The notes beneath the pieces are model-generated. The model did no database searches. It saw only the letters and a list, made by a program, of their open reading frames with translations, and had not been told where the DNA came from. A program made the position numbers and the translations under genes. A DNA stretch of 36,723 nt from a virus, in the IMG/VR virus record IMGVR_UViG_3300003324_000055, positions 1 to 36,723 of that record. One strand, written 5' to 3'. Shown here one piece after another: positions 1-36,723 of the stretch. Within the stretch, counting starts at the first letter, position 1. Each line of letters opens with the position of its first letter.

Positions 1-81
1 GATCCGCCTCACGCCAGCCCTGATACGCGCCCGAGTGCGGTCAATCATATCCCGCTGATAATCTCGCAGCTCAAATGTCAC
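1..81 (-). CDS. Superfamily II DEAD/DEAH-type helicase, N-terminus only (runs off left edge)
   Basis: The minus strand opens at a GTG (81-79) that overlaps the TGA of the preceding gene in a GTGA junction. The frame stays open for all 27 visible codons to the window edge. The visible residues include FELRDYQRDMIDRTR and end in RAGVRRI. This matches the usual start of phage helicases of the UvsW/SSL2-like type, where an 'LRxYQxxxxDxxR' Q-motif-like segment precedes 'G..R.L...PTGxGKT'. The Walker A motif would lie just outside the window, so the assignment rests on about 25 residues. It is the third gene of a leftward operon headed by the Cro-like regulator, consistent with a replication operon. 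Probable role: ATP-dependent DNA unwinding or remodelling during replication or recombination. Confidence 0.55.
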   Translation of the reverse strand, partial: MTFELRDYQRDMIDRTRARIRAGVRRI

Positions 82-278
82 GGCGCCCTCAGCCCTCGCA
101 TCTGCGCGGCCGTATCACGGACCAGCGCCATTACCTTCATCCCATCGGCAGGCTTGTTCATGTTCCCCGCCTCGACCAAAATCCTCAGCAACAACGCCTC
201 CGCCCGCCAAGCCAATTCCTTAACGTTGCGGTAGTGAACAATCATCTCACGCAACTGAGATGGCGAGACCTCATCCAC
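78..278 (-). CDS. Hypothetical protein, 66 aa
   Basis: A 66-residue, largely helical protein of unknown function. It starts at a GTG two bases after the stop of the Cro-like gene and ends in a GTGA overlap with the helicase start, so it sits tightly inside a leftward operon. It has charged helices and no cysteines or membrane segment. The alternating charge and the central hydrophobic stretch (AEALLLRILVEAG) suggest a small helical bundle. I do not recognise the family. Its position between regulator and helicase is where lambdoid phages carry small replication or regulatory accessories, but that is only context. Confidence 0.6.
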   Translation of the reverse strand: MDEVSPSQLREMIVHYRNVKELAWRAEALLLRILVEAGNMNKPADGMKVMALVRDTAAQMRGLRAP

Positions 279-280
279 AA

Positions 281-496
281 CTAGATGATGTCTTCCAGCT
301 TCACGTTCTTAAAGTGCTTGGCAAACCGCTTTGCGTACTCTGGAGACAGCCTGCCTCTGCGAACCCACGCATAGACGGTCTGGTAATACAGGCGCTCGTT
401 TGGTTCCTCGAAAGCCTGTATGAAATCTTGCAAATTGTCGTACTTTGCATAGATGGCCTTGGAAACCGGATTGCTATGTCTCGTTCGTCCTTCCAT
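281..496 (-). CDS. Cro-like helix-turn-helix transcriptional regulator, 71 aa
   Basis: A small basic protein. Residues about 22-65 follow the pattern of Cro/YdaS-type DNA-binding proteins: 'LQDFIQAF' as helix 1, then a turn, then 'QTVYAWVRRGRLSPEYAKRFAKHF', in which VYAWVRRGRLS resembles the recognition helix and the following 'W-x-x-RGxxP' wing of Cro-like proteins. The ATG at 496-494 has a Shine-Dalgarno GGAG at 509-506. It is the first gene of the leftward operon and lies next to the overlapping divergent promoters at 516-557, which it probably represses. No partner CI-like gene is visible on the other side. Family assignment is by pattern only. Confidence 0.65.
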   Translation of the reverse strand: MEGRTRHSNPVSKAIYAKYDNLQDFIQAFEEPNERLYYQTVYAWVRRGRLSPEYAKRFAKHFKNVKLEDII

Positions 497-515
497 AAAA
501 GTTGACTCCGATATG

Positions 516-544
516 TTGACAAGGACGTATTGTACGGATAGTAT
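516..544 (+). promoter_or_regulatory. Rightward sigma70-type promoter for the recombination/early operon
   Basis: A perfect TTGACA (516-521), a 17-base spacer and TAGTAT (539-544) would start transcription near 551, 28 bases before the first ATG of the rightward operon. TATAAG at 542-547 is an alternative -10 at a less favourable spacing. GTTGAC occurs directly repeated at 501-506 and 515-520, with an inverted copy GTCAAC at 553-558. These are candidate operator half-sites for the adjacent Cro-like protein. Confidence 0.6.
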
Positions 545-557
545 AAGCGCTCGTCAA
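529..557 (-). promoter_or_regulatory. Leftward sigma70-type promoter for the regulator/helicase operon
   Basis: On the minus strand TTGACG (557-552), a 17-base spacer and TACAAT (534-529) make a near-consensus promoter. The start would be near 522, about 25 bases before the ATG of the Cro-like gene. It overlaps the rightward promoter almost completely, so the two cannot be occupied together. Confidence 0.65.
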
Positions 558-578
558 CTACTTACCTGTGGAGCATCA

Positions 579-764
579 ATGACTAAGCCTGAAACAAAGA
601 AGCGCGGACCCCGCAAACCCATCGCTTGGGCTTTCGAGAAGGACGGTGATACCAAGTTCTTCACCGAGCGCACCAAGAAAGAGGCTGAGGGCATCGCCTT
701 CGGCGCCTACACTTTGCGCCCGGCGACAGCAGATGAGCTAATCGCCAAGATGAACGGGGGTTAG
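579..764 (+). CDS. Small basic hypothetical protein, 61 aa
   Basis: First gene of the rightward operon. The ATG at 579 is chosen because GGAG lies at 570-573 and it falls just after the promoter; upstream in-frame codons would cross the promoter. The N-terminus is strongly basic (TKPETKKRGPRKP), followed by a folded-looking segment (WAFEKDGDTKFFTERTKKEAEGIAFGAYTLRPAT). I do not recognise a family. The basic tail suggests nucleic-acid contact, and its place directly before the exonuclease/annealing pair suggests an accessory in early expression or recombination; both are inferences. Confidence 0.6.
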   Translation: MTKPETKKRGPRKPIAWAFEKDGDTKFFTERTKKEAEGIAFGAYTLRPATADELIAKMNGG

Positions 765-766
765 TT

Positions 767-1633
767 ATGGCCCTTACCGCTCAGCAACTAGAACTACGTC
801 GCTTCAGTATCGGCGGCAGTGATGCTGCTGCGGCGTTGGGGCTTAGCCCGTGGAAGACGCCGTACGAACTGTTCCTAGAGAAGTCTGGCCGCGAGCTTCC
901 GAGATTTGAGACGGAGCCTCAGTATTGGGGCTCCGTCATTGAGCGTGTGATTCTTGAGCGGTACATGCGTGACCACCCAGATAGGCTGGTCGTCACATCT
1001 CAGCACATGGCCCACAAGGATTACGACTGGATGACGTGCACGCCGGACGCAACGACGATCGACAGGCTCATCGAGATCAAAACAGCCCGCTCATATAGCG
1101 ACTGGGGCAAGTCTGGCACTCAGGAAATACCGGAAGACTACATGTTGCAAGTGCAACACAACCTTGCGGTTACCGGAATGCCTGTTGCCGACGTACTGGC
1201 GCTTATCGGCGGCTCTGACTATCGCACCTATGAGATTCCGGCAGATGCCGAATTGCAGGCGCTCATCATTGAGGGCGAGCGGCAATTCTGGAAGCGCGTA
1301 CAGGATGATGATCCGCCTGATCCGCAGTGGGAAAATCCGTCAACGCGCAACCTCATCAAAATCGCCTACCCAGGCACGACGGGCGAGGTTCTGTCAGCAG
1401 ACGAAGGCATGGAAAAATGGTACGCGACATATCTTGAGGCATCAGAGAAAGAGAAGACCTACAAGGAGGCAGCTACGGCGGCTATGAACCATATGCTGTA
1501 CAGCATGGGAGAGGCGGCCATCCTGAAATTTTCAGGCGGCAAGGATCTGCGCCGCAAACTGACCAAGCGCAAAGGCTACACCGTGGCGGACACAGAATAC
1601 ATGGATGCCCGGTTTGTGAATCGCAAGGAGTAA
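767..1633 (+). CDS. YqaJ-family viral recombinase exonuclease (PD-(D/E)XK), 288 aa
   Basis: This is the lambda-exonuclease-type 5'-3' dsDNA exonuclease that makes single-stranded 3' tails for annealing. Family motifs in order: 'IGGSDAAAALGLSPW' (15-29), the YqaJ signature; 'WGSVIE' (54-59) with the conserved Glu; 'TPDA' (92-95) with catalytic Asp94; 'IEIKT' (102-106) giving Glu103-x-Lys105 of the nuclease core; and 'YMLQVQHNLAVTG' (125-137), the Q-x-Q-H helix. The length is normal for the family. It lies two bases after the preceding stop, and its own stop overlaps an AAGGAG that serves the RecT gene four bases on, so the two are made together. The C-terminal third is helical and may carry the contact with RecT (inference). 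Confidence 0.93.
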   Translation: MALTAQQLELRRFSIGGSDAAAALGLSPWKTPYELFLEKSGRELPRFETEPQYWGSVIERVILERYMRDHPDRLVVTSQHMAHKDYDWMTCTPDATTIDRLIEIKTARSYSDWGKSGTQEIPEDYMLQVQHNLAVTGMPVADVLALIGGSDYRTYEIPADAELQALIIEGERQFWKRVQDDDPPDPQWENPSTRNLIKIAYPGTTGEVLSADEGMEKWYATYLEASEKEKTYKEAATAAMNHMLYSMGEAAILKFSGGKDLRRKLTKRKGYTVADTEYMDARFVNRKE

Positions 1634-1636
1634 ACC

Positions 1637-2605
1637 ATGAGCAACGAGCTAGCTGTCATCACTAATGAATTGCGCAGCATGGAGCCAGACTTTCGCTCCG
1701 TGCTCCCGGCCAACGTGCAGCCAGAAAGGTTCATGGCTGTAGCCACGACTGCCATTGAACAAGACCCGGATTTGCTATTGGCCGATCGTCACAGCCTTTT
1801 TCTTGCGTGCAAGCGGGCTGCCCAAGACGGACTCCTGCCAGATAAGCGACAAGGCGCTCTAGTGGTTTTCAATGAAAGGCAAAAGGATGGCGGCTACAAG
1901 AAAAAAGTGCAATGGATGATTATGCGCCAAGGGTTGATTGACAAGGCAGCAAAATACGGCATCAACATAGATAGCCAGCCGGTGTACGAAAAAGACGAGT
2001 TTGCCTACATGCTGGGCGACAATCCCCGCATCGAGCATTCCCCTTACCTTAAAGGCGCACGCGGAGACCTGATCGGCGCCTATGCCATTGCGACGCTCAA
2101 GGATGGCACCAAGAGGCGCGAGTTCATGCGTAGGGATGAGATCGAGCAAGCGCGCGAGTCTAGCCGTAGCAAGGACGGCGGTCCCTGGGTGAAATGGTAT
2201 TCCGAGATGGCACGCAAGACGGTCATCAAGCGTCTGTTCAAATCCCTCCCCATAGTGGACATGCCGGATGCCGATAGGGACGCATTTTTCAAGGATGAGG
2301 ATGTTATAGAAGCCGAGACCACGACGCCCGTCGAGCACTTAAAAGATACGCTTAAAAAGCGACTAGGGGTGTCAGACCCGCCGCAAGTAGGAGACTTAAC
2401 TCCAATCGTCAACGATTTGGAAGACGCAGCCTCAGAAAGCCTAGAGCGCCTTGAGGAAGCTTGGAATGCACTAACAAAGGAGCAGCGCAACCAGTTAGGT
2501 AAAGCGGAGCTAAAGAGGCTCAAGGGAGTGGCTGAAGCATGCAAGAAAGCCAAGCCTCCGGCAGAGCAGACGACCGCTGAATGGCTGGAAGGCTATGAGT
2601 CATGA
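1637..2605 (+). CDS. recT: RecT-family single-strand annealing protein, 322 aa
   Basis: It anneals complementary single strands and promotes strand exchange with the ends produced by the neighbouring YqaJ exonuclease. RecT-family hallmarks: N-terminal 'FRSVLPANVQPERFMAVA' (about 19-36), 'ACKRAAQDGLLPDKRQGALVVF' spanning about 58-79, 'QWMIMRQGLIDKAAKYG', then 'DLIGAYAIATLKDG' and 'SKDGGPWVKWYSEMARKTVIKRLFKSLP', the conserved 'W..W..EM..KT..K.L.K..P' core. The acidic helical C-terminus (after about 225) is variable in the family. The start is fixed by AAGGAG at 1627-1632. Its TGA overlaps the next ATG. No SSB gene is visible beside it. Confidence 0.93.
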   Translation: MSNELAVITNELRSMEPDFRSVLPANVQPERFMAVATTAIEQDPDLLLADRHSLFLACKRAAQDGLLPDKRQGALVVFNERQKDGGYKKKVQWMIMRQGLIDKAAKYGINIDSQPVYEKDEFAYMLGDNPRIEHSPYLKGARGDLIGAYAIATLKDGTKRREFMRRDEIEQARESSRSKDGGPWVKWYSEMARKTVIKRLFKSLPIVDMPDADRDAFFKDEDVIEAETTTPVEHLKDTLKKRLGVSDPPQVGDLTPIVNDLEDAASESLERLEEAWNALTKEQRNQLGKAELKRLKGVAEACKKAKPPAEQTTAEWLEGYES

Positions 2606-2793
2606 TCGACTACAAAAAAGACTGCCTCCCCCAGATGCGCCACGCCGCGCAACTGATGGGCGAGGAGTTACGCAACGCCATTCTGAACCAGAACTTAGAC
2701 GGCTTGGAGGATCGCATGGAGAATTATATAGATATGATGCGGGCCGTTGTTAAGAGGGTGCGCGTAGCCATAGCCGAGGAACTATACGAATGA
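2602..2793 (+). CDS. Hypothetical helical protein, 63 aa
   Basis: A short, wholly helical-looking protein with regularly spaced Leu/Met and many acidic residues (EELRNAILNQNLDGLEDRM). It is coupled to RecT by ATGA and to the next gene by ATGA. No family is recognised. Being locked between the annealing protein and the HTH regulator, it could be a recombination accessory, but nothing in the sequence proves this. Confidence 0.6.
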   Translation: MIDYKKDCLPQMRHAAQLMGEELRNAILNQNLDGLEDRMENYIDMMRAVVKRVRVAIAEELYE

Positions 2794-3044
2794 CTGCTAT
2801 CACGCGCGGCTTACGCTGGAGCCGATGGAATCCTATTGAGGGGCAGCCACTAACAGATCGAGAGAAATACATCTTATCGATGATTGCCAACGAATGCATG
2901 CACGGCTACGAGATTGCAAACCGGCTTGGACTATCACCGAAAACTGTCGAGGCCCATCGGCACAACATCATGGCTAAGACTGGGACTAAGACAATGGCAG
3001 CGCTGTGTAAATACTACTGGACGAGAGTTATGCGTGATGTGTAA
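2790..3044 (+). CDS. LuxR/GerE-type HTH DNA-binding protein, 84 aa
   Basis: A stand-alone LuxR-type DNA-binding domain without any sensor or receiver domain. 'LTDREKYILSMIANECMHGYEIANRLGLSPKTVEAHRHNI...' covers residues 21-60. 'LTxRE' starts helix 1, 'EIANRLGLS' is helix 2 and 'PKTVEAHRHNIMAKTG' the recognition helix, followed by 'T..AAL'. The first 20 residues (WSRWNP) are a short extension. It is ATGA-coupled to the upstream gene. Probable role: a transcription regulator of phage early or middle genes or of a host target; the target is unknown. Confidence 0.85.
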   Translation: MTAITRGLRWSRWNPIEGQPLTDREKYILSMIANECMHGYEIANRLGLSPKTVEAHRHNIMAKTGTKTMAALCKYYWTRVMRDV

Positions 3045-3072
3045 GTCGGCCACTCAACGCAGAGGGCGAGAT

Positions 3073-3234
3073 ATGGTAATCCAAACAGTTATATTTCTAG
3101 CAATAGTGGCTGCTTGGGGATTTCTGATGGCAGCGCTGTTGCCTCCTCTCTGGGCAAATATAGCCCTAAGCGTTGCTATGGGGTGGTGTGTAATGCCAAA
3201 AATTCTATTTATTATTTCCCGGAGACAACCATGA
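3073..3234 (+). CDS. Small two-helix membrane protein, 53 aa
   Basis: Two hydrophobic helices are clear: 'VIQTVIFLAIVAAWGFLMAAL' (about 2-22) and 'ANIALSVAMGWCVMPKILFII' (about 27-49), with a basic end (SRRQP), suggesting a hairpin in the inner membrane. The ATG at 3073 is preferred because GAGGG lies six bases upstream. An in-frame ATG at 3037 would add 12 polar residues and overlap the HTH gene stop. The TGA overlaps the next ATG (3231). No family recognised. Confidence 0.6.
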   Translation: MVIQTVIFLAIVAAWGFLMAALLPPLWANIALSVAMGWCVMPKILFIISRRQP

Positions 3235-3275
3235 ACATCCGCCAAGCCATCCTCGCGGCCGCCGACTATGTATAA
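3231..3275 (+). CDS. 14-codon ORF (MNIRQAILAAADYV), gene stub or leader
   Basis: An ATG with a good GGAG six bases upstream is ATGA-coupled to the membrane protein gene. It reads only MNIRQAILAAADYV before TAA (3273-3275). The peptide looks like the opening helix of a longer protein, not a finished one. The next gene starts at 3268, inside it, with no ribosome-binding site of its own. Either this is a residual N-terminus after a deletion, kept because it feeds ribosomes to the next gene, or a true leader peptide. Confidence 0.45.
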   Translation: MNIRQAILAAADYV

Positions 3276-3705
3276 GGCAACGACTGAATCGCTGCATTAT
3301 TTCGACCGTGCAGCAAATCACTCGACTAAAGGGTCTAGGCGTGGGTACGAATTGCTTGGGGCTGGGGCAAATGTTGCGACGGACCTAAAGCCGGAAGAAC
3401 GGCGCGCATCTCTTGTGGCCCGATGGAAGCAATTACACGACACTATCCAAAAGCTGCCGAAGAAACACCCGGACCGTATAGCAATCGGAAAGGAAATGCA
3501 CGATCTTCAAAATGAGATGCGGACCATCCGGCACAAGCTAAGAGGGGACCGCACCGTAGTCGGACATTTTATATCCGTAGCTAGAGAACGTCTGCCTAGG
3601 GCTGTATACAACGCAATAATGACAGAGGCTAACGACAGAGCGCGGTCACACGCAGACATCCCCGCCAGTGTGAGGGAGATATTTGAACAAAGGGAGACAG
3701 TATGA
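3268..3705 (+). CDS. Hypothetical protein, 145 aa, helical
   Basis: A basic, mostly alpha-helical protein. Residues about 45-90 ('ERRASLVARWKQLHDTIQKL' through 'MHDLQNEMRTIRHKLRGD') look like a coiled coil, followed by 'HFISVARERLPRAVYNAIMTEANDRARSHAD' in the C-terminal half. Phage proteins with a 'VVG..F..VAR..LP...Y..I...A' C-terminus are common, but I do not know a function for them. Translation probably depends on reinitiation from the 14-codon ORF it overlaps. It ends in an ATGA overlap with the SPFH-like gene. Confidence 0.65.
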   Translation: MYKATTESLHYFDRAANHSTKGSRRGYELLGAGANVATDLKPEERRASLVARWKQLHDTIQKLPKKHPDRIAIGKEMHDLQNEMRTIRHKLRGDRTVVGHFISVARERLPRAVYNAIMTEANDRARSHADIPASVREIFEQRETV

Positions 3706-4118
3706 GTAGGTATTTCGATGAACGCGGCGATCCTAAGATCACTATTGTGCGCGATATCGTGATTGCGATCGGCGTAGTTGTCGCTGCGTCAATGGCGGGC
3801 TGCCCTGTATACAACGTATGGGAGCAGGGCCTGGCTGGCAAGGCCGCGCTGTCCCGCGCTGAACAGGATCGCCAGATAGCGGTGCAGGAAGCGCTCGCCA
3901 AGTACGAATCAGCGAAGAGCCTTGCTGCTGCGGAGGTGGAGCGCGCTAAGGGCGTGGCCCAAGCTAACAAGATCATCGGCGACAGCCTCAAGGGCAACGA
4001 GGACTACCTGCGCTATCTATGGATTGTAGACGTGGCTGGATCTGGTAAGGGCAACAGCGTGGTCTACATACCAACAGAAGCGAACCTGCCGATCCTTGAA
4101 GCCGGTAAGCGCCCATGA
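3702..4118 (+). CDS. Membrane-anchored mini protein resembling the C-terminal part of SPFH/HflC proteins, 138 aa
   Basis: The N-terminal membrane segment 'IVIAIGVVVAASMAGC' (about 19-34) ends in S-M-A-G-C, a passable lipobox (Cys34), so it may be a signal anchor or a lipoprotein. It is followed by a long alanine/glutamate-rich coiled coil (about 45-90, 'AEQDRQIAVQEALAKYESAK', 'AAAEVERAKGVAQANKI'). It then ends with 'NEDYLRYLWIVDV...NSVVYIPTEANLPILEAGK', which closely follows the end of stomatin/prohibitin/HflC-type proteins ('..NPEYLR...IEA....K.IYIPTE.NLP'). The globular SPFH (band 7) domain itself is missing. ATGA-coupled on both sides. It may insert into or imitate host SPFH membrane assemblies (inference). 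Confidence 0.75.
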   Translation: MSRYFDERGDPKITIVRDIVIAIGVVVAASMAGCPVYNVWEQGLAGKAALSRAEQDRQIAVQEALAKYESAKSLAAAEVERAKGVAQANKIIGDSLKGNEDYLRYLWIVDVAGSGKGNSVVYIPTEANLPILEAGKRP

Positions 4119-4426
4119 CCCAGGACTACACCAAAATTTTCGCCCCGAAAACTCGCGGCGGCTATGAGTGGGAGGTGTTTGCGGAGAGGGATGGGAAGAT
4201 GTGGGGGCGGTATAAATACACCGATGGGTGGCACGCAGTTATTTGGTTACTGGACGGCCACGTTAACGACGTAATGAGGACACCTAATTGCGACCTCCTC
4301 CCCCGCGACACGCGCCGGGAGTTGGTGGAGGAGTTGAGACAAGGCAAGCAAGAAGGAAGGAGCGAACAAATAATGTCTACTGAGCTTTATCACCGCATCA
4401 TCGCCGAACTGGAGAAGGGGACGTGA
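4115..4426 (+). CDS. Hypothetical protein, 103 aa
   Basis: Starts with a beta-rich, Trp-containing region 'GGYEWEVFAERDGKMWGRYKY' and 'TDGWHAVIWLLDGHV' (about 15-50), followed by a charged helical tail (RRELVEELRQGKQEGRSEQ). The W-rich beta pattern resembles small phage proteins of unknown role. ATGA overlap upstream and GTGA overlap downstream make it part of the coupled early operon. Confidence 0.65.
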   Translation: MTQDYTKIFAPKTRGGYEWEVFAERDGKMWGRYKYTDGWHAVIWLLDGHVNDVMRTPNCDLLPRDTRRELVEELRQGKQEGRSEQIMSTELYHRIIAELEKGT

Positions 4427-4770
4427 GCGGACTGACCTGTAGCTGCGGAGATGACTTCGAGTGGTACTACTTCGGTCCTGATGACTATAAATCGCTTGCC
4501 ACGAAACGAGCTAAGCGTTGCTGTAGCTGTGGCTCTCTAGTGCGTGTAGGGGAACTGTGCACGTCGTTCGATAGATACCGTGGCGCTAATGATGACATTG
4601 AGCAGCGCATTCACGGGGACGAGGTGCATCTTGCTGCTTGGTATATGTGTGAGCGGTGCAGCGACCTTTATTTCTCGCTGGAAGAACTAGGGTTCTGCAT
4701 CAACCTAGGAAGCGACATGCGCGATCTAGTCCACGAATACGCAGAAATGTACGGGAGAGATGAGCCATGA
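4423..4770 (+). CDS. Cys-rich, probable zinc-binding protein, 115 aa
   Basis: Starts at a GTG in a GTGA overlap. Cysteines form clear pairs: C6-x-C8, C33/C34-x-C36 with C46, and 'MCERCSDLYFSLEELGFC' with C76-x2-C79 and C92. This is enough for two zinc sites. The 'MCERCSDLY..LEELGFC' end is a pattern met in phage hypothetical proteins. No nuclease or methyltransferase motif is seen. Probably a small zinc-ribbon protein acting by binding nucleic acid or protein (inference). Confidence 0.7.
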   Translation: MSGLTCSCGDDFEWYYFGPDDYKSLATKRAKRCCSCGSLVRVGELCTSFDRYRGANDDIEQRIHGDEVHLAAWYMCERCSDLYFSLEELGFCINLGSDMRDLVHEYAEMYGRDEP

Positions 4771-5096
4771 CCACCCCCGCCGAGGATGAGAGGATGGACA
4801 AGCTAATTAAGCGAGCTGACTCATATTTAGAGTGCAGTTGCCCCGCGAATAAATCATACGATCTCGTCACAGACTTACTCACCGAACTCACCGCCGCCCG
4901 TGCGGAGATCGAGGGGTTGTATGAAAAGCTAGACGCGCTGCTACAGCACTGCCACGAGGCAGAAGATGGCCCGGCAGGCGAATGCTGGAAGTGCAGCGAG
5001 ATCATATGCCCAATGAAAGACCCGATGCACTTCCATCATGACGGATGCCCTAGCTGTCCAATCGACGCCGCCCTCAACCCCCGGAGGCCGAGATGA
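4767..5096 (+). CDS. Coiled-coil protein with C-terminal CxxC...CxxC zinc site, 109 aa
   Basis: Residues about 28-62 are a leucine/alanine-rich coiled coil ('LLTELTAARAEIEGLYEKLDA'). The C-terminal part holds C73-x2-C76, C81, a His cluster (MHFHH, 88-91) and C94-x2-C97 ('CPSC'), a plausible zinc ribbon. ATGA overlaps join it to both neighbours. Family not recognised. Confidence 0.65.
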   Translation: MTTPAEDERMDKLIKRADSYLECSCPANKSYDLVTDLLTELTAARAEIEGLYEKLDALLQHCHEAEDGPAGECWKCSEIICPMKDPMHFHHDGCPSCPIDAALNPRRPR

Positions 5097-5335
5097 GTAA
5101 GCATGCGAGGGAGCGTGTTCGCTATAAATGCAGCTTCCCTAGGCCGCTAGAAGATAGGCAGCGGGACGATACTTTGGTGTGGCTAGTGAATGCGGACGAG
5201 GCCGATATATTTGAAGTTCGTTACCAAGAGCGCAGGCACAAAAAACTTCGCAGCATGGGTATGCTCCACGCCACCGAGTCCGCCGCCCGTGAGCACCTTG
5301 AGGCGCTGAAACAATTTGAGCGGTGCGACGATTAA
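5093..5335 (+). CDS. Hypothetical basic protein, 80 aa
   Basis: ATGA-coupled to the preceding gene. A charged protein rich in Arg, with a central 'DTLVWLVNADEADIFEVRYQERR' beta-like section and a C-terminal helix ('ESAAREHLEALKQFERC'). Nothing catalytic is visible. Unknown function. Confidence 0.55.
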   Translation: MSKHARERVRYKCSFPRPLEDRQRDDTLVWLVNADEADIFEVRYQERRHKKLRSMGMLHATESAAREHLEALKQFERCDD

Positions 5336-5363
5336 CCCCACGCCAAGCGCGAAGGAGAGGATG

Positions 5364-5582
5364 GTGAACGAGATATCGCTGGCCGACATGACTGTTTTGT
5401 CGGTCGCCGTCCATAGAGGCGGATACATGGGAAAGGCTGAGTTATTCCGTCGGCCAGCCCCCACGATGGAAAGTGCTGACGGATCGGTTGCAGTGGTGGC
5501 GAGCTGCATCGCAAAGGCCCGCGTGGTCCCGGCGATACGGGACAACATCGCCATCCTCGGAGGTGCCCCATGCCAGAAGTGA
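5364..5582 (+). CDS. Hypothetical protein, 72 aa (weak gene call)
   Basis: AAGGAGAG at 5352-5359 points to a GTG at 5364 (or the adjacent ATG at 5361) as start. The frame runs to TGA 5580-5582 and overlaps the next gene by 13 bases. It fills what would otherwise be a 234-base hole in a tightly packed operon, which is the main reason to accept it. The protein (VLSVAVHRGGYMGKAELF... VAVVASCIAKARVV) has no recognised motif. A minus-strand frame also runs through here, but it lacks a start signal and overlaps real genes. Confidence 0.4.
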   Translation: MNEISLADMTVLSVAVHRGGYMGKAELFRRPAPTMESADGSVAVVASCIAKARVVPAIRDNIAILGGAPCQK

Positions 5583-5764
5583 TATTCGATCATCTCGCCA
5601 TATGCCACCCCAAGCTCACACGCGGACAGGTGTGGTGTACGGTTTGTGGTCGCGCTCAGCTCGTTGATTCAGAGAACTGCTTGCGTAACGGCTGGCCGAA
5701 ATGTTGTGGCTATACGATGACGATTGATAGCCCGAAAGAGCGGGAGGAGCTATGCCGAAAGTGA
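5570..5764 (+). CDS. Zinc-ribbon-like protein, 64 aa
   Basis: A compact Cys-rich protein: 'VWCTVCGRAQ' gives C23-x2-C26, followed by C37 and the pair C45/C46 in 'NGWPKCCGYTMTID'. This is the layout of a single treble-clef or ribbon. GGAGG lies upstream of the ATG. The last 13 bases of the previous frame overlap its start and its own end overlaps the next ATG. The 'CG..M..DSP.ER' end is common in small phage proteins with unknown role. Confidence 0.65.
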   Translation: MPEVIFDHLAICHPKLTRGQVWCTVCGRAQLVDSENCLRNGWPKCCGYTMTIDSPKEREELCRK

Positions 5765-5970
5765 GTGAGTTGATGAAGCGCATATACGAAATAGCTAACG
5801 ACAATGTGACCGCAGACGATGACCACATTGGATGGGAAAGAGAAATCGCCCGCGCCGCGTTCGAGCACATCTTAGAAGGCGTGGACAAACTGGATTATTT
5901 ACACAGGGACTTTCATGAAATTCGTAGGTTTATAAAAGCCGAAATCGCCCGGCTGACGGGGGAGGGATGA
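5752..5970 (+). CDS. Hypothetical helical protein, 72 aa
   Basis: GGAGGAG lies just before the ATG, which is inside the end of the zinc-ribbon gene. The whole protein looks helical and acidic, with 'IGWEREIARAAFEHILEG' and 'DLHRDF'-type amphipathic segments around residues 25-60. It ends in an ATGA overlap. Function unknown. Confidence 0.6.
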   Translation: MPKVSELMKRIYEIANDNVTADDDHIGWEREIARAAFEHILEGVDKLDYLHRDFHEIRRFIKAEIARLTGEG

Positions 5971-6188
5971 TTACTCGCGAGGACGTGTTAGCTATTGAGC
6001 CCCGCATTATTAAGCGAGCTAATAATCTTGGCTGGTTAGTAGTAAGTACACGTAGAGGATTCGCATGCGGCGTTATCGGTAAACATGAAGCGGAAACACT
6101 TGCTGAATGGAAGCGAAAAATGCACCGATGGGCGCAAGATTATCCGCCGCGTCAGCTACCACAAGACGAACACTATTATGGAGCATAA
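5967..6188 (+). CDS. Hypothetical protein, 73 aa
   Basis: ATGA-coupled to the preceding gene. An alpha/beta-looking small protein ('NNLGWLVVSTRRGFACGVIG', then 'EWKRKMHRWAQDYPPRQLP'). No motif recognised. Its TAA is followed five bases later by the ATG of the next gene. Confidence 0.5.
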   Translation: MITREDVLAIEPRIIKRANNLGWLVVSTRRGFACGVIGKHEAETLAEWKRKMHRWAQDYPPRQLPQDEHYYGA

Positions 6189-6192
6189 ACCC

Positions 6193-6336
6193 ATGATCCG
6201 CCGCCTCCTGCACCGCGTAGGCTTCGTCTATCTGTTTGGTCGTCTGCTGTCGAAACGCCAGATGTTCGACGTGTATTGGGAGTGCACCATGAATCCGAGT
6301 GAGGATGAGTTTGAAAGGATGTGGAGGGGGAGATGA
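6193..6336 (+). CDS. Small basic hypothetical protein, 47 aa
   Basis: The ATG at 6193 has GGAG at 6179-6182. The frame encodes 'MIRRLLHRVGFVYLFGRLLS', an Arg-rich amphipathic/hydrophobic helix, then 'KRQMFDVYWECTM' and an acidic tail. The longer upstream frame overlaps the previous gene and is not supported. It ends in an ATGA overlap at 6333. Possibly membrane-associated; family unknown. Confidence 0.5.
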   Translation: MIRRLLHRVGFVYLFGRLLSKRQMFDVYWECTMNPSEDEFERMWRGR

Positions 6337-6532
6337 AGGTCAAGGTCAAGGTACACAGCCACCAAGTTTATTACGACATCGAAGGCGAGGTTTAAGCTGG
6401 GGCCAAACGGTTGAAAGCTACGGGGACAAATACATGCAGGTGCCGTGCGTCATCATCGATACAGGCGAGAAGGTTGTAGTGCAGCCATTGGCGCAACACC
6501 GCTATAGCTACGAGATCGAGGTAAAGCAATGA
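6333..6532 (+). pseudogene. Small beta-rich protein apparently split by a frameshift
   Basis: An ATGA-coupled ATG (6333) begins a beta-strand-like sequence (MKVKVKVHSHQVYYDIEGEV) that stops after 20 codons at TAA 6393-6395. In the -1 frame a convincing continuation follows: 'YGDKYMQVPCVIIDTGEKVV' and then 'VQPLAQHRYSYEIEVKQ', ending at TGA 6530-6532. Joining them gives a protein of about 66 aa. An ATG at 6434 could start the second part alone (32 aa). No classical X-XXY-YYZ slippery heptamer is seen, so a mutation or sequencing error is more likely than programmed frameshifting. Confidence 0.5.
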
Positions 6533-6567
6533 CCCCGCCCGCAACCGGAGGACGGTATGAGCAATAA
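6529..6567 (+). other. 12-codon ATGA-coupled mini-ORF (stub or leader)
   Basis: An ATG at 6529 overlaps the preceding TGA and reads MTPPATGGRYEQ before TAA at 6565-6567. It contains the GGAGG (6547-6551) and the start codon of the next real gene (6557). It may be chance, or a leader or stub that delivers ribosomes to the next gene. Confidence 0.3.
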
Positions 6568-6727
6568 ACACCTGCGTCGGCGTGCATCAGGCCCCACAGA
6601 CGGAAGCGCGTGGTGGTATGAAACGCCGCGTGGAATTGAGATCTATACAGCTATGCCGAACCGACTTGTTCTGATAATTCCGTGGAACCGAATTCGCACA
6701 GCATTAGCCAGGAAGGACAGGCCATGA
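6557..6727 (+). CDS. Hypothetical protein, 56 aa ('WWYETPRGIEIY' type)
   Basis: A clear small gene: GGAGGA at 6547-6552 precedes the ATG at 6557, and the TGA overlaps the next ATG. It reads MSNKHLRRRASGPTDG..., then 'SAWWYETPRGIEIYTAMPN', 'RLVLIIPWNRIRTALARKD'. This W-W-Y/E..RGI.... /IPW..IR.AL.R pattern recurs in small phage proteins whose role I do not know. The basic N-terminus and amphipathic C-terminal helix suggest nucleic-acid or protein binding. Confidence 0.65.
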   Translation: MSNKHLRRRASGPTDGSAWWYETPRGIEIYTAMPNRLVLIIPWNRIRTALARKDRP

Positions 6728-7245
6728 GCCAGATTGATCACGCATTGCGCGTGCTGACAAAGTGTGCCGAAGAACTCGGGTTCAACAATGAACAGGACAT
6801 GGCCTACACATCGCCGTTGGCTGGCGAAGTGCGCGAGGCTATTGATGCCCTCCGCTCAGCCCTCGCCGCGCCGGTAGCGGAGGGGGCGGCGATAACACTG
6901 GACGACGAGGAAGAGGCATACGAAATCGGTAAGCGAGATGGCTATGAAGAAGCCGTGCAGGATATCGACTTAGCCACTGGCGGTGATGGTGAATACAAGG
7001 GCGGCTTGGGTGACGCGCAGACCGTGGATATGGAAGTCATGAGGCAGCGCATTATCGACCGCTTTAAGTACGCACACCCGCCCGCCGGGGTGGGGGAGTC
7101 TGTGTGGCAGCTTTGGCGCTGGTACGATCACTTCAACGATTGCTACTACGACAACCCGCGAGATGCGGACTTAGCTCGCACAGGCGGCAATTTGGTCACT
7201 GAGTTGTACCGACATCGTGACTCTATACCGCCCGGTGCACCATGA
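6724..7245 (+). CDS. Hypothetical acidic protein, 173 aa
   Basis: Starts at ATG 6724, in an ATGA overlap with the preceding gene; a longer upstream reading is not supported. An N-terminal helical part ('DHALRVLTKCAEELGF', 'REAIDALRSALAAP') leads to an acidic middle ('LDDEEEAYEIGKRDGYEEA') and a Tyr/Trp-rich end ('VWQLWRWYDHFNDCYY'). The middle and end look like separate small domains. No function recognised. Confidence 0.6.
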   Translation: MSQIDHALRVLTKCAEELGFNNEQDMAYTSPLAGEVREAIDALRSALAAPVAEGAAITLDDEEEAYEIGKRDGYEEAVQDIDLATGGDGEYKGGLGDAQTVDMEVMRQRIIDRFKYAHPPAGVGESVWQLWRWYDHFNDCYYDNPRDADLARTGGNLVTELYRHRDSIPPGAP

Positions 7246-7520
7246 GCGTGGGGCGGGGAGAGTTGTTGAGGGCGTTTGAGTCGTGGTCTCCGCAAGGCGC
7301 GTGGGATACAGGCGTGCTTATGAATAAGAGGGCATTAGATAATCTTCTGCGCTTCGCCCGTGAGGAGCACGAGCTGGCGGAGAAGTGGCGCGCCGCTCAA
7401 AACGTCGGCGTCGGCAAGTACGTCGCGGTTGACTATAAGACTTATCAGACCATCATAAAGACTAGCCAGCAGTTGCCGGCATGGCTAGTCCCGATGGCTA
7501 ATAACAAAGCGACCTACTAG
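7242..7520 (+). CDS. Hypothetical protein, 92 aa, last gene of the rightward operon
   Basis: ATGA-coupled to the previous gene. Helical first half ('RALDNLLRFAREEHELAEKW'), then 'GKYVAVDYKTYQTIIKTSQQ', a beta/helix segment. Its stop TAG (7518-7520) shares the palindrome CTAG with the stop of the opposite, late-operon gene. Unknown function. Confidence 0.6.
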   Translation: MSVGRGELLRAFESWSPQGAWDTGVLMNKRALDNLLRFAREEHELAEKWRAAQNVGVGKYVAVDYKTYQTIIKTSQQLPAWLVPMANNKATY

Positions 7521-7957
7521 CCCTTCGTTGACTCCCTCAAACTCTCCAACTCCTTCGCATCCATGTACATGCTTAGGATTGCCCCGCCGTCAGCGTCCAC
7601 CTGTGACAGCATGAATGGCCGGTCGTCTGTGGCGAAGGCTACTGAGTTCTCCATCGCCGCCGTGACCGCCGGTATCTGGTCGGTCGGAGTCGTCGCCACG
7701 GCCTCTACAGCGGCCCCAGCAACGGCTTTGGCGTGATCCTCAAGGGGCTGTAGGGCAGCTTTTGCGCGCTCTGGGTCATCCTCAATCTGGTTAGCCATCT
7801 GCTCCGGCGTGGCATTCGGGTTGCCCAGCATGGCCTGTCCGATGGCCGCCACTACGCCGACGCCGACCTTCAAAGCGCCAGCGACCGGTATCAGCGCGGC
7901 TAGAGCCGGTAGTTGTGCCCCGATAGCGTTTAATAGTCGAGATAGGTTTTCGTTCAT
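7517..7957 (-). CDS. Hydrophobic N-terminus protein at end of lysis cassette, 146 aa
   Basis: Last gene of the late operon, with GGGAGG upstream. Residues about 17-44 ('ALAALIPVAGALKVGVGVVAAIGQAML') could form one or two membrane passes. The rest is a soluble, Ala/Asp-rich segment ('PNATPEQMANQIEDDPERAK') with many short helices. It might be a holin-family member or a lysis regulator on position, but it does not match a holin I know well; other options are a tail-associated or accessory membrane protein. Confidence 0.55.
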   Translation of the reverse strand: MNENLSRLLNAIGAQLPALAALIPVAGALKVGVGVVAAIGQAMLGNPNATPEQMANQIEDDPERAKAALQPLEDHAKAVAGAAVEAVATTPTDQIPAVTAAMENSVAFATDDRPFMLSQVDADGGAILSMYMDAKELESLRESTKG

Positions 7958-7971
7958 TAAAGCCTCCCTAG

Positions 7972-8166
7972 TTAAGGTTTACAGCCGTATGCGCCCATGT
8001 GTCCGCCCCACGGGACGCCAGGAATATAACTCAACAGCCACACGACAGCGATGAGGATAAAGATGACCAAGGCTATCTGCTTGAATGGCTGCGGCAACGG
8101 CAGCAGCGTGACAATGTAGTACAGAAGCCCGAGGACGATGATCGTAACGAGTAAGCTGATGAGCAT
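7972..8166 (-). CDS. Small two-helix membrane protein, holin-like, 64 aa
   Basis: Two strong hydrophobic helices ('LISLLVTIIVLGLLYYIVTLL', 2-22, and 'IALVIFILIAVVWLLSYIPGV', 31-51) flank a short 'PLPQPFK' turn, giving a hairpin. The C-terminus is Gly-rich (GGHMGAYGC). AGGAG precedes the ATG. 'LPLP.PFK.I...VFILI' resembles small bacterial and phage membrane proteins. Sitting ten bases after the endolysin, it is the best holin candidate: it would make inner-membrane holes that release or activate the endolysin. The role is inferred from topology and position. Confidence 0.65.
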   Translation of the reverse strand: MLISLLVTIIVLGLLYYIVTLLPLPQPFKQIALVIFILIAVVWLLSYIPGVPWGGHMGAYGCKP

Positions 8167-8176
8167 GATGGATCTC

Positions 8177-8740
8177 CTAGGCCAGCGCCATAGTGATGCC
8201 GGCGTCTAGCGTTTGTGGATCGTAGGGCTGGTGCCCGTTCTCATGGTGGATCACGGCTTCCGTGAGTTCCGTGAGTACCACCGGGTCCCTCAAATTCAAA
8301 TGCTGCTGCGGATTGGTCTTCATATCCTTTGCCACCGCAGCGATGTAGGAATCCGTATCGTTCTCTGAATCAGGCGCCCACCTCGATATGATGGCGGCGA
8401 TGGTGCGAAGGCCATGCCGTTCCTGGTAGGCCAGTAAGTTCTTTGCCAGCGCGCGGATGCCGTACTCAGGCTTTGTGAAGCGCTCGAACTCTCCGTTCCA
8501 GCCGACGACCTCACCGAGCCAGTCAATATCGGTGCGGCGCAGATTCCCAGGGTTATTGTTGGCGATTCCCAAAGGAGACTTCTTGGCCGGAGTTACAACA
8601 ACCGGGTCAAAATCTGGTACAGGAACCGGACGAGGAGTAGCAGGCTTAGGAATGACAGGATCACGGCTAACGACATCGTTGCGACGGACAACAGGCTTGC
8701 GCCGAAAGAGAGACGCGAGCCATTGAAAGATCGGCGCCAT
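8177..8740 (-). CDS. NPGNLR-type lysozyme-like endolysin, 187 aa
   Basis: Probable peptidoglycan hydrolase. The catalytic-type domain spans about 57-187: 'NNNPGNLR' (61-68), 'FERFTKPEYGIRALAKNLLAY' (86-105), 'ISRWAPDSENDTDSYIAAVA' (118-137) and 'HHENGH' (165-170). This 'NNPGN(L/I)R...F..PE.GIRA...LL.Y......T...II.RWAP..EN.T..Y' pattern is found in phage proteins annotated as structural or lysozyme-like. Residues 1-15 (MAPIFQWLASLFRRK) are a short hydrophobic/basic helix and 16-55 a Pro-rich linker, so it may be membrane-tethered. The ATG at 8740 is chosen over an upstream TTG (8767) that lies inside the preceding 28-aa gene. Confidence 0.75.
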   Translation of the reverse strand: MAPIFQWLASLFRRKPVVRRNDVVSRDPVIPKPATPRPVPVPDFDPVVVTPAKKSPLGIANNNPGNLRRTDIDWLGEVVGWNGEFERFTKPEYGIRALAKNLLAYQERHGLRTIAAIISRWAPDSENDTDSYIAAVAKDMKTNPQQHLNLRDPVVLTELTEAVIHHENGHQPYDPQTLDAGITMALA

Positions 8741-8741
8741 G

Positions 8742-8828
8742 TCACAACAACCCCAACAACCACCCAAGCCCGGCCGTCACCGACAGAAATATCGTCATCG
8801 CCAGCATAACCGCGAGTGTGTCAGTCAT
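8742..8828 (-). CDS. 28-aa single-pass membrane peptide in lysis cassette
   Basis: An ATG (8828-8826) overlaps the TGA of the upstream gene as ATGA. The ORF reads MTDTLAVMLAMT, then 'IFLSVTAGLGWLLGLL', and stops at 8742, one base before the endolysin ATG. Almost the whole product is one hydrophobic helix with a small polar N-terminus. The tight coupling on both sides argues it is translated. It could be a pinholin-like or antiholin-like peptide (inference). Far shorter than usual gene-length cut-offs. Confidence 0.6.
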   Translation of the reverse strand: MTDTLAVMLAMTIFLSVTAGLGWLLGLL

Positions 8829-9415
8829 TTGCCGAACATCCTAGGTATGAGCCCAGTGCCGGAGCTAGGCGGATTGGCCTTGTAGGGCGGTGCCGTGCTG
8901 GTACGCGACTGATCCGGCTTCTGGATGATGATCGTGGGCGGCTGTACGGTCACCTTTGGTGTCTTGGCGTGTACGGCGTTCTCAAGGTTACGCATGGACT
9001 GCGTTAAGTCCTGCATCTGCTGCTGCATCTCGCTGATGTCAGTTGGCACAGCCAGAGCTGCGTTTATCTTGGCGGTGGCCTCGGTGTTGAATGTCTCCTG
9101 ACGGGCTATGAACTTCATCGTGTCCTCGCGCGCCGTCGTATTCTGCTGGATCATCCAGAAGATGTACGCCCAAGCCAGAGATCCTACAGCGCCCAGCGCA
9201 ATGATGGCCCCGCGCCACTGGTTGATCGTCTTGTTGTGACCGTCGAGGCGGCGGTGCAATGCCGCGATGGCATCGTTCGACTGGCGTGTGTTCTCGATCA
9301 GACCGGAAAGCTTCTCTGACAGACGTTCGATGTCTGGGCGAATCTTTCCCATGTCCCTGAAGAGATTATCCCGCCAGGACCGTACAAAGTCGTCGTCATC
9401 GGTGGGAGGAGTCAT
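8825..9415 (-). CDS. Membrane-anchored coiled-coil protein, 196 aa (spanin- or holin-regulator-like position)
   Basis: An acidic N-terminus (TPPTDDDDF), a coiled coil (about 22-66, 'DIERLSEKLSGLIENTRQSN'), one membrane helix (about 69-89, 'GAIIALGAVGSLAWAYIFWMI'), a second coiled coil ('ISEMQQQMQDLTQSMRNLE') and a Pro/Ser-rich tail. AGGAG lies eight bases before the ATG at 9415. A second in-frame ATG at 9457 has its own AGGAG seven bases upstream and would add 14 residues, so there may be two products. The layout is like periplasm-spanning lysis proteins, but no family match is claimed. ATGA overlap with the 28-aa gene. Confidence 0.6.
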   Translation of the reverse strand: MTPPTDDDDFVRSWRDNLFRDMGKIRPDIERLSEKLSGLIENTRQSNDAIAALHRRLDGHNKTINQWRGAIIALGAVGSLAWAYIFWMIQQNTTAREDTMKFIARQETFNTEATAKINAALAVPTDISEMQQQMQDLTQSMRNLENAVHAKTPKVTVQPPTIIIQKPDQSRTSTAPPYKANPPSSGTGLIPRMFGK

Positions 9416-9502
9416 AGCGAGATCTCCTATTTCAACCCCTTCGTAGACGGCAAGCATGGCTAATCTCCTGTCAGATGCGCCCGCAAACCAACGTTATTGT
9501 TT

Positions 9503-9667
9503 TCACACATATTCTTCTCTATCCCAATCCTTTTCAACAGGCGTTCTGGGATCATATTGCTCAGGAGCAGGCTCGTCCTCCGGGCGTTTTAAGGGCGGCC
9601 GCTTCCGAACTGGTCTTAGAAGCGGTCTGGGAGGAGGATTTGGGGGTTTTCTAGGCTGATCTGTCAT
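9503..9667 (-). CDS. Pro/Arg-rich small protein, 54 aa
   Basis: GGAGG lies four bases before an ATG (9667-9665) that overlaps the tailspike stop as ATGA. The protein is almost entirely low complexity: 'QPRKPPNPPPRPLLRPVRKR' then acidic 'PEDEPAPEQYDPRTPVEKDW'. It is extended and unlikely to fold alone. It could be a linker, chaperone or virion adaptor for the tailspike. Function unknown. Confidence 0.55.
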   Translation of the reverse strand: MTDQPRKPPNPPPRPLLRPVRKRPPLKRPEDEPAPEQYDPRTPVEKDWDREEYV

Positions 9668-12315
9668 AAAACCTCCAAAGCGGCCTGCTGAATGGTTAAC
9701 GTTCCGGTTGTGCCGCAAGCACATGTGAGCGTAATGAACCAGACGGCATTGACGTTCACAGACAGTGTGGCTTCCGCAGCGACTGTCTCGTTAACCCACA
9801 CACCAGCAGCAGTCGTACCGCCCATCGCCAGGCCATTGATGATGACGTTGTTTGTGCCGCTGGTGTTGATGACCTGTATATATGCCTCTACGACCTGACG
9901 GACGTTGGCCGCCTGGGCGGCCTGCACAAGGGCTAGGTTTGTCGTGTCACCCGCTACCGTGCCTGCCGCACCAGCCTTCACCCCCCACGTCGGCACGCCA
10001 GCAGCCGAGGTGACTGAAAACGCCTTAAGCCTGAGAGTCTGCCCTGACTGAGCCGCCCTAGCCGGAATACGGAAGGTCATCAGGAACGTTTCAGTCGTCC
10101 CGGATGTCACCGCGCCACGGCCGGAGTTAGCTAGCAGAGCTGCCCCGCCTGATGAAAGAGGCGGGAGTGACGCGCCATTGCACAGTAGGCCCGGGTTGTT
10201 CTCAACGAACCTAGAACCAGTCGGCCCAATGGTGCCGGCGTCTTGGAAGGCGATCGTGTCTGTCTCTAGCCCAGAGTTTCCGGCGATGTAGTATTTGCCA
10301 TACGTGCCCGCCAGGATGTCTATGCCGATGGCGTTTACGCCGAACTGCGGCGAGGCAATTGTTCCGAACCGATTGGTCGTGATGTCGAAGTTGTGCGTCG
10401 CCGCTGCCGTTGTGCGGATGGCGGCTATCGTGTTGCCGGCCAAGCGCGAACTCGCTACAGACCAATGCTGAGCCGCCAACGCCTCAATGCCAATCGCATT
10501 CCCGAAGATGTCGCAGTTCAGCATATCAACGCCTGCGATGTTGGCTGAATTCAGCCTCACGCCCGCCGTCGTGCAGGACGAGAACCAGCATTGCGTGAAG
10601 TGGCATCTCAGCACCGCTCCGGTGCCAGTCGGCGCGACGTTTAGGCCAATAATTGAGTTATCGAAAAACGTGTTCGACGCATAGATGGAAGGGACGGATT
10701 GCCCATTGCCAGGTATAATGTCGAAGGCGTTAGCGCAGTTGATAAGATCATTCCTGGATGTCAGAGTTACTGATGCCGCCTGCATGACGCGCATACCAAA
10801 CTGACCGGCTGTGTTGCCACCCTGTATTAGTAAATTCTGGAATCTCTTATCATTGGCGACTGCCGCGCCGTCTACAAGAATGCCGCCCTGCCCGGATAGT
10901 GTTAGGCCAGGGAACCGGATTTCTATGTCGTTGAAAAGTTGTTCATGATCCCCGGTGTGTATGGCGATGTACTGGCTGTAAATGTCGCATCGCTCAATGT
11001 GGCAATACAGCGAACCAAATCCGGCCCCAGCCTGAGTCGAATTCGGCATATCAATACAGTAGCCACCGGTGCGAGCCACCAGTGTGTCGAAGCCGCAATC
11101 AACAAAGCCACCGCCCCAGTTTCTGAACTGAAACGCATTATTCGTGGCATGGTTGGTCTTAAAGATCGTGTCTTTGCGACCAGACCCGTAGAACGTCAGG
11201 TGCGATGTGACGACGTGGGTGCCTGTCGTGCAGCACTTATAGACGCCCTCTGGGACATAGACGCCCGCTACACCAGCAGCCACGGCAGCGGTCACCGCCG
11301 CATCAATGTCAGTAGTACCGGTCGGGTCTGCGCCGTAGTCCGTTACGAAATTTGGTAGATAGTTGAGTTTCTTTTTGTCTAGAGCGGCCAGCGAGCCCGC
11401 AGCAGATGTCGTGGCGGCGGATATGCCTAGAGTCCTATCTGCCGACAGGTCGCCTCCCCCGGTCAGAGGGGCGGTCGTGTTAATAGCGCGGGTGGCAATT
11501 GCCTTGGCTGCAAGGTCAGTCGTCAAGTTTGTAACCTGAGCCTCGGCAATCTGTATCGGCGTATTCCCAGCCGCCGTGGTCAATCCCTTCCCGTTGACGC
11601 TAAACGTCGCCACGTTGGATGCGCTCCCGAACGATCCGACGTTGCTATTGACCGTCGCTAAGGTGCCTGCCGCAGAACCAGGGCCAGATGCCGATAGGTC
11701 TCCTGTAATCGCTGTCAGATAATTTCCCGTCGCCTGCTTGCCGGCAAGGTCGCTGGTCAGGTTGGTTACTTGAGATTCCGCTATCTGGATGGGCGTGTTG
11801 CCCGCTGCGGTCGTAAGCCCCTTCCCGTTAACAGTGAATGTTGCTACGTTGCTAGCAGACCCAAAGCTTCCGACATTGCTGTTGACAGTCGCCAGAGTTG
11901 TAGTGATAGCAGACGTCCCGGTGCCGGAAACATCTCCGCTCAGCGTGATGATGTTGTTGACGATGGTTCCGGTTCCGTCATAGACGACCCACCCAGATCT
12001 CGCTCCTACCGCAGCGCCATTCGCGGGTATCGTTAACTGGACAATCCTGTTGCCGTTCGCCGTGCCGTTGATAAATAGCTGCACGCCCGCGACCGGGGAT
12101 GCCGTTGTGTTCTCAAGAGATATAGAGCCTATGACGCGCTGAGTAGCTGCCAAGGCTGAAAGCATGGTCGAAACACTGCTGGCAAGCACGCCTTGACCGA
12201 TTACCTCAAAGTTATCCGTGGTGCTGGCGATACGATCACCGAAGGCCGTCCACGTGATCGCTGAGGCCGTCCCGGCGACACCTGATAACGTATCGGTTGG
12301 CCCCAGCGTAATCAT
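9664..12315 (-). CDS. Tailspike/tail fibre with pectate-lyase-like beta-helix, 883 aa
   Basis: Receptor-binding virion protein. Residues 1-120 form a beta-rich N-domain ('VVYDGTG'). Residues 141-193 and 219-271 are two near-identical 53-residue repeats ('LATVNSNVGSFGSASNVATF', 'VNGKGLTTAAGNTPIQIAE'), followed by 'LTGGGDLSADRTLGI' typical of fibres. From about 323, 'FVTDYGADPTGTTDIDAAV' and 'GVYVPEGVYK' open a right-handed parallel beta-helix of the pectate-lyase-3 type. From about 740 a beta-sandwich-like C-domain ends in 'TIQQAALEVL'. Expected to be a trimer that binds or cuts surface polysaccharide. The start overlaps the preceding 27-aa ORF as ATGA. Confidence 0.85.
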   Translation of the reverse strand: MITLGPTDTLSGVAGTASAITWTAFGDRIASTTDNFEVIGQGVLASSVSTMLSALAATQRVIGSISLENTTASPVAGVQLFINGTANGNRIVQLTIPANGAAVGARSGWVVYDGTGTIVNNIITLSGDVSGTGTSAITTTLATVNSNVGSFGSASNVATFTVNGKGLTTAAGNTPIQIAESQVTNLTSDLAGKQATGNYLTAITGDLSASGPGSAAGTLATVNSNVGSFGSASNVATFSVNGKGLTTAAGNTPIQIAEAQVTNLTTDLAAKAIATRAINTTAPLTGGGDLSADRTLGISAATTSAAGSLAALDKKKLNYLPNFVTDYGADPTGTTDIDAAVTAAVAAGVAGVYVPEGVYKCCTTGTHVVTSHLTFYGSGRKDTIFKTNHATNNAFQFRNWGGGFVDCGFDTLVARTGGYCIDMPNSTQAGAGFGSLYCHIERCDIYSQYIAIHTGDHEQLFNDIEIRFPGLTLSGQGGILVDGAAVANDKRFQNLLIQGGNTAGQFGMRVMQAASVTLTSRNDLINCANAFDIIPGNGQSVPSIYASNTFFDNSIIGLNVAPTGTGAVLRCHFTQCWFSSCTTAGVRLNSANIAGVDMLNCDIFGNAIGIEALAAQHWSVASSRLAGNTIAAIRTTAAATHNFDITTNRFGTIASPQFGVNAIGIDILAGTYGKYYIAGNSGLETDTIAFQDAGTIGPTGSRFVENNPGLLCNGASLPPLSSGGAALLANSGRGAVTSGTTETFLMTFRIPARAAQSGQTLRLKAFSVTSAAGVPTWGVKAGAAGTVAGDTTNLALVQAAQAANVRQVVEAYIQVINTSGTNNVIINGLAMGGTTAAGVWVNETVAAEATLSVNVNAVWFITLTCACGTTGTLTIQQAALEVL
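11503..11895 (-). repeat. Two in-frame 53-codon repeats in the tailspike stalk
   Basis: Copies at 11737-11895 and 11503-11661 (234-base period) encode 53 residues each that differ at only four positions (T/S, S/A, S/T, G/A). My hand alignment shows the DNA to be only about 70% identical, because most third codon positions differ. Confidence 0.8.
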
Positions 12316-12395
12316 CCGAAGAGGCCCAAGTAATAGGCCAGTGACCGGACAGTTTGCGTAGCGCCGGCCTGCTGTTTAGGTGGGTAATAAGGCAT
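12312..12395 (-). CDS. 27-aa Tyr/Pro-rich peptide upstream of tailspike
   Basis: GGAGG lies nine bases before an ATG (12395-12393). The ORF reads MPYYPPKQQAGATQT then 'VRSLAYYLGLFG' and its TGA overlaps the tailspike ATG. Without it the tailspike has no visible ribosome-binding site, so this ORF probably supplies ribosomes by coupling. It could also be the lost N-terminus of the tailspike. Confidence 0.5.
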   Translation of the reverse strand: MPYYPPKQQAGATQTVRSLAYYLGLFG

Positions 12396-12410
12396 GGTTT
12401 AGCCCTCCGA

Positions 12411-13112
12411 TCATGTCAGTTCTGTCACGCGCAACGTGCCTGTTGCAGCCGTCGCAATGGCATCGATGGCGCCTGTGTACACCGGGTCCGGTAGCTCGTA
12501 ATAGCCTTGCGGTGCGATGGCGATCGTAAAACTGGTGGCGCTTGCGGTGGCGCCCAGTTTCAGCTTCACAGTGGCTCCCGTGCTGGCCGTGTCGTCGTTA
12601 AAAAAAAGCGCCCCTCGACGGCTAGCATTAGATGCCAATACCGATACGCTGGTGGCACTGTTTGCGACGTTCGATAACGTGGCTGCACTTGCCGCAGTCC
12701 TGCTAAATGACCAGGAGCCAGACTGGGTAACTGCATGCGTTGGGACCGAGGCTAGAGATACCGGCAATGTGCTTATCGCCGCAGAACCATCCGAGAGGCG
12801 CACAAACACCGGCGTGCCAACTGGCGCGTCAACCGTGAGCGAGCCTGCTGAGTCGGTGACAGGGAACGTGCCGCCTGCGCCAGTGACGGTCCATGTGCCG
12901 CTCTGAGAGGCCGGGATCGCGCTCTGGTTGCTGGCGATGACAACCGGGATGCTTGCCGCCATCGCCTTCTGGCCCAGTGTGACGGCCGCTCCGGCGATTT
13001 GCGTTAGGTTGACATCCTGAGTACCGGATGGCGTGAACGTTCCCGTGACGAGCCAAGGGGTAGACCCAGCCTCGCCCTGATTTACTCTCGGCTTGGCGAA
13101 TCCATGACTCAC
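12411..13112 (-). CDS. Beta-rich virion structural protein, 233 aa
   Basis: Starts at a GTG in a GTGA overlap with the preceding gene. It carries the recurring phage-structural pattern 'GQKAMAASIPVVIASNQSAI' and 'SQSGTWTVTG', followed by two more short 'QSGSW' and 'SGTW'-like strands ('VTQSGSWSFS'). Ser/Thr/Ala-rich, few charges, no Cys. The C-terminal half ('VKLKLGATASATSFTIAIAP', 'YYELPDPVYTGAIDAIA') looks like a beta-sandwich. Probably a fibre, collar or decoration protein belonging to the receptor-binding cluster. Confidence 0.7.
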   Translation of the reverse strand: MSHGFAKPRVNQGEAGSTPWLVTGTFTPSGTQDVNLTQIAGAAVTLGQKAMAASIPVVIASNQSAIPASQSGTWTVTGAGGTFPVTDSAGSLTVDAPVGTPVFVRLSDGSAAISTLPVSLASVPTHAVTQSGSWSFSRTAASAATLSNVANSATSVSVLASNASRRGALFFNDDTASTGATVKLKLGATASATSFTIAIAPQGYYELPDPVYTGAIDAIATAATGTLRVTELT

Positions 13113-13432
13113 CAGAGGATGCCGCTGGCGTTAAAGCTGGTGGTCCCGTTTAGCGAATACACCCGGATGACATCTCCGGCCCTAGCGCATTGTCCGCCCG
13201 TGAAGATGTACGGGCCGTCGTCTGCGTCTATGACCAGTTGGTGAACGATATACTGTTTTGCCGCATCCGCATCGCCGTTCATCGCCAGCGTGATGCTGAT
13301 CGTGTCGTTGACAGTGTGGTCGTGATTGGTGGCGACGATAGAACTGAGCGTTAGGTTAGCCGTGATCTCGTCAAGATCCGTCAACACACCTGCTGTCGGG
13401 TACGCTTGCCCTATCCAAAGCGCGTCATCCAT
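13109..13432 (-). CDS. Small beta-rich structural protein, 107 aa
   Basis: Encodes a compact beta-rich protein ('ANLTLSSIVATNHDHTVNDT', 'QYIVHQLVIDADDGPYIFTG', 'GDVIRVYSLNGTTSFNASGI'), typical of small virion-surface or tail-adaptor proteins often called head- or tail-stabilising proteins in phages. It lies between the collagen-like and the 233-aa fibre-like genes and overlaps the latter by GTGA. Probably a virion component; exact place unknown. Confidence 0.65.
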   Translation of the reverse strand: MDDALWIGQAYPTAGVLTDLDEITANLTLSSIVATNHDHTVNDTISITLAMNGDADAAKQYIVHQLVIDADDGPYIFTGGQCARAGDVIRVYSLNGTTSFNASGILW

Positions 13433-13433
13433 C

Positions 13434-13652
13434 TCACGCCCCCATCAGCAGGAAATGCCGCCTCCAGCTCTTATCGCCGTCAGCACCGGCCTGCCCTTTC
13501 TCTCCAGGCGCGCCTTGAGGACCACGGCTGCCTTCCGCCCCCATGACGTCCATGTCTGACTGCAATGCGTCTACGCGGCTTCTAATTGACAGCAAAAACT
13601 TATTCAGAGCCGCTGGCTCGATATTCTTAGGGACTGAGCCGAGGTCGTCCAT
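13434..13652 (-). CDS. Short collagen-like linker protein, 72 aa
   Basis: An N-terminal helix ('LNKFLLSIRSRVDALQSDMD', about 16-35) is followed by Gly-X-Y triplets, 'GSRGPQGAPGEKGQAGADGD' (about 41-60), a miniature collagen stalk, then a basic/hydrophobic tail (SWRRHFLLMGA). The helix can trimerise the collagen triplets. TGATG overlap with the 930-aa tailspike. Probable role: trimeric connector in the receptor-binding complex (inference). Confidence 0.7.
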   Translation of the reverse strand: MDDLGSVPKNIEPAALNKFLLSIRSRVDALQSDMDVMGAEGSRGPQGAPGEKGQAGADGDKSWRRHFLLMGA

Positions 13653-16444
13653 CAGGTTCTCCGAACTGCCCTAACTCGGACATAGCCATCCCACCCGCTA
13701 GGCCCTGGGTTATCTGCAGCCAACGTACGCAGGTTTATAAGGCCGATATACCGGTTATATCCGAAGTCAGCCAGCGTTTCTCCGGAAGGCGATGAGCTAA
13801 CAGGACGCAAGATAGTGATGACGTAAGTCTGTGCAGCCGTAGGGGTAATGGGCGCGGCTGTGTTGTTAGAGAATGTAATAGCCAAGGTGTTCAGCGCAGA
13901 GATGCGTGCCCCTACAATGCCAAGACCCGCCTGCGCGGTGGGCTTCACTACGCTAAGCAGCCTATCTGTCGTCGCCAGACCAGTGACAGTGAAGGTCTGT
14001 TCTGCTGTCGTATTCGCGCCTACCGCGACAGGTGACAGGCTTTGAGAGAACACAACCTCACTCTGAGGATTGCTGTTGTTGGTGATAGATCCGTAAGGCA
14101 GTATTAAGCGATGCCCGATTACCTCCGTCTTTATTACCTGCTGAGGGAATGTGCTTCCATAAGGCGTGTAGGCTTCTATAACCATGCGCGTGTCCCCGAC
14201 ACCGCCATACGCTTTAGAAATCACGACCTCTATTGATTCGAGATACCCATCTAACTCGTATAGATTGTTGGTGATAGGCGAAGGAAGCAGGTCCCTAAAG
14301 CTAATATCCAGCCGGCTTCTCTGATACCCGTCTCGATCATTGAGATATATATCGCAGTTGCGCTTTAAGTTCTGCATAGGCATGCGACGACGGCCAAGCA
14401 TGATGGGATTGCGGAATTCGAGGGTGCGGATTGGATAGTAATAGAGCACATCCCCACTAGAGAAGGTCGTGCCAGTAGAGATCGGGATCTTGAAGTACCC
14501 CGTTGGGTCGGTGCCGCCTGCACCCACGTAATCCATCGGGGCTGTGACGACAGCCCGCGACAAGTCTGAAGCCCGAATCAATACCGTGCCCTTATCGATC
14601 TCCAGCCTCAAGCGCCCATCGCCTCCACTCGAACCAGAGTTGTAATTCGCTGTAATCTGACTAGTCGAAGGCGCAATGTCATTACTGACAGTCAGGCTTA
14701 GTATGCCAGGTTGATCTGGCGCAGAAGGCCCTTCTGTAACTGCGCCGCCTTGAATGATCTCCTTTGCTTGGTCCCAATAAAACTCACAGGCGTCGTAAAT
14801 TCTTTCCTTTTGATACAGCGCCAGTCCAAAACCAATCGGCGCATTCGCAATATCGTCTTTAAGAAACTTAGCGCCGTTTACCCTGGTTCTTCGCGCAATA
14901 TCTGCAAGTTGGTATTTAATTATCGTCTGATTTATTTCAAAGTAATCTACTCCGGTTGCCTGAACAAATCTCGTAAACTGACCACGATTAACAATAAGGT
15001 TGTTCTGGCACTTATCTGGCTCACAGTCGATCACCCTCATATCATTCACGATGATAGTCTCGGATTCTCCCGTCCAGAACTGGTTAGACTTGCAGCTATG
15101 AAGGTTCGCCGAATAGCACCCCTGAATATGCAGAACCCCTGACTCGTAGACGTTATCTCCATCCAGGGTACTAGATGGAGAATCAGCAATATTCGGCTGG
15201 AACTCCAAATTCCACACCTCTAAATTCTCGCAGAACTGCGCGCCCGTGCCTCGATCGAGCGGGATAATCCCGGCTGGTCCTATAACCCCACCGCTTACGG
15301 AGTAAAAGTACCAGTCGTCGCTATACGCATTGGTAAGCGGATTATCAAGAGTAATTGCGGCCCCACTAATGGACTTCACCCTGCAGAAATCAATATACCT
15401 ATAATTGTAGGGGAACCCGCCACCTTGCTGGTCATACCCCAACACAGCTACCCACTGGCCTTCGTAGAAGTTAGCTGCCTCGCCAGATACCTTGAGGGTG
15501 ACGCTGTTGCTTCCCTCCGTAACCGAGTCAATCAAATAGGGAACAATGCGGTTAATTTCAGTGTTACTGCCTGCCAGATGATTTATGAACATCGAGCTAC
15601 CAAACAGTAACGTTGCGCCTCCTGCGTTCCAACTCCCAATATTCCTTAACGGCGAGCCGAATATGTGCTTCTGCCACTTGCAGTGCGTGAACTGATGATA
15701 ACCTGTGAACCCGACGACTTTCGTCCTGTCCTGAGGCCAGATGACAGTTGCTCCTGGGCTGGTAGCGAGCCATTGAATAAGCGATGTGATTGCTGCTGCG
15801 TTGTCAGTACCATTTGTGGTAGGGGTACTGTCAGCCACCACGCCAAAATCAGCGGCAAAAACAACACCTACCGTCGCGCCACCACCGCCTGGAGTGAATG
15901 GACCTACTAGAACCCAGTTCATCGTGTCTGCGGCCGGATTAGTCACCGCATCGGTGATGTCATTTAGTGCGATGTAGAGAAAGTTCGAGTATGCAACTGG
16001 CTGCCCCTTTGAATAATTGGCGCCCATTGCAAATTCATATTCCGGGAGCATGCTAGTCAAAGACAGCCACTTGCCTGCCGCTAGATCAACGCTGAAGCTA
16101 GCGCCGGACGTGTGCGAAATCGCCGCTACATAGCTGTTCCCGTTATTGGAAACGAGATCGCCAATGGTATACGCCGTCAACGTCGTCCATGCGCCCCTGG
16201 GAACCCACGTTGCCGTTCCGGATCGGCTTGCCAGTAGCGCTAAGGTTGCGGACGACAGAGAGTCAGGAGTGACAATATGGTTGCTCAGACCGCCGTCGTC
16301 CCGCTGTATCATGGCGAGATTTTCTAGCGTCTCGTCAATGGTCGTGTTGAGGTTGTTAAACTCAGTGTCGAGCGCAGGACCGATCGGCCCCTGAACGATG
16401 TCCTGGAACTCCGCGCTGGGCGAGTATGGGGTAGGCTGAGTCAT
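13652..16444 (-). CDS. Tailspike with carbohydrate-binding-like modules and beta-helix, 930 aa
   Basis: The second large receptor-binding protein. Residues 1-75 are an adaptor-type N-terminus ('EFNNLNTTIDETLENLAMIQ'). About 80-130 ('GAWTTLTAYTIGDLVSNNGN', 'SYVAAISHTSG') resembles the CBM5/12-type W..Y..GD.V...G..Y.A pattern, and a looser copy follows at about 140-185. A Gly-rich linker (GGGG) leads to 'FAADFGVVADSTPTTNGTDN', the usual opening of pectate-lyase-3 beta-helices, continuing to about 620. The last 250 residues are another beta domain. Expected to be a homotrimer binding or cleaving cell-surface sugar. It overlaps the preceding gene by ATGA. Confidence 0.85.
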   Translation of the reverse strand: MTQPTPYSPSAEFQDIVQGPIGPALDTEFNNLNTTIDETLENLAMIQRDDGGLSNHIVTPDSLSSATLALLASRSGTATWVPRGAWTTLTAYTIGDLVSNNGNSYVAAISHTSGASFSVDLAAGKWLSLTSMLPEYEFAMGANYSKGQPVAYSNFLYIALNDITDAVTNPAADTMNWVLVGPFTPGGGGATVGVVFAADFGVVADSTPTTNGTDNAAAITSLIQWLATSPGATVIWPQDRTKVVGFTGYHQFTHCKWQKHIFGSPLRNIGSWNAGGATLLFGSSMFINHLAGSNTEINRIVPYLIDSVTEGSNSVTLKVSGEAANFYEGQWVAVLGYDQQGGGFPYNYRYIDFCRVKSISGAAITLDNPLTNAYSDDWYFYSVSGGVIGPAGIIPLDRGTGAQFCENLEVWNLEFQPNIADSPSSTLDGDNVYESGVLHIQGCYSANLHSCKSNQFWTGESETIIVNDMRVIDCEPDKCQNNLIVNRGQFTRFVQATGVDYFEINQTIIKYQLADIARRTRVNGAKFLKDDIANAPIGFGLALYQKERIYDACEFYWDQAKEIIQGGAVTEGPSAPDQPGILSLTVSNDIAPSTSQITANYNSGSSGGDGRLRLEIDKGTVLIRASDLSRAVVTAPMDYVGAGGTDPTGYFKIPISTGTTFSSGDVLYYYPIRTLEFRNPIMLGRRRMPMQNLKRNCDIYLNDRDGYQRSRLDISFRDLLPSPITNNLYELDGYLESIEVVISKAYGGVGDTRMVIEAYTPYGSTFPQQVIKTEVIGHRLILPYGSITNNSNPQSEVVFSQSLSPVAVGANTTAEQTFTVTGLATTDRLLSVVKPTAQAGLGIVGARISALNTLAITFSNNTAAPITPTAAQTYVITILRPVSSSPSGETLADFGYNRYIGLINLRTLAADNPGPSGWDGYVRVRAVRRT

Positions 16445-16629
16445 TGCTTAGGACGACGACCACGGCGTTTTACTGGCTCTGACTGCACCTGCTGCTGGGG
16501 CGTATTCTGTGCATCGAACTGAGCCTGTATTTTCTCAAGTATCGGCTGGGAATTCTTGCGGACAAGCTCATTGAGGCCAACGCAGATGAGGTGGATCTCC
16601 GCATCTTCAAATTCGTATTTTTTGCCCAT
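16441..16629 (-). CDS. Small hypothetical protein with basic tail, 62 aa
   Basis: Helical N-terminal part ('EIHLICVGLNELVRKNSQPI', 'LEKIQAQFDAQ') followed by a Gln-rich linker and a basic tail (PVKRRGRRPKQ). Lies between a fibre gene and the large tailspike with ATGA coupling. It may be a fibre chaperone or a virion linker; no family recognised. Confidence 0.6.
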   Translation of the reverse strand: MGKKYEFEDAEIHLICVGLNELVRKNSQPILEKIQAQFDAQNTPQQQVQSEPVKRRGRRPKQ

Positions 16630-16630
16630 A

Positions 16631-17446
16631 TCAGAACGCCGGTATGTACCTGGTTACCCCAGACGAGTTTTGTATCGTAAACCACTCCTGAACGGTCGTA
16701 TTCGCCCCTGCCGGACCCAAAGACCCAAGAACGGTTGCTGTCGTCGCGTTGGCCGAAAAAGAGGCAGCAGACCCCACCTTGAACACGCCCGCCGCACCAC
16801 GCAGCAATGGAGTGTCATTGGCAGCGCCCAAATAAAGTCCGCCAGCGTCCACGGCTACGGTGAAATTGCCGCCGGCCTTGATGTTTGTATCAATTGTTGT
16901 ATTTGTGGCAGCAACCTTAAACTGAGTCCCTGCCGACACAACGCCACTCTTATCAACGCTAAAAACGCTCGCACCCGCGACCTTGGCATTAATGGCAAGC
17001 GATGCAGCCGCCGAAGCTGTACTTGTGAGATCGATAAGAAAGCCAGTGAACGTCACACCACCAGCGTTCCAGGTTTGCGTAATCGATATCGGCTTGCTGG
17101 TCGTTATTGTACCTATAGCAAATGTGTCCTGACCCGAATGCGTATTGTCGCCATCCAGTAGTGGAATCGTATTGCCGGATGTCCCGGTATTCTTCAGCGC
17201 CCCAGTACCCAGCGTTCCACCTGTGCCGACGTTCAGCGTCGAGCCGTCTGTCCCGGCTAGCGTCAGTGAGTTTGACGAGGTCAGGGTTTTTCCGGCAGTG
17301 ACAGCTAGGCCGATGATGCTGGATATTTGGGCGATCGTGAACTTGCGCGCCTCGGTTCCTCCAGAGGCCATGCCGGCAAGCAACGAGGTCGTCGCCAGTT
17401 CTCCGCCTGAAGCTGCCGTTAATGCCGTGATGATTTTACCGGCCAT
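16631..17446 (-). CDS. Tail fibre-like structural protein, 271 aa
   Basis: N-terminal 'MAGKIITALTAASGGELATT' and 'LAGMASGGTEARKFTIAQI' recall N-terminal segments of phage fibre proteins. Then beta-stalk sequence 'TLNVGTGGTLGTGALKNTG' and 'NTIPLLDGDNTHSGQDTF', a phrase common in phage fibres, and a C-terminal region with 'KVAATNTTIDTNIKAGGNFT' repeats of beta character. No enzymatic motif. Probably a fibre or collar fibre in the same receptor-binding set. GGAG lies upstream of the ATG. Confidence 0.7.
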   Translation of the reverse strand: MAGKIITALTAASGGELATTSLLAGMASGGTEARKFTIAQISSIIGLAVTAGKTLTSSNSLTLAGTDGSTLNVGTGGTLGTGALKNTGTSGNTIPLLDGDNTHSGQDTFAIGTITTSKPISITQTWNAGGVTFTGFLIDLTSTASAAASLAINAKVAGASVFSVDKSGVVSAGTQFKVAATNTTIDTNIKAGGNFTVAVDAGGLYLGAANDTPLLRGAAGVFKVGSAASFSANATTATVLGSLGPAGANTTVQEWFTIQNSSGVTRYIPAF

Positions 17447-17449
17447 AGG

Positions 17450-17611
17450 TTAGCTCCATAGCAAAAAGCTGCCGATATGGTTCTCCCACAGAATGTCGTC
17501 CGACTCGGAGGAATCCCATAGGATCGACTTGTCGGCAGAAGGGGATGGACCGGGGACGATCGTGCGAGCGACGCCGCGAGCGATAGAGCGGACGATAGAA
17601 CGCATCGTCAT
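17450..17611 (-). CDS. 53-aa Trp-rich protein, between structural genes
   Basis: An ATG (17611) overlaps the preceding stop as ATGA and the frame runs to TAA at 17452-17450. It starts MTMRSIVRSIARGVARTIVP, an Arg-rich amphipathic helix, and ends with two similar acidic-Trp phrases, 'SILWDSSESDD' and 'ILWENHIGSFLLWS'. It fills a gap of about 160 bases between two structural genes and is in the same coupling pattern, so it is very probably a gene. Function unknown, perhaps a membrane- or capsid-contact peptide. Confidence 0.65.
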   Translation of the reverse strand: MTMRSIVRSIARGVARTIVPGPSPSADKSILWDSSESDDILWENHIGSFLLWS

Positions 17612-17895
17612 TGCGACACCCCGCAGACCGTAGCTGTCACGGCCGTGGCTGTCGTTACGACACAGCGCAAACTCGTCTGGCAGTATTCAAAACCGATGGC
17701 GCCGTTAGCGGTCAGAACAACATCAGTGAGGTCCGCCCAAGACGATCCATCAGGCAGGAGCGCCTGTAGCTTGGCAGAACCACCGCCCCATGTACCGACC
17801 GCCTCGAATGTGCCGATGCCGCCGCCCCAAGCAACCGCAGGCCCATTGCCGGGGCCGAAGTTGCTCACCAAAGTGGCCTTCGCGTATTGAGTCAT
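17608..17895 (-). CDS. Small beta-rich structural protein, 95 aa
   Basis: Gly/Thr/Ala-rich beta pattern: 'GPAVAWGGGIGTFEAVGTWG', 'GSAKLQALLPDGSSWADLTD', 'LTANGAIGFEYCQTSLRCVV', 'TATVCGVSQ'. This 'LPDGSSW.D......L.ANG..GF......LR.VV' layout is common in small phage virion proteins. It is the first gene after the intrinsic terminator at 17911-17937. Confidence 0.65.
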   Translation of the reverse strand: MTQYAKATLVSNFGPGNGPAVAWGGGIGTFEAVGTWGGGSAKLQALLPDGSSWADLTDVVLTANGAIGFEYCQTSLRCVVTTATAVTATVCGVSQ

Positions 17896-17910
17896 ACCTA
17901 ACTCCTTGCG

Positions 17911-17937
17911 TTAAAGAGAGGGGAGATTTCTCTCCCC
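17911..17937 (-). terminator. Intrinsic terminator after the 317-aa gene
   Basis: A 7-bp G/C-rich stem (17920-17926 with 17931-17937, TTTC loop on the plus strand) is read on the minus strand as GGGGAGA-GAAA-TCTCCCC followed by TCTCTTTAA. The U-tract is broken, so termination may be partial, letting some transcription reach the receptor-binding cluster. Confidence 0.6.
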
Positions 17938-17948
17938 AATTCAAGGAC

Positions 17949-18902
17949 TTAGGCCTGAGTGACTCCCGCATACCCGTAATCGGGTAAGAAAATCAGGAGT
18001 TGGTATACGCGCGAATCGTTCGGCGCCGAGTTTGGCGTATAAGTGCCGCGCACATCGCCCGTGGTAGCGGTAGCGCCTCCCGCAGTGACATCGCCCGCGA
18101 CCAAAGTTCCAGCGGTAGCCGCCACGCCGTCCTGGAGTTCCTTGATGACGAACGCCGTCTCGGGCAGGAACACAGACAGGCCCAGCTTGTCCTGATCGCC
18201 GACCGATATGTTGCCGGCGGTGGCTGCGCTGATGGCGACGCGAGTCACCGTCTTGAACGCTTTGTTGCCAGTCACGATCGTGGTGCCATTGAGCGCAATG
18301 GTCTCAGTCATCGCCACGCCGTAGATATCAGTGCCGTATACAGTGATCGTCTGAGTCGTGTCACCCGCGCCCGCCGATACAGCCTGTATGTTACGAGGAC
18401 GGTCGAGCGTGACCGTGGTCGAGGCCAGCGTCAGGTTGCCAGCGCCGGCTACGGCCTGAGCCGCCGCAACGCGGGTGGCGGACTTAGCGACCGGAGCCCC
18501 AAGGTTCATCAGCACCGTCCGGCCGGTGACCGTGGCATAGGCAAACGTGGGGCTGGTGGTGCCGGGCAGGCCCAAACGGTAGTCCGTGCTACCCTGGCGC
18601 TCAAGGCGGACGGTATAAAAGGTTCCGGCCTTCCAGGTCGTCGCCGTCTTATTGGTAATTGTGACGGTACCGGCAGAGACAGAGCCCAGCGTGATGCCAA
18701 AGTCTTTCGGATAGGTGTACTCGTCATTACCGCCAGCGTTAGGAGTCGTCAGCGCCCCGGTGGGCACTGTCATCAGGTTCACGCGGTGGTTGATGGACTT
18801 GTAGTAGTCGCCGGCTTGGCGATTGGTTGGGTAGGGAACCGTGAAGGTACCATTAGTTGCAACGTCGGCCGATAACTGGCCGCGAACGAGATCAAAACTC
18901 AT
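17949..18902 (-). CDS. Virion structural protein, 317 aa, probably separately expressed
   Basis: A Thr/Ala/Gly-rich beta protein with very few charges; AGGAGG lies just before the ATG. Segments such as 'QTITVYGTDIYGVAMTETIA' and 'FKTVTRVAISAATAGNISVG' resemble Ig-like/beta-sandwich phage decoration proteins. The C-terminus 'RVYQLLIFLPDYGYAGVTQA' is hydrophobic. It stands apart from the operon: a promoter-like sequence at 18953-18981 precedes it and an intrinsic terminator (17911-17937) follows. That suggests it is needed in high copy, as for a decoration or fibre protein, but the function is not proven. No recognised family. Confidence 0.65.
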   Translation of the reverse strand: MSFDLVRGQLSADVATNGTFTVPYPTNRQAGDYYKSINHRVNLMTVPTGALTTPNAGGNDEYTYPKDFGITLGSVSAGTVTITNKTATTWKAGTFYTVRLERQGSTDYRLGLPGTTSPTFAYATVTGRTVLMNLGAPVAKSATRVAAAQAVAGAGNLTLASTTVTLDRPRNIQAVSAGAGDTTQTITVYGTDIYGVAMTETIALNGTTIVTGNKAFKTVTRVAISAATAGNISVGDQDKLGLSVFLPETAFVIKELQDGVAATAGTLVAGDVTAGGATATTGDVRGTYTPNSAPNDSRVYQLLIFLPDYGYAGVTQA

Positions 18903-18952
18903 CGGAACCTCCTACGGTTGGCGTGTATTGATAATGTCTTGCCCTAGTCACC

Positions 18953-18981
18953 CTTATACCACTATTTTCAGTCACTTTTAA
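18953..18981 (-). promoter_or_regulatory. Late/internal promoter for the 317-aa gene
   Basis: On the minus strand: TTAAAA (18981-18976), a 17-base spacer, and TATAAG (18958-18953) preceded by TGG, an extended -10 pattern. The start would be near 18946, about 44 bases before the ATG. GTGACT occurs twice here (18975-18970 and 18951-18946). The -35 is weak. Confidence 0.4.
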
Positions 18982-21049
18982 GCCGCTTGGGATGGTGCTC
19001 GCGCTCTTTGTAGTTCTGTACGCCCATGCCAAGCATCGCAAGCATCGCCATCGCGGTTCCGGGGACGATTTCCTGACTCTGCATTTCCTGATAGATGTCC
19101 TGCACGGTGAGCGGTACGACTTGGTTTGCCAGCTCGGATTGCAGCGTCACCAGATTGCCAGCCAAATCCTTGCCGGTGGCTAGATTTGTGACGCCTCCTG
19201 GTATTGGAGCCAGCTTTGAGCGGACGAACCGCGCCATGACATCGAATTCATTTTGGCCGCCATATGGAATGTTCCCGCGCAACGGTCTGACGTTTCCAGA
19301 TAGAGATTTCGTCTCGCCCGTCGCCAACCTAGTGCCAAGCACAATCATCTGCGACAAGCCCATCAATGGATCAATGCGGGTGCTGCCGAATCTCAGCTTG
19401 CCGAAATCAGACGAACGCGGGTCGGTCTCAACCTCGCCGCCCGCCGCAATCCCGAGACCATACACAACACCGAGTCCACCTAAGAATTTTCCGTACTCTT
19501 TTGCGATGAGCCGCTTAGTCCTGCCAGTGCCGCCCTTAAGAACTTGCCCGGTCAGTAGTTGAAAGCGGCTTGCCACATAGCGCGGCGAGTAAAATAGTTG
19601 AGCAAGTCCTGTGGCGGCCGTCTCCATGCTCCCCAGTCCGCCACGCCCGGTCGCCACGTTGATGTACTTGGCAATGTGCTTGGCTTCGTCTAGCGTGACC
19701 TCTCCGCCTTTGGCTAGCCCTCGCGTCATGGCGTCGAACGTGTCTGCGCGTAAGACGTTCAGGAAGGTGCTGAAAGCGCGTTCAGAGACCTTGAATCCTG
19801 GTATCTTCCCGGCCCACTTGCTCATGAACGACTCTTCAAGTTCGCTTAGCTTGCTGCCAAATTCCCCGGGCGAGAAGTACAGCTTGGCGGCGTGATACAT
19901 GGGCGCATTAGGGCGCTCCTGTAATGCCGAATTGATTGCGTGCGCCTTCTCCTTGGAAGATATGGCAATCATCATGTCGCGGAAGGCGCGGCCGGTTCGG
20001 GATAAACCTGATGGCGTCGTGATGTTAGCGTAGACCAGCTTCCCGCCCTGGCGCAGCACCGCCGACACGTCCCACATCGTCTGAATGATGCGCGTGACGC
20101 CTAAGACGTGCTTCGTCTTCGTCCACAACGATTCCGGCTTCAGTGCCTCAATACGTTGGCGCTGTTCAGCAGCCAATTTGTCGCGCTGATACTTTAGTCG
20201 GCGCAACTCCGGATCTGTGTAGTAGTCGGGGCGTTCTGTTGCGGGCTTGAGAGGCTCCCTTAAGTCCTTCTGAAGACGATCAATTGCCGCCAGAAGCCGC
20301 TGCTTCTGTGACGGCGAGCTTTTCGACACCTGCGAGCGTAAATGGGCGCGGATTTCGGCTAGTTTACGAGTCGTTTCGGCGCGCGTATCCATGCGCTTCT
20401 TGCTCTGCGGCAAAGTGCCCTCATCCAGATGCTTTTGCAAAGATCCAATCTGCTCATTCAGCAGGTCGTTCGACTTTGCCTCTTGGCGCATATCGAACAG
20501 CGTCTTCCTGAGCCCGGCCTCTTTAGCTTGTAGCGCCTTAACCTCCGCGCTGGGTTCTGCGTGACGGAATTGAAACGGCTCCTCCTTGGGATTTCCGAAA
20601 TCCTTGATGGCCTTCTCAAGGCGAGCAATATTCGCTTCATGCTTCTTCTTCAAAGCCGGATTGCTACGAGCCAATTCCTGCTGCAAATACTGCTTGATGT
20701 TCGTTAGGCGCTTGACGATTTCATGCCTGCGGTCTTCAGGCTTCAGCCCATTTTCAGGCAGCGTCTTTTCGTCAATGTGCTCGGCAAGCTCATCCAGTTT
20801 TCGAGTAAGTACAACGTCGGCTCTAGCCTCTTTCTTGATGTCTGAGATTTTCTGCTTAATGGCAGATAGAGGTTTGCGTGATTTGGTAGTGTATTCGTGT
20901 ATTGAATTAACAACCTCATCCCTAGTAATCCAGGGCAGTCCGTTACGTAACTCGCTCACCACGCCGTCAACGTCCAGCACATGCGGGCGTTTGGCAACGT
21001 GCAGTGCCAGCTTAGCAATGGTCTCAGCGTATTCGGAACAGTCAGCCAT
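18968..21049 (-). CDS. Large internal/ejection virion protein, C-terminal partner, 693 aa
   Basis: The ATG at 21049 is preferred because it forms TGATG with the preceding stop; a GTG at 21064 is possible. Residues about 71-155 and 183-267 are two copies of one helical module ('RKLDELAEHIDEKTLP' against 'EQIGSLQKHLDEGTLP'). About 290-310 is a third coiled coil. Later regions hold 'YINVATGRGGLG' and 'LAQLFYSPRYVASRFQLL' (around 460-500), a pattern I associate with large phage ejection-type polyproteins, and hydrophobic 'FLGGLGVVYGLGIAAGG'. Probably injected with the DNA to form a channel across the envelope. No transglycosylase motif seen. Confidence 0.6.
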   Translation of the reverse strand: MADCSEYAETIAKLALHVAKRPHVLDVDGVVSELRNGLPWITRDEVVNSIHEYTTKSRKPLSAIKQKISDIKKEARADVVLTRKLDELAEHIDEKTLPENGLKPEDRRHEIVKRLTNIKQYLQQELARSNPALKKKHEANIARLEKAIKDFGNPKEEPFQFRHAEPSAEVKALQAKEAGLRKTLFDMRQEAKSNDLLNEQIGSLQKHLDEGTLPQSKKRMDTRAETTRKLAEIRAHLRSQVSKSSPSQKQRLLAAIDRLQKDLREPLKPATERPDYYTDPELRRLKYQRDKLAAEQRQRIEALKPESLWTKTKHVLGVTRIIQTMWDVSAVLRQGGKLVYANITTPSGLSRTGRAFRDMMIAISSKEKAHAINSALQERPNAPMYHAAKLYFSPGEFGSKLSELEESFMSKWAGKIPGFKVSERAFSTFLNVLRADTFDAMTRGLAKGGEVTLDEAKHIAKYINVATGRGGLGSMETAATGLAQLFYSPRYVASRFQLLTGQVLKGGTGRTKRLIAKEYGKFLGGLGVVYGLGIAAGGEVETDPRSSDFGKLRFGSTRIDPLMGLSQMIVLGTRLATGETKSLSGNVRPLRGNIPYGGQNEFDVMARFVRSKLAPIPGGVTNLATGKDLAGNLVTLQSELANQVVPLTVQDIYQEMQSQEIVPGTAMAMLAMLGMGVQNYKEREHHPKRLKSD

Positions 21050-23382
21050 CAGGCTATCTCGCACTTGGTTACGTTTTTCAGTTCCTTAGCCTTAGCCACT
21101 AGCGCATCGAATTCCTCTTGTGTGGCAATCTCTTTGGATGCCTTGGCTTTTTTGATTTCACGATTGACACGGTTAGCCCTCGGGGTTTTCTCTGCCTTCT
21201 CGACCGCCTTGTTCAGCTTGTCCAGTTGGCGCGCAGCAGACTCAAGCGGCGCTTTCTCCTCCGGCGTCAACTCAGATCCCTTGGCCTTGCGGGCGCGCTG
21301 TACGACTTGCAGTTCGGATGACAGATCGGCGTCGGTTTGGAACTGAGTGGCGCGCAGAGCGCGGCCAGACTCTGTGGTGCCGATATCCTGAGCCTGACTA
21401 TGCAGGTCGTGTTCCTGTTGTAGTCGGTCGCGTTCTATCTGCTTACTCTGCTTCTCTGCTGCATCGTCGGTTGCCTCGATCTCTTCTCCCAACCGCTTGT
21501 GCTCGTTCTCGATCTCAGCCAACCGCTGCGTCAGGGCGACTTTTTCATGATCGGTAGATGGGCGGCGCTTGCTGATAATGTCGAGAGACGTTTCAGCTTC
21601 ATTGCCCCTAAGCGCCTCGGCGTCAGATTTCGTCTGTGTATCCGGTCGAGTCTTGGGCGGCAATCCATCCAGTCCCATGCGCTCACGGCTGGCTGAGATG
21701 TCTTCCTTTCTGGCAGAGACGACAGGAGGCTCTACTACTCCCCTGTCATCGCGTGCGCTATTGATCGGCGACCTGGCTTCGATGGCTGCTTCTTTGGCTT
21801 GTGCGGGCTCGGGTGCTGGCGGGCGTTGTTGAGAGAGATCGCTACGGCCTGCTTCTGCGGCCTCCCGCTGGACATTAACTCCGCGATGTTGCTCGACTTG
21901 ACGGCTTGGCTGCTGCCGGGCTTCAGGGGCATTGTGGATCTCCTTCGGTACGACTTCTAGATTAACTGGCTCATTCGCCGCCGGCAGTACCGGGGCCTGC
22001 GGATTATCTACCCTGCGTGCCTGTATGTTCGGCACGGCGCCCTTGGTTGGAGTCTCGGTTGGCGTGGCTACGGCCTGAGAGGTCTCGGCTTGGTCTGGCA
22101 ACTCCTTGACGAGTTTCCACCCATTTGCCCGTTCGGCGTCAGGATGAATGACAAACTTCTTACCGCCCTGCTTAACCTCGAAGGTGCCATTGGGCTGCTC
22201 AGAGACGATCTCGTAGGCGCGCTTACCGTCGCGGCTGGTCCACACCTGGCCCACTGCCATGTCGGGCTGTGCCTCCTGAGAGGCTGCCTGCACCTGCACG
22301 CGTGGCTTAGAAGACTGCCCGCCTTTCGTGGAGCCTATGGACTGCTTGATTTCGGGCGCCCCACCGGCAGCTTGCGGCTCGGCGGCTGGGGATGCCGGAG
22401 TCGCGGGGGGTGCTGCCGGAGGAGCATTAACTGGGTCGGCCGGGATGGGCGGCTCCTCAACAACAGTCGTCTTGCCGGTATCGGTCTCTGTCTTCTGCCT
22501 CTTCAGAGCCTCATCGAACGCATGTCCCATTCCGGTACGCTGTTCTTCGGGCGGCAGGTTTTCTTTGACGGTTTCGCGCAGAGGCGGCTTGCGGACGGCT
22601 TTTATAGCAGCAACACCACCGGGGGCCATGGGGGCCGCATTGGCCGCTACAATCGCCGTATCGCCTATTTCCTTGGCATGGTCACGGACCCATTGGTTAT
22701 CGCTTCCGAGGGCGGCCTGTGTGAGGGCTTCTGCCTCGGGAGCACCCGTGAGAAGTTCTCCAATGCCTCCGGCTTCTTTCTCGCCCGGCAGTTTCGGTAA
22801 TGCGTCAACCGTTTTTCCTACGCCTTCTGCAATCGTAGCGCCTAGGTCAGGGGGTGATTCAGGTGTTAGCGCGGCCTGCCCTGCAAGCAAAGCAGATATG
22901 CCGCTACCGACCGTCGTCTTTCCTAGCGCAGATAAAGCGCCAACACCGAGAGTTCCGAGATCCTGATTCGTCTGCTTCAGGAAGTCGGCGACCGCCATCG
23001 CGCGCTGTTTTACATCAGTTCCGAAGTCTCCGAGAGCACGCAAAGCTGCATTCGGCTGATACCCCACCTGTCCAGCCCTTGCGGCCGCCTGTGGCGTTAA
23101 CTCAATCGGCGGCGGGATCGGGATGTCTGGCTTAATTGGCGGCAGTACACCACGATCAGCGCGTATGTCGGCCTCGGCCTGTGCCAGCTCGGCGCCTACA
23201 AGCGGCCTACGACTACGCAGAGGGACAGGGACCAGCTCGGGCGGCGGTAGGTCTTCAGCCTCATCTATGGGAACTGCATTCTGCTGCTGAGGCGCCGGGA
23301 CTAAATCCTCGAACAAGCCGCCACCGGTAAACGGATCGGGCTTAGGCGCTTGAGGAACCAAGTCCTCAAAGTAGCCGGTCAC
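21049..23382 (-). CDS. Large internal/ejection virion protein, N-terminal partner, 777 aa
   Basis: Starts at a GTG in a GTGA overlap. Two 'FEDLVP' phrases occur at 5-10 and 24-29, then Pro-rich spacers, a helical, partly hydrophobic region (about 100-260), a Pro/Ala low-complexity stretch (310-340), a compact SH3-like beta module at about 376-427 ('[18 protein letters not shown]', '[20 protein letters not shown]'), a disordered charged region, and a long coiled coil (about 615-760). The C-terminus joins the 693-aa gene by TGATG. Architecture and place fit a T7 gp15/gp16-type ejection protein. Role inferred. Confidence 0.6.
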
Positions 23383-24920
23383 TGAAGCTCTCCGGGGCTG
23401 ATCCCGAACCTCTTCTGAAGTCGATCCAGTATTTTTACGGTAATCTGCTTCTTCTGCTCCTCCGTCAAATCCGTGCGCGCCTCAAGGCCGCCGATGGTCT
23501 GGCGAGCATCACGCAACACCGCCGCCTTGTTCACGCCAGCATCTGTTACCGGAGCATCCCCTCGTTTGGAACGATGCCCGCCCTTTGTGGAAGCTGGCTT
23601 GGCATTCGAGGCTGGCCTAGGCGGCGCTCCGATCTGCTTTCTGCGCTGAGCCGGTACTGCTGGCTCATCTGCTTTAAAGACGTGCTTCACAGACGGCCTT
23701 CCTGGCTGATACGGCGATAACTGCGTCTTCTGCACCTCCAGCATGGCGGAGGCCGGATCGCCGCCGTTATCCTCGTAGCCTTTCTTGTATGCGCGCAAAT
23801 CCAGTGCTTGCTGCTCTGGGTCTGTCTGCTCTATGTAGTTTTGCTTTGCGGTCTTGGCTACACCGTTGGCATCTACGGTGTCTGAGTACCCGCGTGCCCT
23901 AGCGATATCAGTAAACGCCTTGTCGGAGTCCTTCATCAGGATCTTCGTATTCGCACGATGCTTGGCGGCCTCAGTCTGCGCCTTAGTGAGCGCTATCTTG
24001 GATGGCTGCTGCGCCTTAATGTCTTCAGCCCGAACATTCGACAGGTTCGCGCCGGCCTTATGCTGTTCTGTCTGCGATGTGACGTTGGCTATGCGTGACG
24101 GCTGCGTCGCGTTTATGTCAGACGCTCTGGTTCCAGACAACGCACCAGCCGCAGCAGCAGCACCCGCCTGAGCGCGCTTGAGCTTCACGTCCTCCGGCGT
24201 CAACGTCTCAATCTGATTCTGTCGCGCTCCAAATACGCCTTGTCTCGACCTCTCGGTCTCGGTTTGTGCCTCAATCTTTCCGATCTTCGGTTGAGTCAGG
24301 GCAGCAGTATCGGCCGCCCTTGCATTACGCTGGGCGGCGAGGGCTTCGACGGCAGGCGTCACGGTATACCCTTCCGCACCTACAGTGCCGTATGGGTCAT
24401 ACAGAAGTCCGGCGTTAGCCTCGACCGTGGGCTTGCCCAATATTGCGCCGATGTTCTTCGCTACTTCGGCCGTGTTCTTAGCCTGCGGCAGACCTTGGAA
24501 CTGCGCGGCCTTAGCCTGAGCCTCGACCACGTTATTGATGTTCTGGTTGCCACCAGAGAAGGCGCCCAGTTTTAGGGCGTTGATGTGCCCAAGTACGTTC
24601 GATCTGATGGTTGGGTCGGAGGTAGCAGTAGGATCGCCTCGCATGATGGAGAGCGATGTCCCAGGCGGAAGTCCAAGCTGCACATCGGCGATATTCCCGA
24701 TCCCCTCATCCTGTCTTGCCTGCAAGGTGGCTTGCACAAGCGCCGTCTCTGCATTCTCATGAGCCGTCCTAGCCGCATTGTATTCAGCGACGCCTGGCTG
24801 TACTCGGCCGGCGCCGTAAAGCCCCTGACGCGCTAATAGGATCTTGCCGACGTTATCGGAGATATTGGCGATATCCTGGTAGTAAGGATTTGGCCCTGAC
24901 CTGACGACCGGGTATGGCAT
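23379..24920 (-). CDS. Internal/ejection protein with helical repeats, 513 aa
   Basis: An Ala/Gln/Lys-rich, almost wholly helical protein. The middle (about 210-340) carries repeated phrases: 'LTQPKIGKIEAQTETERSR', 'TQPSRIANVTSQTEQHKAGA' and 'QQPSKIALTKAQTEAAKHRA', each about 30-35 residues apart. The C-terminus is basic with 'ARTDLTEEQKKQITVKILDR'. It lies in the block between the nozzle and the tailspikes where podoviruses encode proteins delivered with the DNA. TGA then T-ATG joins it to the upstream gene. Confidence 0.55.
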   Translation of the reverse strand: MPYPVVRSGPNPYYQDIANISDNVGKILLARQGLYGAGRVQPGVAEYNAARTAHENAETALVQATLQARQDEGIGNIADVQLGLPPGTSLSIMRGDPTATSDPTIRSNVLGHINALKLGAFSGGNQNINNVVEAQAKAAQFQGLPQAKNTAEVAKNIGAILGKPTVEANAGLLYDPYGTVGAEGYTVTPAVEALAAQRNARAADTAALTQPKIGKIEAQTETERSRQGVFGARQNQIETLTPEDVKLKRAQAGAAAAAGALSGTRASDINATQPSRIANVTSQTEQHKAGANLSNVRAEDIKAQQPSKIALTKAQTEAAKHRANTKILMKDSDKAFTDIARARGYSDTVDANGVAKTAKQNYIEQTDPEQQALDLRAYKKGYEDNGGDPASAMLEVQKTQLSPYQPGRPSVKHVFKADEPAVPAQRRKQIGAPPRPASNAKPASTKGGHRSKRGDAPVTDAGVNKAAVLRDARQTIGGLEARTDLTEEQKKQITVKILDRLQKRFGISPGELQ

Positions 24921-24921
24921 A

Positions 24922-25584
24922 TCAGCGCGCCACCGGTATGAAGCCGAATGGGCTAGACCAGCTTCCGGGATTTACAGCGGCGGCAGGCGGAACTGCATTG
25001 CCGCTGAAGCCGCCAAGTCCTGCCAAGGTTGCGCCTTGCCCAAGGAGAGACCCTAGCAAGCTGTAGAAGTCGCCGGCATGACTGGCTTGTTGCAATTGCA
25101 AAGGCAATATCTGCGCGTTGCCCTGCTCGAAATTGGCGATGCGTGAAAGGTCTTGCTGAGCACGGCCAAGTCCTATCGCCTGATCCTGAAATACATCGCC
25201 TAGTGCGTTGAGTCTCGCACCACGCGTGATGTCGCCTGCCAGCTTGTGTTTTTGGGTGTGGGACGCAGAACCGTAGGCATTGGCAACCGCTGATGGCGCA
25301 GAGCTGGACGTAGGCAGTGCCTCGATATGCTCGTCAAGCAAAGGTGCTTGAGTGCTCGTGCGCTGATAGATCGCACGCGGCAAGGCGGTCATCGTCGGCT
25401 CGTAACCGGCAATACCTAGCTCGCGCGTGTTGACCCCGACTGCCTCGCGCATGAGCTTTTTCAGACGATGGAAATATTCGTCTAGCGTCTCGCCACGGGC
25501 TCCGGCGGCCTGACTTGCGCCCAGTTGGCCGAATAGAGCGGAGCCTCCGAGTAGTGCCCCAACTCCTGCTGCTGCGGCGCCCAT
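24922..25584 (-). CDS. Internal virion protein-like, 220 aa
   Basis: The Gly/Ala-rich hydrophobic start 'AAAAGVGALLGGSALFGQLG' (2-21) could enter a membrane; the middle is helical ('EYFHRLKKLMREAVGVNTRE', 'DVFQDQAIGLGRAQQDLSRI') and the end is Gly-rich and hydrophobic ('LLGSLLGQGATLAGLGGF'). It shares with the next upstream gene the same small size, helical middle and hydrophobic ends, as in T7 gp14-type ejection proteins. TGATG overlap. Function inferred from position and build. Confidence 0.5.
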   Translation of the reverse strand: MGAAAAGVGALLGGSALFGQLGASQAAGARGETLDEYFHRLKKLMREAVGVNTRELGIAGYEPTMTALPRAIYQRTSTQAPLLDEHIEALPTSSSAPSAVANAYGSASHTQKHKLAGDITRGARLNALGDVFQDQAIGLGRAQQDLSRIANFEQGNAQILPLQLQQASHAGDFYSLLGSLLGQGATLAGLGGFSGNAVPPAAAVNPGSWSSPFGFIPVAR

Positions 25585-26204
25585 CAGGATTTCACGAAGC
25601 TGTAGGTGGGCTGCCGGCTAGTATTCTGGCCTGGCAGCAGATTCAACAGGGCCGAATAAAACGGATTCCCTGCGCCTCCGTAAGATTGCACCAGAGCCGT
25701 ATTCGCGGCGCCCCCGGTCAGGTTCGAGAAAATATTCCCCAATGGCGAAAACTGCGGAGGTGCCACTGCGAGCTGAGCCGCCGCTGCCGCTCCCGCTCCA
25801 GAGGACCCGACTCCAGCGCCGCTTTCTACGTCTCTTAGCAGTTGAGCGCGCTGTCCTTCGATCGTAGCCCTCGTCTGCGCCGCGTAGTTCTTGGCGCCCT
25901 CAAAGACACCCTTGCGCGCAGAGTCGATGCTACCTTGTAGCCTCGCGGTATCGTGAGCGCCGACAGAGGAATCTATGAGCCCGGATCGACCAAGGTTATA
26001 GATGAGGTCTCCTCGCGCCCCCTTGGCCTCAGAGTCTAGCTGCGGCAGGTAGTAGTCGCGGAAGGCTCTTTCACGGCCTTGGTAGAAGGCATCGGAAAAC
26101 GGGGCGAAGGCGGCATTGACGGACTGTGTGCCCGCCAGAATTTGGCGCTGCCTTTTGCGCTCGATCTTGGCAGCGATATCGCCCGAGTTATCGCTCGCTC
26201 CCAT
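25584..26204 (-). CDS. Internal virion protein-like, 206 aa
   Basis: Helical protein: a basic start ('IAAKIERKRQRQILAG'), then 'FSDAFYQGRERAFRDYYLPQ' and 'AKGARGDLIYNLGRSGLIDS' with long amphipathic helices (about 85-125), a Gly/Ala linker ('GAGVGSSGAGAAAAA') and a hydrophobic end ('NPFYSALLNLLPG'). It resembles small podovirus ejection proteins such as T7 gp14 in size and character. It follows the nozzle gene directly, as in T7-like gene order. Confidence 0.5.
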   Translation of the reverse strand: MGASDNSGDIAAKIERKRQRQILAGTQSVNAAFAPFSDAFYQGRERAFRDYYLPQLDSEAKGARGDLIYNLGRSGLIDSSVGAHDTARLQGSIDSARKGVFEGAKNYAAQTRATIEGQRAQLLRDVESGAGVGSSGAGAAAAAQLAVAPPQFSPLGNIFSNLTGGAANTALVQSYGGAGNPFYSALLNLLPGQNTSRQPTYSFVKS

Positions 26205-26207
26205 GCC

Positions 26208-28562
26208 CTAGTTCTCGTCTAGTTGGTTGTAGTGCAGGGCAAAGTTGCTCAGCGACGCGTACCCTGGCTGACTGCACACAAACTTAGGTGCCATATGGGT
26301 TTGAGTCCCGGTTGCGCCCCAATTGAGGCCATCGTAACTGAATTCCTCTATGTCGCCAACATGACATAGCTGCGTCTCGTCTCTGGGGTCTGTCAGGATG
26401 CTTACGGTCCATGTGTTTACCACGTCTACATCGATACCTGTGAGGTCCTTTTTATGCGCCGGCTTCTTGTTGTGGAAATAGCTCATCTGAGCGGTTACCA
26501 CGGAGCTGTCATAGGTGTCGTTATTGTCGCCACCGAGGAGGTAAATGCTGTTCCCAGTGCGGATGAATATCTTGCCGGTCATCTCTACCGCCTCGGTCAC
26601 CCCGTCCGGCGTGTCATACACTGACCAAGCACGAATGTCTTTGCTTCGATACTCGCTTAAGACATACGCCTCATTGTCGATAAATACCATGTAACGGCCG
26701 TCTACGGGCTCAATTACAGAGCACACGCCTTCCCTGTCGTTGTCGCTCAATGCCGCTATCTTTGGGTTGATAACCTTATCGATGAACGTGCCGATGTCGT
26801 CTATGGAGATCGCGGCGCTGGATGAATCTCGGGCGCGCAGCGAACGATGGCCGGCATAGGAGATGTACAGGGTATCCACGCCATTGATGCTGATCTGTCC
26901 GTGCGGCGTGATAAATCCTGTATGCTTGACTGGCTGAAACAGGTAGTTGTTGTTCGGGTTGGTATCGACCGCGACCACCTGGATGCTGTTGCGCGACCCA
27001 ACCGCGATGCTGCCCTGATAGACCTCAATACCGATCAAGTCCTGACTGCCGCCGTCTTGAGTGGCAATATTGATGAAGCCCGCTCCGGCGTCGTCGGTGC
27101 TGTTCCACCCGGTTGCCGTGTTGACGCCTGAGAAAAACAGAATGCTCTGGCCGATCGCGTAGATTTTGCTGCCGAAGGTAATCGCACGACTCGCCTTGGC
27201 AGTCGGGTTATCAGCCGCCCCATATCGCGTATCGTCAATGACGACCGTATATCGGTCTCCGACGGTAAAGGGGCCGACAAAAGTGATAGTCCACTTCTCC
27301 TTGGCCCCGACACTCCCGCCCGCAAAGTGATTGATGGTCGTACCGAAAGGAACGGCATTTCCTACCTGAAAATTGCCGTCAACATTGAAGGCGATTGGCA
27401 ATGTATCCGAAGACGGTGCGTTGTTAGTCGTCTTGTATAAATACACCGTGTTGTTGACGTTGAACGACTTATACGTACCGGCCGAGTTAATGCTGCTGGC
27501 GATGTCGGCCGCCGTCTGGTCGTTACCGCCATTGTAGTTGACGTTGCCGGCCAAGACCTGCACACCGTTGACTAAAACTTTCTTGATGCGGTTCTGCCCG
27601 GGGTTGGTCGAACCAGAGATGACATCAAAACTGCCGATGTTGACGATAAATCGCCCCGCAGTCGTGATGCTGATGATGAACCCGTTTGGACCTATCCCTG
27701 TCCCGGCCTTGGCCTTGATGAAGACTGTATCGTCCACCGCCTCGGCGTCGTAATCCGGCGTCGTCGTCAGGGTGTTTATGGCGGCGGCAATATTGATGGC
27801 GGTGGTTGCGCTGTCCGCCGCAAAGTCTATCGCGCCGCCAGTCAGCAACTGGACGCCGTTCACCGTCAGGGACGTGATCTTATTTGTCCCAGGACTGCTT
27901 ACGCCCTGCACAACTCGGAAGGAGCCCGTCGAGATCGTCTCTCCAGATCCCACCCGGTTCTGAACAAGGGTTACGGCATTAGGCAGGTCTGCGCCTGCTG
28001 CGGATTGAGCGAAAGCGTCGATATCAAACGTGCCGTTGGTCGCCTTCTCAACGACAACCGTATTAGTTGACGGCGTGGCGACTACTTCCGAATTCGTATT
28101 GATTAGCGTCGCCATCGCGGCTGCAACGCCGGTCATGTTCACCATCTCTGCCGTGACAATTCCGGCCTCCCAGTCAGTGACTAGAGACCCGTTGTAATAG
28201 TGGTGTATACCGCCATCTGCGAATTTTGCGATGGCATAAACGAGGCCGTCGAAGTTGGTCGTCGAAAGTATCCGCGTCATGGCCGATCCGTTCGGCGCAA
28301 CCAAGCGCTGATAGGTCACGCCTGACGGAACGCTCGGGCTTGCCACGGACCCGAATACATAAAGCTGTGTGGCCGTCGCATGTAGGCCATAAGTGTTTGA
28401 TGGCAGGATGTACTTCTGTACCCAAGCCTTGCGCTTTTCTATGTCTCCGCCGCGTGTGATGTGTGCGTTGCGGAGTTCCCAGAGCACGCCCTCGTCTGTC
28501 GCGGAGAGCTTTCTCGTTCGGTCCATGCCGCGACGAAACTCGGAAACAAACTGGTACGGCAT
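26208..28562 (-). CDS. Tail nozzle protein (T7 gp12/tubular B-like), 784 aa
   Basis: The size is close to T7 gp12 and it follows directly the gp11-like adaptor gene. The start, 'EFRRGMDRTRKLSATDEGVL' and 'RNAHITRGGDIEKRKAWV', follows the nozzle theme of a first strand that names data rows ('...GG.I.KR...'). Residues about 213-305 and 310-400 are two copies of a beta module ('GSFRVVQGVSSPGTNKI' and 'GSFDVISGSTNPGQNRI', each followed by 'VNGVQ.L.G' and 'A..IA..IN'). A weaker third copy lies at about 143-188. The last part ('TGNSIYLLGGDNNDTYDSS', 'CHVGDIEEFSYDGLNW') is beta-propeller or platform-like. Probable end piece of the short tail. Confidence 0.75.
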   Translation of the reverse strand: MPYQFVSEFRRGMDRTRKLSATDEGVLWELRNAHITRGGDIEKRKAWVQKYILPSNTYGLHATATQLYVFGSVASPSVPSGVTYQRLVAPNGSAMTRILSTTNFDGLVYAIAKFADGGIHHYYNGSLVTDWEAGIVTAEMVNMTGVAAAMATLINTNSEVVATPSTNTVVVEKATNGTFDIDAFAQSAAGADLPNAVTLVQNRVGSGETISTGSFRVVQGVSSPGTNKITSLTVNGVQLLTGGAIDFAADSATTAINIAAAINTLTTTPDYDAEAVDDTVFIKAKAGTGIGPNGFIISITTAGRFIVNIGSFDVISGSTNPGQNRIKKVLVNGVQVLAGNVNYNGGNDQTAADIASSINSAGTYKSFNVNNTVYLYKTTNNAPSSDTLPIAFNVDGNFQVGNAVPFGTTINHFAGGSVGAKEKWTITFVGPFTVGDRYTVVIDDTRYGAADNPTAKASRAITFGSKIYAIGQSILFFSGVNTATGWNSTDDAGAGFINIATQDGGSQDLIGIEVYQGSIAVGSRNSIQVVAVDTNPNNNYLFQPVKHTGFITPHGQISINGVDTLYISYAGHRSLRARDSSSAAISIDDIGTFIDKVINPKIAALSDNDREGVCSVIEPVDGRYMVFIDNEAYVLSEYRSKDIRAWSVYDTPDGVTEAVEMTGKIFIRTGNSIYLLGGDNNDTYDSSVVTAQMSYFHNKKPAHKKDLTGIDVDVVNTWTVSILTDPRDETQLCHVGDIEEFSYDGLNWGATGTQTHMAPKFVCSQPGYASLSNFALHYNQLDEN

Positions 28563-28564
28563 GT

Positions 28565-29266
28565 CTAGTACCGTACTAAGGGGATGCGGATACGAAGCGG
28601 CCCTTGTCGGGCAGTGGTGATGTTGGGTTGATAAAGCCCGATACGGGTCTTGGTCTCAAAGCGCGCCTTGAGGAATCGAAGGCGACGCTCAGCCAGCGTA
28701 AGTTTCAGTTGCGCGTCCTTCTTGCCCTCGCCGGCCATGATCTCGGCAGCGGAATACAGGGCAACGAGCCGGTCGTCGAGTTCGCAGCGAGACGAGTCCC
28801 CGACCAACGGCTGCAACTTACGCACGCCATCGAAACGTACCTCGTAGCTGTTCGACGCCGGCATGGGCCAGACCTCGAACTGATTGCCGTCGTATACGTC
28901 CCACTTCAACACCGGATCGGAACGGTTATCAGAGTCGCTGTCGAGAGAGGTGTAGTCGGTTGGAAGGATACCTTGGACCAGTTCGCCCCACACGTTCCCG
29001 AACTTTCTGTATAGCGTGAAGGTACGAGAAAGATCCAAGGTGGTAGGAAAGTCGTAATACCGCTCGCCTGCCTGCAACTGCTTACCCGCGTCTTCCTTGT
29101 GGATGCGTGCAAACGGCCAATCAACCTCATCCCACAGCGTCTCGTAATTTCGGTTGATGAGCTGATCGATATATTCGGTCTGATCCGGACCACGGGAATA
29201 GCTACCCGATAGGCGCGCCTCGGAGCGCACCATGTTGCGGATATTTTCGAGCGTGTTATTTCGCAC
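28565..29266 (-). CDS. Head-tail adaptor / tail tubular protein A-like (T7 gp11-type), 233 aa
   Basis: Helical N-terminus with 'LENIRNMVRSEARLSGSY', then 'YIDQLINRNYETLWDEVDWPF', the recurring 'IN.....L....WPF' adaptor phrase, followed by beta sheet ('QLQAGERYYDFP', 'NQFEVWPMPASNSYEVRFDG') and a C-terminal helical part with 'LVALYSAAEIMAGEGKKDAQL' in which 'L....A..........AQ' is typical of adaptor proteins. Lies immediately before the nozzle gene, as in T7-like phages. It joins the portal to the tail. Confidence 0.8.
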   Translation of the reverse strand: MRNNTLENIRNMVRSEARLSGSYSRGPDQTEYIDQLINRNYETLWDEVDWPFARIHKEDAGKQLQAGERYYDFPTTLDLSRTFTLYRKFGNVWGELVQGILPTDYTSLDSDSDNRSDPVLKWDVYDGNQFEVWPMPASNSYEVRFDGVRKLQPLVGDSSRCELDDRLVALYSAAEIMAGEGKKDAQLKLTLAERRLRFLKARFETKTRIGLYQPNITTARQGPLRIRIPLVRY

Positions 29267-29281
29267 CGCAGTCGATCCGTC

Positions 29282-29626
29282 TTAGGCAGCCGTCTTCTTC
29301 TCAACAGGCTCATCCTCGCGCGGATCGTCAATCTGGAATGGGTCTTCCGGCAGATCCTCAACCGTCTTCGGTAATGGACCGAACCTGCCAATCGCGGCCT
29401 CGACAGCCTTGTCACCATAGCGGCGCGTCAAGTCTTTACGCAGGACCTTGTCGTTAATCTCTTTCTCTCCGCACGCCTCGATCGTCTGAGGCGGCACGGC
29501 GTCATAGGCCATGTGTTTGTAACGGATGACATTGATCTCGGCTGCGGTCAATTCAAATTTCGGAACCTCATGCATCACCCATCCGCCGGGGCGAACCATG
29601 CAGTTGTAGACTTTAACTTTCATCAT
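29282..29626 (-). CDS. Hypothetical protein between capsid and adaptor genes, 114 aa
   Basis: AGGGGGG precedes a double ATG. The N-terminal half is mixed ('KVKVYNCMVRPGGWVMHEVP', 'LTAAEINVIRYKHMAYDAVP'), the C-terminal half charged and acidic ('RYGDKAVEAAIGRFGPLPKT', 'DDPREDEPVEKKTAA'). The place suggests a head-completion or assembly factor, but no family is recognised. It is the first gene after the strong terminator that follows the capsid gene. Confidence 0.6.
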   Translation of the reverse strand: MMKVKVYNCMVRPGGWVMHEVPKFELTAAEINVIRYKHMAYDAVPPQTIEACGEKEINDKVLRKDLTRRYGDKAVEAAIGRFGPLPKTVEDLPEDPFQIDDPREDEPVEKKTAA

Positions 29627-29643
29627 CGCCCCCCTTGGCTGCT

Positions 29644-29669
29644 AAAAAATTGGGGGCCTTGCGACCCCC
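29644..29669 (-). terminator. Strong intrinsic terminator after the major capsid gene
   Basis: On the minus strand GGGGGTC-GCAA-GGCCCCC (29669-29652) forms a 7-bp stem (one U-G pair) with a GNRA-type loop, followed by AATTTTTT (29651-29644). It follows the capsid stop by 15 bases. It should raise capsid transcript 3' ends over downstream tail genes. Confidence 0.85.
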
Positions 29670-29684
29670 GTAACGGCGCTGCTC

Positions 29685-30725
29685 TTACGCGATGCTCCAC
29701 ACCTGTGAGGTGTTGAGCTGGCTTGCCAGAAGGCCGCCAGTATTGGTGATGGCGCGATAGAGCACGTATTTCTCAGGCGGTCTCGCCGGAGAATGGCGCT
29801 TATCGCCCTCATCCTCCATCTCCCAGTAGCGGATGGCATTTAGATCCAGGCCATACGCATACTTCGATTTGCCCAAGTCGTCCAACTCGGGCACATACTC
29901 GACCATCATTCCCTTGAATGCGATGTCGGCCACCGAGGCGTCGATCTGCCCGTTCTTCGCCCACCCTTCCAGAGTATAGTTGCCCTTGGAGCGCAGTTCT
30001 TTCTCGAAGGCATCCATGAAGTCGGAGCCGGCAAAGATATTGGTCGGTCCCTTGCCATAACGCCGCAACTGGCGAAAGTCTTTTTGCATCGCCTGTACGG
30101 TGTTTTGGTCGGCCGGGGTCGAGGCGTTAATCAGCAAATTGGCGCGGTTACGGAACCACGTATTCGCTGTACGGTCGATGCCGAACGTTGAGCCTGCGGA
30201 TGCCGGTGAATCCAGGATGAATGAGGTGATGCCTGGGATCAGTTTCGGGTCCTGCGTTCCATCCCGCCAAAACATCTCGTCCATCGACCGGGCCGTGCCT
30301 TCCTCCATGTCCTCCAGCTTGTCCTGGAAGAGGTTAGCGATGGCGGTTTTCTCGCGCATGGAATGCTCGGTCGTGCGTGCGGAATCCATCGAGTCAACGA
30401 CACTGATGCCGTCGTTCTTCAATTCCGTCAACGTGACCGAAATACCAGCGTGCATTTCATACCACTTCGCCTGCGCCCGCTTGATATTCGCCGGGTTCAC
30501 ATACTGAACCTCGTCATCGTACGAATAGCCTTGCAGGGAAGTGGAGTAGACGCCCTTGACGGCGACGGTGATAAATTCCTTGCCGCCCGGGAACTTCTTC
30601 TTGCGCTTCATCAGTTCGCGCACCAAAGGACGCGACTGGATCACGTTGGATTTCACCCCTGAGCGATCGTGAAAATCCAGCGCGGCGTTAGCGATATTCG
30701 CTAATTCCTGCTCTGTAACCGGCAT
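29685..30725 (-). CDS. Major capsid protein, HK97-like, 346 aa
   Basis: AAGGAGG four bases before the ATG, the strongest ribosome-binding site of the late operon, fits a very abundant product. The pattern is that of podovirus HK97-fold capsids: N-terminal helices ('ELANIANAALDFHDRSGVK'), 'GGKEFITVAVKGVYSTSLQG' (E-loop-like strands), a long spine-helix region ('TEHSMREKTAIANLFQDKLED'), and a C-terminal part with 'GKGPTNIFAGSDFMDAFEKE', 'DIAFKGMMVEYVPELDDLGK' and 'YGLDLNAIRYWEMEDEGDKR'. It follows the scaffold gene as expected. A terminator follows it. Confidence 0.88.
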   Translation of the reverse strand: MPVTEQELANIANAALDFHDRSGVKSNVIQSRPLVRELMKRKKKFPGGKEFITVAVKGVYSTSLQGYSYDDEVQYVNPANIKRAQAKWYEMHAGISVTLTELKNDGISVVDSMDSARTTEHSMREKTAIANLFQDKLEDMEEGTARSMDEMFWRDGTQDPKLIPGITSFILDSPASAGSTFGIDRTANTWFRNRANLLINASTPADQNTVQAMQKDFRQLRRYGKGPTNIFAGSDFMDAFEKELRSKGNYTLEGWAKNGQIDASVADIAFKGMMVEYVPELDDLGKSKYAYGLDLNAIRYWEMEDEGDKRHSPARPPEKYVLYRAITNTGGLLASQLNTSQVWSIA

Positions 30726-30734
30726 AAAGCCTCC

Positions 30735-31787
30735 TTACGCTCGGCTACGCGCCAACCCCAATTCGACTGCCTCTAGCATGTTTTTGGGAACCGGCTGCGC
30801 GCCATTGGTTGCAGTGCCCGAGGCACCTGTCACCGTTCGCACAGAGGGCTTGGCCGGCATCATGGCTTTGAGGCGATCCTCGACCGCACGGCGCGCGTCT
30901 TTCGACATCTGCACCGCTTCCTCCGGCGATCTGGGAGCGCCTTTCATAGCAATCATCTGCCGAACCTCAGCCTCCACAAACGGCTGCTTCTTCGGATAGT
31001 CGGGATCGCTCTGCTTCCACTGGTCTTCCCAGGTAATGACTGCCGTTCTCACCGCATTGATGTGATTGCTCTGCTGGCTCTGAACCGTGCGCTCAACGGT
31101 GCGCTCAGACTGCTTGGTCGCCAGTTGCAGGTTCGCCCGCTCACGCGAGACGTGGAGTGCCGTATCCTCATCTATGAGCCCCTGGTCCACCTTGGCCTGC
31201 AAATCGGCGGGTAGCCGATTGCCGGTCAAAACAGTTAGGTTCTCAACGATTGGCGTAATCAGCTCCAGCGCCTTGCCGGGGTCACTTTTTATCAGCGATG
31301 CGATGAGGAAGGCTTGCGCCACGTCCTCGGAAGACAAATCAGCCTCTTGCACGGCCGTGCGGAAGGACTCGAAGTCTTGGACGACCTTTTCCTTGGCGCC
31401 AAACTCCTGCTCGCGGGCTTCAAAGCCTTTAAGCCTCTCTTCCAGATCACGGGTGTGCTTCAAGACTTGCCGGAATCGCGGATGCTTCCCAAACGGCATG
31501 TTTTCATATGCCTTCGGGTCCAACGATGGCGGCTTTTCAGTGTTAGCTTCCTTTTCTCCAGACTTCTCCTGCCCCTCGGTCGATTGGGGCGCCTCTTTTG
31601 CTTGCTGTTGTGTCTCGTCTGGCTTAGCTAGAGCCTCCGAGACAGCTTCAAGCATCGAAGCCGGTTTAACGACCTCTGAAGCGGACGAATTTTCAGTATT
31701 AGCGTCCGGTGCCGATGACGAAGGCGGCGTTACGTCGGCAGATTGGGCCGATGACGAGTCGGCCTCTGTATTTACGTCAATTGACAT
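30735..31787 (-). CDS. Capsid scaffolding protein, 350 aa
   Basis: Placed directly before the capsid gene, with AAGGAG before the ATG. The N-terminal 90 residues are disordered and acidic Ser/Glu-rich ('EADSSSAQSADVTPPSSSAP'), the middle (about 105-250) is helical coiled coil ('FRQVLKHTRDLEERLKGFEA'), and the C-terminus is short, basic and helical ('RAVEDRLKAMMPAKP', 'MLEAVELGLARSRA'). This acidic, helical build and gene order are those of scaffolds that guide procapsid assembly. 'MLEAV' occurs near both ends (about 43 and 337). It overlaps the upstream gene by 16 bases. Confidence 0.8.
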   Translation of the reverse strand: MSIDVNTEADSSSAQSADVTPPSSSAPDANTENSSASEVVKPASMLEAVSEALAKPDETQQQAKEAPQSTEGQEKSGEKEANTEKPPSLDPKAYENMPFGKHPRFRQVLKHTRDLEERLKGFEAREQEFGAKEKVVQDFESFRTAVQEADLSSEDVAQAFLIASLIKSDPGKALELITPIVENLTVLTGNRLPADLQAKVDQGLIDEDTALHVSRERANLQLATKQSERTVERTVQSQQSNHINAVRTAVITWEDQWKQSDPDYPKKQPFVEAEVRQMIAMKGAPRSPEEAVQMSKDARRAVEDRLKAMMPAKPSVRTVTGASGTATNGAQPVPKNMLEAVELGLARSRA

Positions 31788-32248
31788 CCCAAACTCCTTG
31801 CAAGATCCACTCGTTTCCAGAGGTAGCTGATAAATAACTCATCCTCATCGCCACGACTGGCCCCCAAACTCTCGCAAAACCGTGCGGCATCGGCATTGAT
31901 CTTCAACACCGGCACCTTGACCGTCTCGGCGCCCGCGCTCAGCAGTCGTTCCATCACCTGCTTAAAGCCTCTCTTCGCGGCACGCCAAGACAATCCATCG
32001 AATTCATCGGTCTCTAGCATCCAGGCTTGCCAACTGTCAAGTCCGATGCGTTGTGCCCCGAATATACAGACAGGTTCCCTATCGCGCAATACGACATAAC
32101 TGCAAGGGAACAAAAGATAGGCCAATGCGTACTGACTGTGGTTCCAAACTGTGCCCATCGCCATCAATTCCCGCTTGTTTTCCTCCGTCAGCCGGCTCAG
32201 CACGTAACAGATATTCTCGTAGCTCGCAAAGGCGACCGCGTGGGCCAC
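31772..32248 (-). CDS. T7 gp13-like GNAT-fold protein, 158 aa
   Basis: Resembles the acetyltransferase-fold phage proteins related to T7 gp13 (DUF2833): 'WNHSQYALAYLLFPCSYVVL' and 'REPVCIFGAQRIGLDSWQAW', then 'MLETDEFDGLSWRAAKRGFK', 'VKVPVLKINADAARFCESLG' and 'FISYLWKR', which give the strand-helix order of a GNAT domain with the 'A.RFCESLGA' C-terminal motif. Starts at a GTG directly after the portal stop (TAA-GTG). Acetyltransferase activity is not shown; in T7 this protein is needed for morphogenesis. Confidence 0.7.
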   Translation of the reverse strand: MAHAVAFASYENICYVLSRLTEENKRELMAMGTVWNHSQYALAYLLFPCSYVVLRDREPVCIFGAQRIGLDSWQAWMLETDEFDGLSWRAAKRGFKQVMERLLSAGAETVKVPVLKINADAARFCESLGASRGDEDELFISYLWKRVDLARSLGCQLT

Positions 32249-34375
32249 TTAAATGGCCTCGCCCGGCCTGGGGACTTGCCCCTGTCGGATGTCGTTTGGG
32301 GCCGGACGCGGGAATTGTGGACGCACTACGTTATCGCCACCCTCTGGGCCTTGCTGTTCCGGCGGATTCTCGGCATTCCCCGCCTGTGCTGTCACCTGCT
32401 GCTGGCGGTTCAACACCATGATAGCCGGCAAATTGGCAACGATAGCCTCATCCAAGTCCACCTTGTCGTCCATACGCTTAACGGTCTCCTTGGCAAGCCA
32501 GGTCGGCGAGATTTCACCCGTCTGCAACGCAAGAGGCAACAACTGTATCCAGTTTTGCAAATCGACGGCCTGGTGCGGCTTGCCGGATGACCCCGCCTCG
32601 ACCTCTAGCCAAAGCTGTTCTGTGATCTCCTCTGCACTCCACTGAGGCCACACCGCGAATTGGCCGGCGATTTTAGCGACTGTCTCAGGCGACATCTCTT
32701 TTAACAGCACTACACCCGCGCCGCGAGCCAGCGCGGACAGGAAATCATCCATCTCGTCTACGTCAGCATTGGTCGAAACCATGCGTGAGTTTTCTGCGAT
32801 GGTGGATTCGGTCGCCGTATCGCCTGAAGTCGTGCCCAAGTTTGCCTGTTGATTGCCCAAGACAAGCAGGTAGTCCTGGTAGACCTCTGCGGAGTCGTAG
32901 AGACGCGCGTCTATTGCTGCGAATTGCATCGGAGCGATGAGATCTGACGGCTTCATGCCCTTCTCAATCGCGTTGACCAGCAATATTTCATGCGGCACGC
33001 TCGACATAATCGCCTGCTTGTCTTCGATTTCCATCGCACCCTTAGCGCCCACGTACCTGGGAGTATTCGCAATCCTGTGCTGTCTCAAGGCTTCGCGCTG
33101 GCGGTTGTGCTCGCGCTGCTGAGACTTCATCTTCTCGACATCGGAGGGTGGGAACACGTCTTTTGCGTGCTCGATGTCGTTCCAGCTTAGCGTGTAGTAG
33201 GGGAAAAACTGCGGGATCGAAATATTTGGTTTGCGCGGCTCCTCTAAAAAGTCTTCGTAGCCGTCGCATAATGTATAGAGCAATCCGTCTTTCTTGTCGT
33301 AATACTCATAACAGCACGCAAAGTCACCGCTGCCCTGCTCACCGTCTCGCGTGTATGTCTTATAGCTGCCTTGCTTTAGGTCTACGTTGTAATACTCCAT
33401 AACCTGAGAGGGGGTGAGCCACATGCGCTCAGCCACGGCATCGCAGCCGACAAAGCCCTTGAGCATCTTGACGTTCCCGATCGGGATCACATCCCAGGAC
33501 TTCGGGAAGTCAAATACCAATCCTTCTTGCAAGACTACATCCGGAGACTCCGCAAGAGACTTTATAATTAATTCAAGTTCCGTTTTTTCTGCCTCAAGAT
33601 TCTGATCGTTTTCGCCGTCGTTTATATTTTTAATAAGCCCTTCAATATGCATCAACTTTTCTTGGCTATCCGCGAGTCGATTTAAAATAATTGGCGTCTT
33701 GCCTGTCTGCCTCTGGAATCCCAGCTTGACGTATCCGACTCCGGTTCCGGTGACTCTGCGTACAAGCTGCTTCACCTGCAACTTAAACGTCGGGTCAGTT
33801 ACATCCGTAAAGTGATGAAACAAAATCTCAAGCGTCTCGCCGATCTTAGTCAGCATTCTCTGTTCAGACAATCCACGCTGAATGTCGGCCACAAGCGCTT
33901 GGCTCTGTTGCAACTGTGGCACTAACTCTGGTGCTACGCCGGTTCCGCCAATGGCGCCAGCCAACAACTGCATCGCAGCCTTCGCCGTCTCGATATTGCC
34001 GTCCCAGATCTGATACCAAACCCGGTCGGCTTTTCTGGCACGCACGCGCGGGTTTTTCGCATATAGCATGTTGGTCTTTTGCGCGACATGACGGCCGGTG
34101 ATGTTGGCGACGTACTGCTTATCCTTGTCCCATTCCTTTTCGCAGCCGTTCTTCACGATGTCCAAGTTGGACTTCATGCGGTCGAAGTCTTTTTCGTATC
34201 TTTTTTGCGCGTCTTGAACCCTAGTCAGCAGGCACTGGACGAGATCCTTGCGGCCCTGGTCCACTTCCACCGGCGAGCCCATCCCTTGCCCCGGTCTGGG
34301 GTCGAGCACCATCTGTCCCTGCGTGATGGGGTAGTCGTCACCAGATTGCACATCGACTTCTCTGATATCCGTCAT
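32249..34375 (-). CDS. Portal protein, 708 aa
   Basis: A large, mostly helical protein between terminase and scaffold, in the usual portal position. N-terminal 'RRYEKDFDRMKSNLDIVKNG'-type wing residues, 'YVANITGRHVAQKTNMLYAK' and 'KNPRVRARKADRVWYQIWDG' match the portal opening 'N....V....A..Y..NP..R..'. Further 'LFHHFTDVTDPTFKLQVKQL', 'RRVTGTGVGYVKLGFQRQTG' (stem/crown) and 'SKDVFPPSDVEKMKSQQREHN'-like helical turns follow. The acidic/Gln-rich C-terminal tail (NAENPPEQQGPEGGDN) extends into the crown. It forms the dodecameric DNA channel. Some 200 residues longer than T7 gp8, in the range of P22-like portals. Confidence 0.85.
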   Translation of the reverse strand: MTDIREVDVQSGDDYPITQGQMVLDPRPGQGMGSPVEVDQGRKDLVQCLLTRVQDAQKRYEKDFDRMKSNLDIVKNGCEKEWDKDKQYVANITGRHVAQKTNMLYAKNPRVRARKADRVWYQIWDGNIETAKAAMQLLAGAIGGTGVAPELVPQLQQSQALVADIQRGLSEQRMLTKIGETLEILFHHFTDVTDPTFKLQVKQLVRRVTGTGVGYVKLGFQRQTGKTPIILNRLADSQEKLMHIEGLIKNINDGENDQNLEAEKTELELIIKSLAESPDVVLQEGLVFDFPKSWDVIPIGNVKMLKGFVGCDAVAERMWLTPSQVMEYYNVDLKQGSYKTYTRDGEQGSGDFACCYEYYDKKDGLLYTLCDGYEDFLEEPRKPNISIPQFFPYYTLSWNDIEHAKDVFPPSDVEKMKSQQREHNRQREALRQHRIANTPRYVGAKGAMEIEDKQAIMSSVPHEILLVNAIEKGMKPSDLIAPMQFAAIDARLYDSAEVYQDYLLVLGNQQANLGTTSGDTATESTIAENSRMVSTNADVDEMDDFLSALARGAGVVLLKEMSPETVAKIAGQFAVWPQWSAEEITEQLWLEVEAGSSGKPHQAVDLQNWIQLLPLALQTGEISPTWLAKETVKRMDDKVDLDEAIVANLPAIMVLNRQQQVTAQAGNAENPPEQQGPEGGDNVVRPQFPRPAPNDIRQGQVPRPGEAI

Positions 34376-34376
34376 G

Positions 34377-36008
34377 TCACATTCCCCCTGCGGCAGTCAG
34401 CCGCTTAGCTCGCCTTTTCTCCGCCTCTGACCGCGCCTTAACCCAAGCCAAGCTGCCGACACGCACCACTTTCTCAGGCTCTCTCGTCTTTGATGGCTTG
34501 ATCTCTCTAAGCAGCCCCGTGCCTATCAGGCTCATGAAAGACACAAAGTCATCGTGTACCGCATTCGGAAACCTTAGCATCTCTGCCTGCGCTTCCGGCC
34601 ACCACGGTGCGAACGTTGGGAACCTGACCCTGCCCAACTCGATCATGCCTCGAATTGACCTTGCGCGCACTAATAGCTCTTTGCTCGGCGTGATGCTGTC
34701 GTCCAGCATCGTCCCGTAGCATCGTTCCTCTATCATCCTCTTCACCAAGAACGGCTTGAACGATTTACTGATGTGCTCGTTCTCCGCCCACCAAATCATA
34801 GGCTCATGCAACTGCATTTTGTTGATCATCATCTCGACGATCTTCGACGTGTCGCCCTCACGTTCCCAGTAGAGGTCTGGCAACACCCAGAGGATGCCGT
34901 CCTCGTCAACCCCAACCGTCCCCATGCACGTCTTGTCGCGGCGCTCCTCTTCCTTTGGGCTTACCGCATGATCGGATGCCGAGTATTTTCGCAAATTACG
35001 CGGCAAATCCTCTAACTTATAACCAATTAAATTCGCTCGTTTGAAATAATCCCCGTCTTCTGGCGATGGGTTGCCCTGGTACAGCGCCTCGAATACGGAC
35101 TTATCCAGTCGTTTCGCCTCGGCCAGGAACTTTAATCCCTTCCTCTCCGGCCATAGGCTGCTCATTGGCCGATCCCCAAACTGCAGCTTCACCTCATCAT
35201 CGGCAGGCATTTCCAACTTCAATCCCAACGCATCCGCCAACTTCTGGTCTGTCACCACGGCAGGAATGTTTATATACTTCCACTTCTCCGCCGTCAGCTT
35301 GTCATGCTCAGGATGCTCAGGGTCACACAGTCGTCCAATAAGATCATTTTGGTTCCATCGGGTATGGACTACTACTATCGCGCTAGAGCTGTGACAGCGT
35401 GAAAACGTCACCGCCGTAAACCATTCCCATATCTGCCGTAATATCGTCGGCGAGTCTGCCTCTGCTTTATTTTTAAGAGCGTCATCGATTATCAGCATGT
35501 CGCCAGCCTTACCCGTCGTCTTTCCGTCTCGCCCAACGAAGGCCAGCTCTCCGCCGTGGTCGTCAATAACTAATAGCCCTCGACTACTGCCGCCCTTCCT
35601 AAAACTCAACCCAGGGAATATCTGCCGATACGGATCGCTCGTCATCAACGCCCTGACCTTGCCGCCCCACTCCTCCGCAAACTCCTGACTGTACGTGCCT
35701 AGTATTAATTTAATCCACGGAAATCGGCCGGCAATCCAGGCTGGAAATGCGTGGCTTATCACCGATGACTTCCCAAACTGAGGCGGCATCGATACGGCTG
35801 CCCTCGACAAATCTCCCGCCGCTATCTTCTCCATCACTTCGCACAGCAGTCGAGCTTGAGGCGTCTCCTGATACAGCGATCGCCCAGCGTCCTCCATATC
35901 GTCAGGATCAGGGTTCATCAGCCGCAGGAATTGCAGCAGCGATGACTTGGCCTCCTCGATAGCGAGCAGCCTCCTTGTGGCTTTGGCGATGTCAACGTTG
36001 CCCTGCAT
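34377..36008 (-). CDS. terL: Terminase large subunit (packaging ATPase/nuclease), 543 aa
   Basis: The ATG at 36008 has GGAG six bases upstream; a GTG at 36020 has no room for a Shine-Dalgarno. The Walker A-like motif is 'MPPQFGKSS' (74-82), followed by 'LGTYSQEFAEEWGGKVR' (103-119). Walker B is 'MLIIDD' (171-176) and the coupling motif 'VVVHTRWNQNDLIG' (212-225). The C-terminal RNase H-like nuclease starts at 'YSASDHAVSPKEE' (Asp of the first catalytic strand) with 'GILWVLPDLYWEREGD' after it. ATP-driven packaging and headful or site cleavage. It overlaps the upstream gene by 17 bases. No small terminase subunit is visible in the window. Confidence 0.92.
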   Translation of the reverse strand: MQGNVDIAKATRRLLAIEEAKSSLLQFLRLMNPDPDDMEDAGRSLYQETPQARLLCEVMEKIAAGDLSRAAVSMPPQFGKSSVISHAFPAWIAGRFPWIKLILGTYSQEFAEEWGGKVRALMTSDPYRQIFPGLSFRKGGSSRGLLVIDDHGGELAFVGRDGKTTGKAGDMLIIDDALKNKAEADSPTILRQIWEWFTAVTFSRCHSSSAIVVVHTRWNQNDLIGRLCDPEHPEHDKLTAEKWKYINIPAVVTDQKLADALGLKLEMPADDEVKLQFGDRPMSSLWPERKGLKFLAEAKRLDKSVFEALYQGNPSPEDGDYFKRANLIGYKLEDLPRNLRKYSASDHAVSPKEEERRDKTCMGTVGVDEDGILWVLPDLYWEREGDTSKIVEMMINKMQLHEPMIWWAENEHISKSFKPFLVKRMIEERCYGTMLDDSITPSKELLVRARSIRGMIELGRVRFPTFAPWWPEAQAEMLRFPNAVHDDFVSFMSLIGTGLLREIKPSKTREPEKVVRVGSLAWVKARSEAEKRRAKRLTAAGGM

Positions 36009-36723
36009 ACGGATCTCCACCCTCCGTCACCTCGCGCGGCCCCATCACCGCCTGCACTAACCTCTGCCACGGTGTCACCGCTGCGGCCCAGTGGCGACCA
36101 GCCCTCACCCCCGGATACCGGTTCTGAAAATACATCGCATCCGTCTGCGCCGGAAACTCTCTGTGCAGCTGCGCTGCTTTTGGGTCGTAGTTCAACCCTC
36201 TATCCATTGCCGGCACCAATGTCGCCGTCAGCTCATTGCTCGACTGACGTTTGGCATCCATACTCGGAAATCCCAGCTCCGCCGCCCGGGCAAAGAACGC
36301 ATCGCCCGCGCTTGATTCCGGTACGCCGTATGGGTCGCTCTTACTCCACGCCAGGTTCCCCCTCACGCTTCGCCCTACCGGATACAACGCCGCGTTTTGC
36401 CGCGCCACCAATTCCGGCCCCAACCTCTCTTCCGCCGCATCCGTCCTCGCGTGCATCAGCTCATGCAGAATCACATCTGCCAAAGTCCTGTCATCCAGCC
36501 CATTGCCGCCACCTAGGTACACCTTCGCGCCAACCTCACCGCCCCTGTTCCACCTTTGCGCCTTCGGGCTCGTGTAGTCGCCCAACATGTCCCCTTTATC
36601 CTCGCCGCTAAACGTTATCGGCGTGTTGGCCTTGAAGTAATCCGGAAACGACTTCTGCAAGCCCGACAATAACTCAGCGATGTGCGACTGACCCCATGAA
36701 GTGATGCCGGTGTAGGCGGGCAT
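35992..36723 (-). CDS. HExxH zinc metallopeptidase-like protein, 243 aa or more
   Basis: The motif 'DVILHELMHARTD' (83-95) contains HELMH (87-91), the zinc-binding and catalytic signature of metallopeptidases. A possible third ligand lies in 'SSNELTATL' (161-169, Glu164), 73 residues later, as in gluzincin-type layouts. The rest ('GEVGAKVYLGGGNGLDDRTL', 'YFQNRYPGVRAGRHWAA') is unfamiliar. The ATG is exactly at the window's last base, so the real start may lie outside. It sits where many phages have the small terminase subunit, immediately before TerL and overlapping it. It could be a virion or head-maturation protease, or a host-directed enzyme; nothing here decides. Confidence 0.7.
   Translation of the reverse strand: MPAYTGITSWGQSHIAELLSGLQKSFPDYFKANTPITFSGEDKGDMLGDYTSPKAQRWNRGGEVGAKVYLGGGNGLDDRTLADVILHELMHARTDAAEERLGPELVARQNAALYPVGRSVRGNLAWSKSDPYGVPESSAGDAFFARAAELGFPSMDAKRQSSNELTATLVPAMDRGLNYDPKAAQLHREFPAQTDAMYFQNRYPGVRAGRHWAAAVTPWQRLVQAVMGPREVTEGGDPYAGQR

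Follow-up and report, generated by a model that had tools for sequence, protein, structure and literature searches.

Results

The gene directly before TerL in the viral DNA analysed here encodes a 243-aa protein that is probably a zincin metallopeptidase. The DNA (hereafter, the window) comprises 36,723 nucleotides and covers positions 1 to 36,723 of IMG/VR record IMGVR_UViG_3300003324_000055. Judged from sequence comparisons, the protein can tentatively be placed with zincin-like phage proteins, outside the ejection-protein family proper, and by the same comparisons it is probably neither a small terminase nor a conserved head-maturation protease. The zincin-like gene probably belongs to the late genes of the head operon, and in its phage group it is probably an accessory gene of variable occurrence.

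The gene before TerL

The initial annotation reported a gene directly before and overlapping TerL, and this gene is present as an ORF of 243 codons ending in TGA. Its codon usage fits the phage as well as that of TerL does (0.147 and 0.14 nats/codon, respectively, scored with the phage's own codon usage), and the ORF is therefore a real gene. The other five frames over it all score negative, and its GC content by codon position (59/50/74%) is similar to that of its neighbours. The overlap with TerL is 29 nt if TerL starts at the GTG and 17 nt if it starts at the ATG at 36006–36008; the purine-rich AGGGTGGAGA precedes this ATG, which is the more plausible start.

Codon 1 of the ORF is an ATG exactly at the contig end, reaching the last base (36723). 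A circular join of the contig ends was considered and rejected, because the left end encodes an apparent DEAD-box helicase start that runs off the contig and because end repeats are absent. For the same reasons, in a linear record, the sequence beyond the contig end is missing and the ORF is possibly truncated at its 5' end. Since the contig end cuts at the ORF start, the solo status of a small zincin cannot be shown from this record.

Table 1. Positions of the zincin-like gene, its candidate active-site motifs and the head genes used for comparison.
Feature	Position	Strand	Basis
Gene for zincin-like protein, 243 aa	35992..36723	(-)	ORF calls and coding score; 5' end is the contig end, possibly truncated
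HELMH, residues 87–91: candidate zinc ligands H87 and H91, candidate catalytic Glu E88	36451..36465	(-)	Sequence, shuffles, register with ejection-protein HExxH
Thr94, the T of HExxHAxT	36442..36444	(-)	Alignment A2 and motif lists; invariant in ejection-protein/vRNAP zincins examined
NELTA, residues 163–167, candidate third zinc ligand E164	36223..36237	(-)	Top second-motif position
TerL	34377..36020	(-)	Pfam PF03237, PHROG 38; GTG 36020 or ATG 36008; overlaps 3' end of zincin-like gene
Portal protein	32249..34375	(-)	tblastn to annotated portal of Mae-Yong1326-1; defines relatives used
Major capsid protein	29685..30725	(-)	PHROG 9953, IMG/VR scan; closest relatives 58–73% identical

Motifs and chance expectation

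The HExxH motif described in the initial annotation and its possible Glu ligand are both found, as HELMH and as Glu164, 73 residues after His91. The same glutamate is also the top position for a second-motif matrix derived from ejection-protein and vRNAP zincins, and its spacing lies within the range of that family (43–78). An HExxH arises by chance in 0.5% of shuffles of the 243-aa protein, and the stricter zinc-protease context (VILHELMHART) in 0.03%. This stricter context is the PS00142 pattern without its last position, which is unmatched in the protein (Arg93). In VILHELMHART the HExxH sits in a hydrophobic context, as in gluzincin-type metallopeptidases, and the pattern E[MLFI]x[AS]xL occurs once downstream of it (p 0.016). 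Across the window's main ORFs just one further HExxH occurs, HENGH, in a lysozyme-like protein, where it is presumably not a zinc site; because such a motif sits in the same window, a bare HExxH alone is weak evidence.

Likeness to ejection-protein and vRNAP zincins

A relaxed-threshold tblastn search returned eight phage records, six of which match one gp16-type internal virion (ejection) protein family at E 1–6. These six comprise five Enterobacter phages and one Salmonella phage, two of the records annotating the protein as hypothetical only, and the matches run from residue 11 of the query to between residues 107 and 122. The one match examined, phiKDA1 gp51, aligns in register with its own HELVH. 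An alignment and profile (A2) was made from 11 members of this family; it was chosen because the query matched it, and some selection bias remains. In all 11 members HExxHAxT is invariant, with E[MLF]x[AS]xL later in the sequence. Among solved structures, the A2 profile finds the N4 vRNAP, the phiM1 tetrameric ejection protein (PMC11440229) and a 1337-aa internal virion protein, and the zincin domain of the gp16-type family also falls within PHROG 2206 (virion RNA polymerase).

An independent set of 13 sequences (vRNAP and phiKMV-like) was collected from the gp16-type family, not via the query. In 13 of 13, HExxH is followed by Thr three residues on, and spacings to the later motif are 51–78. 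This Thr is present in all 24 ejection-protein and vRNAP sequences examined, most of which have the full HExxHAxT. The query shows the same Thr in HELMHART, and its ELTA, at 73, agrees with the E[FLM]x[AS] found at 43–78 after HExxH in the family. With matrices from the independent 13, the two-motif score of the query was matched by 0.035% of HELMH-keeping shuffles (p ~3.5e-4), E164 being the top position. Most of this signal lies around HExxH (p 0.0009 with HELMH held fixed, reflecting the hydrophobic VIL before and HAxT after), and the second motif (E164) alone is weak (p 0.09).

The A2 profile ranks the query first of 2001 shuffles and controls and first of 10,180 ORFs; the independent profile ranks it 10th among motif-keeping shuffles. 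Against the 10,180 ORFs, its HMM scores are 11.4 bits (E 0.10) with A2 and 8.8 bits (E 0.7) with the independent profile, neither of them significant, and hhalign gives a probability of 67% for the query against the ejection-protein zincin profile. Significant profile similarity to the ejection-protein/vRNAP zincin domain was thus not found by HMM or hhalign, and for this reason we describe the query as resembling that family, not as a member of it. We regard the likeness as good evidence for a zincin, and as only suggestive of the ejection-protein/vRNAP class specifically.

The domain itself, with HExxHAxT followed by E[FLM]xA, is common to N4 vRNAP and the gp16-type internal virion proteins of KP34-like and phiKMV-like phages; among our loci it occurs in internal virion proteins (L094:3941-4513, L096-L108, L117-L119) and N4-type vRNAPs (L110-L116). 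No Pfam model for it was found. Iyer and colleagues recognised a zincin-like domain in the N4 vRNAP region (PMC5512222), and the N4 vRNAP structure paper describes a C1 domain with a conserved HExxH (PMC12633501). Zincin or zinc-protease-like domains have therefore already been described in vRNAP and other virion-packaged, ejected proteins, and a zinc protease in this setting is less unexpected than initially proposed.

Homologue and structure searches

No significant homologue of the 243-aa protein was found in Pfam, PHROGs, NCBIfam or PDB sequences by profile or BLAST searches, none with confidence among 50,697 GenBank phage records and 72,556 PLSDB plasmids (where matches, at E 3–9 only, are at chance level), and none in 20 related phage records or ~780 alphaproteobacterial genomes. 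Nine bacterial genomes with related TerL loci gave only chance-level matches. Six pattern scans of IMG/VR and pattern scans of GTDB contigs likewise found no homologue, the two-motif DNA pattern among the six returning only unrelated sequence; the IMG/VR and GTDB scans require exact short peptide matches, which distant relatives could escape. A small protein in two loci (L061/L032) matched weakly but on inspection has no HExxH, and the match was set aside as chance. Within reach of these searches the protein appears to be an orphan, an absence that is not strong because none of the searches included a positive control for it.

The 243-aa protein has no match to PHROG small-terminase (TerS) profiles, and the TerS proteins of relatives have no match in the window. 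MPTase-PolyVal (PF18818) does not match the window even at E 1. AlphaFold, run twice on the single sequence, gave no usable model, and a Foldseek search with the first model was meaningless.

Relatives and the slot before TerL

Comparisons of TerL, portal and capsid place the phage in a group with Microcystis phage Mae-Yong1326-1, Rhizobium phage RHph_N65 and loci in Rhizobiales and other bacterial genomes; prophages related to this group occur in Alphaproteobacteria. Immediately before TerL these relatives differ: RHph_N65 has an HNH gene, and others encode coiled-coil proteins or proteins with no assignment, fibre genes lying upstream. In two loci (L004:2078-3319 and L005:4949-5977) the gene directly before TerL encodes a DNA repair exonuclease-type phosphoesterase (PHROG 704, 7339). 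A recognisable TerS, present in L006, L009 and L022, lies 3–5 kb upstream of TerL, with fibre and lysis genes between. Because the neighbours differ and TerS is found at this distance, the slot before TerL is, as far as these sequences tell, one of variable, exchangeable genes and not a conserved small-terminase slot in this phage group; the initial description of the gene as occupying the small-terminase position is thus not upheld. The TerL of one relative (L022:4684-7380) is interrupted close to the Walker A motif by an intein-like insertion that includes a LAGLIDADG homing-endonuclease domain.

Among 21 records, the window included, a DNA pattern encoding HE..HA.T has a single match, in the zincin-like gene. 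This gene was not found in related records whose capsid proteins are 58–73% identical (several of these records are partial), and the conservation with head genes that would be expected of a head-maturation protease is not seen among them. Nor was it found in the closest relatives, whose major capsid proteins are 70–73% identical and which have a recognisable scaffold, several of these records being incomplete.

Other genes in the window

The lysozyme-like protein that carries HENGH is a stand-alone protein (8177-8767, minus strand; PHROG 873, annotated as endolysin) encoded at the end of the late operon. Lysozyme-like domains can be fused to ejection proteins in other podoviruses. Between portal and scaffold lies a gene for a 158-aa protein (31772-32248, minus strand) that appears GNAT acetyltransferase-like by eye, has no Pfam match, and is weakly kept in L065 (25% identity). 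A RecE-like (YqaJ) exonuclease and a RecT-like annealing protein are encoded adjacently at 767-2605, on the plus strand, opposite to the late genes.

Discussion

We favour, tentatively and at somewhat less than even confidence, a reading in which the 243-aa protein is a zincin most like the domains of podovirus gp16-type ejection proteins and N4-type vRNAPs, encoded by a late variable accessory gene and acting in the manner of an ejection protein. In the predicted fold, H87 and H91 would be zinc ligands, E88 the base and E164 the third ligand. The protein would be made together with the head proteins and may enter the head or associate with ejection proteins; as a putative protease, it could then act around the time of DNA entry, cleaving either itself or an ejection or host protein. 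Against this reading, significant homology is absent by any profile or BLAST search, with HMM scores of only 11.4 and 8.8 bits, and the known domains lie in large polypeptides, whereas the ORF here has 243 aa.

A somewhat unlikely alternative is that the protein is an accessory zincin that is not packaged, serving as an intracellular effector (in host takeover or anti-defence) or as a lysis aid encoded in the variable slot. The absence of the gene from the related records searched is consistent with such a role, as are the unrelated genes that precede TerL in relatives, exonuclease-type phosphoesterases and HNH, which are what would be expected of an accessory cargo site. However, the zincin-like gene lies in the late head operon and overlaps TerL, and its product weakly resembles packaged ejection proteins, not ArdC-type or other zincins.

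It is unlikely that the protein is not a metalloenzyme at all and has its HExxH by chance, being instead a structural or packaging protein that has diverged, perhaps a small terminase beyond recognition. That no homologue was found in any collection searched would fit this possibility, as would the frequency of HExxH in shuffles (0.5%) and the presumably unrelated HENGH. There is also a precedent in an alphaproteobacterial podovirus, in which a small terminase with no detectable similarity to characterised ones adjoins TerL (PMC10386132). In contrast, the zincin context around HELMH is seldom reached even by shuffles that keep HELMH (p 0.0009), the second motif lies at the proper spacing, and a small terminase in particular is argued against by the lack of a TerS profile match and by the recognisable TerS elsewhere in the phage group.

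Doubtful, and a shade more so, is a free-standing zincin that is co-translated with the packaging motor and acts in trans to process head or ejection proteins, or else enters the virion as a protease injected in its own right. The coupling to the packaging motor suggested in the initial annotation has gene adjacency and overlap as its sole basis. Least probable is that annotation's main suggestion, which partly overlaps the other readings: a zinc protease of head assembly processing scaffold, capsid or portal proteins would suit a gene that adjoins and overlaps TerL in the portal/scaffold/capsid operon, but because the gene was not found in relatives whose capsid proteins are 70–73% identical (some records being partial), the head module seems not to need it and a role in required head maturation, including capsid or portal processing, is unlikely.

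Zincin domains recur in the giant proteins injected by short-tailed phages, and we found no report in the literature of what they cut. If the protein is indeed a small solo zincin, expression, mutagenesis and assays would be much simpler with it than with an ejection protein of 1,300 or 3,500 residues, and the question of zincin substrates would become directly testable. Such a protein would represent the protease domain of an ejection protein that has become a separate gene and would be, to our knowledge, the first solo zinc protease linked to head assembly or DNA ejection in phages. Proteins that phages inject are already known to contain zincin domains; a small version, possibly free-standing and encoded before TerL, may be new. 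Neither the ejection-protein review (PMC8954989) nor the phiM1 ejectosome paper (PMC11440229) mentions a protease. If the gene is only a variable accessory gene, the slot before TerL would still be an accessory site in this phage group.

Comparison with known systems

In many phages the TerS gene lies directly upstream of TerL. The zincin-like gene occupies this same place, but its product has no TerS profile match, and the TerS genes of relatives lie 3–5 kb upstream. With the MPTase-PolyVal domain of polyvalent proteins (PF18818) the query shares the HExxH zincin class of mobile elements, but not a Pfam match. The zincin (MPTase) domain of N4-type vRNAPs (PMC5512222, PMC12633501; PDB 9pnr) has HExxHAxT and a spacing of 64–78, as does the query (73), and several of these polymerases have NEFMA where the query has NELTA; however, the domain is part of a polymerase of ~3,500 residues, and its sequence match to the query is not significant. 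The gp16-type zincins are domains inside proteins of ~1,200–1,550 aa, often with a lysozyme domain, whereas the query is a 243-aa ORF before TerL; their spacing is 43–69 against 73 in the query, whose profile score is not significant. Nevertheless, the gp16-type ejection proteins of Autographiviridae (phiKDA1 gp51, KP34-like; phiM1 gp48, PDB 8vb2; an internal virion protein, PDB 9sfn) have HExxHAxT followed by E[FLM]xA in the same order as the query and, like it, belong to the late virion gene set of short-tailed phages.
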